From positions 124,001-188,000 of the forward strand of contig NZ_FNVA01000005.1 in the NCBI RefSeq assembly GCF_900108185.1: 64,000 nucleotides of DNA. Direction: 5' to 3'. The translations under genes and the position numbers were made by a program. Origin of the DNA: Bryocella elongata (GTDB lineage Bacteria > Acidobacteriota > Terriglobia > Terriglobales > Acidobacteriaceae). The notes below the pieces were generated by a model. It was not told the DNA's origin. It was given only the letters and a program-made list of their open reading frames with translations, and did not search any database. This document shows positions 1 to 64,000 of this stretch, piece by piece. How positions within the stretch are numbered: position 1 is the stretch's first letter; each line of letters starts with the position of its first letter.

Positions 1-92
1 GAAGCGAACTCCTCGCGTGATCGCAGCAGGTGCAGCGCCCACGCGCTGTCCTTGCCACCGGACCAGCTCAGCAGAATCTTCTTCAATGCCAC
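1..92 (-). CDS. PP-loop ATPase, Dph6/diphthine-ammonia-ligase-like (N-terminal fragment)
   Basis: Only the first 30 or so codons are in the window; the gene runs off the left edge. From a GTG start directly after the stop of the DinB-like gene the protein reads VALKKILLSWSGGKDSAWAL and continues HLLRSREEF. The SGGKDS motif is the PP-loop ATP-pyrophosphatase signature, and the SWSGGKDSAWALH context is typical of the Dph6/MJ0570 family, which adenylates a substrate before amidation. Bacterial members have no established substrate. The start touches the upstream stop codon, so the two genes are probably cotranscribed. Confidence 0.7.
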   Translation of the reverse strand, partial: MALKKILLSWSGGKDSAWALHLLRSREEFA

Positions 93-722
93 TTACTTCT
101 TCGGCGTCGCCGAAGGCGGAAGGATGTCGTTCAGCCGCATATAGCCCGCCAGCTGCGAGTAGTGGTCTTCGAGGTCCGCTACCAGCTCGATCACCGCGCG
201 GGCACGGGGAGCCTTGCCACCACGCCACGTAATCTGGTCGCCCAGCTTCGCATCCGTCGCCCCGGCCATGGCAGCATCGCAGAACTCGAACGATGCTTTG
301 AGCGCCGCGACAAGTTCGTCCTTGGTTGCGGTCTCGGCAACCTTGGTGGCAGCCGGTGCGGGCATGCCGGAGATTGAGCCGCAGATGTTGCCATTGGAGC
401 CAGCCAGGTGGCGAATGGCAGCGCCGAAGGTGAGCTGCGCCGGCGTCGGCTGGAAGCCGTACTTGTCCTCAGGCATCGCATCAGCCGCCGCTGCGATGAA
501 CTTCGCCTGCCGGTAGTAGATCTGGTCGGAGCTCCACATCACTGGGTTCTTGGTCTGGTCGGGCATGGCGGGCATCCCAGGCATAGAAGGCACGGACGGT
601 ACAGAAGGTACTGACGGCACCGAAGGAACGGATGGCCGTGATGGCATGGAGGGCATCTGCGCTACGGCTGGAATGGCAACCACCGCCGTAGCGGCAAGGA
701 GGAGGGCGGAGCAGAGTTTCAT
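93..722 (-). CDS. secreted DinB-like (DinB_2) protein with Pro-Ser-Val repeat linker
   Basis: A 209-residue protein with a clear Sec signal peptide ending in AVAQ, then a low-complexity tract of tandem PSVPSV units (about residues 24-54), then a four-helix DinB/YfiT-like domain. The histidines in RHLAGSNG and EDHYSQLAGYMR fit the metal-binding positions of that fold. DinB-like proteins are a broad family of metal-dependent transferases or hydrolases, and secreted versions are frequent in acidobacteria; the substrate is unknown. The repeat tract should be prone to length variation. The gene lies directly upstream of the PP-loop ATPase on the same strand. Confidence 0.8.
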   Translation of the reverse strand: MKLCSALLLAATAVVAIPAVAQMPSMPSRPSVPSVPSVPSVPSVPSMPGMPAMPDQTKNPVMWSSDQIYYRQAKFIAAAADAMPEDKYGFQPTPAQLTFGAAIRHLAGSNGNICGSISGMPAPAATKVAETATKDELVAALKASFEFCDAAMAGATDAKLGDQITWRGGKAPRARAVIELVADLEDHYSQLAGYMRLNDILPPSATPKK

Positions 723-1009
723 CGGAGGTCTCCGGTGAGCAGGTGCGTTGGGATTGAATGTCCAGGTTCGGACTCGATTGTCCGCGCTGACCTGCCAGCA
801 TGTCCAGTGATTGCAGGCTGAAGTTGACCCGGCGGTTGCACGCCATCAGTACGAAGGGTGCCATCGATGGCGCACAGGGGCCGCCTTGTGTACCGCGCCC
901 GGATGCGGGGTAGCGGGCAGCCCGCACTTCTGGTACTGCATCGTACCCGGCAAGCAGCTCAGAAATCATTTCAGCACAACGTCTTCAACGCACTTCGCCG
1001 GAGGATCCC

Positions 1010-1930
1010 GTGGGACGTGTCAGTGTAGTCGTGTCTTCAGCTGTGTCTTCTTCGCTTGTCTTGCTCGCAATGGCCCTGCAGACTCCCACCTGCCGTGCAG
1101 AAGCGCCGCGCTCTGACGGGCCGGCTCCGCTCACCGCTCTCCCTGCCTACCCGGTTGACCGGGTAGATCCCTTCTCCCCCGAAACTCCATCGCCCGGTCC
1201 GGCCGCGCCCGTCGAGGGCTACGCGAACGGCTATGCGATGGGCGGCATGGGACAGGCCTCCGGCTCCGTGCGAGGTTCAAAGCCCTTTTCGACCGTCGCC
1301 GTCGGAGTCAAAGCAGGAGTCACTGGCGTGGGCTTCGATATCGCCACCCCGCTGGCGCGCAAGTTCAACCTCCGTGCTGGAGGAACATTTCTTGGCTACA
1401 CGCTGAATGTCAAAGAGGATGGGATACCTGTAGCGGCTCACCTGCTGCTGCGCACGGGCACTGTGGGCGTGGACTACTTCCCGTTTGGTGGCGGCTTTCA
1501 CATCAGCCCGAGCTTCACCTTCTACAACGGCAACCACATCAACGGAACAGCGACGGTACCCGGCGGCAACGTCATCACGCTCAATGGTCAGGACTACACC
1601 AGCGATCCCACGAATCCGCTGCACGGCGACTTCAGCATGGTCTTCGGACGCAGGACCGCGCCCGGCGTCACGATTGGCTGGGGCAACATGATCCCGCGTA
1701 GCGGCCGGCACTTCTCGGTGCCATTTGAGATGGGTTTTGAGTACGTCGGCGATCCGCAGGTGGTGATCAACCTGTCCGGCAACGCCTGCCAGAACGGCGG
1801 CTGCGGGCCGGTCAACAGCGACCCATCATTCCAGGCCAATGAGGCCAAAGAACAGCAGCTGCTCAATGATGACATCAAGCCGCTGCGGTTCTTTCCTGTG
1901 ATCTCGCTTGGGTTTGCGGTCAGGTTCTAG
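1010..1930 (+). CDS. outer-membrane beta-barrel protein, function unknown
   Basis: A 306-residue protein with an N-terminal signal-like segment, a proline-rich linker (about residues 35-75) and a C-terminal region of alternating polar/aromatic strands ending in ...GFAVRF, as expected for an outer-membrane barrel with a terminal aromatic. The start is the GTG at 1010, chosen because GGAGGA lies at 1000-1005, four bases upstream. One cysteine pair occurs in a loop (NACQNGGC). I recognise no substrate or enzymatic motif. The upstream 287 bases (723-1009) hold no other gene I can support and must contain divergent promoters. Confidence 0.65.
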   Translation: MGRVSVVVSSAVSSSLVLLAMALQTPTCRAEAPRSDGPAPLTALPAYPVDRVDPFSPETPSPGPAAPVEGYANGYAMGGMGQASGSVRGSKPFSTVAVGVKAGVTGVGFDIATPLARKFNLRAGGTFLGYTLNVKEDGIPVAAHLLLRTGTVGVDYFPFGGGFHISPSFTFYNGNHINGTATVPGGNVITLNGQDYTSDPTNPLHGDFSMVFGRRTAPGVTIGWGNMIPRSGRHFSVPFEMGFEYVGDPQVVINLSGNACQNGGCGPVNSDPSFQANEAKEQQLLNDDIKPLRFFPVISLGFAVRF

Positions 1931-1936
1931 GTACTC

Positions 1937-1950
1937 TGCAACCGGTTGCA
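1937..1950. promoter_or_regulatory. perfect 14-bp palindrome resembling a LacI-family operator
   Basis: TGCAACCGGTTGCA is a perfect inverted repeat with a central CG and TGnAA/TTnCA arms, the general form of LacI/GalR-family operators. It lies between two convergent genes, not in front of one. A short GGCCG-gctt-CGGCC hairpin follows at 1960-1973. It may be an orphan operator or merely part of a bidirectional termination region. Confidence 0.35.
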
Positions 1951-1983
1951 GCAACGGCAGGCCGGCTTCGGCCGTGACGATGC

Positions 1984-3549
1984 CTAGTTCGTGCCCAGGT
2001 AATTCCGGTACCGTGTCTCGACGACACCCGTGTTGCGCGCCAGCGTCAGCTTGGCCACGTTGTACTGGTAGAGAGCCTGCACCAGCTGCGAGTTCGCGCC
2101 GGCCAGCGTGGCCTCAGCGTCCACCACCGGAAGGTTGTCGTCGACACCTGCCTTGAAGCGGTCCCGCTCGTCGCTGAGCTCCTGCTCGGCGAGCGTCACA
2201 TTGGAGCGCGCCACAGCGACCAGCTGCTTCGACGCTGTGACGTCGAGCATGGCTGTGCGGATCTGGGCGTCGATCGCGACGCGGAGGTCCTGCTCACGCT
2301 GGCGAAGTCCAATCATCTGCGAGTCGATGCTCTGCTGCTGCCCGCGCTGCGCAGCCTCGTGGAAGATCGGGAACTCCAGCGTGCCCTGCGCCACAAAGTC
2401 CCCGTGGTAGCTTCCCGTCGTCTGCCCGATGACACCGTAGTAGCCGCCGAAGGCGAGCGTCGGCAGCCGCTGGTACTTCACCGCGCGCAGCTCACGCGTG
2501 GCAAGCTGCATCTGTTCTTCGATGCCGAGATAATCCTTGCGATGGCGGAAGGCCGTGTCCTTGGCGCGATCGAGATCCATGTTGTCCAGCTCGTTGTACG
2601 GCACGACGTCCGTCAACTGGATCTCCTGATCGGCCGGCAGCCCCATGATGCGGTTCAGCTGGATGATGTCCTTGAGCAGCGTGCCTTCGGCTGCAGCTAC
2701 CTGCTGCTGCCGCTGCTGGTACTCCACCTGCCCGCGCAGGGCGTCGAGGCGGATACCTACGCCCGCGTTCAGCTTCTGCGTAGCCTGGTCGAAGGTGCTC
2801 TTCGCGTCCGCCTCTTCGGCCTGGGTGTTGGCGAGGTTGGCCTGGTCGGAGAGCACGCGCAGGTACTGCGTCGCGACGGCCTGCACCACATCGCCCTCGG
2901 TGTTGAGAGCCTGCAGGTCGATGACCCGAACCTCGTTCTTCGAGGCCTTCAGCAGCTCAAGATCCGTCAGGTTGAAAAGTGTCTGGCTAGCGCTGATCTG
3001 CGCCTGCGTCACGTTGACGTGGACGATAGTCGGGAAGTCAGCCGGGTTGAGACCGAAGCTCGCGATCTCTGAAGGCTTGAAGCCCAGCGCTGCAAGGTTG
3101 ATCTGCTGTGCGGCGGTCGAACCCGTCACGCGAAGGTTCGGGATCAGGGCTTCCACCAGGCTGCCAACGTAGCCGCGCACGGCCATCTGGTTGGCGCGGT
3201 CGTACTTCAGGTGCACATTGCGCTCAAGACCAAGGGCGATTGCGTCATCGATGGAGAGTCTTACCGGACCGGACGCCGCCTGCTCGATGGCGACACCCGG
3301 CGCGGGGGTCGTCGAAAGCTTCAACGAGAACTTCGATCCGGGATCGCGGGAGAGCTTCTCGTCCGCCATCGAAAGCTGCACGCTGGGGTCGTTGGGAAGG
3401 TTCTTATCGGCACGGGCGGCGGCCGCTTCGTCCTGCTGGACGATCGAGCCCGTGGAGGAGGAAGAGCCGCTCTGCGCCATCGCGGGCACGGCGGCGCCTG
3501 CGGTGGCCAGCACCGTCGTCAGCGCAAGAGATGTCCAGCGGGTCTGCAA
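1984..3549 (-). CDS. TolC-family outer-membrane efflux protein
   Basis: A 521-residue protein with a signal peptide ending in PAMAQ, a Ser/Asp-rich N-terminal region, then two repeated long-helix OEP segments (about residues 95-290 and 300-510) typical of TolC-type channel-tunnels: heptad-rich helices such as NLANTQAEEADAKSTFDQA and SNVTLAEQELSDERDRFKAG. Such proteins form the outer-membrane exit duct of tripartite efflux or type I secretion systems. No inner-membrane pump or adaptor is adjacent, so the partner is not identifiable. The start is a TTG; a GGAG lies about 11 bases upstream. It converges with the barrel gene on the left. Confidence 0.88.
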   Translation of the reverse strand: MQTRWTSLALTTVLATAGAAVPAMAQSGSSSSTGSIVQQDEAAAARADKNLPNDPSVQLSMADEKLSRDPGSKFSLKLSTTPAPGVAIEQAASGPVRLSIDDAIALGLERNVHLKYDRANQMAVRGYVGSLVEALIPNLRVTGSTAAQQINLAALGFKPSEIASFGLNPADFPTIVHVNVTQAQISASQTLFNLTDLELLKASKNEVRVIDLQALNTEGDVVQAVATQYLRVLSDQANLANTQAEEADAKSTFDQATQKLNAGVGIRLDALRGQVEYQQRQQQVAAAEGTLLKDIIQLNRIMGLPADQEIQLTDVVPYNELDNMDLDRAKDTAFRHRKDYLGIEEQMQLATRELRAVKYQRLPTLAFGGYYGVIGQTTGSYHGDFVAQGTLEFPIFHEAAQRGQQQSIDSQMIGLRQREQDLRVAIDAQIRTAMLDVTASKQLVAVARSNVTLAEQELSDERDRFKAGVDDNLPVVDAEATLAGANSQLVQALYQYNVAKLTLARNTGVVETRYRNYLGTN

Positions 3550-3695
3550 CGAACCATCAACTCCAATAGGGGGTCGGCACGCGGAGCTAAATCCGCCTAC
3601 GCCTTTACAACTCTTTAGAGTGTGGCGGACGCCGTCGCGATGCGCAAATTTCGCCGCCGGCGCGTTTCCCGCGTGGAGCTACCGGCCCCATACGA

Positions 3696-4574
3696 TTACA
3701 TGGCGTGGAGCGTGCGGGCCGCGTCAGCCAGCGTCAGCTCGGTCGAGAGCTTCCATTCCGTCTTCTCTTCGTCCTCCTGCTGGCCAATCGTATGGAACAG
3801 AAGGGCATGGCCCCCGATGTGCACATGCGTCTCGGTGATCTGCCAGTGGCCGTTGCCCACCAGCCGGCGCTCCACCTGGAACGTCCCGCCCTGGTTCAGC
3901 CTGCCCAGCAGCCCCCAGCCGATGTTCACATCCTGGGAGAGTGCACCCTTCAGGGTGCGGATACGGTTCCCGTTCTTTGCGATGACCATCGTCCCGGCCA
4001 TGGTGCCCATCACGCGGGCCTGCATGTCCGGTGGACTGAAGTTCGGATTGGGTATGAAGCTCAGCGTGATCGCATCAGCGTCCTGGCTCGAGATCGTCCA
4101 GAGAAAGGCATCCGGAAGCATCTTCAGCATGGCGCGCGCCTGGGCATCGTCGTGCTGGTCGTTGCGGTGAGCCTTGGCCTGCTCGCTGGGGCTGTTCACA
4201 AACTCGACGATGCGACGGGTCTCGGCCTCGGTCTGTGCGTCGTTCAGCGGCTTCCCACCCAACTCGAGCAACCGTCGCAGGCTTCCGTGCGGGGTTTCGA
4301 TGGTCTGGTACACGGCGTCCTTGCCTGGCGTCCGGTCCTGATCGCGGTACGTCCACACCGTGTGGTCCGTGTTGCTGGCTTCCAACTCCGCCTCCACCGC
4401 CGCTCGCACGGCCTGGAGCGCTCCCGAGTCCGAACCCTGGCGTGCCGCCTGTACTGACCTTGTCCCTGGTCCAATGGCCAACGTAGCAGCCATCGCTATG
4501 CCGATTGCCAGGGCCAGGGGACGGCCCATCCTTTTCGCTTCGCCACTCATCCTGCTGGGCTTGGATGCGGCCAT
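3696..4574 (-). CDS. conserved exported protein of unknown function
   Basis: A 292-residue protein with a hydrophobic segment at about residues 18-38 that looks like a signal peptide or membrane anchor, then a soluble, charged alpha/beta domain. It contains SEQAKAHRNDQHDDAQARAM and ends in a region rich in beta strands (LVGNGHWQITETHVHIGGHALLF). I recognise no catalytic motif; proteins of this style are common in Acidobacteriaceae. The first Met at 4574 has no evident Shine-Dalgarno sequence. Later Mets at codons 9 and 16 are possible starts, and the second would place the hydrophobic segment at the very N-terminus. Confidence 0.6.
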   Translation of the reverse strand: MAASKPSRMSGEAKRMGRPLALAIGIAMAATLAIGPGTRSVQAARQGSDSGALQAVRAAVEAELEASNTDHTVWTYRDQDRTPGKDAVYQTIETPHGSLRRLLELGGKPLNDAQTEAETRRIVEFVNSPSEQAKAHRNDQHDDAQARAMLKMLPDAFLWTISSQDADAITLSFIPNPNFSPPDMQARVMGTMAGTMVIAKNGNRIRTLKGALSQDVNIGWGLLGRLNQGGTFQVERRLVGNGHWQITETHVHIGGHALLFHTIGQQEDEEKTEWKLSTELTLADAARTLHAM

Positions 4575-4609
4575 TGGCTCTGGGTTTGTGTCGTGTGGGG
4601 AAGGCAGGT

Positions 4610-5341
4610 TTACTCCTCCGGGATCACCTTGACGAAGATACCGTTAGGCAGCGTCGCTCCGCCGAGCAGATGTACGACGCCATCACGGACAAACCCCCGC
4701 AGCATCGTCGGTTTCCCCGGCTGCGGAGGCGGGGCTGAACGAGACGGACTTGCCGCCGGCCGGGACGCAGCGGCCGGGGCCGCAGCTGTTCCTGAAGACG
4801 ATACAGACCGTGCCGGAGCCGCCGGCCGAGGCGAAGACGCCGGGCCCTCCGGGTTGCGACCCATCGCCTTGTCCATCGCCCGGTTCGCGAGCCCATCGGC
4901 GACCTTGTTCTTGTGCCGCAGCGCATGCTGAATCTCGAAGCGGTCGAGCTTGCCGATCCTGCGGCGCGCGTCCTCCCACATGGGCTTCAGGTCCGGCGAG
5001 TTGACCTTGTACTTCCCCTGGATCTGGCGAACCATCAGCTCAGAGTCGGAGATGACACGTAACTTGCTGTGCCCATTGGCCTCCGCCCACTCCAGCGCGG
5101 CCAGCAGGGCAGAGTATTCAGCGACGTTATTGGTCTTGACGCCAATGAACTCGCTCAGTTCGGCGAGCCGTTCGCCGTTCTCGGCTTCGACCACCACGCC
5201 ATAGCCTGCCGGGCCCGGATTGCCGCGCGCGCCGCCATCCGTGTTGGCGGTCACCCAGCCCGAGGACGCTCCGCCCGGGCTGCTGGAGGAGGACGATGAT
5301 TTGGCACTGCTGGCGAAGAGGGAAGGGGTGCTGCCGGACAT
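4610..5341 (-). CDS. rnhA: ribonuclease HI with a long C-terminal extension
   Basis: The central domain (about residues 25-155) is a type 1 RNase H: TDGGARGNPGPAGYGVV supplies the first catalytic Asp, NNVAEYSALLAAL the Glu, ISDSELMVRQI the second Asp, and ADGLANRAMD the last. It removes RNA from RNA-DNA hybrids. After it come about 50 residues of Ala/Ser/Pro linker and then a small terminal module, LRGFVRDGVVHLLGGATLP followed by NGIFVKVIPEE. This resembles the short beta modules of DUF104-like proteins. I take ATG 5341 as start because TATGCT (5354-5349) ends 7 nt upstream, suggesting a leaderless mRNA. ATG 5353 is the alternative but overlaps that hexamer. Confidence 0.88.
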   Translation of the reverse strand: MSGSTPSLFASSAKSSSSSSSPGGASSGWVTANTDGGARGNPGPAGYGVVVEAENGERLAELSEFIGVKTNNVAEYSALLAALEWAEANGHSKLRVISDSELMVRQIQGKYKVNSPDLKPMWEDARRRIGKLDRFEIQHALRHKNKVADGLANRAMDKAMGRNPEGPASSPRPAAPARSVSSSGTAAAPAAASRPAASPSRSAPPPQPGKPTMLRGFVRDGVVHLLGGATLPNGIFVKVIPEE

Positions 5342-5557
5342 GTTCCCGAGCATACTTCACCCGCGCTTCCCTGGGCGAGAACTGGGTTTTTGGGACTCGG
5401 CAAACGTTAGCCTCGGTAGCGACCGAAGTTCTCTCCTAAGTAGCTGATTCGCAGGGCTCGTACAGGGGATCGGAACCACTCCCCACGACAGATTCGATGG
5501 CACGGAAAACAACGGCGTAAGTTTGTGTTTTTCCTTTCGTTTATGGGGCCAAAGCGG

Positions 5558-5563
5558 TATCCT
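5558..5563 (+). promoter_or_regulatory. candidate -10 element for rpsU
   Basis: TATCCT lies 38 nt upstream of the rpsU start, in the only AT-richer stretch of the 5354-5601 intergenic region. No convincing -35 box is visible. A strong Shine-Dalgarno, GGGAGGTG, follows at 5587-5594. Confidence 0.4.
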
Positions 5564-5601
5564 GTGAGGAGCCACTCAGGCGGGTCGGGAGGTGTATTTA
5601 C

Positions 5602-5799
5602 ATGGCCGAAGTTCGAGTTCAGGAGGGCGAGCCCCTCGAGAACGCACTGCGTCGCTTCAAGCGCAAGGTGCAGACCGAAGACATCATCAAAGAGGTCAAG
5701 CGCCATTCCTTCTACCTGAAGCCGGGTGAAAAGAAGCGCGTCAAGGAAGCCCTCGCGCGCAAGCGGAATCGCAAGAAGGTTCGTAAGGAACAGGACTAG
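5602..5799 (+). CDS. rpsU: 30S ribosomal protein bS21
   Basis: A 65-residue basic protein matching bS21 over its whole length: EGEPLENALRRFKRKVQTED, then IIKEVKRHSFYLKPGEKKR and a Lys/Arg-rich tail. bS21 sits on the small-subunit platform near the anti-Shine-Dalgarno helix and supports initiation. The ATG has a strong GGGAGGTG ribosome-binding site seven bases upstream. The gene is monocistronic: a long hairpin terminator follows at 5864. Confidence 0.97.
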   Translation: MAEVRVQEGEPLENALRRFKRKVQTEDIIKEVKRHSFYLKPGEKKRVKEALARKRNRKKVRKEQD

Positions 5800-5863
5800 T
5801 TCCACGCCGGTAGCAGCGTCGCTCATGCGATGACGCGACTGGCCAGTCCAAACCAGAAGTCAT

Positions 5864-5900
5864 CGGAGGAGTTCACAGCTTGTGGACTCCTCCGAACTTT
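5864..5900 (+). terminator. intrinsic terminator of rpsU
   Basis: A 13-pair stem (5864-5876 with 5882-5894, one G-T wobble) around a 5-base loop, followed by a short T-containing tail (aacttt). Confidence 0.7.
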
Positions 5901-6053
5901 ACCCCGCAACCAGCAGAACTCGCTGGCATCGCGGAAATTCACTCGGGCCCGAATTGATCAGTCTTATCAGGCTTGAACCCGCTCAGCCGGAGCGCAGGGG
6001 TTGCGTGCCGGTAGCGATTTCAGCCTTATCCCGTACGGTGGGAGAAGGCCCCA

Positions 6054-6563
6054 ATGCAATTCGTAGACCGAGTTCTCAAGTGCGCCGACTGCGGCAACGA
6101 CTTCGTCTTTACGGCTGGCGAACAGTTGTTTTTCGCCGACAAGCAGTTCAAGAACGACCCCAAACGTTGCAAGCTCTGCAAGGCCAAGCGTGCCGGTCTC
6201 GGCCGTAGCACCGCAGCCGGGGCGTCCACTCTTCCGCTCTCCCGCACCGAAACCCGCACCAATTGCTCGGCCTGCGGCATTGAGACCACCGTTCCTTTCA
6301 AGCCGACGCAAGGCCGGCCGGTGCTCTGTCGATCCTGCTTCCAGCTCAAGCGTGTCCCTTCCGCCGTCGCGGCCGTCGCAACCATGGACGCCCCCGGCTC
6401 CATGGAGGCTCAGGCCAACGCCGCCCTCGATCAGGCGCTCGCCGAGCAACGCGTGGATCTCCCCGTGGGCATTCCGACCGAGCTCATCGCCGAGACCAAG
6501 GCCGCGCAGTCCGAGTCCGAAGCCATGCCCCTCAGCGCTCCCTCAGCCACCGCTGACGCCTAG
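6054..6563 (+). CDS. two-module zinc-ribbon protein
   Basis: A 169-residue protein with two Cys4 modules. The first is CADC...CKLC (residues about 10-45) in the probable-zinc-ribbon context FVFTAGEQLFFADKQFKNDP. The second is CSAC...CRSC (about 75-100), of the CxxC-CxxC type. The remaining 70 residues are an Ala/Glu-rich acidic tail with no fold I recognise. Proteins with this domain order are widespread in acidobacteria and delta-proteobacteria and have no assigned role; nucleic-acid binding is a reasonable guess from the ribbons. A terminator hairpin follows the stop. Confidence 0.8.
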   Translation: MQFVDRVLKCADCGNDFVFTAGEQLFFADKQFKNDPKRCKLCKAKRAGLGRSTAAGASTLPLSRTETRTNCSACGIETTVPFKPTQGRPVLCRSCFQLKRVPSAVAAVATMDAPGSMEAQANAALDQALAEQRVDLPVGIPTELIAETKAAQSESEAMPLSAPSATADA

Positions 6564-6593
6564 CCCCTCGCTCCACCTTCCCCGTAGAGATTG

Positions 6594-6624
6594 CGCCGCC
6601 CCACCCGGGCGGCGTTCGTGTTTC
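6594..6624 (+). terminator. intrinsic terminator after the zinc-ribbon gene
   Basis: An 8-bp GC stem, CGCCGCCC (6594-6601) with GGGCGGCG (6607-6614), followed by ttcgtgttt. Confidence 0.65.
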
Positions 6625-6644
6625 ATCGCCGCCGGTGTGCCCGG

Positions 6645-6650
6645 TAGACT
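6645..6650 (+). promoter_or_regulatory. -10-like TAGACT for a leaderless start
   Basis: TAGACT ends 8 nt before the ATG at 6659, and there is no Shine-Dalgarno between them. This is one of at least ten similar cases in the window. Confidence 0.45.
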
Positions 6651-6658
6651 GTTTGCCA

Positions 6659-7642
6659 ATGCATCCCGCTGCTACCGAACATGATGACGACCTGGTCCGT
6701 GCGCACCGAAGCCTTGGCGACTTCGACCTGACGATCTGCAGCGACGGTCCATTCCTTCTGGATGGCGGAGCCATGTTCGGCGTCGTACCCAAGACGTTGT
6801 GGTCGCGACGCATGGCCGCTGACGCCAACAACTGCGTGTTCCTCGGGCTCAACTCCGTGATCGTCAGGACCGGCAACGCGGTCGTGGTGATCGAGACCGG
6901 CGTCGGCAACAAGCTGCCGGCCAAGTCACGCGAGATCCACCAGAACCACGAGCGCCTGCTCGACTCCTATGCCGCCGCCGGCCTCGGGCTCGAAGAGGTC
7001 ACGCACGTCGTCAACACGCATCTGCACTTCGACCACTGCGGCTGGAACACCACGCTCGGGGACGACGGCATCGTGCGCCCCACCTTCCCCAACGCGCGCT
7101 ACTTCGCCGCCGCGGGAGAGCTCGCCCATGGACGGCTGCAGCTCGATCGCGACCGCGTCAGCTACCTCGGCCCGAACTACAATCCGCTCATTCAATCCGG
7201 TCAGCTGACGCTCATCGATCCCGATGGCATCGATCGCTTCACGCCCACCGACGCGCGGCTGCAGGCTGTCGACGCGGAGGGCAGGGAACTGCCGCCGGTC
7301 AACATTCAGACGAGCCTCGAGATCACGCCGGGCATTCGCGTGGAGCGTTTCCCTGGTCACACCGAGACGATGCTCGCCGTGCACATCGAATCCGGCAATG
7401 AACATGCCTGCTTCATCGGAGACCTCTGCCCCACGAGCCACCACCTCGATGCCACCTGGGTGATGGGCTACGACCTCGACCCCATCACCTGCATCGAGCA
7501 ACGCAAGCGCTTCCTCAAGTCCTCGATTAGCGAAGATTGGCTCGTGCTCTTCCCGCACGACCACCACACGCCCATGGCGAAGCTCGCGTGGAACGACAAA
7601 GGCAAGCCGGTGGTCGAGAGAGGCGAGGGCAATAGCAGGTGA
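6659..7642 (+). CDS. MBL-fold metallo-hydrolase
   Basis: A metallo-beta-lactamase-fold protein of 327 residues. The zinc motif is THLHFDHCG (HxHxDH form). The downstream metal ligands are in FPGHTETM, IGDLCPTSHH and FPHDHHTPM. The family includes lactonases, quinol-sulfur enzymes and phosphodiesterases. The arrangement is closest to the AttM/quorum-quenching-lactonase-like or SoxH-like groups, but the substrate cannot be told from sequence. The start is ATG 6659; an in-frame GTG at 6635 lies upstream of the TAGACT hexamer and is less likely. A heptanucleotide array follows immediately after the stop. Confidence 0.85.
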   Translation: MHPAATEHDDDLVRAHRSLGDFDLTICSDGPFLLDGGAMFGVVPKTLWSRRMAADANNCVFLGLNSVIVRTGNAVVVIETGVGNKLPAKSREIHQNHERLLDSYAAAGLGLEEVTHVVNTHLHFDHCGWNTTLGDDGIVRPTFPNARYFAAAGELAHGRLQLDRDRVSYLGPNYNPLIQSGQLTLIDPDGIDRFTPTDARLQAVDAEGRELPPVNIQTSLEITPGIRVERFPGHTETMLAVHIESGNEHACFIGDLCPTSHHLDATWVMGYDLDPITCIEQRKRFLKSSISEDWLVLFPHDHHTPMAKLAWNDKGKPVVERGEGNSR

Positions 7643-7644
7643 CA

Positions 7645-7665
7645 AGCGAGAAGCGAATAGCGAAT
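7645..7665. repeat. heptanucleotide array, AGCGAAT type
   Basis: Three consecutive 7-bp units, AGCGAGA, AGCGAAT, AGCGAAT, begin three bases after the stop codon of the hydrolase gene. Confidence 0.7.
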
Positions 7666-7711
7666 CGCCAGGAGCTAGAGGTACAGAGTTTGGAAGTTAC
7701 AAGGGAGAGAG

Positions 7712-8368
7712 ATGCAAGGTTTTGAAGAGCTCGATTTTGGTTCCATGAGTGGCGGCGACCGCTACAAAATTCTCGCCAGCACGGTCCTGCCGCGTCCCAT
7801 TGCCTGGGTGGTGACACGCAATGCGGAGGGCATGGTGAACGCCGCGCCGTTCTCGTTCTTCAACGCGGTCGGGTCTGCTCCGCCTATCCTCATGTTCTCG
7901 GTCTCGGCCTACGGCGAGCGCCACTGGAAGGACACGCTCTTCAACGTCCGCACGCACGGCGAGTTCGTCGTGAATCTCGTGCCCGAAGAGCTGGCAAAGC
8001 AGATGAACATCACCGCCATCGACGCTCCGGCGGGCGTCGACGAAACGGCCCTGGCGGGTCTCGAGATGGTGCCGTCGAAGACGGTCAGCGTGCCCCGCAT
8101 CGCTGCGTCGCCGGTGGCCTTCGAATGCAGGCTCTACAAGGAGATCGAGATCGGCCGCAACGTCATGGTGCTCGGCGAGATCCTGCATGCGGCCATTCGA
8201 TCCGACGCCTTCGCCAACCGCGACCGGTTGTATATTGATCCCGACAAGCTGAAGCTCATTGGGCGCATGGCAGGAGCCGGAGGCTACTGCCGCACGGGGG
8301 ACCAGTTCGTCATGGAGCGTCTTACATGGCCGCTGGATCAGGAGCAGGACGTTTCGTCCCAGAAGTAA
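7712..8368 (+). CDS. flavin reductase / flavoredoxin-like FMN-binding protein
   Basis: A 218-residue FMN-binding split-barrel protein of the flavin-reductase-like family. The N-terminal LASTVLPRPIAWVVTRNAEG and NAAPFSFFNAVGSAPPI are the usual flavin-contact motifs, and HGEFVVNLV with later GLEMVPSKTVSVPRI follow in the expected order. Members reduce or carry flavin for partner oxygenases, or act as flavoredoxins. No oxygenase partner is adjacent. GGGAGAGAG sits directly upstream of the ATG. Confidence 0.88.
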   Translation: MQGFEELDFGSMSGGDRYKILASTVLPRPIAWVVTRNAEGMVNAAPFSFFNAVGSAPPILMFSVSAYGERHWKDTLFNVRTHGEFVVNLVPEELAKQMNITAIDAPAGVDETALAGLEMVPSKTVSVPRIAASPVAFECRLYKEIEIGRNVMVLGEILHAAIRSDAFANRDRLYIDPDKLKLIGRMAGAGGYCRTGDQFVMERLTWPLDQEQDVSSQK

Positions 8369-8382
8369 AACGATTGTCTTCA

Positions 8383-10413
8383 ATGCAGGGCTGGGCCGCC
8401 CGCAACGCGCCGTTCGTGGCGGCTCTTCTCCTGTTCGTCTACATCGTGCAGGTCGTTCACGCCATTCGCGGTCAGTCGCTCACGTGGGATGAAGGCGATC
8501 ACATCTTCGCTGGCTACTCGCAGTGGAAGACCCACGACTACGGCCTGAATCCCGAGCACCCGCCGATGGTGAAGATGGTGGCCACACTGCCGCTGCTCTC
8601 GCTGCCGCTCAAGGTGCCGCAACTGCAGGGCCGCGACTTCAAGCTCGAAGCCTACCTCGACGGCCGCGAGCTGCTCTTCCGCAATGGGGCTGCCAGTGGC
8701 GGTCACTACGAAGCCCGCGACCTTACGCTGCGCGTGCGCTTGTTCGCGATGGTCTTCGGCCTCTTCGGTGCGCTGGTGGTCTTCTGTACGGCCCGCGAGA
8801 TGTTCTCGCCTCTCGCAGGCCTCGCCGCACTGGCAGTCTTCGTCTTCGATCCCACGGTGCTCGCGCACTCCGCCTATGTCACCACCGACATGGCCGCGAG
8901 CGGCACCATGCTCGCGACGGTGTACTGCTTCTGGCGATGGTCGCAGCGGCCCACGTTAGGGCGCCTCGCCGTAACGGGCGTCGCCGCGGGCTTCTCGCTG
9001 GCGGCCAAGCACTCAACCGTGCTGCTCGTGCCGATGCTCGTTACGTTAGCTGTCGTGGTCGTGATCGAACGGGTCCAATCGTATCCGGCGAATCGCATGA
9101 AGGCAGCGATGTCGGAGTCGCTCCGCGTTGCAGCTTCGCTGTGCGGAGTCGCAGCGGTGGCCCTGCTCGTGCTGTGGGCGTGGTACGGCTTCCACTACGC
9201 GGCACGGCCGGCAGGTCTGGCGCTCGACCCCACGCTGGCCGACTACGTGAAGCCGCTGGCTCCCGCGGAGGCCAAAGGCATCCTGCTGCTGGCGCGCTTT
9301 CATGTCCTTCCCGAAAGCTATCTCTACGGCCTCACCGACGTCCGGCGCATGGCCAACGGCATGCCGAGCTACTTCTTCGGCCACGTCTATGCGCACGGGG
9401 TGTGGCAGTACTTCCCGGTGCTCATCACCATCAAGATGACGCTAGCGATGTTGGTCGTGCTCGCGCTGAGCGTCTTCGCTATGGCCCGCGGCTGGCTGCG
9501 CGACCGCACGCAGCTGCTCTTTCTCATTCTGCCCATGGCCATCTACTTCATCGTCGCGATGACCTCGCATCTCAACATCGGCGCGCGCCATGTGTTGCCG
9601 GTCTATGTCTTCGGCTGCGTCCTCTGCGGAGCCACGCTGGTGGCGCTCTCCGAACATGGCCGAGCCTGGCGGGCCGTTGCTGCCGTGCTGCTGCTCTTCC
9701 ATGTGGGGACGTCCATCGCCTCGAGTCCCAATTACATGGCCTATGCGAACGAAGCCTGGGGTGGCCCCCGGAACACCTACAAGTACCTGTCCGACTCCAA
9801 CACGGACTGGGCGCAGCAGCTCGTCGCCGTGGCCGACTACACCCGCTCGCACAACATCCACCAGTGCTGGTTCGCGTACTTCGCCGACCCGATGCTCCTG
9901 CCGCAGGACTACGGCGTTCCCTGCAAGTCGCTGAACACCATTGACACACTCTGGGCCGGCACGGCTTACGTTGTGCCGCCGCACATCGACGGCCCCGTCT
10001 TCATCAGCGCGGGCACCCTCAACGCCTTCGAGTTCGGTTCGAGTGCGCTGAGTCCGTACAAGATCTTCGAGAAGACAAAACCCACCGACTTCATCCAGGA
10101 CGGCGTCTTCGTCTACAACGGCTCGTTCGATGTGTCTCTCGACAGCGCGATGGGCCACGTCGTAGCGGCGATGTCGCTGCTCGCAAAGAAGAACACCGCG
10201 GCCGCCGTGGCCGAAGCCCAGCTCGGGGCGCAGACCGCTCCCGGCGAGGTGTGGCCCGAAGTCACCTATGGCGATGCGTTGGCTGCAGCCCATCGCGATG
10301 CAGAAGCCCGGCAGGCCTATGAGCGTGCACTGCCAAAGATCGCGACCATGGACCCCGACGCCCGCGAGGAGTGGGAGTCGAAGGTGAAGGAGAAGGTCGC
10401 CAGGCTGCAGTAA
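8383..10413 (+). CDS. GT39/ArnT-like membrane glycosyltransferase with C-terminal repeat-like tail
   Basis: A polytopic GT-C protein of 676 residues. The first periplasmic loop has the acidic catalytic-type motif LTWDEGDHIFAGY and then LNPEHPPMVKM, both characteristic of PMT/ArnT-type dolichyl- or undecaprenyl-phosphate sugar transferases. About ten hydrophobic helices follow, then a soluble periplasmic C-terminus whose last 90 residues (VAEAQLGAQ...AEARQAYERAL) look like one or two TPR-like helices. ATG 8383 is preferred; an in-frame ATG at 8326 would overlap the flavin reductase gene by 43 bases. Acceptor and donor are unknown. A bidirectional terminator separates it from rpmA. Confidence 0.85.
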   Translation: MQGWAARNAPFVAALLLFVYIVQVVHAIRGQSLTWDEGDHIFAGYSQWKTHDYGLNPEHPPMVKMVATLPLLSLPLKVPQLQGRDFKLEAYLDGRELLFRNGAASGGHYEARDLTLRVRLFAMVFGLFGALVVFCTAREMFSPLAGLAALAVFVFDPTVLAHSAYVTTDMAASGTMLATVYCFWRWSQRPTLGRLAVTGVAAGFSLAAKHSTVLLVPMLVTLAVVVVIERVQSYPANRMKAAMSESLRVAASLCGVAAVALLVLWAWYGFHYAARPAGLALDPTLADYVKPLAPAEAKGILLLARFHVLPESYLYGLTDVRRMANGMPSYFFGHVYAHGVWQYFPVLITIKMTLAMLVVLALSVFAMARGWLRDRTQLLFLILPMAIYFIVAMTSHLNIGARHVLPVYVFGCVLCGATLVALSEHGRAWRAVAAVLLLFHVGTSIASSPNYMAYANEAWGGPRNTYKYLSDSNTDWAQQLVAVADYTRSHNIHQCWFAYFADPMLLPQDYGVPCKSLNTIDTLWAGTAYVVPPHIDGPVFISAGTLNAFEFGSSALSPYKIFEKTKPTDFIQDGVFVYNGSFDVSLDSAMGHVVAAMSLLAKKNTAAAVAEAQLGAQTAPGEVWPEVTYGDALAAAHRDAEARQAYERALPKIATMDPDAREEWESKVKEKVARLQ

Positions 10414-10439
10414 CGGCGCGTGGCGCACCACAGACACAG

Positions 10440-10467
10440 AAAGGCCCTGCCGAAGCAGGGCCTTTCG
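10440..10467. terminator. bidirectional terminator between convergent glycosyltransferase and rpmA genes
   Basis: A perfect 10-bp stem, AAGGCCCTGC (10441-10450) with GCAGGGCCTT (10455-10464), and a CGAA tetraloop. It has a T tail in one direction and T-rich sequence (from tctgtg) in the other. Confidence 0.8.
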
Positions 10468-10509
10468 ATCTTGCAGCCGAGGTCTTCGCAGACCCGGCAA
10501 GACTTACGT

Positions 10510-10785
10510 TTACGCAGGAACCGACATCACTTCGGCAGCTTCGATGTGAACGAAGCGGCCGTGCTGTCCACGGTCCTGGAACTTGACCACGCCCGACACC
10601 TTCGCGAAGAGGGTATCGTCGGAGCCGCGGCCGACGTTCTTGCCGGCCTTCAGCGGTGTGCCGCGCTGGCGGACGAGGATGCTGCCGCCGGAGACGACCT
10701 CACCCGAAAACTTCTTCACACCAAGTCGCTGTGCGTTTGAGTCGCGGCCGTTCTTGGAAGAGCCCAGACCTTTTTTATGTGCCAT
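10510..10785 (-). CDS. rpmA: 50S ribosomal protein bL27
   Basis: A 91-residue protein matching bL27: [60 protein letters not shown], then a conserved [15 protein letters not shown]. The N-terminus reaches the peptidyl-transferase centre in the ribosome. It begins with MAHKKG and has no cleavable N-terminal extension of the Firmicutes type. It lies 90 bp downstream of rplU on the same strand, the near-universal rplU-rpmA order. Confidence 0.97.
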
Positions 10786-10875
10786 TCGATTTGCCTCTAT
10801 TCGCGCCGGACTCTTGCGAGGGCGCTTCGAAATTTGGTGGGTCCGCTAGGAACCCTGCTCAGGGTAGAGCGAGAC

Positions 10876-11208
10876 TTACTTGGCCTCGGCCTTGAAGCTC
10901 TTGCCGTTGACCAGGATCTCGTTGATCTTCACTTCCACGAAGTCCTGGCGGTGGCCCTGGAGCTTCTTGTACTGCTTCTTGCGCTTGTAGTGGAAGACCA
11001 GGATCTTGTTGCCGCGGCCTTCGCTCACGACAGAGGCAAGAACCTTGGCGCCCGAGAGCTCGCTCTCGAACTTGCCCTCTTCGCCCGAAACGGCGAGGAC
11101 GTCAGAGAACTCAAGCGCACCATCCTGGTGCTCGGTCTTCTCAATGCGAATTTGATCGCCGGGGGAGACGCGGTACTGCTTACCGCCGGTGCGGAGAACT
11201 GCGTACAT
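10876..11208 (-). CDS. rplU: 50S ribosomal protein bL21
   Basis: A 110-residue protein starting MYAVLRTGGKQYRVSPGDQI, the conserved bL21 N-terminus, and ending in the basic region HYKRKKQYKKLQGHRQDFVE that contacts 23S rRNA. The ATG at 11208 is chosen because the family starts at MYA; the reading frame is open further upstream without conserved sequence. It is first in the rplU-rpmA operon, with a good promoter at 11396-11425. Confidence 0.96.
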   Translation of the reverse strand: MYAVLRTGGKQYRVSPGDQIRIEKTEHQDGALEFSDVLAVSGEEGKFESELSGAKVLASVVSEGRGNKILVFHYKRKKQYKKLQGHRQDFVEVKINEILVNGKSFKAEAK

Positions 11209-11395
11209 GATGAACCTCAAAACGCGCACGGCATCTGCCGCGGCTCGTGTCTTTTCCAGGGTATTCCTGAAAGATTGTGTGTCAGGAGGGGATTGCCCCG
11301 ACCGGCAGGTGGCTGGCATTCAATCGAAACATGCTCACGCCCTACGCTTGCCAGACCTGCAGCCAGAGACACGGGCTGCATCGCCAAACTAGATG

Positions 11396-11425
11396 AGTTT
11401 ACCGGCAATCGGCCCCTGAGGTCAA
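11396..11425 (-). promoter_or_regulatory. promoter of rplU-rpmA
   Basis: Reading the minus strand, TTGACC (11425-11420), an 18-nt spacer and TAAACT (11401-11396) form a near-consensus sigma70-type promoter. Transcription would give a leader of roughly 180 nt before rplU. The region 11209-11513 otherwise holds no gene, only this promoter and the divergent TAGACT at 11500-11505. Confidence 0.6.
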
Positions 11426-11516
11426 CCATGGTGCCGCCACAATTGCGGGATTTCCCATTTTCGGCGGCTTCGCCAACCTTCCCACGCGCCTCCGCAAGGT
11501 AGACTTGACCCCGGTG

Positions 11517-12911
11517 ATGCAGCGGAATTCCAGCAAACAAAGCCCCTTTCGCGCCCCGGCGATGATCTTCTGGGCGGCCTTCGGCCTCCGGATCGCAGTC
11601 ATCGTCATCGGCCGCACCTGGCGGGTCAATCCCATCGGCGGCAACTTCGAGTTCGGCTTCGAGGCCGGACGGATCGCCCGCGCCCTGGTCACGGGCCACG
11701 GCTATGCCGACCCGTTCAACGGCCACACAGGCCCCACAGCCTGGATCGCGCCGGGCTACCCTCTGCTACTGGCGCTGGCCTTCAAGCTCTTCGGCCTGTA
11801 CTCAAAGATGGCGTCGTTCTTCGTCAAGTCGGTGGACAGCCTCTTCTCCGCGGCCATCGCTCCCGCCATCTACGAGATCGCCGCCCGCTGCTTCGACTCG
11901 CGTGGGGTCGGTCGTCGCGCGTCGACGAGACTGGCTCCCATCGCGTGGTGGTCGGCGTGGACCTGGGCGCTCTATCCCGCAGCGTTGCAGTACGCCATCC
12001 ACTGGCTCTGGGACATGTCCATCGCGGCGATGCTCTTTACCTGGACCATCGTCTTTATCCTGCGCCTCGCGCGCACGGGCGAGGCCACACCCGATCAGGT
12101 CTGCTTCCCGACCAGCGAGGCCTTCGCCAACCAGAGCGAGCCGCGCTGGGGAACGTGGATCGCACTCGGCCTCACCTGGGGCGTTCTGATGCTAACCAAC
12201 CCCTCGCTCAGCACCTGCCTTCCGGCCGAGCTGTTGTGGCTTGCGTGGCAACGCCTGAGAACCCCGAGCGGTTTCAACTTCGCCCCGCTGCGTCAGCTCA
12301 TCGCCGGCACGGTCATCACCGGCGCACTCTGCGCCGCCTGCCTCGCCCCGTGGATCCTCCGCAACGAACGCGCCATGCATGCCTTCGTCCCCACCCGCAG
12401 CAACCTGGGGGTGGAGCTTTACCAGAGCACGCTCGAGGTCAACAACGGCATGCCCTGGGGTACGTCGATGCCGCTCTTCGCGGGCGCGCCGGAGTATAAG
12501 GACTACGTCCGCCTTGGCGAGGTTGAGTACTCGAAGCGCATGGGCGTCATCGGCCAGCAGCGCATCCACGACTATCCCGGCCGGTTCTGGCGCTGGACCG
12601 CACTCCGCTTCCAGTACTACTGGTTCGGCCTGCCGCATCCTGAAGATCGCAAGCCCGCGCAGGAGTTCGTGCGCCAGCTGAACTACAGCTTCATCACCGT
12701 GTGCGGCGTGCTGGGACTCTTGCTCATGTTCCGTCAGCGCATCACAGGGGCCGGCCTCATCGCGCTGATATTCTTGATGGAGCCCCTGGTCTATTACGGG
12801 GTCACCGTGCAGCCGCGTTTCCGGCATCCCATTGAGCCGTTGATGACCGTGCTGGCGGTGTATCTGTTCCGCTCTGCCGATACGAGCAGAACGTGGTCTG
12901 GAAGGGTATGA
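11517..12911 (+). CDS. GT39-like polytopic membrane glycosyltransferase
   Basis: A 464-residue membrane protein with an N-terminal cytoplasmic basic segment, a first helix (MIFWAAFGLRIAVIVIG), a loop with FEAGRIARALVTGHGYADPF and GPTAWIAPGYPLLLAL, then many hydrophobic helices. The GHGYADPF...TAWIAPGYP loop is typical of acidobacterial dolichyl-phosphate-mannose-transferase-like GT-C proteins. A TAGACT at 11500-11505 precedes a GTG (11514) and an ATG (11517) in frame; if the mRNA is leaderless the GTG may be used. Its stop overlaps the next ATG by four bases, so it is coupled to the epimerase gene, which suggests a shared glycan or polyprenyl-sugar role. Confidence 0.75.
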   Translation: MQRNSSKQSPFRAPAMIFWAAFGLRIAVIVIGRTWRVNPIGGNFEFGFEAGRIARALVTGHGYADPFNGHTGPTAWIAPGYPLLLALAFKLFGLYSKMASFFVKSVDSLFSAAIAPAIYEIAARCFDSRGVGRRASTRLAPIAWWSAWTWALYPAALQYAIHWLWDMSIAAMLFTWTIVFILRLARTGEATPDQVCFPTSEAFANQSEPRWGTWIALGLTWGVLMLTNPSLSTCLPAELLWLAWQRLRTPSGFNFAPLRQLIAGTVITGALCAACLAPWILRNERAMHAFVPTRSNLGVELYQSTLEVNNGMPWGTSMPLFAGAPEYKDYVRLGEVEYSKRMGVIGQQRIHDYPGRFWRWTALRFQYYWFGLPHPEDRKPAQEFVRQLNYSFITVCGVLGLLLMFRQRITGAGLIALIFLMEPLVYYGVTVQPRFRHPIEPLMTVLAVYLFRSADTSRTWSGRV

Positions 12912-13978
12912 CCGACACACAATCGAGCCCCCGTTACGAGATCCTCGTCACCGGTGGCTCTGGCTTCTTCGGCGGCATTCTCAAGCGCCGCCTCCTCGAC
13001 GAAGGCTTCGCCGTCACCAACATCGATCTCGTCGCGGATGACGATCGCCACGCCCATCTGACCAGCATTCAGGGCGACATCCGCAACGAGGCGCTGCTCG
13101 ATCAGCTCTTCTCGCAGCACAACTTCGCTGCCGTGTATCACGTCGCCGCGATGCTCGCGCACGACATCAAGGACGAGCGTCAGCTGTGGACCTCGAACGT
13201 CGACGGCACGCGCCTCGTCGCCGACGCCTGCATCAAGCACGGCGTGCACAAGCTCATCTTCACCTCGACCAACTGTCTGTGGGCTGAAGGCTTCGAGCGT
13301 CCCGTCACCGAGGACGATGAGCCCGCGCCCATCGAGGTCTACGGCAAGTCGAAGTGGGAGGCCGAGCTCGAGCTGGAGCACGCCCACGCGGAGTGTCCCG
13401 AGCTGCAGGTCGTTATCATCCGCTGCCCTACCATCATCTCCTCCGGCCGTCTCGGCCTGCTCGCCATCCTCTTCGAGTTCATCGAGGACGGCAAGAAGGT
13501 GTGGGTCGTGGGCGGAGGCCAGAACCGCTACCAGTTCATCGCAGCCGAAGACCTCACACTGGCCTGCCTCATGTGCCTGAACTATGAGAAGTCGGCGACG
13601 TTCAACATCGGCAGCGACGCGGTGCCGACGATGGCGCAGATGTACCAGGGAGTTATCCGCCAGGCAGGAACGAAGTCCCGTGTCGCCACGCTGCCGGAGG
13701 CTCCAACGCTCGCGCTGATGCAGCTCGCGCACAAACTGGGCGTCTCGCCGCTGGGGCCGTATCACTACCGCATGATCTCGAAGAGCTTCGAGTTCGACAC
13801 CACACGCATCAAGCGCGAGCTCGGCTGGCAACCCACGCTGACCAATGAACAGATGATGCTCCGCGCCTTCCTCTACTACCGCGACAACCGCCGCCAGATT
13901 CACGGTCGCAGCGACGTCTCGGCGCATTCGAAGGCGGCGCCCATGGGCATCATTCGGCTGCTGAAGTGGATCTCGTAA
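12908..13978 (+). CDS. NAD-dependent epimerase/dehydratase (extended SDR)
   Basis: A 356-residue extended short-chain dehydrogenase. The Rossmann motif is VTGGSGFFGGILKRRL, the adenine-site Asp is in NIDLVADD, and the active site has FTSTNCLW followed by YGKSKWEAE (Tyr and Lys of YxxxK). These enzymes epimerise, dehydrate or decarboxylate nucleotide-sugars or oxidise 3-beta-hydroxysteroid-type substrates; the exact reaction is not visible. ATG 12908 overlaps the glycosyltransferase stop as ATGA, supporting translational coupling. Confidence 0.85.
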   Translation: MTDTQSSPRYEILVTGGSGFFGGILKRRLLDEGFAVTNIDLVADDDRHAHLTSIQGDIRNEALLDQLFSQHNFAAVYHVAAMLAHDIKDERQLWTSNVDGTRLVADACIKHGVHKLIFTSTNCLWAEGFERPVTEDDEPAPIEVYGKSKWEAELELEHAHAECPELQVVIIRCPTIISSGRLGLLAILFEFIEDGKKVWVVGGGQNRYQFIAAEDLTLACLMCLNYEKSATFNIGSDAVPTMAQMYQGVIRQAGTKSRVATLPEAPTLALMQLAHKLGVSPLGPYHYRMISKSFEFDTTRIKRELGWQPTLTNEQMMLRAFLYYRDNRRQIHGRSDVSAHSKAAPMGIIRLLKWIS

Positions 13979-14030
13979 GGACCAGATGCGAGATACGGGC
14001 GTCGGGCTTTGAGGTCTGACGCTTCCATAG

Positions 14031-14065
14031 CTCAAGCTCGCGGCTCACAACCCGCAACTCGAAAC
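14031..14065. repeat. degenerate heptanucleotide array before dut
   Basis: Five 7-bp-phased units, CTCAAGC, TCGCGGC, TCACAAC, CCGCAAC and TCGAAAC, begin 52 bases after the epimerase stop. Confidence 0.55.
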
Positions 14066-14106
14066 TGATTCATACCTTCTTCAGACAGGAACGCCAGGGA
14101 ACGACG

Positions 14107-14580
14107 ATGAGCGAAGCCATGCAGACCGCAAAGACCTCCCCGCGCATCCGTGTGCAGCGCCTGCTGCCCAACGCGAATGTGCCGAAGTACGCGCACGTCG
14201 GCGACTACGGCGACCTCGCCGCCGACCTCTACGCCGCCGAGGCGGCAACGCTCGCGCCCACAGGCCAGCCCGGCTCCACGCACCTCGTCCGCACCGGCCT
14301 CGCCTTCGAGTTTCCCTCGACCCACGGTGCGCTGGTGGAAGATCGCTCCGGCCTCGCCGTCAAAGGCATCACCACGCTGGCGGGAGTCATCGACCCCGGC
14401 TATCGCGGCGAGCTCAAGGTGGTCATCACGAACCTCTCCGCGCAGCCGTTTGTCATCGAAGAAGGGCATCGCATCGCGCAGCTCCGCATCGTCGAACGTA
14501 TCCAGGCCATCTTCGAAGAGACGACCTGCGTCGATGAGACCGTGCGCGGCGCGGGCGGCTTCGGGTCAACCGGCGTTTAG
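14107..14580 (+). CDS. dut: dUTP diphosphatase
   Basis: A 157-residue trimeric-type dUTPase with all five motifs in order: DLAADLYAAE (motif 1), VEDRSGLAVKGI (2), GVIDPGYRGELKVV (3, with the uracil-discriminating Tyr and the Asp), GHRIAQLRIV (4) and RGAGGFGSTG (5, the flexible C-terminal P-loop). It hydrolyses dUTP to dUMP and pyrophosphate, limiting uracil in DNA and feeding dTMP synthesis. AGGGAACG just upstream serves as ribosome-binding site. Confidence 0.95.
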   Translation: MSEAMQTAKTSPRIRVQRLLPNANVPKYAHVGDYGDLAADLYAAEAATLAPTGQPGSTHLVRTGLAFEFPSTHGALVEDRSGLAVKGITTLAGVIDPGYRGELKVVITNLSAQPFVIEEGHRIAQLRIVERIQAIFEETTCVDETVRGAGGFGSTGV

Positions 14581-14694
14581 GTGGCGGGATCTCGTCGTTC
14601 GCGACGAGTTTGCACCGAAGGATGTATCCCGGGGGATTCACCCCGCGCGGCTGCTTCTCAAGCTCGTCGCACGGCACCTGTACACTAACCTGTC

Positions 14695-16134
14695 ATGCCG
14701 GAAAACAATCCGCGGCCCGATGAGGCCGCTCAACTCGAGGGGAGTAGTGTGTCCGATGCCGCGTCGCGCGACGCGGTGCTCTCGCCCGCGACAGCAGCAG
14801 TCGGCTCCTCCGGGCTGGTGCCAGCCGAGAAGCCCGGCCGCTTCGCCAACCTCAAGTCCTTTCGTCGCGACCAGATGTGGAGCTACTTCGGCCCCGCCTT
14901 CGTGGCGTCGGTCGCGTACATCGATCCCGGCAACTTCTCCACCAACATCCTTGGTGGCAGCCAGTTCGGCTATCGCCTGCTGTGGGTGCTGCTGTGGTCC
15001 AACGCCATGGCGATCCTCATCCAGTACCTCTCGGCCAAGCTGGGCATCGTCACCGGACGCACGTTGCCGCAGAACTGCCGCAAGCACTTTTCGAAGCGCA
15101 CCAGCGTCTTCCTTTGGGTCTGCGCGGAGATCTCCGCCGTCGCCACCGACCTCGCCGAGTTCCTCGGCGCCGCGATGGGGCTCGATCTGCTCATTGGCCC
15201 GGCGCTACTCGCCCACGGCCTCAGTCATACCACCGCGCTCTTTATCTCTGCAGCCATCTCCACCGCGCTGGTCTTCGCCATCCTCGCGCTCGATCTCGCC
15301 GGCTACCAGTGGCTGGAGCGCGGCATCATGGGCTTCGTCGGGATCATCGGCCTCTGCTACGGCTTCGAAGTCTTCCTCGTGCATCCCGATTGGCAGAAGG
15401 CCTTTTATCACACGCTGCTGCCTACCTTCGATCACGGTGCGATGAAGGAAAGCGTCTACGCCGCCGTCGGCATGCTGGGCGCAACGGTGATGCCGCACGT
15501 CATCTACCTGCACTCCGCGCTGGTGCAGCCGCGCCTCAAGACGCTCGCGCCGCCGCCGCCCAAGCGCATCCTGCCCGCCATCGTTCGCGAGTACCTGCGC
15601 TATGAACTGGTCGACGTCTTCGTCGCGATGAACGGCGCGTGGATCATCAACTCCGCGATGATCGTCATGGCTGCGGCAACCATGTTCCGTGGGCCTTCCT
15701 ACTCACCCACCATCCAGGACGCCTTCCACACGCTCGCGCCGCTGCTTGGCCGCGGTGCCGCGGTGGTCTTCGCGGTCGCACTGCTGTGCTCTGGCCTCTC
15801 GAGCTCAACCGTCGGGGTAATGGCCGGGCAGGTCATCATCGAAGGCTTCCTCGAGATCAAGTTCCCCATCTTCCTGCGTCGCTTCATCACGGTGGTCCCC
15901 GCGCTCATCGTGATGGGTGCAGGCTGGGACCCGCTCCGCATCCTCAACGACTCGCAGGTGCTGCTCAGCTTCACGCTGCCCGCCGCGCTTATCCCACTGC
16001 TGCTGCTCACCGCGCGCCGCGATGTGATGGGCGAGTTCGTCAGCGCGATTCGCACCAGCGTCACGGGCTGGGTTGTTGCAGGCATCATCGTCGCGCTGAA
16101 TGTGGTGCTCGTGGTGCAGCTGGCGATGGGCTAG
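14695..16134 (+). CDS. mntH: Nramp-family divalent metal/proton transporter
   Basis: A 479-residue polytopic protein with the two Nramp metal-binding helices: IDPGNFSTN in helix 1 and MPHVIYLHSAL in helix 6. The order of eleven hydrophobic helices fits the family, which imports Mn(II)/Fe(II) with protons. The N-terminal 50 residues are a hydrophilic, non-conserved extension. TACACT at 14681-14686 ends 8 nt before the ATG with no Shine-Dalgarno, one of the leaderless-type starts. No Fur/MntR-like operator is evident to me. A hairpin terminator follows. Confidence 0.92.
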   Translation: MPENNPRPDEAAQLEGSSVSDAASRDAVLSPATAAVGSSGLVPAEKPGRFANLKSFRRDQMWSYFGPAFVASVAYIDPGNFSTNILGGSQFGYRLLWVLLWSNAMAILIQYLSAKLGIVTGRTLPQNCRKHFSKRTSVFLWVCAEISAVATDLAEFLGAAMGLDLLIGPALLAHGLSHTTALFISAAISTALVFAILALDLAGYQWLERGIMGFVGIIGLCYGFEVFLVHPDWQKAFYHTLLPTFDHGAMKESVYAAVGMLGATVMPHVIYLHSALVQPRLKTLAPPPPKRILPAIVREYLRYELVDVFVAMNGAWIINSAMIVMAAATMFRGPSYSPTIQDAFHTLAPLLGRGAAVVFAVALLCSGLSSSTVGVMAGQVIIEGFLEIKFPIFLRRFITVVPALIVMGAGWDPLRILNDSQVLLSFTLPAALIPLLLLTARRDVMGEFVSAIRTSVTGWVVAGIIVALNVVLVVQLAMG

Positions 16135-16159
16135 CTTGCAGCCTTCCCGACAAACAACA

Positions 16160-16184
16160 AGGCCCGCCAGTAATGGCGGGCCTC
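16160..16184. terminator. bidirectional terminator between mntH and the convergent lipoprotein gene
   Basis: A perfect 9-bp stem, GGCCCGCCA (16161-16169) with TGGCGGGCC (16174-16182), with loop GTAA. Confidence 0.75.
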
Positions 16185-16188
16185 TGTC

Positions 16189-16216
16189 TACTGTCTGTTC
16201 TCTACTGTCTATCCTT
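16189..16216. repeat. degenerate heptanucleotide array, TACTGTC type
   Basis: 7-bp-phased units TACTGTC, TGTTCTC, TACTGTC, TATCCTT run into the stop codon of the minus-strand lipoprotein gene. Confidence 0.6.
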
Positions 16217-17819
16217 ACCGGTGCCCGTGCTCGCCCCCGCCGCGCGGAGCTTCATGCGGCGCAGGCGCCGGGTGAGGCGCTGGAGCTGCATGAGGTGCCG
16301 GTGCCGGCCGCGGAGCTTCCGCGTGAGGCTGCGGCGCCTGCCGCGGAGCCTCTGCGCGAGGAGCCGCCTGGGGCGCTGGGCGCTGGAAGTTCTCCGGGCG
16401 TTGCTGCTGCGGCACCACACGCTCCTGCTGCGGACGAGCCTGCGGTGCCACTCGTTGCGGCTGAGGTGTCGGCTGCGGGCGAGCGGCGTTGTTGTTGAAG
16501 CCGCCACGCGTCGTCTCAGGACGATTCACCGCCGGCTGGTTCACCGGGGTGTTCGGACGGCCTTCGAATCCACCACGATTGGCTGGGGTGTTGGGATGGG
16601 CGATCGCGCCGGGCGTTCCCGGGCGGTTCATCTCACCCGGACGGTTCATCTCCGCTCCACGATTGGGCTGTAGAGCAGGTTGACCTGGGCGATTCGCCTC
16701 ATTAGCCGGGACCCCGGGCCGGTTGACTTCACCGGGACGATTGAAGTTACCCGGCTGGTTAGGTGCACCGTTCACAACTCCGGGACGCGCATTGTTGATC
16801 GGCACCGCCACGTTGATGTGATTGCGCGTCGCGGCTTCGGTCACAGCTTCAGGCCGGCTGAAGGCCGTCTGCTGCGGACGTCCCTGATTGGCCGCGAAAC
16901 GCTGCTGCGGATCCGCCGCTGCGAACCGATGAGCCTGCTGCTGCGCCGGAACTGCGGCCACATGCTGCTCCCGCATCGCTACCCGCTCGAACGGCGCCGG
17001 GGCGCGGTTGATGCCGCCAGGACCACCGTTGTAGCTCACCCGGTTGATCGTCGTGTTGTTGTAGGTGACGTTGTTGTAGACCACCGTGCGGTTGTACACG
17101 TTGGTCACATGGCCCACGTTGGTCACGGCGCGGTTGTAGTAGAAGTCGCGCCCGTGCCAGAAACCGCCGAAGTAACCTACGCCGATATAGCCAAAGCCGT
17201 AGTTGATGCCGCCATAGAAGCCAACGTGCGGGCCCCAGTAGCCGCGGTGGAAGCGGTAGTGACCGCCGTACCAGCCCCAGTAGGGCGGCGTCCAAAGCGA
17301 ACCATACGACGGAGGCGCGACCCACACGCCAGGGACCCAGTAGTAGCCGGAGTTGCCCCAGCCCCAGTAGCCTGGCGTCCAGTAGTAGTCCGGGCCGGGT
17401 GAAGGCGGCTGCTCATAGACGGGCAACGGCGGCGGGGGCTGGTCGGCCTCGGCGCTGTAGTCCACATCGTTGTAGCTGGGGTCGGCGTAGCTCTCGTCCT
17501 GCGTGTTGTTGTAGCTGTAGTCCTGGTCCGCAACAGGCTGCTGCGGATATTCCTGGCTCTGCTGCTGCGGCGTGTAGGCCGAACTCTGGCCCCCCACCCG
17601 CGTGATCGGCGCAGCGCCCGAGGTCGTGGGAGCCGCCGCACTGGTTGTTCCGGTGGGGCACACGTTCGCCAGCGCTGGGTCCGTGCTGCTGTCGGCAGCC
17701 TGCTGGATGATCGCTGCCTGCTGGGGATCCTGGCTCTTGCAGGCCACCAGGCCCAGCACCAGAAGGGAAGCAGCGCCGGTGAAGGCCAGCCGCTGTAGAT
17801 TTTGCTTGCTCGTGCTCAT
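16215..17819 (-). CDS. YXWGXW-repeat lipoprotein with Pro/Asn/Gln-rich tail
   Basis: A 534-residue exported protein. The signal peptide ends at a lipobox, LGLVAC, so it is probably a lipoprotein. Residues about 125-215 hold YWTPGYWGWGNSGYYWVPGV and further Trp/Tyr/Gly-rich units of the YXWGXW family, followed by the NRAVTNVGHVTNVYNRTVVY segment usual in this family. The last 200 residues are low complexity (RPGEMNRPG, QPHAEAPRPAP). Such proteins are abundant in acidobacterial envelopes with no proven function. GCAGGAG precedes the ATG. The repetitive tail should be unstable in length. Confidence 0.75.
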   Translation of the reverse strand: MSTSKQNLQRLAFTGAASLLVLGLVACKSQDPQQAAIIQQAADSSTDPALANVCPTGTTSAAAPTTSGAAPITRVGGQSSAYTPQQQSQEYPQQPVADQDYSYNNTQDESYADPSYNDVDYSAEADQPPPPLPVYEQPPSPGPDYYWTPGYWGWGNSGYYWVPGVWVAPPSYGSLWTPPYWGWYGGHYRFHRGYWGPHVGFYGGINYGFGYIGVGYFGGFWHGRDFYYNRAVTNVGHVTNVYNRTVVYNNVTYNNTTINRVSYNGGPGGINRAPAPFERVAMREQHVAAVPAQQQAHRFAAADPQQRFAANQGRPQQTAFSRPEAVTEAATRNHINVAVPINNARPGVVNGAPNQPGNFNRPGEVNRPGVPANEANRPGQPALQPNRGAEMNRPGEMNRPGTPGAIAHPNTPANRGGFEGRPNTPVNQPAVNRPETTRGGFNNNAARPQPTPQPQRVAPQARPQQERVVPQQQRPENFQRPAPQAAPRAEAPRQAPQPHAEAPRPAPAPHAAPAPHPAPAPHEAPRGGGEHGHR

Positions 17820-18326
17820 GACTTGTCGCTCCTGCTCCGCGCATGCCGTTCGACGGATGGCGCAGGCAATCTTGCTGCTCCTAGCTCAGATGCCGTCCAC
17901 GCCACGCGGGCTGGATGAAGAAACACCAATGCTGACGCAACGTCGCGCGCGGAAAAGGTTGCCTGCGTTGGCCAGTTCAACTTGGAATCATCCGCCGGGG
18001 AACAGATTCCTCTTCAAGCCACACGATCCCGCGGAGTAAAATCACCGCATGGAGTGCGCTCCCATCAAGCGCTTTCGTCGTGGCCGCCACGACCGCGGAC
18101 GTTGATTCCTCGACGTTCAGCCCCATCCCCATTCGCACACGCTCAAATCCGGTAATACCAAGGAACGAATTGGCCGCCGGTCTCGTCACGCGCAACAGGG
18201 CGTGACGCTGACGGTGGCCCAAGCTGGCCCGGGCTCTTCCCTCACGCTGCCTGCGACGCGCCTTCTCTCTGGCTCGCGCCCCACAGCGGGAGGTAGACTC
18301 ACGGGCGCAACAGGAGACGAACCTCG
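17820..18326. other. 507-bp intergenic region between divergent lipoprotein and acnA genes
   Basis: No gene that I can support. It must contain both promoters: TAGACT at 18294-18299 lies 27 bases upstream of acnA, with AGGAG at 18312-18316 as its ribosome-binding site. A basic 18-codon open frame at 18049-18105 (MECAPIKRFRRGRHDRGR) is preceded by AGTAAAAT but is not convincing as a gene. Confidence 0.6.
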
Positions 18327-21155
<2,829 letters not shown>

Positions 21156-21159
21156 AGGC

Positions 21160-21187
21160 AGCGAATAGCGAATAGCAGAACTGCAGA
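21160..21187. repeat. heptanucleotide array after acnA
   Basis: 7-bp-phased units AGCGAAT, AGCGAAT, AGCAGAA, CTGCAGA begin five bases after the acnA stop. The first two are the same unit as in the array after the hydrolase gene at 7645. Confidence 0.65.
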
Positions 21188-21200
21188 ATAGCGAAAGCAC

Positions 21201-21236
21201 AGCGGCGAGCCCTAGGGCTCGCCGCTTGCCTTTATT
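21201..21236 (+). terminator. intrinsic terminator of acnA
   Basis: A perfect 11-bp stem, AGCGGCGAGCC (21201-21211) with GGCTCGCCGCT (21216-21226), loop CTAG, then tgcctttatt. Confidence 0.85.
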
Positions 21237-21240
21237 CCCA

Positions 21241-21264
21241 CACAAATCCGGGTGCCCCGGGTCC
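21241..21264. repeat. dispersed GC-rich repeat (CGGGTGCCCCGGGTCC family), copy 1
   Basis: This 24-bp stretch matches 34525-34548 inside proA at 22 of 24 positions, including an exact 16-bp core. It is followed by the hairpin GGTCCG-gactct-CGGACC. Related GGGTGCC-type sequence also occurs near 63838-63860. Confidence 0.6.
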
Positions 21265-21333
21265 GGACTCTCGGACCAGGGCTATGTAGTGGCAAGTCTT
21301 CACGAGGTCACACCACTCCGCTCTTGCCTTTGC

Positions 21334-21369
21334 CTTTCTTGTTGTCATCCTCGGAGAGGATCTGCTTCT
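21334..21369. repeat. 36-bp interspersed repeat, copy 1
   Basis: This sequence is identical at 35 of 36 bases to 57751-57786. It contains the inverted repeat ATCCTC-gga-GAGGAT and ends TCTGCTTCT. It lies in the intergenic region between acnA and the frameshifted gene. Confidence 0.8.
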
Positions 21370-21417
21370 CCGCATCCAGAGCCCGCGAATGAGCCCGCGT
21401 GCGATAGCCTGTCTCCC

Positions 21418-22208
21418 ATGCCGTTCGATCCCCAAGAGTTTGCGGCGAAAGTCATTCTCGGAGAGCTTCACTCCGAAGACATGCCCCCTGCCGCGCAGGA
21501 TGCACTCGAAGCGGGCTTCGATGGCCCGGCCATCGTGCGGCTCGCGATCCTCGACGATCCCTCCGCTTGGGAGACGGATCAACTCATCCCCAAAGTCTTC
21601 GGGGAGCTAGGCGTCGAACGGCCCAGCGAGGCGCAGCGGCAGTATTGCTCGCGAAGGCTCGAGGTCGTCGCATTCTTGATACTGGAGAAGATCCCCTGGG
21701 CTCGTTGGGATATTTCCATCACATCTTCGTGCAAGCCGGATATCCCGACGAACTCTCTGAGCTGGGGTGGTTTGATGAACCGTACGTCGGTTACAACGTC
21801 GAAGGTTCCGCTGCTCAAGAGGAACAGGCACGAGTGGCTGCAATCGAAGCGATTGAAAATCTCTTTGATCCTGACCTTCGTGAGAAACGCCATGAAGAGC
21901 GCAAAGTACGCTGGGAAGAGGATCGGCGTCGCATCCTGCTCGAATGGCCGTGGAAGCTCAACTCTCCCTCAGGTCGCAGTGAATACTGGAGGCGTTGGCG
22001 CGAGCATTGGTTCGAACTGCGCTGGCTCGCTTGCCTCTATTGTTGTCTAGCCGCTCTCTTCGGCTGGCTGGGCGACCGCTGGACCATCCTGCTTACCTGG
22101 CTCCTTGTCGTTGTGCCCTTCACCCTCGCGATGTACAGCATCATCCTGTGGCGAAGGATGAGCTACGAGGTGCAGGCATTTCGCTGGAGACAGCGGGTCG
22201 ATCTCTAG
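21418..22208 (+). pseudogene. frameshifted gene for a C-terminally membrane-anchored protein of unknown function
   Basis: Two open frames make one protein. ATG 21418 opens MPFDPQEFAAKVILGELHSE and continues to about FLILEKIP. After that, the sensible sequence moves to another frame (GYFHHIFVQAGYPDELSELG) and ends with a Glu/Arg-rich helix and two membrane helices (GDRWTILLTWLLVVVPFTLA). The change occurs around the C4 run at 21693-21696; one extra C would give EKIPLGSLGYFHH and join the frames. Either a real inactivating deletion or a sequencing error explains this. TAGCCT (21405-21410) ends 7 nt before the ATG. I do not recognise the family. Confidence 0.65.
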
Positions 22209-22284
22209 GCAGGGTGCCCGTTTGCAGCAGCGGGTAGATTGCCCAGGTCAACTAAGTCCAGTAAACTAAGTTCGCGAGGCCGTC

Positions 22285-22572
22285 ATGGAAACCGTCAACA
22301 TCCACGAAGCCAAGACCCATCTTTCGAGGCTGATCGCCAAGGCGGTCAACGGCGAGCCGTTCATCATTGCCAAGGCGGGCAAACCCCTCGTGCAGGTAAG
22401 CGCCATCGCGCCAGTCGAGCCGCCCAAGCGCAAGTTCGGCTTCCTCAAGGGCCAGTTCACAACTCCCGAGAACTTCAAGGACTTTGGCCGTGAAGAGATC
22501 GAAGAGATGTTCTATGGCAACCCCGATAAGTTCTCAGATCGTAAATCTGCGCTGAAAAAGAAACGCAAATGA
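22285..22572 (+). CDS. Phd/YefM-family antitoxin
   Basis: A 95-residue protein with the N-terminal Phd/YefM DNA-binding fold: METVNIHEAKTHLSRLIAKA, VNGEPFIIAKAGKPLVQVSA. The C-terminal half (FKDFGREEIEEMFYGNPDKF) is the likely toxin-wrapping segment. It probably neutralises the PIN protein encoded next and represses the operon. GCGAGG precedes the ATG, with TAAACT at 22262-22267 as a candidate -10. The stop overlaps the toxin ATG by four bases, as usual for such pairs. Confidence 0.92.
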   Translation: METVNIHEAKTHLSRLIAKAVNGEPFIIAKAGKPLVQVSAIAPVEPPKRKFGFLKGQFTTPENFKDFGREEIEEMFYGNPDKFSDRKSALKKKRK

Positions 22573-22961
22573 GCCGTGTTCTTCCAGACACCCACCTCCT
22601 CTTGTGGATAGCAGAGGATTCGATCCGGATGCCCGCAGAGGCGGCGGCAGTGCTGAAGGATGAAGAGAATGAGATCTTCTTCAGCGTTGCGTCCATCTGG
22701 GAAGTCTCCATCAAAGCGGCCCTCAACAAACCGGGTTACCTTGCCGATCCTTCAGCGCTCCGCAGAGGCCTGCTCGGCATTGGCTTTCGGGAACTCCTCA
22801 TCACTAGCGCACATGTCATCGCTGTCGCCAAACTCCCCCATCATCACCGCGACCCCTTCGACCGTCTGCTTGTTGCTCAGGCACGCACCGAAGGCCTCAC
22901 GCTAATGACCACGGACAAGACGCTCGCCCGCTATGGCGCCAGCGTTCGCCGCTTCCGCTAG
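22569..22961 (+). CDS. PIN-domain toxin, VapC type
   Basis: A 130-residue PIN-domain ribonuclease. The acidic site residues are in LPDTHLLLW (Asp), SVASIWEVSIKA (Glu), RDPFDRLLVAQA (Asp) and TTDKTLARYG (Asp). The DTHLLLW...HHHRDPFDR pattern is that of the COG3744 PIN subgroup commonly paired with Phd-type antitoxins. VapC toxins cut tRNA or rRNA in a sequence-specific manner; the target here is unknown. ATGA overlap with the antitoxin gene couples their translation. Confidence 0.93.
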   Translation: MSRVLPDTHLLLWIAEDSIRMPAEAAAVLKDEENEIFFSVASIWEVSIKAALNKPGYLADPSALRRGLLGIGFRELLITSAHVIAVAKLPHHHRDPFDRLLVAQARTEGLTLMTTDKTLARYGASVRRFR

Positions 22962-23017
22962 GCGCCTCCATCCTTGCTTGCGATAGCATTCTCTCCGTTG
23001 CAACTCAGGTACCTCGC

Positions 23018-24499
23018 ATGTCCGCCACCCGTCGCCAGTTCCTCGCCTCTGCCGCCGCCCTCGCGGCCACACCGCGTCTCCTCGCCCAGGCCGCGACCGC
23101 GGCCGATCCCCTCCGCCCGCGCTATCACCTCATGCCCGCGCATGCCTGGATGAACGATCCCAACGGCCCCATCTACTGGGCAGGGAAGTACCACCTCTTC
23201 TTCCAGGTCAACGCTCGCGGCGGAGCCGACTGGGGCGACATCAGCTGGGCGCACGCTGTCAGCCCGGATATGGTCCACTGGACGCTGCTCGCCAACGTCC
23301 TCGAGCCCGCTGGCACCGGCTCGGCAGTGGCCGCTGGGCCCGGCGATCCGGACTCCTACGGCGTCTTTTCCGGGTCGGCCATTGCCGACGGCGACCGAGC
23401 TCTCTTCTTCTACACCGCCGTCTCCAAGTCCCCCGAAGACCTCAAGACCATCTCCGATCCCGGCACCAGCCTGCGTGAGCAGCAGGTCGTCGCTATCTCT
23501 CGCGGCGACCTGACCACCTTCACCCGCCAGCACAAGCCGCTGCTGCCCAGCCCGCCCGCCGAGCTTCAACCCATCGCCGGCTTCCGCGATCCCACCGTAT
23601 GGCGCGAAGGCAGCGTGTGGTGGATGGCCGTCGGCTCCGGTACCAAAGACAAAGCGGGCGTCGTGCTGCTCTACAAGGCCACAAAGCCCACCGGCGACGA
23701 CGCCGACTGGACCTACGTCGGCCCGCTCTACACCGCGCCTGGCAACGGAAAGCAGACGCCCGACACCGTTGGCGCTGGCACCATGTTCGAATGCCCCGAC
23801 TTCTTCGCGCTCGATGGACACCACGTGCTGCTCTACTCCACCGAAGGCAAGGTCTACTGGCTCACGGGCACGCTCGACAAGGCGACGATGCGTTTCACTC
23901 CAGGCAAGCGCGGCCTGCTCGACTCCGGAGCGTTCTATGCTCCGAAGAGCTTCGAAGGCCCGCACGGCGAGAGGGTTCTCTGGGGCTGGATCCCCGAGCG
24001 TCGACCCAAGGAGGAGTACATCGCCGCTGGCTGGTCCGGCGTCATGTCACTGCCGCGTGTGCTGCACGTGGACGCGGACGGCAACCTCACCATGCGCGTC
24101 GCTCCACAGGTGGAGCAGCTTGCCGGCAGGATGAAGCCCATCGGCAGCGGCGCAACCGTCCCCGGCCTGCAGACAAAGATCGAAGCGAAGCTGCACGATG
24201 GTGGTGCACTCACGCTGCGCATGGGCGAAATCGATGCGCTGAAGATCACGTGCCAAGGCAACACGCTGCACGTCGAAGACAGGGCCATCGAGCTCTCGCG
24301 TCCCGATGCCACGCTCATCCTCTACGTGGATGCGTCGGTCATCGAGATCTTCGTCGGCGACCTTGCAGCCCACACAGCACGGGTCTATCCCAGGCTGACG
24401 CCCGGTGCCTCCCTGCGGGTCACGCTCACCAGCGGCGAGGGCCGCATGGCGATCATGCAAGCGGCGGAACCGCGAGTTGCCGTAGCATCGAAGAGATGA
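23018..24499 (+). CDS. glycoside hydrolase family 32 (levanase/beta-fructofuranosidase type), Tat-exported
   Basis: A 493-residue enzyme beginning MSATRRQFLASAAALAA, a twin-arginine signal. Catalytic motifs of GH32 follow: HAWMNDPNGPIYW (nucleophile Asp in WMNDPNG), GFRDPTVW (RDP transition-state Asp) and MFECPDFFAL (EC acid/base Glu). The C-terminal 150 residues form the usual beta-sandwich module. It hydrolyses fructose from fructans or sucrose outside the cytoplasm. Its stop overlaps the trpC ATG (ATGA), so although functionally unrelated it could be cotranscribed with trpC. Confidence 0.93.
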   Translation: MSATRRQFLASAAALAATPRLLAQAATAADPLRPRYHLMPAHAWMNDPNGPIYWAGKYHLFFQVNARGGADWGDISWAHAVSPDMVHWTLLANVLEPAGTGSAVAAGPGDPDSYGVFSGSAIADGDRALFFYTAVSKSPEDLKTISDPGTSLREQQVVAISRGDLTTFTRQHKPLLPSPPAELQPIAGFRDPTVWREGSVWWMAVGSGTKDKAGVVLLYKATKPTGDDADWTYVGPLYTAPGNGKQTPDTVGAGTMFECPDFFALDGHHVLLYSTEGKVYWLTGTLDKATMRFTPGKRGLLDSGAFYAPKSFEGPHGERVLWGWIPERRPKEEYIAAGWSGVMSLPRVLHVDADGNLTMRVAPQVEQLAGRMKPIGSGATVPGLQTKIEAKLHDGGALTLRMGEIDALKITCQGNTLHVEDRAIELSRPDATLILYVDASVIEIFVGDLAAHTARVYPRLTPGASLRVTLTSGEGRMAIMQAAEPRVAVASKR

Positions 24500-25320
24500 G
24501 TTCCGCGACCGAAGCCGCCGAAACCAAAACCATGTATCTCGCCGAGATCCTCGCGCACCACCGTGCCGATGTCGCCGAGCGCAAGGCTAACGCCGATATC
24601 GCTGCGCTGCAGCGTGATGCAGCAGCCCATACGCCGCGCGGCTTCGCGAAGGCCCTTCGTGCCAAGGCCGCGAGTGAAGGTATCGGCGTCATCGCGGAGT
24701 TGAAGAAAGCTTCACCCTCCAAGGGCCTCATCCGCGCAGACTTTCATCCTGCGGCCCTCGCGAAGGAATTGGAATCTGCCGGAGCTGCCGTCCTCAGCGT
24801 CCTCACCGACGAAAAGTTCTTCCAGGGCTCGCTCGAAAACCTCCGTCTCGCCTCTGCCGCCGTCAAGATCCCATGCCTGCGCAAGGACTTCATGGTCGAC
24901 GAGTTCCAGGTGCTCGAAGCCCGCGCGAATTGCGCCGATGCGATCCTCCTCATCGTCGCCGCCCTCACCGATGCCGAACTGCTCACCCTTCGCGAAGCCG
25001 CCCGCCGCTACGGCCTCGACACCTTGTGCGAGGTGCACGACGCCGAAGAGCTCGAGCGCGCGAAGGCCCTCGGCTGCGAGTGCATCGGTGTGAACAGCCG
25101 CGACCTGCGCACCTTTGAGGTCTCCATGGATCGCATGTGCGAGCTCGGCCAGCACATCCCCGCCAACGTCGTTCGCGTCGCCGAGTCCGGCATCCGCACC
25201 CGCGCCGACGTCGACCGCCTCATCGCCTCCGGTTACGAAGCGTTCCTCATCGGCGAGTCGCTGATGCGCAACGAACATCCTGGGGAAGGACTCAAACAGC
25301 TTCTAGCTTCTAGCTTCTAA
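24496..25320 (+). CDS. trpC: indole-3-glycerol phosphate synthase
   Basis: A 274-residue TIM barrel that closes the indole ring from CdRP. Family motifs are present: IAELKKASPSKGLIR (catalytic Lys), ISV-type strand AAVLSVLTDEKFFQGSL (catalytic Glu/Lys region), PCLRKDFMVDEFQVLEAR, IGVNSRDLRTFEV and VAESGIRTRADVDRL. The start ATG 24496 is 7 nt after TAGCAT (24483-24488), so it may have its own leaderless promoter inside the GH32 gene. Its last residues (LLASSF) and stop codon are encoded by a heptanucleotide repeat array. Confidence 0.96.
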   Translation: MSSATEAAETKTMYLAEILAHHRADVAERKANADIAALQRDAAAHTPRGFAKALRAKAASEGIGVIAELKKASPSKGLIRADFHPAALAKELESAGAAVLSVLTDEKFFQGSLENLRLASAAVKIPCLRKDFMVDEFQVLEARANCADAILLIVAALTDAELLTLREAARRYGLDTLCEVHDAEELERAKALGCECIGVNSRDLRTFEVSMDRMCELGQHIPANVVRVAESGIRTRADVDRLIASGYEAFLIGESLMRNEHPGEGLKQLLASSF

Positions 25321-25332
25321 CTTCTAACTTCA
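25298..25332. repeat. heptanucleotide array spanning the trpC stop codon
   Basis: Five 7-bp units: AGCTTCT three times, AACTTCT, AACTTCA. The trpC TAA (25318-25320) is formed at a unit boundary, so the C-terminal residues of TrpC are repeat-encoded. Confidence 0.85.
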
Positions 25333-25346
25333 ATCGCATCTCGCAT

Positions 25347-26033
25347 ATGTTCCTCAAAATCTGCGCCAACACGAACCTCGAAGACGCCGCTCTCGCGGCT
25401 GAACTCGGCGCGAGCGCTGTCGGCTTTGTCTTCGCGCCCAGCAAGCGCATCGTCACCGTAGAGCAGGTCGCCGCCATTACGCCGCACCTGCCTGCCACCG
25501 TCGAGAAGGTTGGAGTCTTCACCACCACCGATCCCGGCGAGATCGTGGACGCCGCCAAGCGCGCGGGTCTCACGATGGTGCAACTGCACAGCGCCTTCGA
25601 CCCGCAGCTCCTCGAAGCCATCACCACACGCACCGAGGGCAAACTCACGCTGCTTCAGGTCATCGACGTTGCTGCGGACACCACACCCGAGGAGCTGCGC
25701 CTCAAACTTCATGCAGCGCTCACGCATCCCTGCGTCGCAGCCGCGCTACTCGACGCCTCGCATGGCGGCGCCTCTGGCGGAACCGGCAAGACCTTCGACT
25801 GGGACGCCACCGCAGCCCTCGTGCGCAAGGTGCAGACGCAGACCGGTGGCCAGGTCCTCATCGCGGGCGGGCTCAACCCGCACAACGTGGCAGAAGCCAT
25901 CCATACCTTCGCCCCGTGGGGCGTGGACGTGGCCAGCGGAGTGGAATCCTCTCCCGGTGCCAAGGACCCCGTCAAGCTGCGTGAGTTCCTTGTGAATGCG
26001 CGCCACGCGAAGCAGGTTCGCAGCGCGTCGTAA
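25347..26033 (+). CDS. trpF: phosphoribosylanthranilate isomerase
   Basis: A 228-residue TIM barrel for the Amadori rearrangement of PRA to CdRP, the step before TrpC. Motifs: MFLKICANTNLEDA (catalytic Cys in KIC), VGFVFAPSKR, EKVGVF, LTMVQLHS, LLDASHG followed by GGTGKTFDW (catalytic Asp region), IAGGLNPHNV and GVDVASGVESSPG for phosphate binding. It lies 26 bp after trpC on the same strand; trpC-trpF is a common pair. The short gap is largely the heptanucleotide array. Confidence 0.95.
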   Translation: MFLKICANTNLEDAALAAELGASAVGFVFAPSKRIVTVEQVAAITPHLPATVEKVGVFTTTDPGEIVDAAKRAGLTMVQLHSAFDPQLLEAITTRTEGKLTLLQVIDVAADTTPEELRLKLHAALTHPCVAAALLDASHGGASGGTGKTFDWDATAALVRKVQTQTGGQVLIAGGLNPHNVAEAIHTFAPWGVDVASGVESSPGAKDPVKLREFLVNARHAKQVRSAS

Positions 26034-26060
26034 AGCCCGCGTCGTAAACTTGAAGCTGTG

Positions 26061-26711
26061 ATGATTGATATCGACCGGGCTTCCGGTGCGGCCAGCGCTG
26101 TGACGCGCCGCGCAACGTTTATCCGCCATGGCGAGAGCATGGCCAACATCGGGCAATGGGACGGCGGCTTCGCGGAGATTCCGCTGACCAACGTCGGCGA
26201 GAGGCAGTCCGAGATCCTCGCGGACAAGTGGGCCTTCACGCCGGACCTCATCGTCGTCTCGCCCTACCTGCGCACGCAGCAGACAGCCGCGCCGACGATC
26301 GCGCGCTTTCCCGGCGTTCCCGTCGAAACCTGGCCCATCCACGAGTTCACCTTCTGGGATCCGGCCTATTGGGACGCTGGTCCGGACGACACCTTCGAGA
26401 TGGTGGAACGCTTCTGGCGCAAGGCCGATCCCGACTATCGCCACGCCAAGGAGACGGAAACCTTCCGCGATCTTCTTGGCCGCACCGAGGCTGCTCTTGC
26501 AACGCTTGCGGAGCGACCTGAAGAGCGCGTGTTGCTCTTCACGCACGGACACTTCATGCAGGCGCTGCGGCACACGTTGTTCTATCCCGAGTGGACGCCA
26601 CACGAGAAGATGGCGAACTTCCGCGCCTACGACGATGTGCACCGCGTCCGGAACACCGAGACGATGAACGTCGAGCTCACGAACGGCGAATGGCGGCTCC
26701 TCAAGTCCTAA
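26061..26711 (+). CDS. histidine phosphatase (phosphoglycerate-mutase-like) family protein
   Basis: A 216-residue protein with the phosphoacceptor motif FIRHGESMANIG and the distal VLLFTHGHFMQAL, both histidines of the family. FTPDLIVVSPYLRTQQTA supplies the conserved Arg. Family members act on small phosphoesters or phosphoproteins; a role in amino-acid synthesis is possible given the location between trpF and trpB but is not indicated by sequence. TAAACT (26045-26050) ends 7 nt before a GTG (26058) directly followed by the ATG (26061), again a leaderless arrangement. Confidence 0.88.
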   Translation: MIDIDRASGAASAVTRRATFIRHGESMANIGQWDGGFAEIPLTNVGERQSEILADKWAFTPDLIVVSPYLRTQQTAAPTIARFPGVPVETWPIHEFTFWDPAYWDAGPDDTFEMVERFWRKADPDYRHAKETETFRDLLGRTEAALATLAERPEERVLLFTHGHFMQALRHTLFYPEWTPHEKMANFRAYDDVHRVRNTETMNVELTNGEWRLLKS

Positions 26712-26788
26712 TGGCCAGGACAGAAGGAAGCCGCCACTCAGTCGAACTCATCAAGCACTTCGAGCGCAAAGCGCCTTAGTGTTGGTCT

Positions 26789-27124
26789 TTAGCGCTGGTA
26801 CGGATCGCCATAGTGTTCGCGCTTCTTGATCTCATGGTGGCGATGCGCTTTATTCAGCGCGAGGCCAGCGCCTGCGCCAGCACCAGCACCGACGAGCGCG
26901 CCCACCGGGCCGCCCACCTTCGCACCGACAACCGCGCCGCCCACGGCGCCGCCGGCCACAAACTTGGCCTTGGTGTGGTGCCGGGCATCGTGCCGATGCG
27001 TCTGCGCAACGGCGTCTTCGTGGGACTCCTGCGCGTTCATGGTCATGGGAAGCGCCAGCGTGGCCGAAGCCACAGCCAAAGCAAGAGCACGCTTTGCAGC
27101 AAGAGAAATCGTCGGAATTGTCAT
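26789..27124 (-). CDS. secreted glycine-zipper protein
   Basis: A 111-residue protein with a signal peptide (ending about MTMNA), a His-rich linker (AQTHRHDARHHTKAKF) and a glycine-zipper segment, AGGAVGGAVVGAKVGGPVGA, followed by LVGAGAGAGAGLAL. It ends with a charged tail (HRHHEIKKREHYGDPY). Glycine zippers insert into or pack against membranes. It is transcribed opposite to the trp genes and separates trpF from trpB. Confidence 0.75.
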   Translation of the reverse strand: MTIPTISLAAKRALALAVASATLALPMTMNAQESHEDAVAQTHRHDARHHTKAKFVAGGAVGGAVVGAKVGGPVGALVGAGAGAGAGLALNKAHRHHEIKKREHYGDPYQR

Positions 27125-27275
27125 CGGAGTACTCTCCTTGTCGCGGCCCGGGCCTTCGCCTTGCTGGACGTCTCATCATTCCAAGGCGTCTCGTGATAAA
27201 GCCGCAACAATCAGGTCCGATGCCTCGCATCCGCGCACCAGATGCACCAAATACACTTATTTCGCGGGCAACCTC

Positions 27276-27305
27276 TTGCCGTCTTTCATGGCGCGGGTGT
27301 AGGCT
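27276..27305 (+). promoter_or_regulatory. promoter of the trpB operon leader
   Basis: TTGCCG (27276-27281), an 18-nt spacer and TAGGCT (27300-27305) form a reasonable promoter. The -10 hexamer ends 7 nt before the ATG of the leader peptide, so the transcript would be leaderless or nearly so. Confidence 0.55.
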
Positions 27306-27312
27306 GTTCCCA

Positions 27313-27384
27313 ATGTGCAAGGTGTTCAGCCCGTTTTTCTTTCCGTTCCGCTACTGGCCTCCGGTAGCGGCCGCGGCGGTCTGA
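27313..27384 (+). CDS. aromatic-residue-rich leader peptide of the trpB operon (candidate attenuator)
   Basis: A 23-codon frame reads MCKVFSPFFFPFRYWPPVAA and ends AAV. It holds five Phe codons, one Tyr and one Trp, a very skewed composition for so short a frame. The Tyr-Trp codons lie in the 5-prime arm of a 10-pair hairpin (27348-27357 with 27361-27370, 3-base loop). Forty-eight bases after its stop is an intrinsic terminator, and trpB follows. This is the layout of ribosome-mediated attenuation, in which stalling at scarce aminoacyl-tRNAs prevents termination. No Shine-Dalgarno is present; translation would start at the 5-prime end of the mRNA. Expression is inferred, not shown. Confidence 0.55.
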   Translation: MCKVFSPFFFPFRYWPPVAAAAV

Positions 27385-27432
27385 ACCTGCGCTGACAAGT
27401 TCTCAGCAAAGATTCTGTATCAAGCCCCCGAG

Positions 27433-27460
27433 CCGCGACCTCCCAAAGGTTGCGGCTTTT
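27433..27460 (+). terminator. intrinsic terminator (attenuator) upstream of trpB
   Basis: A 9-pair stem (27433-27441 with 27447-27455, one G-T wobble), a 5-base loop, then CTTTT. The segment GCCGCG (27432-27437), in its left arm, can pair instead with CGCGGC (27372-27377) just after the leader-peptide hairpin, giving a plausible antiterminator. Confidence 0.65.
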
Positions 27461-27531
27461 GCTTTGTGCGCTACGTGACGTTGAACGAACGAATGAACCG
27501 GGGCTTTCGCCCCTGAGGTCCCGAGGAAACA

Positions 27532-28769
<1,238 letters not shown>

Positions 28770-28773
<4 letters not shown>

Positions 28774-29123
28774 CGACCCCGATGCGCCTTGAGATCGACG
28801 AGGGCACCATGGATCTGTTGGTTTGGAATGTCGCGAACGAAGTGCTCAATGGTTTTGAAGTGATTGATTTCGAGAGCACCATTGGGATATCCAAGGACGA
28901 CTTCAAATCGATTGTTGTCTCTCTCCGTGGCCTTTCCAAAGAAGCAAGGATAATGCTCGATTTGAAAGAGGTTCGTCTCTTTCGCAATGCTCTCGCCGTC
29001 GTTCTCGAGGAACTTGGAATCGAAGAGTTCGATACGAGAACTGGCCATTCTTTCGAGGAAGGCAATGCAATACTCGGCCAGCTGAACCTTTTCATCGACA
29101 CCCAAGTGGAGGGGCGGGCCTAA
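28770..29123 (+). CDS. unknown small protein encoded between trpB and trpA
   Basis: A 117-residue acidic protein, coupled to trpB by an ATGA overlap and ending immediately before the trpA ATG (TAA then ATG without a spacer). Sequence features: [40 protein letters not shown], and a helix [20 protein letters not shown]. There is no signal peptide and I recognise no domain. trpB and trpA normally adjoin because their products form one complex, so an intervening gene is unusual. Its codon choice looks less GC-rich than in trpB and in the flanks of trpA, suggesting acquisition. The small size and mixed alpha/beta pattern resemble immunity-protein families, but that is only an impression. Confidence 0.7.
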
Positions 29124-30314
29124 ATGCCTATCACGTTCTCCAACAAACCCGGCCTCGTCATCTACCTCACCGCCGGCGATCCCGACCTCGCCACCACGCG
29201 CGACATGGCCATCGCCGCCATCGACAACGGCGCCGACGTCATCGAGCTCGGCGTGCCCTTCAGCGACCCCCTCGCCGATGGCCCTGTGATCCAACGCGCG
29301 TCCGAGCGTGCCGTCGCACGAGGCACACGCCTCACCGACGTCCTCGGCATCTGCAAAGAGATCCGCGCCGCCCGTCCCAACGCCGGCCTCATCCTCTTCA
29401 GCTATCTCAATCCTGTATTGCAGTTCGCTAAAGTCCAGCAGAAAATCGCTGGGGAAATCGACGCCAGAGCCGAAGGAGAAGCTAAGTACGTCCGGGTCAT
29501 TAGTCCTTCAGGCATGTATGCGCACGTAAAACTTCGGATCGAGCCGAATGCCGAAGGTATGGGGCTGGACTTCAGTGTTGCTCCTGATTTTGCCACAGGA
29601 TTTGATGCACTCAGCTCTGATCCGCGCATCAGCCCGATAAGCGCCGAATATATTCCAGAGATCGAAGCTGCTGTACGAGACGCCGCTCGCGATGGCATGA
29701 CTGCTGGACACGAGAGGGTCGATATCAGAGTCGTGTTGACGGGTGGTTCAAGTCACGAGATTGAGTCGAGTCCAACCGCTTTTCGTGCTGCGGCCTCGAT
29801 GGCGTTCACGGAGGCAGCTCAAAAGGCCAATCCTGTAGTCCGCATAGGCATGGACGCATTCGCGAAGGCCGCGAAAGAAGCCGGAGCCGATGGCGTGCTA
29901 CTCACTGACATGATCGTCGAGGAAGCCGCCGACTATCTCCGCGTGATGCACGAGCACGGCCTCGCGCCCGTCTTCCTCGCCGCGCCCACCTCGCCCGACG
30001 CTCGCCTCAAAGCCATCGCCGAAAACTCCGGGGGCTTCGTCTACGCCATCTCCCGCACCGGCATCACGGGCACGCAGCAGGAGCTCGCCGTCGGGGCCAA
30101 GGAGTTAGTCCAGCGCATCAAGCAATTCACCACACTGCCCGTCGCGCTCGGCTTCGGCGTCTCCACGCCTGAGCACGTGAAGACCGTAGGCGAGTTCGCC
30201 GACGCAGCCGTCATCGGCTCGGCCATCGTCGCGCTCATCGAGAAGACGCTCGCAGCCGAAGCTCCTGCGGCAGTCGGAGCATTCGTCGCCAGTCTAAGAG
30301 GAGGCGTCGCGTGA
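29124..30314 (+). CDS. trpA: tryptophan synthase alpha chain with an inserted EF-G domain-IV-like module
   Basis: A 396-residue protein where the family norm is about 260. Residues 1-98 and 239-396 are ordinary TrpA: IELGVPFSDPLADGPVIQRA carries the catalytic Glu41 and Asp52; GADGVLLTDMIVEEA, GGFVYAISRTGITG (Tyr) and GFGVSTPEHV follow. Residues 99-238 are not TrpA. They match domain IV of elongation factor G: GMYAHVKLRIEPNAEGMG, EYIPEIEAAVRDAARDGM, SSHEIESSPTAF and AAASMAFTEAAQKANPV. Removing exactly 140 codons yields SYLNPVVRIGMDAFAKAAKE, a normal TrpA sequence. The insert follows the strand that ends near the alpha-beta subunit interface of the E. coli enzyme, before helix 3 (inference from alignment by eye). 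GTGA overlap couples it to the next gene. Confidence 0.93.
   Translation: MPITFSNKPGLVIYLTAGDPDLATTRDMAIAAIDNGADVIELGVPFSDPLADGPVIQRASERAVARGTRLTDVLGICKEIRAARPNAGLILFSYLNPVLQFAKVQQKIAGEIDARAEGEAKYVRVISPSGMYAHVKLRIEPNAEGMGLDFSVAPDFATGFDALSSDPRISPISAEYIPEIEAAVRDAARDGMTAGHERVDIRVVLTGGSSHEIESSPTAFRAAASMAFTEAAQKANPVVRIGMDAFAKAAKEAGADGVLLTDMIVEEAADYLRVMHEHGLAPVFLAAPTSPDARLKAIAENSGGFVYAISRTGITGTQQELAVGAKELVQRIKQFTTLPVALGFGVSTPEHVKTVGEFADAAVIGSAIVALIEKTLAAEAPAAVGAFVASLRGGVA
29418..29837 (+). other. 420-bp in-frame insertion in trpA, bounded by 10-bp direct repeats
   Basis: CAATCCTGTA occurs at 29408-29417 and again at 29828-29837, exactly 420 bp apart, a multiple of three. The enclosed DNA is open in the trpA frame and encodes an EF-G domain-IV-like fold. 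Its codons look less GC-rich than the flanking trpA (for example caaaaggccaatcctgta). The repeat could be a target duplication, a recombination microhomology, or convergence, because EF-G domain IV itself normally ends in ANPV. Confidence 0.85.
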
Positions 30315-30751
30315 GCTTCGATGGGCTGGGACAAACGGTTCCGGGACTCGAGACCCTCTGGCAGTGGTTCGGCTATTGGCCATCCTTTCATGATGCCGAG
30401 GTCACGGAGCTTTGTCTTAAGAGGGAAGTCGAGTCGGAGGTGCGGGTTCACGCATTCGAGATGACGAGCGAAGTTACATCGTCCGGTCACTATCGAACGG
30501 TGAAGCACGCGACGGTGATCTTTAAACTTGAGGATGTTACGGGTTCGGAATTGAACGGCTTCAATCACCAGAATGTGCTCGCGGGCCTCGATGTTGAGGT
30601 GGCAAGCGACGGCGTGAAGCTCATGCTGGAACACTGTTACGGACTCAACGGCTTCATCTCGGCAAAGCGCATGCGCGTAGCAATTGAACCCGGAATTCCG
30701 CCGGGAAGCGTCTACGCCAGGAGCCAGGCTCAAGGAGATTCGTCCGCATGA
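30311..30751 (+). CDS. Imm50-like small protein
   Basis: A 146-residue protein with LWQWFGYWPSFHDAEVTELC near the N-terminus; the W-P-SFHDAEV motif is typical of the Imm50 immunity-protein family and its housekeeping-like relatives. The remainder is beta-rich (KHATVIFKLEDVTGSELNGF, SDGVKLMLEHCYGLNG). Imm50-type proteins protect against polymorphic toxins, but no toxin gene is nearby. GTG 30311 overlaps the trpA stop (GTGA), so it is translated with the trp operon. It is the second non-canonical small gene in this operon; function in tryptophan synthesis is not expected. Confidence 0.7.
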   Translation: MSFDGLGQTVPGLETLWQWFGYWPSFHDAEVTELCLKREVESEVRVHAFEMTSEVTSSGHYRTVKHATVIFKLEDVTGSELNGFNHQNVLAGLDVEVASDGVKLMLEHCYGLNGFISAKRMRVAIEPGIPPGSVYARSQAQGDSSA

Positions 30752-30855
30752 ACACTGCGCGAAACTTCTATCATCGACCCACAGAGACAACTTTCGCGCG
30801 TCGCAGGGCGCGCCATCACATCGGGAGCCGCGAAGGCTCCGAGGCAGGGGACGGC

Positions 30856-31197
30856 ATGGAGATCGCAGACTGGCGTAACAAGATCGATGAACTGGACGAG
30901 CAGATCGTGGCCCTGCTCTGCGAACGAGCCGCTGCCGCCATCGAGATCGGCAAGCTCAAGGCACAGGCCGCATCGCCCGTCTACGAGCCCAAGCGCGAAC
31001 AGGTCGTCTATGACCGCGCCCGCGCCAAGGCCGCCAGCCGCCAGCCCGAGTCGCTCTCCGGCACGCAGATCCAGGACATCTATGAACGCATCATGGACGT
31101 CATGCGTTCGCTGCAGAAGCCTGCGGATACAGCCCAGGCCGGCGAAGACAAGCGGCACCCGCAGCAGCCTTACATTCCCCGGCAGAACCAACGCTAG
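30856..31197 (+). CDS. aroQ: chorismate mutase, AroQ class
   Basis: A 113-residue all-helical chorismate mutase: WRNKIDELDEQIVALLCERA, AAAIEIGKLKA, PVYEPKREQVV with the active-site Arg, Lys and Glu of the AroQ fold, then a charged tail. It converts chorismate to prephenate for Phe and Tyr. I choose ATG 30856 because AGGGGA lies just upstream and the fold starts there. The frame is open from ATG 30748, which overlaps the Imm50-like stop as ATGA and would add 36 non-conserved basic residues. A GGAGCC/GGCTCC hairpin lies in that segment. It is followed by DAHP synthase, an old arrangement for feedback control by complex formation. Confidence 0.88.
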   Translation: MEIADWRNKIDELDEQIVALLCERAAAAIEIGKLKAQAASPVYEPKREQVVYDRARAKAASRQPESLSGTQIQDIYERIMDVMRSLQKPADTAQAGEDKRHPQQPYIPRQNQR

Positions 31198-31243
31198 GTC
31201 ACGCTCCGCCGTGACAGACAAGCTTGAAGAAAAGGACAAAGCA

Positions 31244-32287
31244 ATGATCGTCGCAATGCAGGACCAGGCAACGGATGAACAGATCACAACCGTAATTGAG
31301 CGCATGGTGGAGCTTGGCTTCAACGTGCACCGCACCACAGGCGAAGCGCAAACCATCCTCGCGGGCGTCGGCACCCCCGCCCACTTCGAGGTCACCGAGT
31401 TCCAGGTGCTGCCCGGCGTGCACCAGGCCTACCGCATCAGCTCGCCCTACAAGCTCGCGGGCCGCGGCTTCCGCCCGGAAGGCACCCGCATCACCTTCCC
31501 CAACGGCGTCGTCGTCGGTGGCGAAGAGGTCGTCGTCATGTCCGGCCCCTGCTCGGTGGAGTCGCGCGATCAGATCCGCCTCAGCGCGAAGCAGGTTGCC
31601 GCCGCGGGCTGCCAGTTCCTTCGTGGCGGAGCCTACAAGCCCCGCAGCTCACCCTACAGCTTCCAGGGCATGGGCCTCGAAGGCCTCAAGATCATGCGCG
31701 AGGCCGCCGATGAATACGGCCTTCTCGTCATCACCGAGGTCATGGAGATCTCGCAGATCGAGCCCATGCTCGAGTACATCGACTGCTTCCAGGTCGGCGC
31801 GCGCAACATGCAGAACTTCAACCTGCTGCGTGAGCTTGGCAACGTGCGCAAGCCCGTGCTGATGAAGCGCGGCATCGCCGCCACCATCGAGGAGGTCCTG
31901 CTCTCCGCCGAGTACATCCTCTCCGGCGGCAACTACGACCTCATGCTCTGCGAGCGCGGCATCCGCACCTTCGAGACCTACACCCGCAACACGTATGACA
32001 TCTCCGCGATCCCCGTGCTCAAGAAGCTCACGCATCTTCCCGTACTCGGCGACCCTTCGCACGGCGTGGGCAAGCGAGAGTTCGTCCCCGCCATGGCGCT
32101 CGCTTCCGTTGCCGCCGGAGCCGACGGCCTGCTGATGGAGATGCACCCCAACCCCGACAAGGCCATGAGCGATGGCGCACAGTCCTTGTTCCCCGAGCAG
32201 CTGAACCAGCTCATGGCGAAGCTGCATCAGCTCGCGCCGGTGGTCGATCGCAAGCTCGCTCCTGCTGTCGTTCCGGCGCACGCGTAA
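31244..32287 (+). CDS. aroF: 3-deoxy-7-phosphoheptulonate (DAHP) synthase, type I-beta
   Basis: A 347-residue first enzyme of the shikimate pathway. An N-terminal ferredoxin-like regulatory domain (MIVAMQDQATDEQITTVIER, residues 1-70) precedes the barrel with VVVMSGPCSVESRDQ, FLRGGAYKPRSSPYSFQGMG, QVGARNMQNFNLL, LMKRGIAATIEE, LCERGIRTFE and LGDPSHGVGKRE (metal and PEP residues). This is the Thermotoga-like class, whose N-terminal domain binds Tyr or Phe. ATG 31244 has AAGGAC upstream; GTG 31211 in frame is the alternative start. A strong terminator follows, so it ends the trpB-trpA-aroQ-aroF operon. Confidence 0.95.
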   Translation: MIVAMQDQATDEQITTVIERMVELGFNVHRTTGEAQTILAGVGTPAHFEVTEFQVLPGVHQAYRISSPYKLAGRGFRPEGTRITFPNGVVVGGEEVVVMSGPCSVESRDQIRLSAKQVAAAGCQFLRGGAYKPRSSPYSFQGMGLEGLKIMREAADEYGLLVITEVMEISQIEPMLEYIDCFQVGARNMQNFNLLRELGNVRKPVLMKRGIAATIEEVLLSAEYILSGGNYDLMLCERGIRTFETYTRNTYDISAIPVLKKLTHLPVLGDPSHGVGKREFVPAMALASVAAGADGLLMEMHPNPDKAMSDGAQSLFPEQLNQLMAKLHQLAPVVDRKLAPAVVPAHA

Positions 32288-32301
32288 GTGCCGCAAAGGC
32301 C

Positions 32302-32336
32302 ACGGCCGCAGACAAGCTTCGTCTGCGGCCGTTTGC
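32302..32336. terminator. intrinsic terminator closing the trp/aro operon
   Basis: A 12-bp perfect stem, ACGGCCGCAGAC (32302-32313) with GTCTGCGGCCGT (32321-32332), then TTTG. It also serves the convergent TlpA-like gene. Confidence 0.85.
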
Positions 32337-32359
32337 AGGCGGTACCTGCGTGATCGTCG

Positions 32360-33214
32360 CTAGAGCTTCAGTCCAGCCTTCTGCAGCATCAGCAGGAACT
32401 GCCTCTGCGTGCGGCCGTCCATGCCAACCGCTGCCAGCTTGCCTTCGCGGGTGAAGACGTAAGTTCTGGGAAGGCTGTTGACGTGGTATCGGTCCTCGGT
32501 CTTGCGGCCCGGATCATAGATCACGTTGATGTGGTTGAACGATCCATGCAGCAGGTTGAAGACCTTCATCTCGTCTTCGTCCGTCACCGAAAGCACGACC
32601 AGTCCCTGCGACGCATAATGTTCCGCGATCACGTCAAGATTTGGCAGCTCGACGCGGCAAGGAGGGCACCACGTCGCCCAGAAGTTCAGCAGCACGATCT
32701 TGCCGCGCAGCTCGCTCATCGTCCACTTCTTGCCCTTGCCATCCTTCAACGTGAAGTCAGCCTTCGCAACATCGTCATCCTCATGCTCAAGCCCCTTCAT
32801 CGCCGCGTCGTACTGAGTGTCCTGCGTAGCCGGGCCGCCTACGTGCATGCCTTCGTAGCGCGCCAGCTCGGCGAGCTCGTGATACGGCTCCGCCGGCTTT
32901 CCTGGCGCGGACTCAGGGACGGGCGCCTCCGCGAGCGCAGAGCTCAGTGCATCGGTGACGGCCTGCAGGTTGTCATGCCCGGGGTCGCCCTCCGTCGAGA
33001 GGTGCGCCAGCCCCACGGCCAGCGAGAGTTTCGGCTTGCCCGCAGGAAGTGCCGCGATCTCCCGAGCGATGGCGCCCGTCCGAGGCCCGCGTTCGGCCTC
33101 TGGCAACGCGCGCAGTCCACGGATCTCCTTGGTAATCGAGTCGGGCGTAGCCTGCGCTCCGGCAATCATCGCGGCGGAGCTCAGCAGGGCAGCAGTTAGC
33201 AGTGCAACTTTCAT
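32360..33214 (-). CDS. TlpA-like thiol-disulfide oxidoreductase, periplasmic
   Basis: A 284-residue exported protein with a signal peptide (MKVALLTAALLSSAAMIAGA). The N-terminal 120 residues are helical and unfamiliar; from about residue 140 a thioredoxin fold follows with FWATWCPPCRVELPNLDVIA (redox CPPC), the strand YASQGLVVLSVTDE and cis-Pro region NSLPRTYVFTREGKLAAVG. It likely reduces or matures periplasmic thiols. ATG 33214 was chosen because AGAGGGG precedes it and the signal peptide starts there. Confidence 0.88.
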   Translation of the reverse strand: MKVALLTAALLSSAAMIAGAQATPDSITKEIRGLRALPEAERGPRTGAIAREIAALPAGKPKLSLAVGLAHLSTEGDPGHDNLQAVTDALSSALAEAPVPESAPGKPAEPYHELAELARYEGMHVGGPATQDTQYDAAMKGLEHEDDDVAKADFTLKDGKGKKWTMSELRGKIVLLNFWATWCPPCRVELPNLDVIAEHYASQGLVVLSVTDEDEMKVFNLLHGSFNHINVIYDPGRKTEDRYHVNSLPRTYVFTREGKLAAVGMDGRTQRQFLLMLQKAGLKL

Positions 33215-33314
33215 CGTGAACCCCTCTGCAGTTGGTTGTACGGCGGGTATCACGCTACCACAGCACGCACCCAGGACCTAACGCCTGCTTGCTAAGATCG
33301 AAGGAACGAACACC

Positions 33315-34160
33315 GTGTCGAGACCGTCCACCTTGCGTCGCATCGTCGTCAAACTCGGAACCAACGTCATCATGCGGCCCGATGGCCGCGTGGCCCTGGG
33401 ACTTCTCTGCGGCCTTGTCGAACAGATGGCCGCCCTTCGCGCCGATGGCCTCGAGGTCCTCGTCGTCAGCTCCGGCGCAGTAGGCCTCGGCATGGATCGC
33501 CTCGGCATCCATACACGGCCCAACAACGTGGCGCAGGTGCAGGCATGCGCGGCCATTGGCCAGTCGCGGCTGATGGCGCTCTACGACAGTGTCTTTGACC
33601 GCCTCAGCTGCCCCATCGCGCAGGTTCTCCTCACCGAGGATGACTTCCGCGATCCCGCGCGTCACGCCAACCTTCGCGCCACGCTCGACGCTCTGCTCAC
33701 CATGGGCGTCATCCCCATCGTCAACGAGAACGACACCGTCTCGACGATGGAACTCGACCGCCCCGCCGAAGGCGCCAACAAGCCGGAACGAATCTTTGGC
33801 GACAACGACAAGCTCTCCGCGCTGCTGGTCAAGCACATTGGCGCGGACCTTCTCGTGCTGCTCTCCGACGTCGATGGCCTTTACGATCGCAACCCCGAGG
33901 CTGAGGACGCGAAGCTCATCGAGCACGTCGATGTCATCGACGACTCCGTGCTGGCGCTCGCCGTGGGCGGCAACGGTCGCGGCCGAGGCGGGATGATCTC
34001 CAAGCTGGAGAGCGCGCGCATTGTGCTGCGCGCGGGCAAGCAGGTGGTCATCGCCAACGGCCGCACGCCCGGCGTGCTGGACAAGATCGTCGCAGGCCAG
34101 AATATCGGCACTCGCTTCGCGGCGCTGCCTCTTGGCGCGTTCGAAGGAGACCAGTGGTGA
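33315..34160 (+). CDS. proB: glutamate 5-kinase lacking the PUA domain
   Basis: A 281-residue amino-acid kinase: IVVKLGTNVI (phosphate loop), VLVVSSGAVGLGMDRL, NNVAQVQACAAIGQ, GVIPIVNENDTVSTMEL, FGDNDKLSALLVKHI, LLVLLSDVDGLYDRNP and GGMISKLESARIV. It phosphorylates glutamate in proline synthesis. The E. coli enzyme has a C-terminal RNA-binding-like PUA domain; here the protein ends after the kinase domain, as in some bacteria. Start GTG 33315 has AAGGAA upstream. It overlaps proA by seven bases. Confidence 0.95.
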   Translation: MSRPSTLRRIVVKLGTNVIMRPDGRVALGLLCGLVEQMAALRADGLEVLVVSSGAVGLGMDRLGIHTRPNNVAQVQACAAIGQSRLMALYDSVFDRLSCPIAQVLLTEDDFRDPARHANLRATLDALLTMGVIPIVNENDTVSTMELDRPAEGANKPERIFGDNDKLSALLVKHIGADLLVLLSDVDGLYDRNPEAEDAKLIEHVDVIDDSVLALAVGGNGRGRGGMISKLESARIVLRAGKQVVIANGRTPGVLDKIVAGQNIGTRFAALPLGAFEGDQW

Positions 34161-35569
34161 GCGCCGCTGCGAAAGACGCAACACGCGCCGAGGGTACGCA
34201 CGTGACCACGCGCTCCATGGCAGAGGCCGCCAAGCGTGCCTCGCGTGGGCTCGCGCCGCTCAGCGAAGATCGTCGCAACGCTGCGCTGGAAGCGATGGCG
34301 AATGCGCTTGAGGCCCATGCCGCGGAGCTTCTTGCTGCAAGCGCCGAAGACGTACTCGCCGCCGAGCACGCGACCGAGAAGCTTCCCGCTGCAACCCTCT
34401 CGCGCCTCAAGCTCAACGCAACCAAGCTCGCCGAGATGGTGGCGCAGGTGCGCTCCGTCGCGGCGTTGCCGGACCCTCTCGGCCGCACCCTCGACGCCAT
34501 CGAGCTCGACGACCAGGATCCCTCCACAACTTCGGGTGCCCCGGGTCCCTCGCATCTGGGGAACCGGGATCAGCCTGCCACAAACGCAGGCCTTCATCTC
34601 ACCAAGCTCTCCGTCCCCCTCGGCGTGCTGGCGGTTATCTTCGAAGCCCGTCCCGACGCCGTCACCCAGATTGCGTCGCTCGCGATCAAGAGCGGCAACG
34701 CAGTCCTGCTCAAGCCCGGCAAAGAGGTGGAGCGCACGGCTGCGGCAATCGTCCACGTGCTGCGCGAAGCGCTTGCAAGCGTCGATCTTCCCGCGGATTC
34801 CGTCGCCCTCGTCGTCGGGCGCGAGCGCACCAACGAACTGCTCACGATGCACGACCTCATCGACCTCGCCATCCCCCGCGGCTCCAAGCAGCTCGTCGAT
34901 TACGTGATGGCCAACTCGCGTATTCCCGTGCTCGGCCACAGCGAAGGCATCTGCCATATCTACGTCGATCGCGCCGCCAACGAAGAGCTCGCCATGCGCG
35001 TCATCGAAGACGCCAAGAGCGACTACCCGGCTGCCTGCAACGCCGTCGAGACCGTCCTCGTGCATCGCGAGATCGCCACCGAGTTCCTGCCGAAGCTCGC
35101 CGAGCACCTTCGCGCACGGGGCATCACCCTGCACGGCGATGCCATCACGCAGCAGATCCTGCGTGGCATGGAGATCCTGCCTGTCCACGACTGGCACACC
35201 GAGTATGGCGAACTGGAGCTCTCGCTCGGCATCGTCAGCTCGCTCGATGCGGCCATCGACCACATCCACACGCATGGCTCGTCGCACACGGAGAGCATTC
35301 TCACCGAAGACCCCATTGCCGCCGAGCGCTTCCTGCGCGAGGTCGATGCCGCAGGCGTCTTCCACAACGCGTCCACAAGATTCGCAGATGGTTTCCGCTA
35401 CGGCTTCGGCGCCGAGGTGGGCATCAGTACGTCGAAGTTCCACGCCCGCGGCCCGGTCGGCCTCGAAGGCCTCACCACCTACAAATACGTCCTTCGCGGC
35501 GCAGGCCACACCGCTGGCGACTACCGCGGAGCGGACGGACGAAGCTTCACCCATCGTCGTAAGCTGTAG
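34154..35569 (+). CDS. proA: gamma-glutamyl phosphate reductase with a repeat-derived insertion
   Basis: A 471-residue aldehyde-dehydrogenase-fold enzyme giving glutamate semialdehyde. KLSVPLGVLAVIFEARPDAV, LIDLAIPRGSKQLVDYVM, DYPAACNAVETVLVH (catalytic Cys) and ARGPVGLEGLTTYKYVL are as expected. The family length is about 415-430; the N-terminus is extended and, between TLDAIELDD and GLHLTKLSVPLG, there are roughly 25 extra residues (QDPSTTSGAPGPSHLGNRDQ) encoded by a dispersed genomic repeat (34525-34548 core). ATG 34205 or GTG 34154 could start it; the former lacks overlap with proB. It is coupled to proB. Confidence 0.94.
   Translation: MVSAAAKDATRAEGTHVTTRSMAEAAKRASRGLAPLSEDRRNAALEAMANALEAHAAELLAASAEDVLAAEHATEKLPAATLSRLKLNATKLAEMVAQVRSVAALPDPLGRTLDAIELDDQDPSTTSGAPGPSHLGNRDQPATNAGLHLTKLSVPLGVLAVIFEARPDAVTQIASLAIKSGNAVLLKPGKEVERTAAAIVHVLREALASVDLPADSVALVVGRERTNELLTMHDLIDLAIPRGSKQLVDYVMANSRIPVLGHSEGICHIYVDRAANEELAMRVIEDAKSDYPAACNAVETVLVHREIATEFLPKLAEHLRARGITLHGDAITQQILRGMEILPVHDWHTEYGELELSLGIVSSLDAAIDHIHTHGSSHTESILTEDPIAAERFLREVDAAGVFHNASTRFADGFRYGFGAEVGISTSKFHARGPVGLEGLTTYKYVLRGAGHTAGDYRGADGRSFTHRRKL
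34525..34548. repeat. dispersed GC-rich repeat (CGGGTGCCCCGGGTCC family), copy 2, inside proA
   Basis: It matches the intergenic copy at 21241-21264 at 22 of 24 bases with an exact 16-bp core. Here it lies in frame within the proA coding sequence, as part of a 70-80 bp stretch that has no counterpart in typical ProA. Confidence 0.75.
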
Positions 35570-35574
35570 ACGCG

Positions 35575-36441
35575 ATGGCAACCCGCGTCCTCATCCTCGG
35601 CAATGGCCTCATCGGCGCATCCATCGGACTCGCGCTGAAGAACCTCGCCTCGTTCGAAGGAGAGGTGATCGGTTGGGATGCGAACCCCGCGGAGTCCGCA
35701 AAGGCCCTTGAGATCGGCGCACTCGATCGCGTGCTTGCCGCGAGCGACGAGGCCTTCGCGCCCTACTCCGCCGACATCTACGTCCTCGCGACGCCTGTGC
35801 TTCCCATCCTCGACTGGCTCAAGCGACTCGCGCCTGTGCTTCACGAAGGCCAGCTTGTGACCGACGTTGGCAGCACCAAAGCCGAGATCTGCGCGCTCGC
35901 AGACAAGCTCTACAACGGGCCCGGCCACGCAGCATTTCTCCCCGGTCATCCCATGGCAGGCAAGGAGTCCGGCGGAGCCGCCCTCGCCGAAGCTTCGCTC
36001 TTCCAGAGAGCGACCTGGCTCTTCACTCCCATCGCAGAGCCGACCCCCATCGAAGCTGAATGGCGTGCCCTCGTCACCGCCTTCGGCGCCAACGTCCGCG
36101 ACATCGACCCCGAGCAGCACGACGAGGTCTGCGCCTGGGTCTCGCATCTCCCGCAGATGCTCTCCACCGCTCTTGCCGCGCTGTTGGTCGATACCTTCGC
36201 CTCCGACCCAGCCGGCATGGCCGCCGTCGAGGCCATCGGGGGCCGCGCCCTGCGCGAGACCACTCGTCTTGGCGCCAGCCCCTACAGCATGTGGCGCGAC
36301 ATTGCCATGACCAACACCGACAACATCGCCGCCACGCTCCTCGCGCTTGAACAGCGCCTCCAGCATCTGCGCGAGAACCTCCGCACGCCCGAGCTGCGCG
36401 AGGAGTTCTCTACAGCAAATCGGTTTCGGGCGAAGAGCTAG
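35575..36441 (+). CDS. tyrA: prephenate dehydrogenase
   Basis: A 288-residue monofunctional TyrA: Rossmann motif VLILGNGLIGASIGLALK, the NAD-selecting Asp in VIGWDANP, then VTDVGSTKAEI, FLPGHPMAGKESGG (prephenate His), FQRATWLFTP and the helical C-terminal dimer domain with AWVSHLPQMLS. It makes 4-hydroxyphenylpyruvate for tyrosine. It starts five bases after proA; TAAGCT (35560-35565) within the proA end lies 9 nt before its ATG, suggesting a possible internal promoter. With aroF and aroQ it supplies most of the Tyr branch. Confidence 0.95.
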   Translation: MATRVLILGNGLIGASIGLALKNLASFEGEVIGWDANPAESAKALEIGALDRVLAASDEAFAPYSADIYVLATPVLPILDWLKRLAPVLHEGQLVTDVGSTKAEICALADKLYNGPGHAAFLPGHPMAGKESGGAALAEASLFQRATWLFTPIAEPTPIEAEWRALVTAFGANVRDIDPEQHDEVCAWVSHLPQMLSTALAALLVDTFASDPAGMAAVEAIGGRALRETTRLGASPYSMWRDIAMTNTDNIAATLLALEQRLQHLRENLRTPELREEFSTANRFRAKS

Positions 36442-36540
36442 CGGATCTCCCCACGCAGCACCCGGAACGCCGATCATCGAGCTTCGTACTTGGTGCCAAA
36501 CCGCCTACTCAGGTAGCATCGAATCATCTGGAGGATTTGC

Positions 36541-36654
36541 ATGGGGCACGAGGCCGACAAGAAGCTTTGGATCGACAAGTACTGGATGTTTCTGCTGATT
36601 GCGTTTGGTGTCAGCTGCGTTCTCGGCATCATCTTCTTCCAGCCGCACTTCTAG
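36541..36654 (+). CDS. 37-residue single-span membrane protein
   Basis: A 38-codon frame: MGHEADKKLWIDKYWMFLLI then AFGVSCVLGIIFFQPHF. A charged N-terminus (DKKLWIDKYW) precedes one hydrophobic segment of about 20 residues. TGGAGGAT sits seven bases upstream as a strong Shine-Dalgarno, and TAGCAT (36514-36519) is a candidate -10. The combination of an excellent ribosome-binding site and a clean transmembrane pattern argues for a real gene despite its size. It is shorter than usual annotation cut-offs. I do not recognise the family; small membrane regulators and respiratory-complex subunits have this form. Confidence 0.65.
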   Translation: MGHEADKKLWIDKYWMFLLIAFGVSCVLGIIFFQPHF

Positions 36655-36717
36655 TGCGGACGCTGCAGCCCGGGATCTCCCCGGGCGCAGTCAGGGCTCG
36701 TAGGGTACGGGGTAGTG

Positions 36718-37119
36718 ATGGACGCCAGTAAGCAGCTCATCTCCACACAGAAGAACGTTCTCGGTCAGCCGCTGGAGTCATGCGGTTCCGATCCGTTGAC
36801 GGGCTTCTATCGCGATGGCTGCTGCAACACCGGTGCCGCCGACGTGGGCATGCACACTGTGTGCTGCGTGGTGACGCAGGAGTTTCTGGAAGCCTCCGCG
36901 CGCCTGGGCAACGATCTCCTCACACCCATGCCGCAGTTCGGTTTCCCTGGCCTCAAGCCTGGCGATCGCTGGTGCGTCTGTGCGGCACGGTGGCTGCAGG
37001 TGCAGCGCGCCGGCGCGGCCTGCCCAGTCGTGCTGGAAGCGACTCACGAAGCGACCCTCGAGGTCGTCCCGTTCGAAATCCTGCTGCAGTTCGCGGTGAT
37101 CCCCAAGACCTTGCAGTAG
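36718..37119 (+). CDS. DUF2237-family protein
   Basis: A 133-residue protein matching DUF2237 (COG3651): NVLGQPLESCGSDPLTGFYR, DGCCNTGAADVGMHTVC, PGLKPGDRWCVCAARWLQV and HEATLEVVPFEILLQFA. The six or so conserved cysteines and histidines suggest a metal site or redox function, but none is established. TAGGGT (36701-36706) ends 8 nt before a GTG (36715) directly followed by ATG 36718, so the GTG may be the true start of a leaderless message. Confidence 0.88.
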   Translation: MDASKQLISTQKNVLGQPLESCGSDPLTGFYRDGCCNTGAADVGMHTVCCVVTQEFLEASARLGNDLLTPMPQFGFPGLKPGDRWCVCAARWLQVQRAGAACPVVLEATHEATLEVVPFEILLQFAVIPKTLQ

Positions 37120-37345
37120 CCCGATCACCAGCAGCAAACCGCATAAAACTTGCGATAACCATCCTCTGCCTGCCTCTCAACCGGCCTGGAGCAGTTAGAC
37201 TCGCGTCGCTTGTAACTCCCATTCGGTCAAACAGGGGCCCAGCCCCTTGCATCGAGACCAGGTGTGCCATTGCAACCGCCTCGAAGCTGCCTTGTAGCAC
37301 GATCAAATGTCAGTCAATCGACAGCGCTGCCCGTGACGTTCTTTC

Positions 37346-37390
37346 TTGACACGGCGTTGACGCCTCGGCGATGCTCTTAAGTAATAACTA
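37346..37390 (+). promoter_or_regulatory. candidate promoter of the first TonB receptor gene
   Basis: TTGACA (37346-37351) and a second TTGACG (37357-37362) precede TAAGTAATAACT (37378-37389). TTGACG to TAATAA (37382-37387) has a 19-nt spacer. The whole stretch 37120-37492 has no other gene; it holds this promoter and the hairpin at 37402. Confidence 0.45.
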
Positions 37391-37401
37391 CATCGATATT
37401 C

Positions 37402-37441
37402 CTGCCGAAGGCGAACTTCCGACTTCGGCAGTGGTGTTTTT
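37402..37441 (+). terminator. intrinsic-terminator-like hairpin in the leader of the TonB receptor gene
   Basis: A 9-bp stem, CTGCCGAAG (37402-37410) with CTTCGGCAG (37423-37431), is followed by tggtg and five Ts. It lies after the likely transcription start and before the coding sequence. A second pairing, 37406-37415 with 37447-37456, is possible and mutually exclusive. Confidence 0.5.
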
Positions 37442-37492
37442 CGGCCTTCGCCTTTGTTTCACTACGCCAGCATGACAGGAGTCTCTCCAAAT

Positions 37493-40400
37493 ATGTCTCT
37501 TTCCTTCACAAAACGACTGCGCGCGGTTCTTCCGACGCTGACATTGGCAGCTGCTGCCACGTTCGCCGGGCACGCCCAGACCTCCGGTAACGGCAACATC
37601 GTCGGTACAGTCACGGATCCGTCGGGCGCCGTCGTCCCCAATGCCACCGTGAGCGTCAAGAACCTCGACACCGGTGTCACCCGCAGCCTGACCACTGATT
37701 CGGCCGGCATCTACTCGGCGAACTTTCTGATTCCCGGCCGCTATGAGGTCATCATCGCCGCTCCGTCGTTCGGGACCCTCGACCGCAAGAACCTGCAGCT
37801 CACCGTCGGTCAGATCCTGACCATCGACGCGAAGCTGAACACCAGCTCCGTCGCCACCTCGGTCGACGTCAGCTCCGATACCCCGATCCTCGATACCGAG
37901 AAGACCGAAGTCTCGCAGACCTTCGATCCCCAGCTGCTCGCGAATCTCCCCGTCGCGACCCGCAACTGGAGCGCGTTCGTGCTTAACACGCCCAACGTGG
38001 TGCAGGATGGCGGCACCGGCCTGGTCAGCTTCCACGGCATCTCCGGCCTCTACAACCAGAACTACGTCGACGGTTCGAACAACAACCAGATGCTGTTCTC
38101 CGAGGCCCGTGGCCGTTCGTCGGGCGCACAGTACGTGTACTCCATCGACTCCATCAAGGAGTTCCAGGCTGAGACCTCGAACTACTCCGTCGAGTTCGGC
38201 CAGGCCGCTGGCGGCCAGGTCAACGCCATCACCAAGTCCGGCACCAACGCCATCCATGGTGACGCGTTCTACAAGCTGCGCTACCCGGACATGAACGCCC
38301 TCGATCCGTACAGCAAGTATCAGGCGCTGCATAACGGAGGCAATGCCTTCCTGCTTACGCAGCCGGTTCACCAGCAGCAGCAGTTTGGCGGCTCGGTCGG
38401 CGGTCCCATCATGAAGGATCGTCTCTTCTACTTCTTCACTTATGACGGTTTCCGTCGCGCCGGTCGCGTGCTGTACACGGACTCGAACACCATCTCCCTG
38501 ACACCATCCGGGACGACGACTTCGACCACCACCATCACGCCGACCCAGTGCCCCACGACGCTGACCGCAACACAGTGCACCAACGCGATCAGCTTCCTGC
38601 AGACGACTTCCACCGCCGCTCCGGGACGCTTCCTGAAGGAGAATCTCTTCTTCCCGCGTCTCGACTGGCACATCAATAATCGCAACGACGCTTTCGTCGA
38701 CTTCAACTTCGTCGACTACGATTCCACCTACGGCTACAGCTCGGCGAATACCTTCTCCAACAGCTCGCCTTCGACCAACGCGCCCACCAGCTACCACGAG
38801 CGCTTCCTCGTCGGCGGCCTGACGACGCAGCTCGGTAAGGCTTCGGTCAACCAAGTGCACTGGCAGTGGGGGCGCGATCTCGAGACCGCTGGCGCCAACG
38901 CGCCCGGACCTTCGGTCGGTATGGGTGTCGATACCTACGGCATGCCCAACGCTCTGCCACGTATTGCGGAGCCTGACGAAAAGCGCATCCAGCTCACCGA
39001 TGTCTTCACGACCACGAAGGGGCACCACACCTTCAAGTTCGGCGGCGACGTCAACATCGTTCACGAGGTCATGATCAACCTGTTCCAGGGCGGTGGTATT
39101 TACTCCTATTCCGGTTCGACCTCGCTCCAGAACTTCCAGTCGTGGTCGCAGGATGCCTTCGCTGGTCAGACCGGCAATACCGATCCGTTCCAGGGCTACC
39201 ACTACACCTCGTTCGTACAGACGGTCGATCTGGTGAATACGGCTGCCGGCACCCAGGGTAAGGACGACTTCTGGATGAAGATGTTCGACGGCTTCGCCGA
39301 GGACACCTGGAAGCTTCGCCCCAACTTCACTCTTACCGCGGGTATCCGGTACGACATCCAGGTCACCCCGCCTCCGTCGCTGGTGAACAATCTCTTCCCA
39401 CCTATCTCCAGCTACTACACGCAGACCATCAAGAACACCAACCGCATTCAACCGCGTGTTGGTTTCAGCTGGCAGCCCTTCACCGGCAGCGTCGTTCGCG
39501 GCGGCTACGGTATCTTCTCGGCACTCAACCAGGGTTCCACGTACTATGCGGATCGCGTCGAAAACGGCGTGGTTCAGCTGAACTACAACTACTCCGGTTG
39601 CGGCCCGACCAGCGGCACCACCACCAGCTCCTGCGCTACGGTCCCGACGGCAGGCACCCGCCTTGCCTTCCCGAACCTTCCGTTCACCCCGACCGGCCCG
39701 TCGATCTCCGGCTCGCTGCACCCCACCGGTGGTACCACTCCTTCAGTGACCGCGTTGACGGCAGCACCGGCTTACAGCTTCCACGGCCTCGATCCCAACT
39801 TCGCTCCGCCGTACACGCACGAGGCTGATCTCTCCGTCGAGCAGCAGCTCCCCTGGAAGATGTCTCTGCAGGTTGGCTATGTTGGCACGCGCGGCATGCG
39901 CCTTCCCGTCTTCATCGATTCCAACCTGGTTGGTCAGACCCCGCACGGCATCCGCACCTACGACGTCCTGAACGCCAGCAACACGGTGATCCAGACGCTG
40001 ACGGTTCCGGTATACCTGCCGTCCGACCGCCGCAATACCTCGCTGGCCAGCTTCAACACCGGCTTCTCGGTCGCGAATACCTGGTACAACTCGCTGGCTG
40101 CGACGGTCCGCCGTCCCTTCGCCAACGGCCTTGAGTACATCCTGAACTACACCTGGGCTCATGCAAGCGACACCAGCGCGGTTGCTGGTTCCAGCGGCAC
40201 CTTCTACGGTGGCGATACTCCGCTCGACCCGAACTGCATCCGTTGCGAGAACGGCCTGTCCGATACGGACATCCGCAATCGCTTCACACTCACCCTCGTC
40301 TACCAGCCCCACCTCTTCGAGTCGAACAAGATTGTGAAGCAGGTGGTGGACGGATTCACCTTTGCCGGGTCCGAGATCGCTTCTGGGGGCCAGCCCATCT

Positions 40401-40900
40401 TCGCTTCCATGAGCGGCACGGTATACGCGGGCTCGACGAACTCAACCAGCTATGGCGACGACGGTGGCATCTATGGTGGCGCGATCAGCTCGGGTTCGGG
40501 AACGCCGACCACGGGCCGTCCTCCCCAGATCGGCCGCAACTCCCAGATCGGACCGGGCTTCAACGACTTCGACTTCAGCGTGAAGCGTAACTTCCCGATC
40601 TACAAGGAGATGTATCTGCAGTTCTCTGCGGACGCCTTCAATCTGCTGAACCACAAGATTGTCACGTCCGTAAACGGCACCTACTCGCAGTACGCGACGT
40701 CTTCGACCTCGGCCACCTCGGCCTGCTCGACGGCTGCGGGTACTACAACTGCGGCCACGGTTCCGACCGGCTCCGTCCTGCAGGGCTGCATCTCGCCCTA
40801 CTCCGGCACCGGCCTCTCGGCCTTCGGCGCAGCTTCGGCTACCAACAGCGGTCTCTACACGGCCCGCCAGATGGAGTTCTCCGCGAAGCTGTTCTTCTAA
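37493..40900 (+). CDS. Oar-like TonB-dependent receptor with carboxypeptidase-regulatory-like domain
   Basis: A 1135-residue outer-membrane protein. Signal peptide to about residue 28 (FAGHAQ). The carboxypeptidase regulatory-like domain follows (GNIVGTVTDPSGAVVPNATV, SVKNLDTGVTRSLTTDSAGI), then a plug (LPVATRNWSAFV, KEFQAETSNYSVEFGQAAGG, VNAITKSGTNAIHGDAFY) and the barrel, ending in an aromatic (FSAKLFF). Acidobacteria carry dozens of these, thought to import glycans or other large substrates with TonB energy. The substrate is unknown; no SusD-like or hydrolase gene adjoins. ATG 37493 is preferred over upstream in-frame codons because the signal peptide starts there. A strong hairpin terminator follows. 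Confidence 0.9.
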   Translation: MSLSFTKRLRAVLPTLTLAAAATFAGHAQTSGNGNIVGTVTDPSGAVVPNATVSVKNLDTGVTRSLTTDSAGIYSANFLIPGRYEVIIAAPSFGTLDRKNLQLTVGQILTIDAKLNTSSVATSVDVSSDTPILDTEKTEVSQTFDPQLLANLPVATRNWSAFVLNTPNVVQDGGTGLVSFHGISGLYNQNYVDGSNNNQMLFSEARGRSSGAQYVYSIDSIKEFQAETSNYSVEFGQAAGGQVNAITKSGTNAIHGDAFYKLRYPDMNALDPYSKYQALHNGGNAFLLTQPVHQQQQFGGSVGGPIMKDRLFYFFTYDGFRRAGRVLYTDSNTISLTPSGTTTSTTTITPTQCPTTLTATQCTNAISFLQTTSTAAPGRFLKENLFFPRLDWHINNRNDAFVDFNFVDYDSTYGYSSANTFSNSSPSTNAPTSYHERFLVGGLTTQLGKASVNQVHWQWGRDLETAGANAPGPSVGMGVDTYGMPNALPRIAEPDEKRIQLTDVFTTTKGHHTFKFGGDVNIVHEVMINLFQGGGIYSYSGSTSLQNFQSWSQDAFAGQTGNTDPFQGYHYTSFVQTVDLVNTAAGTQGKDDFWMKMFDGFAEDTWKLRPNFTLTAGIRYDIQVTPPPSLVNNLFPPISSYYTQTIKNTNRIQPRVGFSWQPFTGSVVRGGYGIFSALNQGSTYYADRVENGVVQLNYNYSGCGPTSGTTTSSCATVPTAGTRLAFPNLPFTPTGPSISGSLHPTGGTTPSVTALTAAPAYSFHGLDPNFAPPYTHEADLSVEQQLPWKMSLQVGYVGTRGMRLPVFIDSNLVGQTPHGIRTYDVLNASNTVIQTLTVPVYLPSDRRNTSLASFNTGFSVANTWYNSLAATVRRPFANGLEYILNYTWAHASDTSAVAGSSGTFYGGDTPLDPNCIRCENGLSDTDIRNRFTLTLVYQPHLFESNKIVKQVVDGFTFAGSEIASGGQPIFASMSGTVYAGSTNSTSYGDDGGIYGGAISSGSGTPTTGRPPQIGRNSQIGPGFNDFDFSVKRNFPIYKEMYLQFSADAFNLLNHKIVTSVNGTYSQYATSSTSATSACSTAAGTTTAATVPTGSVLQGCISPYSGTGLSAFGAASATNSGLYTARQMEFSAKLFF

Positions 40901-40917
40901 CCCTTACCCACCAACAC

Positions 40918-40949
40918 AATGGCCCGGACGAGCAATCGTCCGGGCCATT
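40918..40949. terminator. terminator between the TonB receptor and HtrA genes
   Basis: A 13-bp perfect stem, AATGGCCCGGACG (40918-40930) with CGTCCGGGCCATT (40937-40949). Confidence 0.8.
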
Positions 40950-41021
40950 GTGCGTTTGGCAGAGTTGGCTATCGCTGCATGCAAGAAGGAACGATTCAGG
41001 TGTGAGCTCGGCTGGCAGCCC

Positions 41022-41063
41022 CAACACCCAACAACTCACAACGAACAACCGAGAACGAACAAC
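41022..41063. repeat. degenerate heptanucleotide array after the HtrA gene
   Basis: Six 7-bp-phased units, mostly ending AAC (CAACACC, CAACAAC, TCACAAC, GAACAAC, CGAGAAC, GAACAAC), end six bases before the minus-strand stop at 41070. Confidence 0.6.
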
Positions 41064-41069
41064 CCGCCT

Positions 41070-42287
41070 CTACGTATTCCGCCCATTCAGCACCTGCCGA
41101 GCTTCGCTCAGTGTCACCTTCACGCTCAGCTTTTGCCGGCCGCGGAACACCGTCAGCGTCACCACATCGCCAGCCCTGTGCGAGTTCATCGCCGCCGAAA
41201 GGTCCTGTGGCGTCTCGATGGCCTGGCCGTCAAATCCCACGATGAGGTCCCCGCCCAGCATCACCACCGTATTGCCCATCAGGGCACGCTGCATGCCTCC
41301 GCGCAGGCCCGCGGCTTCGGCTGCCCCGCCCGGCAGCACGCGTTCGATCAGGATGCCATTGTCCGCCGGCAGGCCAATCTGCTCCGCGATGTCCGGACCG
41401 ATCGGCAGCGTCACGATATCCAGCGACGGCCTGCGAGCGCGGCCATACTTGGCGAAGTCTTCCAGCACCGCCTTCGCGGTGGACATGGGAATCGCAAACC
41501 CGATGCCGGCCGACTGCTCCGCGCCACCGTTGGGGTTGGAGGCGATCATCGTCGTCACGCCAATCACCTCACCGCGAGAGTTCAGCAGCGGCCCACCGGA
41601 GTTGCCAGGGTTCACACTGGCGTCCGTCTGGATCGCGTCTTCGATCTTGTTGCCCGAAGGCATCGCCACCGAGCGGATCGCCGAGATGATGCCGCTGGTC
41701 ATCGTGCCGTTGAACCCAAACGGGTTGCCAATGGCATACACCTTCTGCCCCACCATCAGGTTCTTGGAGTCCGCCAGCACCGCCGGCTGCAGGTCCGGCA
41801 CGCCCTTGATCTGCAGCAGCGCCAGGTCATGGTTGGAGTCCACACCCACCACGGCAGCCTTGTACTTCTTCTTGTTGGAGAGCGTGACCTCCACGGTCTG
41901 TGCTCCCTCGATGACGTGGTTGTTCGTCAGGATGTGGCCATCCTTGTCGATGATGAAGCCCGAGCCCTGGCCCTCCTCCGGCACGGGCCGCAGGAAGAAG
42001 TCGCAGCACGCCACCTGCACGCTGGTGATGTTCACCACCGAGGGCATGCCGCGCTTATACACCGCGATGTTCTGTTGCTCTTCGCTGTCGAACTCCGGCG
42101 CGGCTGCCGCTTCGGTCAGCGAAAAGCTGCCCAGCGGGCCGCTCAACGCATTGGTCACCGTGGCATTGGTACTCAGCGCGCCATGATGCACCAGGCTGGC
42201 CAGCGCTCCACTGGGCCACAGCCGCGTGGAGAGGTAGTAAAAGACGCTCAGGATGACGAGTACAAGCAGAACAGGGCGAAGCTTCAT
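41070..42287 (-). CDS. HtrA/DegP-type serine protease with one PDZ domain
   Basis: A 405-residue membrane-anchored protease. An N-terminal helix (RPVLLVLVILSVFYYL) anchors it to the inner membrane; the trypsin-like domain has the triad in ILTNNHVIEG (His), DSNHDLALLQI (Asp) and QTDASVNPGNSGGPLL (Ser); the PDZ domain follows (GILIERVLPGGAAEAAG, LIVGFDGQAIETPQDL). DegS/DegQ-like proteins degrade misfolded envelope proteins or trigger stress signalling. ATG 42287 matches the anchor start; GTG 42314 in frame is possible. A CC pair (VACCDFF) in the protease domain is unusual. Confidence 0.92.
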   Translation of the reverse strand: MKLRPVLLVLVILSVFYYLSTRLWPSGALASLVHHGALSTNATVTNALSGPLGSFSLTEAAAAPEFDSEEQQNIAVYKRGMPSVVNITSVQVACCDFFLRPVPEEGQGSGFIIDKDGHILTNNHVIEGAQTVEVTLSNKKKYKAAVVGVDSNHDLALLQIKGVPDLQPAVLADSKNLMVGQKVYAIGNPFGFNGTMTSGIISAIRSVAMPSGNKIEDAIQTDASVNPGNSGGPLLNSRGEVIGVTTMIASNPNGGAEQSAGIGFAIPMSTAKAVLEDFAKYGRARRPSLDIVTLPIGPDIAEQIGLPADNGILIERVLPGGAAEAAGLRGGMQRALMGNTVVMLGGDLIVGFDGQAIETPQDLSAAMNSHRAGDVVTLTVFRGRQKLSVKVTLSEARQVLNGRNT

Positions 42288-42441
42288 CGGGGAGGGTTCC
42301 TCACGCTCGCCCACGCCGGAGATCCGAACGCAGGCTGCGCACGCTACAAATTGTAGAGGAGCACCCCTCCCGCTGCCCCCCAGCCTACCTCCGGGACCTG
42401 CCCCGGAGCCTAGAGCCGTTAGACTGTAGGTGTGAATCTCA

Positions 42442-42520
42442 GGGCCGAAGGCCCGCAGGGTCGTAGCCTAGGCCGAAGGCCTAGGTAAGGTGCCAGCGAT
42501 AGACCGAGGGCTGAAAGCCC
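42442..42520. repeat. three consecutive GAA/GA-looped palindromes
   Basis: Three perfect or near-perfect inverted repeats in 79 bp: GGGCCGAAGGCCC (42442-42454), CCTAGGCCGAAGGCCTAGG (42467-42485) and GGGCTGAAAGCCC (42508-42520). They lie in the 280-bp gap between the HtrA and ada genes and resemble bacterial intergenic palindromic repeats. Confidence 0.65.
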
Positions 42521-42565
42521 GCCATATCGACCTCATGCACACGATCAGGAAATCCGCCCTGGTTG

Positions 42566-43666
42566 TCAGCCACCCCGCTCCATCTCCAGCAGCTTCTGCT
42601 TGCGCTCCTTGCCCCACCGATACCCCGTCAGAGCCCCGGAGGCCCCCACGACACGGTGACAAGGCACCACCACCGCCAGCGGATTCGCTCCGCAGGCAGT
42701 CCCCACAGCCCGAATCGCCTTTGGTGCTCCAATGGCCTCAGCCACTTGCGCATAGGTGCGGGTCTCTCCACGAGGGATCGCGAGCAGCGCGCTCCATACC
42801 CTCTGCTGAAACGCCGTCGCCCGCACGTGGAATGGGAGCATCACCGCGCTGGGGCTCTCCGTCAGCCGCGAGAGCGCAAAGGTCAACGCCTGCTGCAACG
42901 CGGCATCGTCCCGAATCAGCTCAGCCTTCGGCAGCCGCCCGCGCAGGTCTGCAAGGGCCGCTACATCGTCGTCGGCGAACAACACGGCACACAGGCCCTT
43001 ATCGGTCGCTGCCACCAGCACACGACCCAGCGAAGATTCCGGTGACTGCGCCGATCCTGACGCTGCGCCCAGCGCATAGCGCACCATCTCGCCCTGGCCG
43101 CCGGCCTTCATCGCCGTCGGGCTCATACCCAGTGTGGCGTTAGCAGATTCATACACCCGGCTCGACGAGCCAAACCCCGCTTCATAGACAGCCTCGGTCA
43201 CGCTGCGCTGCCCGCCCTGCAGCGTGCCTCGCAGCAGCTCGCGCCGCTGCTGTCGCGCATACTCTGCGGGCGTAACTCCCAGCACGCGCTGGAAGCTCCG
43301 CAGCAGCGCGAAGCGGCTCAGTCCCACCGCGGATGCCAGCTCCTCCAGTGGGACTGCCTCTCCGTTCTTTTCCGCCAACAAACGCGCCGCGCGCCGCACC
43401 TCCGCGGCATGCGGATCGCCCTTCGCCGCCACGCGCGTAGGCTCGCAGCGCTGGCAGGCGCGGAAACCCGCGGCCTCGGCCTCTGCAGTCGTTGTATAGA
43501 AGCGCACGTTCTCCTTCAACGGCCGTCGGCTGGGGCAAGTCGGCCGGCAGAAGATGCCCGTCGACGTCACGGCATACACGAAGCTGCCATCGGCGCTCGC
43601 ATCCCGCGCCAGCACCTGTTGCCAGGCGTGAGTCTCGTCGATGGGCCTGTGCGAAAAATCGGTCAT
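42566..43666 (-). CDS. ada: Ada-type bifunctional transcriptional activator / O6-alkylguanine-DNA alkyltransferase
   Basis: A 366-residue three-part protein. The N-terminal Ada zinc domain (FVYAVTSTGIFCRPTCPSRR, FRACQRCEP) repairs phosphotriesters by transfer to a Cys. An AraC-type helix-turn-helix follows (LASAVGLSRFALLRSFQRVL, VTEAVYEAGFGSSSRVYESA). The C-terminal methyltransferase has NPLAVVVPCHRVVGASG with the acceptor Cys and IPRGETRTYAQVAEAIG. Methylation of the N-terminal domain turns Ada proteins into activators of alkylation repair genes. Upstream in-frame ATGs at 43684 and 43714 are alternative starts. No alkB or alkA neighbour is in sight. Confidence 0.93.
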   Translation of the reverse strand: MTDFSHRPIDETHAWQQVLARDASADGSFVYAVTSTGIFCRPTCPSRRPLKENVRFYTTTAEAEAAGFRACQRCEPTRVAAKGDPHAAEVRRAARLLAEKNGEAVPLEELASAVGLSRFALLRSFQRVLGVTPAEYARQQRRELLRGTLQGGQRSVTEAVYEAGFGSSSRVYESANATLGMSPTAMKAGGQGEMVRYALGAASGSAQSPESSLGRVLVAATDKGLCAVLFADDDVAALADLRGRLPKAELIRDDAALQQALTFALSRLTESPSAVMLPFHVRATAFQQRVWSALLAIPRGETRTYAQVAEAIGAPKAIRAVGTACGANPLAVVVPCHRVVGASGALTGYRWGKERKQKLLEMERGG

Positions 43667-43877
43667 GGTTGCGGGTATCGTCATCGGAGCGGGGAAGAGA
43701 ATTGCAGTTGCCATGAACAGTATCCTGCGCCATGGTGATGCCACGCCACACTCCGCACCTTGCACGCAAACTCCTCATGATCTGCCGTTCGCCCCCGGAT
43801 ATACTGCGGGCACGCAGTTCGGCCCTGCTCCCTGGCAATCCAGCACTCCGGCGAACCCTCGCCCTTGAGGTAATCCC

Positions 43878-45302
43878 TTGCGACTTCTCATTGCCCTCGC
43901 CCTTGGTATCCTCTGCCTCTCGCCAGTTACATCCCAAGCGGAGGACGCGCGCCTGAAGGGTGGTTACACCTTCAGGCACGATGGTTGGACCTATGTGCAC
44001 CTCGAAGGCACGCCTGGGCAGATCGGCTTTCAGCACGGCTATCTGCTCACGCCGCAGATCGAAGACAACGTGAAGGTCTACCAGGTCGAGGCGCCGCATG
44101 CCTATGAGCGGGACTGGGCCTTCTTCCGCGAGGCCGGTCGCACCCAGCTCTGGGAGAACCTCGACCCCGAGTACAAGGAGGAGCTGAAGGGCATCGCAGC
44201 AGGCCTCAAGGCGCATGGCTCCAGCCTCGACCTCTGGGATGTCGTCGCCCTCAACGGTGTGCTCGAGATCGGCGATTACTACATCCCCACGCTCAACAAG
44301 AAAGAGAACAGGCCCAACCCTCCCGCTGCGTCAGCGCCCGGTAAGTGCAGCGCCTTCATCGCCACGGGCTCCGCCACGAAGGACGGTAAGATCGTCATCG
44401 CCCACTCCAACTGGTCCAGCTACGCCGAAGGCGAGCGCTGGACGATGATGTTCGACATCCAGCCGCAGCACGGCTATCGCATCCTCATGGATGGCCTTCC
44501 CGGTGTCATCACCAGCCAGGACGACTTTGGCGTCAACGCCTCCGGCATCATGATGACTGAGACGACGCTGCCCATGGCCGCCGGCTTCGACAAGAACGGC
44601 GTCGCCGAGTTCGATCGCTCGCGCAAGGCACTGCAGTACGCCAGCAGCATCGATGACTACGCCGCGATCATGCGCAAGGGAAACAACGGCGGCTATGCCA
44701 ACTCATGGCTCGTGGGCGACCGCAAGACCGGCGAGATTGCCTATCTCGAGCTTGGCCTCAGGCACACGCCGCTCACGCGCCGCAAGGATGGTTACTTCGT
44801 CAGCTCCAACTTCGCAGCCGATCCTGACTTGATTCGCGACGACACGCCGGGCTTCAACCCCAACGATCTCAGCAGCAGCATGAATGCCCGCCGCGTTACG
44901 GGCGAGCAGTTCATGAAGACGCACTACGGCAAGCTCGATGCACAGCTCGCCGAAGCTTTTCTGTCCGATCACTACGACAGCTACGAGAAGAAGATTGACA
45001 TCGGCAAGCGGAGCTTGTGCGGGCATGAGGAGCTCTCGGCCGAAGGTGAGAAGGTGTGGGGCAATCCGCCCTATTCTCCCTCGGGTGCAGTAACAGGCGA
45101 AGTCATGGACGACACCATGGCCGCCAACATGAGCATGATCGTCCGTGCGGGACATCCCTGTGGCGATAACTTTCTCGCCGAGCCCTTTTTCAAAGCGCAT
45201 CCTGAGTTCGCCTGGCAAAAGCCCATTCTGCATGACATGAAGGCTGGCCCATGGTCGCAATTCTCCATCAACGCGAAAGTGCCCTCAGCCAATGCCGACT
45301 AA
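43878..45302 (+). CDS. C45-family (acyltransferase/phospholipase-B-like) N-terminal nucleophile hydrolase, secreted
   Basis: A 474-residue exported protein. The signal peptide ends about VTSQAE. FGQ-type motif GTPGQIGFQHGYLLTPQIED, then GKCSAFIATGSATKDGKIVI, where the Cys after GK would be the autocatalytic N-terminal nucleophile of the C45/acyl-CoA:6-APA acyltransferase-like family; AHSNWSSYAEGERW and NASGIMMTETTLP follow in the expected order. Members hydrolyse or transfer amide bonds. The start is TTG 43878 with GAGG seven bases upstream. Separate from its neighbours by both strand order and spacing. Confidence 0.78.
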   Translation: MRLLIALALGILCLSPVTSQAEDARLKGGYTFRHDGWTYVHLEGTPGQIGFQHGYLLTPQIEDNVKVYQVEAPHAYERDWAFFREAGRTQLWENLDPEYKEELKGIAAGLKAHGSSLDLWDVVALNGVLEIGDYYIPTLNKKENRPNPPAASAPGKCSAFIATGSATKDGKIVIAHSNWSSYAEGERWTMMFDIQPQHGYRILMDGLPGVITSQDDFGVNASGIMMTETTLPMAAGFDKNGVAEFDRSRKALQYASSIDDYAAIMRKGNNGGYANSWLVGDRKTGEIAYLELGLRHTPLTRRKDGYFVSSNFAADPDLIRDDTPGFNPNDLSSSMNARRVTGEQFMKTHYGKLDAQLAEAFLSDHYDSYEKKIDIGKRSLCGHEELSAEGEKVWGNPPYSPSGAVTGEVMDDTMAANMSMIVRAGHPCGDNFLAEPFFKAHPEFAWQKPILHDMKAGPWSQFSINAKVPSANAD

Positions 45303-45456
45303 CATTGCCGCATAGCTTGAAAATAAATTCGAGCGTTTCTGTGGAACTGGTTGTGGGATTCATCCGTAAAAAGACATATTCAATTGACTAACGTGTGACG
45401 GGCACCGAGGTCTAAGCAGGAGCAACGAGCCTCCAGGAAACGGTGCCGGTCTACCT

Positions 45457-48312
45457 ATGAATGTCTCGACGTGCTTTGTGCGCGCGCTGATGCTGTGCGC
45501 CCTCTCATGCCCAGTCTCGTCGGCTGCCTTCGCGCAGACGGCAAAACCCACTGCCGTTACTACTTCGAAGCTGCCTGTACTCTCCGGCGACGTGCTGGAT
45601 GCAACCGGTGCTGCGATTCCCGGCGCCGCCGTGCATCTGCACTCCGACCAGGCCGACGCCGATGCCGTCTCCGATAACATCGGCCACTTTACCGTCTCGC
45701 TCGCTCCCGGCACTTACACTCTCACCGCGGAGTTCAATGGTTTTCGCACATTGCATCGCAGTAACGTGGTGATCGTCGCGGGCCACAACAGCGCACTTAC
45801 CCTCAAGCTTCTCGCTGCCTCGGACCAGGAGATCGAGGTCGATGCCTCGCAGGCTGCCGACACATCCTCCTCCGCCAACCGCTCCGCGCTCGTCTTCAAG
45901 AACGAGCAGCTCGACACCTTCTCGGACGATCCCAATGTGATGGAGCAGCAGCTCGAATCGCTGAGCGGCGGCGATCCCAGCAATCCTCCGCAGCTCTATG
46001 TCGATGGCTTCTCCGGCGGTCAGATGCCGTCGAAGGATGAGATTCGCGAAGTACGCATCAATCAGAACCCCTTCTCCGCGGTCTATGACCAGTTCGGTTC
46101 GGGACGCATCGAGATCCTCACCAAGCCCGGCGCCAACAAGCTGCATGGCAACCTCGATACGCAGTGGGGCGACTCCGCCCTGAACGCGCGCAACCCATAC
46201 ATCGTTGGCACGTTGCCTGCTTATGACAGCCAGAACATCTATGGCTCACTCACAGGACCCGTCAACAAGACGACATCCTTCTTCGCCAACGTGCTCGTCG
46301 AGAACACGAACAGCAACGCCAGCGTCAACGCGAAGAGTGTCGATCCCGCAACCCTGCTGCCGGTTCAGATCACACAGGCCGTTCCGACGCAGAGCCATTG
46401 GCAGAGCTATCGCGGACGCATCGATCATCAGTTCGGCAAGACCGATACCTTCATCGGCCAGTACCGCTTCAATAACTCCACCGCAGAGAACTCCGGCGTT
46501 GGCCAGTTGGTGCTGGCCGAGGCAGGCAGCAACAGCGTCACGCACCGGCAGATTGTGCAGCTCTCGGACACGCACATCTTCAACGCAAAGGTCATCCTCG
46601 ACTCCGGCCTGCAGTACATCCGCACTGTGCTCACGCAGGCCCCCGTGTCCACCGCGCCCAGCGTCACCGTGCAGGGCGCCTTCACCGGCGGCGGAGCGCA
46701 GTCACAGCAGTCGCGCGATCACCAGGATCAATGGGAGCTGCAGGAGTACTTCTCCATCTCCGAGGGCAAGCACTTCATCCGCACCGGTATGCGCTTCCGC
46801 GCCAACCGCGACGCCAACTTCTCGCGCTCGAACTACAACGGCCAGTTCACCTTTCCGGACCTCACCACGTATACAAATGCCCTCGCAGCACTCGGCTCCG
46901 GTAGCACCGTCACGAATCTTCCTGCGAACGCCCGCCCCACGCTCTTCCAGTACGCAACGGGCACGGCCGCTGCGGAACTCACCACCGCCGACTTCGGCTT
47001 CTACGCCGAAGATGAGTGGAAGGCCACCAAAAACCTCACGCTGAACTACGGCGTTCGCTTCGAGTCGCAGACCGCAATCCCCGATCACTTCGATCCCGCG
47101 CCGCGACTCGGCTTCGCCTATGCCTACACCCGGCCCAAGGCCAAGGCTCCGCTCTTCGTCGTGCGTGGCGGCTTCGGCCTCTTCTACACGCGCTTCCCGT
47201 CGGGCAACCTGCTAACGGCGCAGCGCCAGAACGGCGTCTCGCAGCTCAGCTATAACCTCTCCGCGGCAAGCTCCACAGACACCAGCCCGGTCAGCTTCTA
47301 CTTCACGAGTCTTGCCGCCGGCGCCAGCGCGGGCGCGCTCAACTCACTCACCGCGAGCACCTCAACGCCCTACCGCATCGCACCCAATCTCACCTCGCCC
47401 GTCACCTACCAGGGTATGATCTCCGGCGAGCACGCCTTCGGCAAGTACGGCAACATCAACGTCGGCTACTATCGCCGCCGCAGCATTCATCAGTTCGATT
47501 CCGAGAACGTCAACGCTCCCATGCCTGTCACCGGCCTGCGCCCCATGGGCGGTACGCAGAACATCTACCAGTACTCCTCCGACGGCATCTCCGATGGCCA
47601 TTCCTTCGGGATCAATGGCAACCTGAACATCGGCTCCAGGCTGAATGCCTGGGGCTTCTACGGCATCGGCAGCCAGACCAGCACCACCGGCAGTTTTTCG
47701 AGCTCCAGCTTCGTCTCCAACTCGTATAACATCCGCCAGGACGAAGGCCCGATCACCGGCTATTCACCACATCAGCTCTATACCGGTTTCAACGCCAAAC
47801 CCGGCTTAGGCTTCAACGTCAATATGTTCCTCGCGGTGCGTTCGCGGTCCTACTTCAACATCACCACCGGCTCGGATAACAACGGCGACACCATCTATAA
47901 CGATCGCCCCTCGTTCGCTACCAGCGCCACGCCTGCCGCCTCGCTGCGCCAGACACCATGGGGCAACTTCGACATCACCCCACAGGCCGGCGAGACGATC
48001 ATCCCCTTCAACTACGCTCGTGCCCCTGGAGTCGTCTACACGGAGTCCAGCATCTCGCGCGACTTCCGCTTCGGCCCTCGCCCTGCCGGAAAGCCCGACA
48101 AGGATGGCAAGCCCGCCAGGCCCGGCGACGCGAAATATCGCCTCCGCTTTGGCGCGGAGTTCGACAACCTCTTCAACCACGTCAATCGCGCCGCGCCCAT
48201 CGGCGTGCTGACCTCGCCTTACGTCGGCCAGTCCATCGCTATCGGGAGCAACTTCGGCGGCAACGCCTCGGCCAACCGCTCCATCGTGCTGCACGCCGGC
48301 TTCAACTTCTAG
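45457..48312 (+). CDS. TonB-dependent receptor with carboxypeptidase-regulatory-like domain
   Basis: A 951-residue outer-membrane protein. Signal peptide to FAQ (about residue 27); regulatory-like domain LSGDVLDATGAAIPGAAVHL and YTLTAEFNGFRTLHRSNVVI; plug with NRSALVFKNEQLDTFSDDPN and EIREVRINQNPFSAVYDQFG, RIEILTKPGANKLHGNLDTQ; then the barrel, ending HAGFNF. Shorter than the other two receptors here. No substrate can be assigned. Its stop codon overlaps, as CTAG at 48309-48312, the stop of the convergent transglutaminase-like gene. Confidence 0.88.
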   Translation: MNVSTCFVRALMLCALSCPVSSAAFAQTAKPTAVTTSKLPVLSGDVLDATGAAIPGAAVHLHSDQADADAVSDNIGHFTVSLAPGTYTLTAEFNGFRTLHRSNVVIVAGHNSALTLKLLAASDQEIEVDASQAADTSSSANRSALVFKNEQLDTFSDDPNVMEQQLESLSGGDPSNPPQLYVDGFSGGQMPSKDEIREVRINQNPFSAVYDQFGSGRIEILTKPGANKLHGNLDTQWGDSALNARNPYIVGTLPAYDSQNIYGSLTGPVNKTTSFFANVLVENTNSNASVNAKSVDPATLLPVQITQAVPTQSHWQSYRGRIDHQFGKTDTFIGQYRFNNSTAENSGVGQLVLAEAGSNSVTHRQIVQLSDTHIFNAKVILDSGLQYIRTVLTQAPVSTAPSVTVQGAFTGGGAQSQQSRDHQDQWELQEYFSISEGKHFIRTGMRFRANRDANFSRSNYNGQFTFPDLTTYTNALAALGSGSTVTNLPANARPTLFQYATGTAAAELTTADFGFYAEDEWKATKNLTLNYGVRFESQTAIPDHFDPAPRLGFAYAYTRPKAKAPLFVVRGGFGLFYTRFPSGNLLTAQRQNGVSQLSYNLSAASSTDTSPVSFYFTSLAAGASAGALNSLTASTSTPYRIAPNLTSPVTYQGMISGEHAFGKYGNINVGYYRRRSIHQFDSENVNAPMPVTGLRPMGGTQNIYQYSSDGISDGHSFGINGNLNIGSRLNAWGFYGIGSQTSTTGSFSSSSFVSNSYNIRQDEGPITGYSPHQLYTGFNAKPGLGFNVNMFLAVRSRSYFNITTGSDNNGDTIYNDRPSFATSATPAASLRQTPWGNFDITPQAGETIIPFNYARAPGVVYTESSISRDFRFGPRPAGKPDKDGKPARPGDAKYRLRFGAEFDNLFNHVNRAAPIGVLTSPYVGQSIAIGSNFGGNASANRSIVLHAGFNF

Positions 48313-49235
48313 CGACTTGCGGGAAAGGTCGTCTGCGACGAGAGAACCGGCTCAGTCGTCGCAGGCAACTTCGGAGGCAGCGGAACCTTCCGCCCCTCCG
48401 AGTCGATCTCGTTGGACTCGACGTAGAAGTGCTTCAGGTCAGCGCGGCCGAAGCTGGTCGTAATCGCCACATCGGCAGCGTCGCGACCCACCGCCATCAG
48501 CACCCGGCCCAGCCGCGGCTCGTTGTGGCGAGCATCCATATCCCACCACCGGCCATCCAGCCAGATCTGGTACCACGCGCTGAAGTCCCCAGGCGACGAG
48601 TATGGTGCGCGAATGTCGCCCAGCTGCCCCGTCACGTAGCGTGCAGGAATGTTCATCGCCCGCGTCAGCGTGATGGCCAGGTGCTGGAAGTCGCGGCACA
48701 CACCGATGCGCTCGCTGAAGACATCGGCTGCCGTCTTCGTCGGCCGCGCCGCACCGTAGTTGAAGGTCACCTTGGCGTGCACCCAGTCGCGGATGGCGGC
48801 CGCCAGCGCCCAGCCCGTCCCCATGTGCCCGAACAGGTCCTGCGCGATCGCGCCGAACTGATCCACCTGGCAATAGCGGCTCGCCAGCAGAAACTGCAGC
48901 GTCTCGGAGGGGAGCTGCTCCACCGGCGTCTGAGATAGTCCGTACCCTTGTGGGTCTCGCGTCTCGCTCGCGTTCAGGATGTGCCGCCCCGCCAGCCGGA
49001 TGGCTCCTGCCGGCGCAAGGAAACGTGTGCAGCGATTGCCGAAGCAGTCCAGATACTCCAGCACCGGGAGCTCGCGCACGCCGTCGCCCCCGTCGGAAGG
49101 CCCAATATGCTCCACCCGGATCAGGTCCTCGGTGACGAGCTGGGGCTCGATGGATGGATGGACGTGCAGCATCGCGACCATCGCAATGGGCTGCGGAAGA
49201 TGAAACTGGATGTCGAACTCGGACTCAATCAGCAA
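48309..49235 (-). CDS. transglutaminase-like cysteine protease family protein
   Basis: A 308-residue protein with the bacterial transglutaminase N-terminal region (ESEFDIQFHLPQPIAMVAML) and a transglutaminase/protease core: SERIGVCRDFQHLAITLTRA (Cys), SAWYQIWLDGRWWDMDARHN with EPRLGRVLMAVGRDAADVAI (His, Asp). It is cytoplasmic by sequence. Family members cleave or crosslink peptides; substrates are unknown. Its start is uncertain: I take TTG 49235 with AGGGG eight bases upstream, since family homology begins there; the frame is open further left without similarity. The gene converges on the TonB receptor with a shared CTAG stop. Confidence 0.82.
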   Translation of the reverse strand: MLIESEFDIQFHLPQPIAMVAMLHVHPSIEPQLVTEDLIRVEHIGPSDGGDGVRELPVLEYLDCFGNRCTRFLAPAGAIRLAGRHILNASETRDPQGYGLSQTPVEQLPSETLQFLLASRYCQVDQFGAIAQDLFGHMGTGWALAAAIRDWVHAKVTFNYGAARPTKTAADVFSERIGVCRDFQHLAITLTRAMNIPARYVTGQLGDIRAPYSSPGDFSAWYQIWLDGRWWDMDARHNEPRLGRVLMAVGRDAADVAITTSFGRADLKHFYVESNEIDSEGRKVPLPPKLPATTEPVLSSQTTFPASR

Positions 49236-49460
49236 GAAAAGTACCCCTGCGCTTACAAAGCGCACCCTTATCAGATGCAAAACCCGAGGATTCCTGAGCC
49301 GTGATTCGCTGAACGTGGACCTCGTAGCCGGCCTGACTAGTCGAGGTGCTGCAAGCAAAGGGTTTACGCGCCAGCAGCGGAGCCAGCCCAGGAATTCTTC
49401 CCCGGGTGAATCCTTTTCCTTCCCTCAGCTCTCTTGCTAAGGGAGGACGAGAGACCAGTC

Positions 49461-49967
49461 ATGTCAGCCATTTCGCCAGCAGAGGCCCACAACGGGGGCT
49501 GGATCATCATCGATGTGCGTTCCGCCGGCGAGCGCGCGGTGGCCTGCGTCCCAGGTTCGATCCACGCACCGCTCGAGACGGTAGATCTCGACACTAGCAG
49601 CTTTCCGCCGGGCCGCATCGCTCTGCTTTGCAAAGCAGGCACCCGCGCGCGACTCGCGCAGGCCCGCCTGTCCCTCTGCGGGATTGACGCCGCCGTGATT
49701 GAAGGTGGCATGGACCGCTGGCAGCGCGAAGGCCTCCCGGTCTCGAGCTCCACCGTCAGCCACTGGTCGCTGGAGCGCCAGGTCCGCTTCGGTGCAGGAT
49801 TGCTGGTGGTGGTCTTCACGCTTCTCGCCGCTTCGGTCAGTCCATGGTTCCTCGTGTGTTCCGGCCTCGTAGGCTGCGGACTGGTCTTCGCGGGAGCAAC
49901 CGACATCTGCATGATGGGCAACCTGCTTGCGCGGATGCCCTGGAACCGCATACGTTCAGGAGGATGA
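49461..49967 (+). CDS. rhodanese-like domain fused to DUF2892-like membrane segment
   Basis: A 168-residue protein: rhodanese domain (residues about 1-100) with GGWIIIDVRSAGERAVACVP and active-site loop IALLCKAGTRARLAQA (catalytic Cys), then two membrane helices (GAGLLVVVFTLLAASVS, FLVCSGLVGCGLVFAGATDI), the DUF2892-type arrangement. Such proteins take part in sulfur transfer or persulfide handling at the membrane. ATG 49461 is preferred because homology begins with the Ser-Pro-Ala turn. Its stop overlaps the sigma factor ATG, so the three genes 49461-50916 form a coupled operon. Confidence 0.88.
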   Translation: MSAISPAEAHNGGWIIIDVRSAGERAVACVPGSIHAPLETVDLDTSSFPPGRIALLCKAGTRARLAQARLSLCGIDAAVIEGGMDRWQREGLPVSSSTVSHWSLERQVRFGAGLLVVVFTLLAASVSPWFLVCSGLVGCGLVFAGATDICMMGNLLARMPWNRIRSGG

Positions 49968-50530
49968 GCAGCGAAAGCGCGACCGAGTTCGAGGGCCTTG
50001 CCGAAGAGCATCGCGACCACGTCTACCGCCAGATGCTTCGCCTCTGCGGCAATCGCGAAGACGCGGAGGATGTGCTCACCGACGCTCTGCTCGCAGCCTT
50101 CCGGCGCATCGAGACCCTGCGTGAGCGCGCAGCCTTCGGTGGCTGGCTCGCACAGATCGCGCGCCGCCTCTGCTTCCACCTCAAGTCGCAGCAGCGCATC
50201 CGCGAGGCGCTCTCGCTCGAAGAGCTGGGCGAGCAGGGCTGGGAGCCGGTCGAAGACGCACAGCGGTCGCCCGAGGAGCTCGCCTCCGCCGAGCAGCTGC
50301 GCTCCGCCGTTCGCTCCGCCATCGACGCGCTGCCCGAGGACCTTCGCAAGGTCTACGAGCTGCGTGACCTCGACGAGCGCAGCGGGGAAGAGACAGCAGC
50401 GCAGCTTGGGCTCACACTCGCTGCGACGAAATCAAGATTGCACCGTGCCCGTCGCATGGTGCGGGAACACCTGGACGCCGTCCTCACCGGAGTGGTCCAG
50501 GGCAACGAGAAGAGCAGAAGGAAGTCATGA
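49964..50530 (+). CDS. ECF-type RNA polymerase sigma factor
   Basis: A 188-residue sigma70-family protein with region 2 (HRDHVYRQMLRLCGNREDAE, VLTDALLAAFRRIETLRER, AFGGWLAQIARRLCFHLKSQ) and region 4 (DALPEDLRKVYELRDLDERS, EETAAQLGLTLAATKSRLHR) separated by a short linker. Perfect CAGGAGG just precedes ATG 49964, which overlaps the rhodanese stop as ATGA. No anti-sigma gene follows; instead an OsmC protein does, also by ATGA overlap. The pairing with rhodanese and OsmC suggests a response to reactive sulfur or peroxides (inference). Confidence 0.93.
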   Translation: MSSESATEFEGLAEEHRDHVYRQMLRLCGNREDAEDVLTDALLAAFRRIETLRERAAFGGWLAQIARRLCFHLKSQQRIREALSLEELGEQGWEPVEDAQRSPEELASAEQLRSAVRSAIDALPEDLRKVYELRDLDERSGEETAAQLGLTLAATKSRLHRARRMVREHLDAVLTGVVQGNEKSRRKS

Positions 50531-50916
50531 AGATCGAAATTCAACACATGGGCGACGTGCAGTTTTCCATCGCCACCCGCGGCCACGTCATCTACAGCGA
50601 CCAGCCCGAAGACAACAAGGGCTACGACGAGGCCATGACCCCGCCCGAGATCTTTCTCGGCGCGCTCGGCGCCTGCGCCGCCTACTACGCCGTCGACTAT
50701 CTCAAACGCAACAAGCTGCCCTTCGAAGGCACGCACGTCACCGCCCACGCGGAGAAGGCCAAGAACCCCGCACGCCTTGGCGAGATCAGCATGCACGTGA
50801 CGGTCCCCGAAGGTCTCAGCGAAGAACATCGCAAAGGCGTCCATGCCGCCGTGGAGAAGTGCATCCTGCACAACACCCTCACGCATCCGCCACAGATCAA
50901 GACCATCATCGGGTAG
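50527..50916 (+). CDS. OsmC-family peroxiredoxin-like protein
   Basis: A 129-residue OsmC/Ohr-type protein. MTPPEIFLGALGACAAYYAV has the first Cys, VEKCILHNTLTHPPQIKTII the second; these two reduce organic hydroperoxides in family members, or act in sulfur detoxification. The rest, ISMHVTVPEGLSEEHRKGVH, matches the fold. It is last in the rhodanese-sigma-OsmC operon, coupled by ATGA. Four copies of an octanucleotide start within its stop codon. Confidence 0.92.
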   Translation: MKIEIQHMGDVQFSIATRGHVIYSDQPEDNKGYDEAMTPPEIFLGALGACAAYYAVDYLKRNKLPFEGTHVTAHAEKAKNPARLGEISMHVTVPEGLSEEHRKGVHAAVEKCILHNTLTHPPQIKTIIG

Positions 50917-50946
50917 CAGAACAGCAGAACAGCAGAACAGCAGAAC
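50915..50946. repeat. four tandem AGCAGAAC units
   Basis: Four perfect 8-bp copies starting inside the osmC-like stop codon. Distinct in period from the 7-bp arrays elsewhere. Confidence 0.9.
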
Positions 50947-51027
50947 AAGCTGAAGCGCAGCGCCAACCGCGCAGCGGCTAAGGCGCAGCCGCAAACGCGC
51001 AGCGCTGCTCAGTGGTATCACTGAGAC

Positions 51028-52266
51028 ATGCGTCCCTCGCTGATTGCAACCCTCGCATGCCTTGCATCATCCTCGCTGATCGCACAGACGCACCGCGCGA
51101 CCGCATCCCACGCCGCTCCTGCGCACGCCGCGCCTGTCGAACCCACCGGCCCCACCGCCGTCTTCGACACCTCTTCCGGCCGCGTCGTCTGCCGCCTGTA
51201 CGACAAGCAGGCCCCGCAGACCGTCGCCACCTTCCTCGCGCTCGCGAAGGGTGAGAAGGATTGGACCGGCGCCGACGGCACCGTGCGGCACGGCAAGCCC
51301 TTCTACGATGCCACGCAGCTCATCGGCGTCACCGACGGCTTTCGTGGCGGCGATCGCGAGGCCTTCAGCCAGGGCAACGCCGGTCCAGCCGTCGAGCCAG
51401 AGAAGACCGGCCTCGACACGGAGCGTCCCGGCCGTCTCGTCGCCGTCGTCAAGGATGGCAAGCAGAACGCCGCATCCTTCGTAGTGCTCGACCACACCAT
51501 CGCCGACTTCAGCAAACGCGGCGTGGTCTTCGGCCAGTGCGACGACGCCTCCGTGACGGTGGCCGCGGATATCGCTCACACGCTCCTCAGCGCAGACAAT
51601 CGCCCGCTGCATCCCGTCGTGCTGCGCCGTGTCGCCATCGTGGCCGCGGGGCAGGAGCTTCCACCACCCGCGCCGCCGATGGAAGGCGAAGCCGACCTCA
51701 CCATTCCGCCGCTGCCAGCACCTGCCGTCCCGGCTCCAGACCCCACCGGCCCGACCGCCATCATCGAAACCACCCTCGGCACCATCTCCTGCAAGCTCTT
51801 CGACAAAGAAGCTCCCATCGGCGTAGCGAACTTCGTCGCCCTGGCCAACGGCACGAAGTCCTTCAAGAACCCCTCTACCGGAGTCGAGGTCAAAGGCCGC
51901 CGCTTCTACGATGGCTTACACTTCGGCCGCGTCATTCCCGACTTCATGATCCAGAACAACGACCGCCCCTTCGATCCCAAGGGCGATCATGACATCGGCT
52001 TCCACTTCGGCAACGAGATCGTCCCCGGCCTCAGCTTCGATCGCCCCGGCCGCCTCGCCTACGCCAACTCAGGCCCCAACACCAACAACACCGAGTTCTT
52101 CGTCACGGAGCATCCCATCCGCCGGCTCGATGGCAGCTACACCATCTTCGGCCAGTGCGACGACGCCAGCGTCAAGGTGGTGGAAGCCGCAGCCCGCATC
52201 CCCCGCGACGACCACGACAAACCCCTCGTCCCCATCACCATCAAGCGGGTCACGATCAGCAAATAG
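51028..52266 (+). CDS. secreted double-cyclophilin peptidyl-prolyl isomerase
   Basis: A 412-residue exported protein with two cyclophilin-type domains separated by a Pro-rich linker (QELPPPAPPMEGEADLTIPP). The C-terminal one has FYDGLHFGRVIPDFMIQNND, NEIVPGLSFDRPGRLAYANS, NTNNTEFFVTEHPIRRLDGS and YTIFGQCDDASVKVV; the catalytic Arg, Phe and Gln are present. The N-terminal one is degenerate (FYDATQLIGVTDGFRGGDRE, lacking the RVI-F motif) and may only bind. The signal peptide ends about SLIAQ. It catalyses proline isomerisation in the periplasm. A bidirectional terminator follows. Confidence 0.88.
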   Translation: MRPSLIATLACLASSSLIAQTHRATASHAAPAHAAPVEPTGPTAVFDTSSGRVVCRLYDKQAPQTVATFLALAKGEKDWTGADGTVRHGKPFYDATQLIGVTDGFRGGDREAFSQGNAGPAVEPEKTGLDTERPGRLVAVVKDGKQNAASFVVLDHTIADFSKRGVVFGQCDDASVTVAADIAHTLLSADNRPLHPVVLRRVAIVAAGQELPPPAPPMEGEADLTIPPLPAPAVPAPDPTGPTAIIETTLGTISCKLFDKEAPIGVANFVALANGTKSFKNPSTGVEVKGRRFYDGLHFGRVIPDFMIQNNDRPFDPKGDHDIGFHFGNEIVPGLSFDRPGRLAYANSGPNTNNTEFFVTEHPIRRLDGSYTIFGQCDDASVKVVEAAARIPRDDHDKPLVPITIKRVTISK

Positions 52267-52389
52267 CCGAGGCTGTACGCAACCCTCGTCATTCCGACCC
52301 TGACTCTGACCCTGAACGAAGTGAAGGGAAGGGAAGGGGAGGAACCCCTGTATTTCGCTCGCAGCGGTAACTCACCTTCAGGAGAGAAA

Positions 52390-52413
52390 AACGGCGGCCC
52401 GAAGGCCGCCGTT
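52390..52413. terminator. bidirectional terminator, cyclophilin / lipoprotein genes
   Basis: A 10-bp perfect stem AACGGCGGCC (52390-52399) with GGCCGCCGTT (52404-52413), CGAA loop. Confidence 0.8.
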
Positions 52414-52436
52414 CTCGTTGTGCGGATGCAACCGGA

Positions 52437-54521
52437 CTATTGCGGCATCTCGCCAGGGTGGTTGTATCCGAGGTAAGGCCACGCCGGTGTACCGATGCCG
52501 AAGACCTTCACCAGCGTCTGCTGGAAGTCATCCACCGACCAAACCGCGCCCGAAGCCGACACCGCCGTCATGTACTCATTCGCAAAGACGTTGCTGCACG
52601 TAGGGTTCTGGCTGCCGGAGCCCGCGGTGCGAAGGCTGCACGGTGTGAGCGAAGTAAACGTCCCCGTCGAGGTATTGAACGTCACCAGCGCGGAGTGCCC
52701 GCCGTCTGGGATCATGAGCGTCCCGGCGCCATCGATGCTCGGCCCACTGAGGAGCCCCGGCGCATACGGGAAGTTTGTCACGTAGACGTTGTTCGAAGTC
52801 ATCTCGTAGACTGCGCCCGAAGTGGTCGCCCAGGCCTTGCCGTCTGCCGTCGTTACGACCCCGTTGAACACCGTCTGGATCGTCGGCGAGCTGGACGTCG
52901 ATGTCGAGCAGAAGACCGGCAGCGTGCAGCCCGCGCCCGACGTAAAGTTCTGGGTCGCGATCGCGGTGCTGGGGTTATAGATGCTCGTCCACAGCCCTTC
53001 GCTCGAATCGAAGAACAGGCTGTACCCTGCCGCCGTTCCCGTTCCGATCGGCACCGATGAGGTCGTTGTGGTGCCGACCGCCGCCACGGAGGTTCCCGTC
53101 GCGCTGACCGAATACAACGGTGCACCTGCCGTAATGATCGACGTGTAGAGGTTGTTGAAGCGATCCACCGCGAAGCCCTGTACAGACGCGCTGGTCGTGA
53201 TGTTTGAGAGCACCGAGAAGGAGCTCGCGTCGATGCGCTGGATGCTCGACCCGTTCGGGTAGTACACGTGGCCTGCGTTATCGACCACCAGGTGAACTCC
53301 CCCTATGCCGTTCACCGTACCCGAGCCCCACTGCGAACCGTCGGGATTCACGCCGATCAGGTTGACCGTAAGCCCGGTCGCGAAGCCATCCATGATGACG
53401 GTTCCGCTGGGCGTTAGCGCAAGACCGATCACCATGCCAAAGGAATAAGGGTGGGTCGCATCAGAGCCCTTATAGGTAACGGCGAGTGTGTAGTCGGACG
53501 GCTCCACAGTCAGTGTCGGAGTAAACGCCCCCACCGTGCTTGCAATCGTATAGAGGGTGTGGACGTTGCTGGCCGGGGCCTTCGCAATATTGATCGCGGC
53601 CTCCAGCGTGTCCGTCGGAATATTGCTGCCGAGCGTCGTAGCGGTAAAGAGCTTGCCGCAACCGGACGTGTCGCCCGCGATGCCACCGCTCGTGTTCACG
53701 CAGCTCTGCAGCGTGTTGGCCAGCGTGTTGAGCAGCGCAGCAGGGATGGAGCCTGTAGCGTTCGGCATGTTGCCGTTAGCGTCCGTGGGAACCGTGTTGG
53801 CGTTGCCCGTGGGCTTCGCGCCGTTGTAGGTGGTGGCGTTCACCAGGCTGATCGCGTCCGCAAAGGCCTCGTCCAGACCGTTCGCCACGCAGGTCATTGA
53901 TGAGCCCGTGCCACTGCAGCTCCCTGTCGCGACGTTATTCTTCGCGGGGGCGCCGATATCGATCTCCTGCTCGCCGATCGCCGGCGACGCGCCCACATCC
54001 CCAATGAAGTTGCCCAGCGTGTACGCCATGGCCAGCGTGGTGAGCTCGCTGATGTCCACCTGCGTCGCCGTGGAGGTGGGCAGGGCGGCGCACGCCCCGA
54101 GCGGAGCGATAAGTACCTCGTTGGGGTTGGCGGAATTGGATGCCGTCTTTCCCCCCGTCGCCGTCACGTACACATACTCGCCTGGATCGCAGTTGAAGTT
54201 GGCGATGTTCCACCTTCCGGTGCTGTCCGTTGTGGTCGTCGCCAGCTGGTAGGCCGTGGATCCGTACGTGCTGGATGCCGCTGCGGATCGCCCAGTAGCC
54301 GCGCCGGAGATGCCGGTCGTCCAGGTCTCCCATAGATTTACGCTGGCGTTCTGGATCGGATTGGGGCCGCCATGCAGCTTCCCACCCACACCAGATCGCC
54401 TAGCGGCTGGGGTCGCCATGCCTGCGGAGGTGCCGGTACCGATACCGCAGCCCGTGACCAGGCTGGTGAAAAGTGAAAGCGTAGTGGCCAAGACAAAGAA
54501 GCGGGACGAAGAAGACCGCAT
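52437..54521 (-). CDS. large secreted lipoprotein with NHL/propeller-like repeats, paralogue A
   Basis: A 694-residue exported protein with a lipobox in SLVTGCGIG. A conserved N-terminal box, GGKLHGGPNPIQNASVNLWE, then a Cys-containing domain (GRWNIANFNCDPGEYVYVTA, GGKTASNSANPNEVLIAPLG), and a C-terminal propeller-like region of repeated short strands (VHLVVDNAGHVYYPNGSSIQ, VQGFAVDRFNNLYTSIITAG). It aligns over its whole length with the protein encoded at 55424-57493. Surface-exposed acidobacterial proteins of this type have no known role. ATG 54521 has AGAGG upstream; GTG 54536 is in frame. Confidence 0.8.
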   Translation of the reverse strand: MRSSSSRFFVLATTLSLFTSLVTGCGIGTGTSAGMATPAARRSGVGGKLHGGPNPIQNASVNLWETWTTGISGAATGRSAAASSTYGSTAYQLATTTTDSTGRWNIANFNCDPGEYVYVTATGGKTASNSANPNEVLIAPLGACAALPTSTATQVDISELTTLAMAYTLGNFIGDVGASPAIGEQEIDIGAPAKNNVATGSCSGTGSSMTCVANGLDEAFADAISLVNATTYNGAKPTGNANTVPTDANGNMPNATGSIPAALLNTLANTLQSCVNTSGGIAGDTSGCGKLFTATTLGSNIPTDTLEAAINIAKAPASNVHTLYTIASTVGAFTPTLTVEPSDYTLAVTYKGSDATHPYSFGMVIGLALTPSGTVIMDGFATGLTVNLIGVNPDGSQWGSGTVNGIGGVHLVVDNAGHVYYPNGSSIQRIDASSFSVLSNITTSASVQGFAVDRFNNLYTSIITAGAPLYSVSATGTSVAAVGTTTTSSVPIGTGTAAGYSLFFDSSEGLWTSIYNPSTAIATQNFTSGAGCTLPVFCSTSTSSSPTIQTVFNGVVTTADGKAWATTSGAVYEMTSNNVYVTNFPYAPGLLSGPSIDGAGTLMIPDGGHSALVTFNTSTGTFTSLTPCSLRTAGSGSQNPTCSNVFANEYMTAVSASGAVWSVDDFQQTLVKVFGIGTPAWPYLGYNHPGEMPQ

Positions 54522-54746
54522 GACACCTCTGCGCACGGGCGCGGTTGTGTTGGAGTTTCTGAGGATGGAGGAAGGAGGAAGGAGATCGAGGGGGCCCGAA
54601 GTGAAGTCGCACGATAGCGCCCGGGAAACCCGAGCATGCGTGCTACGACATTTACAGCATAATGCCGTATTGATTCATCCATCGCGATTTTCACCTCGGA
54701 AACCAACGAAAGGCACGACCGCGAAGCGTCTTCGCGCGCCAACGCA

Positions 54747-54775
54747 AAGAGGCGAGCCATCAGGCTCGCCTCTTC
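54747..54775. terminator. terminator between the Kbp-like gene and lipoprotein A
   Basis: An 11-bp stem AGAGGCGAGCC (54748-54758) with GGCTCGCCTCT (54763-54773), ATCA loop, T-rich tails. Confidence 0.75.
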
Positions 54776-54799
54776 CTCTGTCTCACAACTCCGGTGCAA

Positions 54800-55192
54800 C
54801 TAGTCCAGCGGCGGAACGTTGATCTCCTGGCCTACCTGGATATGGTCCGGGTTGTCGATCCCGTTGTGCTCCGCGATCGTCGTGTAGTGGTTCGCCGAGC
54901 CGTAGAACAGCTTGCTGACCTTGCTCAGGTTGTCGCCGGACTTGATCGTGTACGGCTGATCGTCGCCGCCCGTCGTCGCGATCTGGTGCTCCAGGTCGGC
55001 GAAGGTCGGATCGCACTCCTTGATCACATCCCACACGCGGTTCGCGATCACCTTGGACGGAACCTCGCCCTTGATCACCAGCTTGTCGCCGTCGAGGGAA
55101 ACATCGTCCACCTTCGCGCCAAACTCGCTGAAGCTATCAATCGTGTCCAGTACAGGCTGATACTTCGCCTTCAACGTATCCAGATCTGCCAT
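54800..55192 (-). CDS. BON-LysM protein, Kbp/YgaU-like
   Basis: A 130-residue cytoplasmic or periplasmic protein with an N-terminal BON-like domain (FGAKVDDVSLDGDKLVIKGE, SKVIANRVWDVIKECDPTF) and a C-terminal LysM domain (YTIKSGDNLSKVSKLFYGSA, IAEHNGIDNPDHIQVGQEIN). The order and length are those of E. coli Kbp (YgaU), a potassium-binding sensor. The start ATG 55192 has AAGGAG upstream and is preferred over the longer open frame. It lies between the two paralogous lipoprotein genes on the same strand. Confidence 0.9.
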   Translation of the reverse strand: MADLDTLKAKYQPVLDTIDSFSEFGAKVDDVSLDGDKLVIKGEVPSKVIANRVWDVIKECDPTFADLEHQIATTGGDDQPYTIKSGDNLSKVSKLFYGSANHYTTIAEHNGIDNPDHIQVGQEINVPPLD

Positions 55193-55338
55193 TGCGTTCT
55201 CCTTGCGCGGCGTGGGAGCGCGCCGCTCGCTGTGATGACTGACCCTATCAGGCCCTGCGTGTCGCGGCCATGAATGTGGTGTCAAAGGGAGTCGAACACG
55301 CCGGGGCGCCTGTGCGCAATGCCTTCGCCAGAAAGAAA

Positions 55339-55360
55339 CGGCGAGCCCGAAGGCCCGCCG
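55339..55360. terminator. terminator between lipoprotein B and the Kbp-like gene
   Basis: Stem CGGCGAGCC (55339-55347) with GGCCCGCCG (55352-55360), one A-C mismatch, CGAA loop. The same 22-bp element recurs at 57714. Confidence 0.65.
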
Positions 55361-55379
55361 CATGACTGTTGTTTTCCCG

Positions 55380-55421
55380 TCGACTCTCGACTCTCTACCC
55401 TCTACTGTCTACCCTCTGTCT
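55380..55421. repeat. heptanucleotide array at the end of lipoprotein B
   Basis: Six 7-bp-phased units: TCGACTC, TCGACTC, TCTACCC, TCTACTG, TCTACCC, TCTGTCT, ending two bases before the minus-strand stop. Confidence 0.75.
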
Positions 55422-55423
55422 CC

Positions 55424-57493
55424 CTACGGCTTCACGCCCGGATGCGCATACCCCAGGTACGGCCATGCCGGAGCAGCCACGCCCAGGACCTTGGTCATCT
55501 GCGAGCCGGAGTAGTCCGCCACCCACAAGGCGCCTTCCGCGTCCACCTGCACCGAGGTGCTGCTGACGATCCCCGTGTTGCACACCGTCAGCTGGGCGGA
55601 GGTTCCATTGCGGAGCGAGCATGGGTTCAGCGTCTGCCCTGTCAGCGCGGTCGTATCGAAGCGATAGATCCCGCCCCCAATCGCATCGGCCGAGAAAAGA
55701 GCACTGGTTCCATCCATGGCAAGCGTGTAGTCCTGCGCGTTCGTCGGCAGGCTGTAAGTCCCCAGCAGCACCCCGTTGCTGCCCACGTGGTACAGCGAAG
55801 TCAGCCCCGTACCCCAGGCCGAACCGTCCGCCGCGATGGCGACCGCCGCAATGGGACTCGCCGGAGCTGTCGTCGCCGAACCCAGCGTCGTCGCGCAGAA
55901 CGCCGGCGGCACGCAGCTTCCGTTGGTCACGAACTCCTGCGTCACATACGTGGATCCGTTGCCGATGCCCGCCCACAGGTTCTGCGAAGCGTCGAACGCA
56001 AGTCCCGCGGCCAGAGGCGACCCCGAGAGCGTCGGCCCCGAGATGCTCGTCACCGTCGTGCCGCTCGGAGAAACATACGCCAGCGCATTCGAGTCGTTGT
56101 ATGGCGAAGAGTAGAAGTTGTTGTTGAGGTCCACCGCCCCGCCCTTCACTGTCGTCGTTCCCGACGCAATCGTTGTGGTCAGGCTCAGAGTCGAAGAGCT
56201 GCTGCGGAAGATCGATCCCTGCTGGAACGTGTACACGTTGCCCGCGTTATCCGGAATCACGCTCGCCGAAGCCGGTGCGCCAACATTCGCCCACTGCACG
56301 CCATTCGTGTCGATCCCGGTCATCTTGCCAGAGCCGCCCGAAGCGATCTCCGAGAACACAATCTGCCCGTTCGCCAACAGACCGAGAGCGATCGGCTGCC
56401 CAAACGACGCGGCATTCGACGCATTCTGTCCCGTGTAGGTAATAGCCAGCGTGTAGTCGCTGGGCTCCGCGGTCAGCGTAGGCGTGAAGATGCCGACCGT
56501 GCTCGCGATCGTATACAGCGAGTGCACGCTGTTCGCCGGGTGCTGCGCGATGCTGATCGCGGCCTGCAGCGTGTCGGTCGGGACGTTGCCGCCCGCCGTC
56601 GTCGCTGTAAAGAGCTTGCCGCAGTTCGAGCTATCCGGCGCCGCGCCGCCGCTGGTGTTCACACAGCTCTGCAGCACGTTGCCCAGCGTGTTGATCATCG
56701 CTGCGGGGATCGATCCCGTGGCATTGGTCGGGTTGCCGTTCGCATCCGTGGGAACAGTATTGGCCGCGCCGGCAGGGAAGTTGATCGTGTAGCTCGTCGA
56801 GTTCGTCAGGCTGATCGCGTCCGCGAAACCTTCTGCCAGCCCGCTCGCAACGCAACTCATGGAGGAGCCCGTACCTGTGCAGCCAGCGGTCGCCGCGTTG
56901 TTCGTCGCCGGCGCTCCGATGTACACCTTCTGCACGCCGCCGCCAAGATAGCCCGCATCCTCGCTGGTGAAGTTGCCCAGCGCATACGCCATCGCCAGCG
57001 TGCTCAGCTCGCTGATGTTCACCTGCGTCTCCGTTGCCGTCGGCAGATCGGAACATGCCCCCAGCGGCGCGACCAGCACCTCGTTGGGATTGGCCGAGTT
57101 GGACGCTGTCTTGCCGCCCGTCGCCGTCACATACAGATACTCGCCCGCATCGCAGTTGAAGCTCGCAAGAGTCCAAGAGCCATTGGAGTCGGTCGTCGTC
57201 GTGCCCAGCGAATAAGCCGCCGAACCATAGGTGCTCGCCGAGGCCGCAGCCCGCCCCGTGCCGCCGGCGCCATTGCCGGCAATGCCCGTCGTCCACGTCT
57301 CCCACAGCGTGATGTTGGCCTGCTGGATCGGGTTGGGGCCGCCATGCAGCTTGCCGCTCAGGCGACTGGTCTGACTTGCAAGCAACGCAGTGCTCAAAGC
57401 ATCCTTCACGCTCATCCCGCAACCGCTGAGCAAGCCAACCGTAAGCGAGACCGAAGACGTAAGGATCAGGGACCGAAGTGAGACAAACCGCAT
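55424..57493 (-). CDS. large secreted lipoprotein with NHL/propeller-like repeats, paralogue B
   Basis: A 689-residue paralogue of the protein at 52437: lipobox in GLLSGCGMS; KLHGGPNPIQQANITLWETW box; NGSWTLASFNCDAGEYLYVT and GGKTASNSANPNEVLVAPLG; then repeats such as GGAVDLNNNFYSSPYNDSNA and LAFDASQNLWAGIGNGSTYV, and a final NPCSLRNGTSAQLTVCNTGI, with a conserved terminal GVAAPAWPYLGYAHPG. Both end in the same WPYLGY-HPG motif, which may interact with a partner. GAGG precedes the ATG. The pair flank the Kbp-like gene, so they probably arose by duplication around it or after its insertion. Confidence 0.82.
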   Translation of the reverse strand: MRFVSLRSLILTSSVSLTVGLLSGCGMSVKDALSTALLASQTSRLSGKLHGGPNPIQQANITLWETWTTGIAGNGAGGTGRAAASASTYGSAAYSLGTTTTDSNGSWTLASFNCDAGEYLYVTATGGKTASNSANPNEVLVAPLGACSDLPTATETQVNISELSTLAMAYALGNFTSEDAGYLGGGVQKVYIGAPATNNAATAGCTGTGSSMSCVASGLAEGFADAISLTNSTSYTINFPAGAANTVPTDANGNPTNATGSIPAAMINTLGNVLQSCVNTSGGAAPDSSNCGKLFTATTAGGNVPTDTLQAAISIAQHPANSVHSLYTIASTVGIFTPTLTAEPSDYTLAITYTGQNASNAASFGQPIALGLLANGQIVFSEIASGGSGKMTGIDTNGVQWANVGAPASASVIPDNAGNVYTFQQGSIFRSSSSTLSLTTTIASGTTTVKGGAVDLNNNFYSSPYNDSNALAYVSPSGTTVTSISGPTLSGSPLAAGLAFDASQNLWAGIGNGSTYVTQEFVTNGSCVPPAFCATTLGSATTAPASPIAAVAIAADGSAWGTGLTSLYHVGSNGVLLGTYSLPTNAQDYTLAMDGTSALFSADAIGGGIYRFDTTALTGQTLNPCSLRNGTSAQLTVCNTGIVSSTSVQVDAEGALWVADYSGSQMTKVLGVAAPAWPYLGYAHPGVKP

Positions 57494-57713
57494 GTTGACC
57501 TCTGCGCGAACGCGTGGGGAGATAAGCTTCGCGAGTGAATGGCGCTACCGTACAGCACCCAGTAAACGGTCCTCGACACCCGCGCGGAATGCCACTTCTG
57601 CGGAACACGGTCCGCACTTCTGTCCCGAATCTGCGGTTTTCGACGGCGCAACGGTACCTTCGTAACCCCTGCAGCCTCCGCAGCCAGACGCACTGGACGC
57701 CTCTGACGCAAAA

Positions 57714-57735
57714 CGGCGAGCCCGAAGGCCCGCCG
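57714..57735. terminator. terminator after metK
   Basis: Same element as at 55339: stem CGGCGAGCC (57714-57722) with GGCCCGCCG (57727-57735), CGAA loop. Confidence 0.6.
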
Positions 57736-57750
57736 CTGTGCTGTCTATGT

Positions 57751-57786
57751 CTTTCTTGCTGTCATCCTCGGAGAGGATCTGCTTCT
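57751..57786. repeat. 36-bp interspersed repeat, copy 2
   Basis: Identical at 35 of 36 bases to 21334-21369, with the same internal ATCCTC-gga-GAGGAT hairpin. It ends one base before the metK stop codon (57787-57789), so it lies flush with the 3-prime end of the gene. Confidence 0.85.
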
Positions 57787-58980
57787 TTACTTCGCCGCGA
57801 GTTCAGCCGCCGCGCCAGCCTTCAGCGCTTCGGCCTTGTCGGTCGCTTCCCACGTGAAGCTCTCGCCCGAGCGGCCAAAGTGGCCGTAAGCAGCGGTCTT
57901 CTTGAAGATCGGACGACGCAGGTTCAGGCTCTCGATGATGCCCTTCGGCGTCAGCTTGAAGTTCTCGCGAACCAGCTCGATCAGACGCTGTTCGGAGACC
58001 TTGCCCGTGCCAAACGTGTCGATGCGGATCGACACCGGCTCCACCACGCCGATGGCGTAGGCGAGCTGGACCTCAGCGCGATCAGCAAGGCCCGCAGCGA
58101 CGATATTCTTCGCCACGTACCGCGCCATATACGCCGCCGAGCGGTCGACCTTGGTCGAGTCCTTGCCCGAGAACGCGCCGCCACCATGACGGCCCATGCC
58201 GCCATAGGTGTCGACGATGATCTTGCGGCCCGTCAGACCCGTATCGCCCATCGGTCCGCCAATCACGAAGCGGCCCGTCGGGTTGATGTGGTACTTGGTG
58301 TTCTCGTCCAGCAGCTCGGCCGGGATTACAGCCTGGATCACGTTCTTCAGGATGTCCGCATGCAGCTGGTCGTTGGTCAGCGTCGAGCCAGGATCGCGGT
58401 CCGAGAACTCCGCATGCTGCGTCGAGATCACAACCGCATCCACACGCACTGGCTTCTGGTCGGCGTCATACTCCACCGTCACCTGGCTCTTGCCATCGGG
58501 GCGAAGGTAGCCCATCAGGCCGCTCTTGCGAACCTCGGTCAGCTTCTCCGCCAGCTTGTGCGCCAGCGAGATCGGCGTCGGCATCAGCTCCGGCGTCTCG
58601 TTGGTGGCGTAGCCGAACATCATGCCCTGGTCGCCCGCGCCGCCGGTGTCCACACCCTGCGCAATGTCAGGCGACTGGCGGTTGATCGTCGAGATCACGC
58701 CGCATGTATCGCAGTCGAAACCCTTGAGGGCATCGTCGTAACCGATCTCGCGAACCGTCTCGCGAACGATGGTCTGGAAGTCGACATAAGCCTTGGTGGT
58801 GATCTCACCGGCGACCACCACGAGGCCGGTGCAGGTAAGCGTCTCGCAGGCGACGCGGCTCATCGGGTCCTGCGCCAGGCAGGCATCCAGGATGGCGTCG
58901 GAGACCTGGTCGGCGATCTTGTCGGGGTGGCCTTCGGTGACTGACTCCGAAGTGAAAAGGAAACGATCAGTGGTCGACAA
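57787..58980 (-). CDS. metK: S-adenosylmethionine synthetase
   Basis: A 397-residue enzyme making SAM from methionine and [23 protein letters not shown] (methionine/ATP site), [36 protein letters not shown] and [20 protein letters not shown] are the family signatures in order. The open frame extends 67 codons further upstream but with repeat-derived, non-conserved sequence, so I start at TTG 58980, which has AGGAG ten bases upstream and precedes the conserved [20 protein letters not shown] 195-nt structured leader precedes it. Confidence 0.94.
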
Positions 58981-59188
58981 AGCGTTGCTGCTCCTGATTT
59001 GAGATAGCCGGACGTCCAGCTCGCGCGGAGGCAGGCAAGCGCCTGTCCTGAGCGAAGTCGAAGGACCCGACGACCGGACTTCGCCGCACACGCTCGCCGC
59101 AAAAACGGCGGCAGACTTGGCGAGACAACCCGGTCGCTCCGCAAGGGCTCCTGGAAAGGAAACGATGCAGCGGAACCTCACTATTTTA
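58981..59188 (-). promoter_or_regulatory. metK promoter and long structured 5-prime leader
   Basis: On the minus strand TGTAAAAT (59190-59183) is an extended -10 candidate; the transcript would have a leader of about 195 nt. The leader contains several inverted repeats, such as TCCGC near its start and GCGGA about 35 nt later, and GCCGCCG-tttttg-CGGCG. It does not match the SAM-I consensus by eye. It also contains the palindromic repeat at 59045. The whole stretch 58981-59289 has no other gene. Confidence 0.4.
59045..59066. repeat. GTCCTGAGCGAAGTCGAAGGAC palindromic repeat
   Basis: The widely dispersed bacterial interspersed palindrome of the CCTGAGCGAAGTCGAAGG type. A weaker relative, CCTGAACGAAGTGAAGGG, lies at about 52311. 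Confidence 0.75.
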
Positions 59189-59240
59189 CAGGCAAGTCAC
59201 GAAATGGGTCTCGAGCCTCCCCTCCACACCCAAAAACCCA

Positions 59241-59268
59241 AACGGCGCCCGCCGAAGCGGACGCCGTT
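59241..59268 (-). terminator. terminator of the third TonB receptor gene
   Basis: A 12-pair stem AACGGCGCCCGC (59241-59252) with GCGGACGCCGTT (59257-59268), one C-A mismatch, CGAA loop. Confidence 0.7.
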
Positions 59269-59289
59269 GGGGTAGAGATCGCGCTGAGT

Positions 59290-62200
59290 TTAGAACTCGA
59301 TGCGGCCCGCGAACTGCAGGATACGCGCATCGCGGTAGCCGGTGACTTCACCGAAGGTTCCGGTCGAACCAGCCGCCGTGTTGATGCTCTGCACGTTGGT
59401 GTGATTTACCGCGTTGAACGCTTCTGCACGGAACTGGAAGGTCAGACGGTCGTAGAGACGGAAGTTGCGGTGGACTCCCAGGTCGAGGCGGTTGAAGCCT
59501 GGTCCCTGGATCGTGCCGCGCTTCGCGGTCGGGGCGATGTTGGTCTGGCTCGGAGGCGCAGCGGCGAAAGCTCCGGAGTAGAACCACAGAGCGTTGTAGC
59601 CCTTGTTGTGGATCTTCGTGCCGTAGCCCTGGTTCGGATCGCCGAGCTGGTTGAGGCGAAGGCCCGCGTTGGTGTTACCCAGCGCACCCAGACCCGCGTT
59701 GTCGGTGATGTATCCGGTGTTGGTGCGGCCATTGAAGACGCTGGCCGCGCCGCCGGGCAGGTTGTAGTTCGGCGAATATGCCGAGCTGGCCGAGACCGTC
59801 AGAGGCAGACCCGAGTCAATCGCGTAGATGCCCGAGATCTCCCATCCGCCCACCAGGTGGCCGACGAGGCCCTTCTGGTCGCGGTACCACGGAAGCTCGT
59901 ATACGCCGTCGATGCTCAGGATGTTGGTGCGATCGACCGCCGCGCGGCCATAGTCGCCGTTGACGTTGTAGATGTTTTCGTCAAAACCTGAGTAGTCGGC
60001 CTGCGCATTCGTCAGGTCGCGCGACCAGGTGTAGTTGGCGTCGATGTAGGTCTTGCCCTTGAATCGCTTCGTCACCTTGGCCTGCAGCGCGTTGTAGTTC
60101 GAGCTGAAGATGGTGCGGAGCGAATCCACGGAGAAGTAGCCGAGGTATGGCTTGATCTGGTTCAGCACGCGGTCGCAGGTGGAGTTCAGGAACGACTGCG
60201 CGTTGGTGTCAGGGTCGATACAGGCGCTGCCCGAGTTTGCCGGAAGCACCTTGCCAACCCACGAGCCCGGGACCGGCTGGTTCTCGTTCAGAGCGCCCAG
60301 CAGGTGCGTGCCGTGATCGCCAAAGTAGCCTACGTCCAGCATCAGCGTTGGTGTGATCTGCTGCTGCACGTCCAGCGAGTACTGCTGTACGTATGGCGTT
60401 TTGTAGTCGATCGGCACAGCCTGAATGCGGCCAGGTGTGGTCGAGAGCGCGGTCGTCGCGCCACCAGCAGGCGAGTCGAACGAGGTCTGACCAACCGAGT
60501 ACGTTGCCACAGCAGGAGGGTTGTTGAAGACCGTCGTCTCGTAGTAGCTCACTTCGGCATCGTCGAAGGCCCAGCCGTAGCCGCCGCGGAGCGACGTCTT
60601 GCCATCACCGAAGACATCCAGAGCGAAGCCGAAGCGAGGCGCGAAGTTGGTCTTCTGTGCGTTGCCTACCTTGTTGCCGAACTGCGATGCCTGGTTGTTG
60701 TTGTTTGCGTTGGGGCCGTTGTAGATCAGGCCGTTGATGTAGTTGATCCCGGCGTAATCCGCGGCCGGGTTCGGCGTCGTTGACTGGCCGGCATTGCTGT
60801 TGGCCTGGCTGCAGGTTCCGGTGAAGCAGATCAGACCGGTGGTCGCAATGGTCGGCGCCTTCGACGCCGAGTACTGGCTCGGATCGAAGTTGCTCAGCAG
60901 CAGGTTCGCGTCCCACGGCTGGCCGTAGTAGGCATAACGAACACCAGCGTTGATGGTCAGGTGCTTGGTGGCCTTCCAGTTGTCCTGCACAAAGGCTTCA
61001 TACAGAGCGCCCTTGATGTCGGTCACCGGATCGCGCGACAGCTGGCTGAAGCCGCCGTTCGCATTTCCGGTCAGGAAGTTGGCGTACGCCTGTGCTTCGG
61101 TCGCGCCCGCGGCGGTGTTGGAAGGAACGTTGGTGAACGCCGCGTCCGTCGCGAACGAGAACGCACCCTGCGTACCCGTCGTGTTGTTCTCCAGCTTCTG
61201 GTAGTGGTTGTAGCTGAAGCCCGCGATGATCGTGTTGTTGTGCAGGATCTTCGTGAAATCACCGAAGACCTGGTGGTTGGTGCCGTGGTCCGTGTACGCC
61301 AGGCTGCCAGCAAGGCTGGTCATGCCGCTGACCGAAACCGTGGGAACCACGCCAACCGTGTTGGCATACACCAGCGACGGGTTGACGTCAGGCGACTTGG
61401 ACGAGCCCAGGAAGCCGGACGGCGTCGACACAATGTTGCCGTTCGAGAACGCGTAGCCGACGTTCAGCAAAGCGGTCGGGCTGAAGATGTACTGACCCTT
61501 CGCCAGGTGCTGCGTACCCGGGTTGGTTGCCACCGTGGTGTTCGCGCCAGGGATCGGCACGGTCGTGAACTGGCCCTGCGGAAGAATCTCAGGGAAGGTG
61601 TCGTGCACATAGCGGTAGAAGATCTTGATCTTCTGTCCGAACTCCTGGTCGATGCGGACGACCGAGTCCAGATTGTTGAAGGTGTTCTTGAAGCTGGAAA
61701 GAATCGTGTGCGGATCAAGGTTGTGCGCGATGTTGTAGGTCACATCTGGCACCGGGATCTTGCTATAGATGTCCTTCAGGTACTGCTGCGCCGTCGGCGA
61801 GATGTTTGTCACCTGGGTGCCCGTAGCCGTGCAGGTATTCACCTGGGTCGCGGGATTGGTCGTATACGCCGTGCAGACCGTGATCGGGCCTGTTGTCCAC
61901 TGACCGGCAGAATTCTTATAGCCGGACTGCGAGAAGTCGCCCGCGCGCTCCGAGGCCTGCGGCACAAGAGCCGAGGTCGCGGGCAGGTTCTGGATGATGC
62001 GCTGCCACTCTTCCGAGACGAAGAAGAATGTCTTGTCCTTGCCGTGGTACACCTTCGGAATCTCAACCGGGCCGCCGACCGAGAAGCCGTACACGTTGTA
62101 GCGGTAGGCTCCAATGTGGGTTCCCAGGAAGTCGTTCGCGTAGCCATTCGCGTCAAGAGCGTCGTTACGGATGTAATCGTACGCGCTGCCGTGAAGTTTG

Positions 62201-62988
62201 TTCGTTCCCGACTTGGTTACGACGTCGACCTGCCCGCTGGCATTGCGACCATATTCCGCGCTGTATTGCCCGCGCAGGGTCTTGAACTCAGAGATGGAAT
62301 CGGGGCTGGGGTACACATAGAGCGTCAGGTTTGCGCCGCGGTCGAGGTTGTCCGCGCCATCAATCGTCCATCCGTTGGACGTCGTACGTCCGCCGTTGAC
62401 CGAGAAAGCCACCGTGCTCGAAGCTCCGGAGAGGCCGGCAGGCCCGCGCGTCAGGTCGTCTGTCGCGCCACCGAAGGCTACGCCGGGCTGCAGGTTCAGC
62501 AGCGTTTCGTAGTTACGCGTAACGAGAGGCATCTCGTTCATCTGCTCGGCGTTGATGAGGCCTGCCGAGGTTGCGTCCTGCAGGTTCACGAGCGCTTCGT
62601 CTGCCGTCACCGTCACGGTCTCTGAGGCATCGCCCGCGGAAAGTGCCCGGTTGACCGTCAATGCGTCGCCCACGTGCAGGGCTAGCGTCGTCACCGTGTT
62701 CGTCTTGAAGCCCTGATCGGAGATCTTTACGGAATAGGTGCCGAGGGGAAGTCCCGTCGCCGTGTAGAAGCCCGCCCCGTTCGTGGTCAGCGTGCGCTCC
62801 ACGTGGTTGCGGTCGGTATTGATGAGCGTAATCGTCGCGCCCTTGATGATGGCGCCTGTCGAATCGGTGACCGTGCCGCTGATGCTGCCGGTGGTAGCGT
62901 CCTGGGCGTATGCCCCGGGACTTGAGAGCGCCAGCGACGTCGCGAAGATACACGCGGCGATGCGGGTGCGGGAAAGGAACTGGCTCAT
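59290..62988 (-). CDS. Oar-like TonB-dependent receptor with carboxypeptidase-regulatory-like domain
   Basis: A 1232-residue outer-membrane protein, the largest here. Signal peptide to about GAYAQD; regulatory-like domain GSISGTVTDSTGAIIKGATI, SDQGFKTNTVTTLALHVGDA; plug with MPLVTRNYETLLNLQPGVAF, VNGGRTTSNGWTIDGADNLD, YSAEYGRNASGQVDVVTKSG; long barrel ending LQFAGRIEF. The motif NGWTIDGADNLDRG is characteristic of this acidobacterial receptor clade. ATG 62988 has GAGGAGG upstream. Substrate unknown; no SusD-like or hydrolase partner is adjacent. It is transcribed towards metK with a terminator between. Confidence 0.9.
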   Translation of the reverse strand: MSQFLSRTRIAACIFATSLALSSPGAYAQDATTGSISGTVTDSTGAIIKGATITLINTDRNHVERTLTTNGAGFYTATGLPLGTYSVKISDQGFKTNTVTTLALHVGDALTVNRALSAGDASETVTVTADEALVNLQDATSAGLINAEQMNEMPLVTRNYETLLNLQPGVAFGGATDDLTRGPAGLSGASSTVAFSVNGGRTTSNGWTIDGADNLDRGANLTLYVYPSPDSISEFKTLRGQYSAEYGRNASGQVDVVTKSGTNKLHGSAYDYIRNDALDANGYANDFLGTHIGAYRYNVYGFSVGGPVEIPKVYHGKDKTFFFVSEEWQRIIQNLPATSALVPQASERAGDFSQSGYKNSAGQWTTGPITVCTAYTTNPATQVNTCTATGTQVTNISPTAQQYLKDIYSKIPVPDVTYNIAHNLDPHTILSSFKNTFNNLDSVVRIDQEFGQKIKIFYRYVHDTFPEILPQGQFTTVPIPGANTTVATNPGTQHLAKGQYIFSPTALLNVGYAFSNGNIVSTPSGFLGSSKSPDVNPSLVYANTVGVVPTVSVSGMTSLAGSLAYTDHGTNHQVFGDFTKILHNNTIIAGFSYNHYQKLENNTTGTQGAFSFATDAAFTNVPSNTAAGATEAQAYANFLTGNANGGFSQLSRDPVTDIKGALYEAFVQDNWKATKHLTINAGVRYAYYGQPWDANLLLSNFDPSQYSASKAPTIATTGLICFTGTCSQANSNAGQSTTPNPAADYAGINYINGLIYNGPNANNNNQASQFGNKVGNAQKTNFAPRFGFALDVFGDGKTSLRGGYGWAFDDAEVSYYETTVFNNPPAVATYSVGQTSFDSPAGGATTALSTTPGRIQAVPIDYKTPYVQQYSLDVQQQITPTLMLDVGYFGDHGTHLLGALNENQPVPGSWVGKVLPANSGSACIDPDTNAQSFLNSTCDRVLNQIKPYLGYFSVDSLRTIFSSNYNALQAKVTKRFKGKTYIDANYTWSRDLTNAQADYSGFDENIYNVNGDYGRAAVDRTNILSIDGVYELPWYRDQKGLVGHLVGGWEISGIYAIDSGLPLTVSASSAYSPNYNLPGGAASVFNGRTNTGYITDNAGLGALGNTNAGLRLNQLGDPNQGYGTKIHNKGYNALWFYSGAFAAAPPSQTNIAPTAKRGTIQGPGFNRLDLGVHRNFRLYDRLTFQFRAEAFNAVNHTNVQSINTAAGSTGTFGEVTGYRDARILQFAGRIEF

Positions 62989-63255
62989 CCTGCCTCCTCG
63001 AAATCGAACGAAACGTTCGGAGAATGGAAAATCGTTCCGGGCGGGGCGGGTCTTTTCTGCTCCCACGCGGTGACGAGCGGATTGGGCTAACGATTGCCCA
63101 TCAACATCAACGAACGGATTCCACCCATAAGGCGCCGCAATACAGAAAGGGCTGCCTCCAAGTGTTAAGAATCGTCGTATGTCCTGTTAATGAAGAATTA
63201 TGCACCCGGCACCCCGGGTTTCAAAAGAACTTTCGTCGCAGGGAGACCCCGGAAA

Positions 63256-63696
63256 CTACCGCGTCGGCCGCGAATCCACCGGGACGGTCGACAAGGGAGC
63301 ACCCAACCGCGGCCTGATCACGTACTTCCACGAAGCGTACCCCGCCCCGCCCAGGATCACGAGCAGCAGGGCCGCCACCAGCCATCGCCCACGCATATTC
63401 GGGGGCCCTGGCACGCGGCTGCGCTTCACATTCTCCGCAAACTCAGCCAGATCCGGCTCTGGAGCTGGCCGGTCCGTTCCGCTGAACCGCTCCAGCCACT
63501 CCTCTTCCGGAAGGTTCAGAAACCGGCAGTAGCTTCGCACCATACCCCGGTTGAACACGCCCCCGGGCATGTTCTCCGCGTCGTCGGCCTCCAGCGCGCG
63601 AAGGTGTCGCGAAGACACCTTCGTGCCCTCCGCCACGGCTTCCAGCGTGATTCCGCGCCTCTCGCGCTCCAGTTGCAGATCCCTGCCGAACGACAC
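63256..63696 (-). CDS. RodZ-like helix-turn-helix membrane protein
   Basis: A 146-residue protein with an N-terminal HTH_25 domain (LQLERERRGITLEAVAEGTK, VSSRHLRALEADDAENMPGG, RSYCRFLNLPEEEWLERFSG), a cytoplasmic linker and one membrane helix (GRWLVAALLLVILGGAGYA) with a short periplasmic tail. RodZ anchors MreB filaments; this protein has the DNA-binding-like N-domain and helix but lacks the large periplasmic beta domain. Start GTG 63696 has GGAGAGG just upstream and begins like other family members; TTG 63744 is in frame. Confidence 0.75.
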   Translation of the reverse strand: MSFGRDLQLERERRGITLEAVAEGTKVSSRHLRALEADDAENMPGGVFNRGMVRSYCRFLNLPEEEWLERFSGTDRPAPEPDLAEFAENVKRSRVPGPPNMRGRWLVAALLLVILGGAGYASWKYVIRPRLGAPLSTVPVDSRPTR

Positions 63697-63904
63697 GCGC
63701 CTCTCCGGCGAGTCGGGGAAGTGCCGTCGCCCTGCGTGACCCAACGCAGGGAGCGATTGCCGACTCGCTATCGATCTTGAATGATACGGCTCCGCATCAT
63801 CTTAGCCCGTGTCTTCCACCTCTGCCCAGCGCACCCTCGCCCCGGGTGCCGGGGTGGGGTCCGCTGCCTCAAAGCCCCGGGGGGATATGTAAGGATGGAA
63901 GGGA

Positions 63905-64000
63905 ATGCGTCTGCAATTTCCCACACGGGTTTCGATCCCAATGACGGTGCTCTTCGCGGGCACCCTGGTGGTCGTGCAGCAGTTTCAGCACACGGGCTTC
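63905..64000 (+). CDS. N-terminus of a membrane-anchored protein, truncated by the window edge
   Basis: The frame from ATG 63905 reads MRLQFPTRVSIPMTVLFAGT and LVVVQQFQHTGF, then leaves the window. GGAAGGGA is directly upstream. The hydrophobic stretch at residues 10-25 suggests a membrane anchor or signal. Too little is present to name a family. Confidence 0.4.
   Translation, partial: MRLQFPTRVSIPMTVLFAGTLVVVQQFQHTGF

Follow-up and report, generated by a model that had tools for sequence, protein, structure and literature searches.

Domain insertions in enzymes, in which the host domain becomes discontinuous, are a recognised general kind of protein arrangement; they are common in old proteins, although the event itself is seldom witnessed. 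EF-G, the translation factor whose domain IV concerns us here, uses the first tip loop of this domain (QTGGSG) in the ribosome. In the alpha chain of tryptophan synthase (TrpA), PMC8187860 gives Glu49 and Asp60 as the catalytic residues and places Asn104 and Phe107 at the alpha/beta interface of the enzyme.

TrpA interrupted by an EF-G domain IV

The window analysed here is a 64-kb stretch of Bryocella elongata DNA, and a sequence-only reading of it had proposed that its trpA gene encodes 396 residues, of which residues 99-238 are an EF-G domain IV. The gene is laid out as follows.

29124..30314, + strand: trpA, tryptophan synthase alpha chain with inserted domain, 396 aa (Trp_syntA 2e-77, TIGR00262)
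29124..29417, + strand: N-terminal part of TrpA, residues 1-98, with Glu41 and Asp52 (up to 93% identity to congeners over 99 columns)
29408..29417, + strand: left copy of the 10-bp direct repeat CAATCCTGTA, in NPV codons
29418..29837, + strand: in-frame inserted unit, 420 bp, residues 99-238, EF-G domain IV
29828..29837, + strand: right copy of the 10-bp direct repeat CAATCCTGTA, in NPV codons
29838..30314, + strand: C-terminal part of TrpA, residues 239-396 (up to 82% identity to congeners)

Both the length of the product and the open frame through the module were confirmed. Trp_syntA (PF00290) matched the whole protein at 2e-77, split over two stretches (260.1 bits, cut-off 27, hmmscan), and the NCBIfam model TIGR00262 scored 253.6 bits, above its curated threshold of 102.35. 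The barrel of about 260 residues that is uninterrupted in TrpA is thus broken here at residues 99-238. EFG_IV (PF03764) gave 8.2e-20 and 71.2 bits on the whole protein (gathering cut-off 24, hmmscan) and 3.6e-21 on the insert scanned alone, which bears out the proposed identity of residues 99-238. The domain IV of the genome's own EF-G scored 5.8e-47. In the uninterrupted TrpAs of five relatives, run as controls, EFG_IV was without a hit at E<=1 and Trp_syntA matched in a single stretch. A phmmer comparison with solved chains aligned TrpA on either side and EF-G residues ~485-600 in the middle. Homology to EF-G is evident between roughly residues 112 and 239, and residues 99-111 align only weakly.

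No other EF-G domain and no GTPase domain were found by the Pfam scan of the 396-aa protein, and whole-EF-G NCBIfam models remained far below their cut-offs (best 67.9 versus 583 bits), as expected when a single domain is present. The canonical EF-G of the genome is encoded elsewhere, in a 723-aa frame. Besides lacking these companion domains, the insert differs from EF-G domain IV by an added 13-residue loop and by its first tip loop, which is largely lost; the second tip loop (GSYHDVDS) is largely kept, including its histidine (GS.H). Of 44 columns that never vary across 46 EF-G/EF-G2 rows it retains 20, compared with 29 to 41 in four GTPase-less relatives (L063, labelled as truncated in the tree described below, is a full EF-G split by masked letters and was excluded from these counts and from later alignments). 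Like other domain insertions in enzymes, this one consists of an autonomous domain within a surface loop of another fold; it differs from them in that no pairing of TrpA with EF-G turned up in searches of an open-access library and in that the junction repeat and the foreign composition are still visible. These searches also gave no report of a TrpA with another inserted domain, in line with the earlier supposition that no case of an EF-G domain IV in a metabolic enzyme is described.

Junctions, composition and distribution among relatives

The inserted unit proposed earlier, 29418-29837, equals the 420-bp spacing of the two copies of CAATCCTGTA, and because of this spacing both copies are read in the same frame. 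The presence of the word at both junctions makes Asn-Pro-Val common to the two TrpA matches. Within the 64 kb, CAATCCTGTA occurs at the two junctions only, and none of 100 shuffles contained it twice. Its length proves nothing by itself, as six other perfect direct repeats of 10-11 bp lie in the same 2.3 kb; it is the exact placement that is telling. In the family's canonical EF-Gs, domain IV closes with A-[KNS]-P-V-L, and TrpAs read N-P-[VI] at that site, so that both allow the word at the right junction, which suits a microhomology-guided join. Alternatively, the direct repeat could be a target-site duplication. No inverted repeat pairing the two ends of the 420-bp unit was detected at the settings used, and domain IV coding sequence fills the unit from around residue 112 up to the right-hand repeat, which leaves no space for a transposase; both results are consistent with the earlier view that the insert is not a simple transposon.

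The inserted stretch is compositionally foreign to its host. Its GC is 54.5%, and just 1.3% of same-sized stretches in the window are as low; its GC3 is 51.4%, compared with 83.8% and 80.9% for the flanking trpA parts and 84.0% for trpB; this low GC3 may reflect a low-GC donor and by itself says nothing on age.

The site was uninterrupted in all 40 other trpA loci examined, so that TrpA as otherwise found in these loci does not have the 140 additional residues between its halves. These loci include 21 of 27 congeners, G038 from another family of the order, Granulicella sp. L60 (Acidobacteriaceae; 71% identity over the C-terminal part), and G062 and G080, which were added for their relative of a 117-aa gene described below. 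Five of the 27 congeners have no TrpA match (G004, G008, G020, G021, G024) and in G012 the match is a fragment at a contig end. G323 has one complete uninterrupted site and a second trpA piece that starts at a contig end near the junction and is unreadable there. When the TrpAs of related acidobacteria were searched for the insert, as the sequence-only reading had suggested, only the genome of the window carried it. A second fusion of TrpA with the insert was absent from 28 genus genomes (E<=1e-78), 398 family genomes and 396 phylum genomes (both E<=1e-60, up to 4 candidates scored per genome), these sets overlapping, being samples above the genus level and using cut-offs that could hide a very diverged fusion.

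As the relatives with a readable gene lack it, the insert looks like a freshly captured protein domain. It is also conceivable, though we regard it as very unlikely, that the insertion is older, that the domain diverged fast inside trpA and that losses explain its absence elsewhere. The long branch of the insert in the tree described below would fit such a history, and the flanking repeat would permit clean loss; however, the domain is missing in all 21 congeners with a readable trpA and its composition is unadjusted to the host. Apart from the insert, the nearest congeners differ between the halves of TrpA: for the N half they are L006, L011 and L012 (93%), for the C half L004 (82%). Compared with L006, L011, L012, L015 and L020, the C half lies 0.076-0.089 under the prediction from the N half (expectation from 210 congener pairs, residual SD 0.042), and against other congeners it falls on the line. 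The halves being nearest to different congeners may reflect other recombination within trpA or some relaxation.

Possible source of the domain and proposed route of capture

In blastp, the identity of the insert is about 41-47% with the family's canonical EF-Gs, 41% with the EF-G of its own genome and 27-31% with EF-G2. Judged by its sequence, the insert is too diverged to derive from the genome's own EF-G. Searches with the insert covered the 28 genus genomes, 298 genomes of the order, where the best among the matches listed by E-value were ordinary family EF-Gs (G124, G208; 49-51%), and 376 genomes of the phylum, where the only match at E<=1e-23 was a congener's EF-G. Identities reached at most 40.5% among the matches listed for phages (11 of 11) and plasmids (20 of 247). 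In named genome contigs and IMG/VR contigs, none of 61 and none of 11 pattern matches, respectively, encodes a relative, such scans finding close relatives only. No donor was found in the collections searched.

An assembly artefact is unlikely, because the insert shares just 41% identity with the EF-G of its genome and lies in the interior of a contig, about 153 kb into its 492 kb. The broader idea that assembly or contamination produced the fusion draws on its being known from one genome only, and we consider it extremely improbable: both ends are in frame in the interior of the 492-kb contig, the assembly has no second copy, and a close source is absent from the order, phylum, phage, plasmid, named genome and IMG/VR collections searched.

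A tree of 52 domain IV rows leaves the insert unplaced, on a branch of more than 3.5 changes per site and with bootstrap not settled. Scattered members of the family encode GTPase-less EF-G-like proteins of roughly 280-380 aa (L095:1234-2085, L062:3736-4866, L064:3782-4717, L051:1156-2097). The two that were scanned, L062 and L095, have the Pfam domains III, IV and C-terminus of EF-G. No toxin was obvious near these genes in ORF lists inspected by eye, and no paper on EF-G without GTPase in Acidobacteria was found in the literature. Proteins of this type are a possible donor type: they resemble the insert in that C-terminal parts of EF-G exist without the GTPase domain, but they are stand-alone, they are 37-45% identical to the insert, and the tree, which cannot place the insert, does not join them to it.

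We propose that a diverged, lower-GC relative of EF-G was the source of DNA for an entire domain IV, which would have been captured into trpA through illegitimate recombination. The word CAATCCTGTA, whose Asn-Pro-Val codons fit the end of domain IV and which is present in trpA, would have provided the right-hand microhomology, and the reading frame would have been preserved across both junctions.

Host enzyme, operon neighbours and possible roles of the insert

The locus retains the marks of a TrpA (PF00290, TIGR00262): both halves, the catalytic Glu and Asp, the operon position near trpB and a predicted barrel. Glu41 and Asp52 lie within the ELGVPFSDPLADGP motif, aligned to solved TrpA, as had been claimed for the two halves. 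The gene at 29124-30314 is the sole trpA match of the assembly, with no second copy. It matches 96 of 96 conserved TrpA columns (kept in at least 35 of 36 relatives) and its partner 244 of 244 conserved TrpB columns (from 29 relatives); in the same test, single relatives deviate at 0 to 19 TrpA and 0 to 27 TrpB columns. No stop, frameshift or loss of a column conserved in the 36 TrpA or 29 TrpB relatives was found in either gene. TrpA is without signs of decay, and a very young insertion would not yet leave any.

The insert junction aligns with residues 104-107 of Salmonella TrpA, which include the interface residues named in PMC8187860, and the earlier placement of the insert at the loop facing the beta subunit agrees with this. 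Structure prediction, also called for by the sequence-only reading, returned barrel and domain IV folds. A mixed alignment (A1) put EF-G rows in the wrong place and was discarded. Because EF-G rows fall on the insert only when TrpA rows are few, alignment A2 was given 3 of 35 TrpA rows with 15 of 50 EF-G-type rows; about ten EF-G residues still lie under TrpA columns, and the full-length model from A2 serves as a guide only. For the insert alone (A4, 19 of 50 EF-G-type rows), the model has the domain IV fold with its predicted core kept. Both models lean to EF-G or TrpA folds since their alignments contained such rows. On these models, TrpA would be a split barrel whose beta3-alpha3 loop, on the TrpB-facing side, carries domain IV by a pair of flexible linkers. 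Domain IV would at present be tolerated as a passenger, perhaps weakening or retuning the contact with TrpB. The likeliest state, to which we give a probability of about 60%, is a TrpA that still works and tolerates this passenger where it meets its partner. It is unlikely, in our estimate, that the insert has instead damaged TrpA, with loss of the alpha/beta complex or of channelling and the gene heading to decay. This would be in keeping with the alignment of the junction with the interface loop Asn104-Phe107, and no duplicate could compensate, the only trpA copy having been hit; however, stops, frameshifts and conserved-column losses are absent from TrpA and TrpB, although very recent decay would not show.

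The genes around trpA are the following.

27532..28773, + strand: trpB, tryptophan synthase beta chain (TIGR00263 630 bits; sole trpB match in the genome)
28770..29123, + strand: 117-aa gene between trpB and trpA, GC 50%, a possible immunity gene
30311..30751, + strand: Imm50-family gene between trpA and chorismate mutase, GC 56% (PF15594 9.4e-8, 32.6 bits, cut-off 27.1)
30748..31197, + strand: chorismate mutase, the next gene (CM_2 9e-21)

Low-GC genes thus lie on both sides of trpA, the 117-aa gene overlapping the end of trpB and the Imm50-family gene the end of trpA. The 117-aa protein was matched in 7 of 200 genomes, its own included. Two of the six others (G062, G080) have it between trpB and trpA, which makes three such cases with that of the window. 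By reading, one relative lies between apparent dihydropyrimidine dehydrogenase and hydantoinase genes and one upstream of an apparent pyruvate dehydrogenase subunit gene; one of the six adjoins an RHS-repeat protein (PF05593, 25.2 bits, cut-off 22). It is on this single neighbour case that the family is called a possible immunity family. Its members at 28770-29123 of the window and at L107, L108, L109, L110 and L112 are possible orphan immunity genes, in metabolic clusters or by the RHS-repeat protein, and the relative at L111 has a different setting. Imm50, which PMC3482391 links to polymorphic toxins, was matched in 7 of 200 genomes, again including the genome itself. In one of the six others, G089, the gene lies in an apparent his operon (L116:1501-1923; by reading), and in the rest it is elsewhere. 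An Imm50 relative follows trpA in G012 (L024:432-866). No paper on orphan immunity genes in housekeeping operons was found in the literature searched, although general papers on orphan immunity and on Rhs proteins were listed. Elsewhere in the window, a Phd/YefM antitoxin and PIN-domain toxin pair (Pfam) lies in a low-GC stretch at 22285-22961.

Extra DNA of 200-580 bp was present at the trpB-trpA junction in 8 of the 36 loci with a usable distance, none of them selected for this feature (L010, L014, L016, L018, L020, L025, L030, L031); the count leaves out G000, G062 and G080 (all three with the 117-aa gene), a duplicate of G000, G035 (implausible value) and G323 (no value). The gap is filled by a gene-like ORF in six of the eight, encoding SnoaL-like, 23S rRNA-intervening-sequence and acetyltransferase proteins and three proteins without a Pfam match; no convincing gene was seen in the other two. 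Because of this extra DNA and its gene-like ORFs, the junction appears to be an insertion hotspot at which small coding pieces accumulate. The domain nested in TrpA may have arrived by the same process, in this instance within a gene.

Such neighbours also bear on the idea that the insert is a selected working module with a new function for TrpA: it might bind a translation partner, adjust alpha/beta coupling or serve as a decoy for an EF-G-directed toxin. The two possible orphan immunity genes in the operon, the position at an interface loop, the predicted retention of the fold core and the kept tip histidine with its surroundings (GS.H) speak for it. We nevertheless find it quite unlikely: the fusion is present in one genome only, fewer than half of the invariant columns (20 of 44) are kept and the first tip loop is largely lost. 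EF-G is not known to be a toxin target, and neither "EF-G" nor "elongation factor" appears in the accessible part of PMC3482391. The more specific reading that the EF-G-like domain was recruited into a two-function TrpA, coupling tryptophan synthesis to translation or serving as a toxin decoy beside possible immunity genes, seems highly improbable to us. Recruitment to a new role in general is possible but unsupported.

A domain insertion has apparently been caught early here, as a whole foreign domain, in frame, with the recombination word at both ends. The sole copy of a central enzyme and its many uninterrupted relatives make the tolerance of the barrel and its interface for a domain testable. 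The trp operon of this family also emerges as a repeated collecting site for small foreign genes, possible immunity genes among them.
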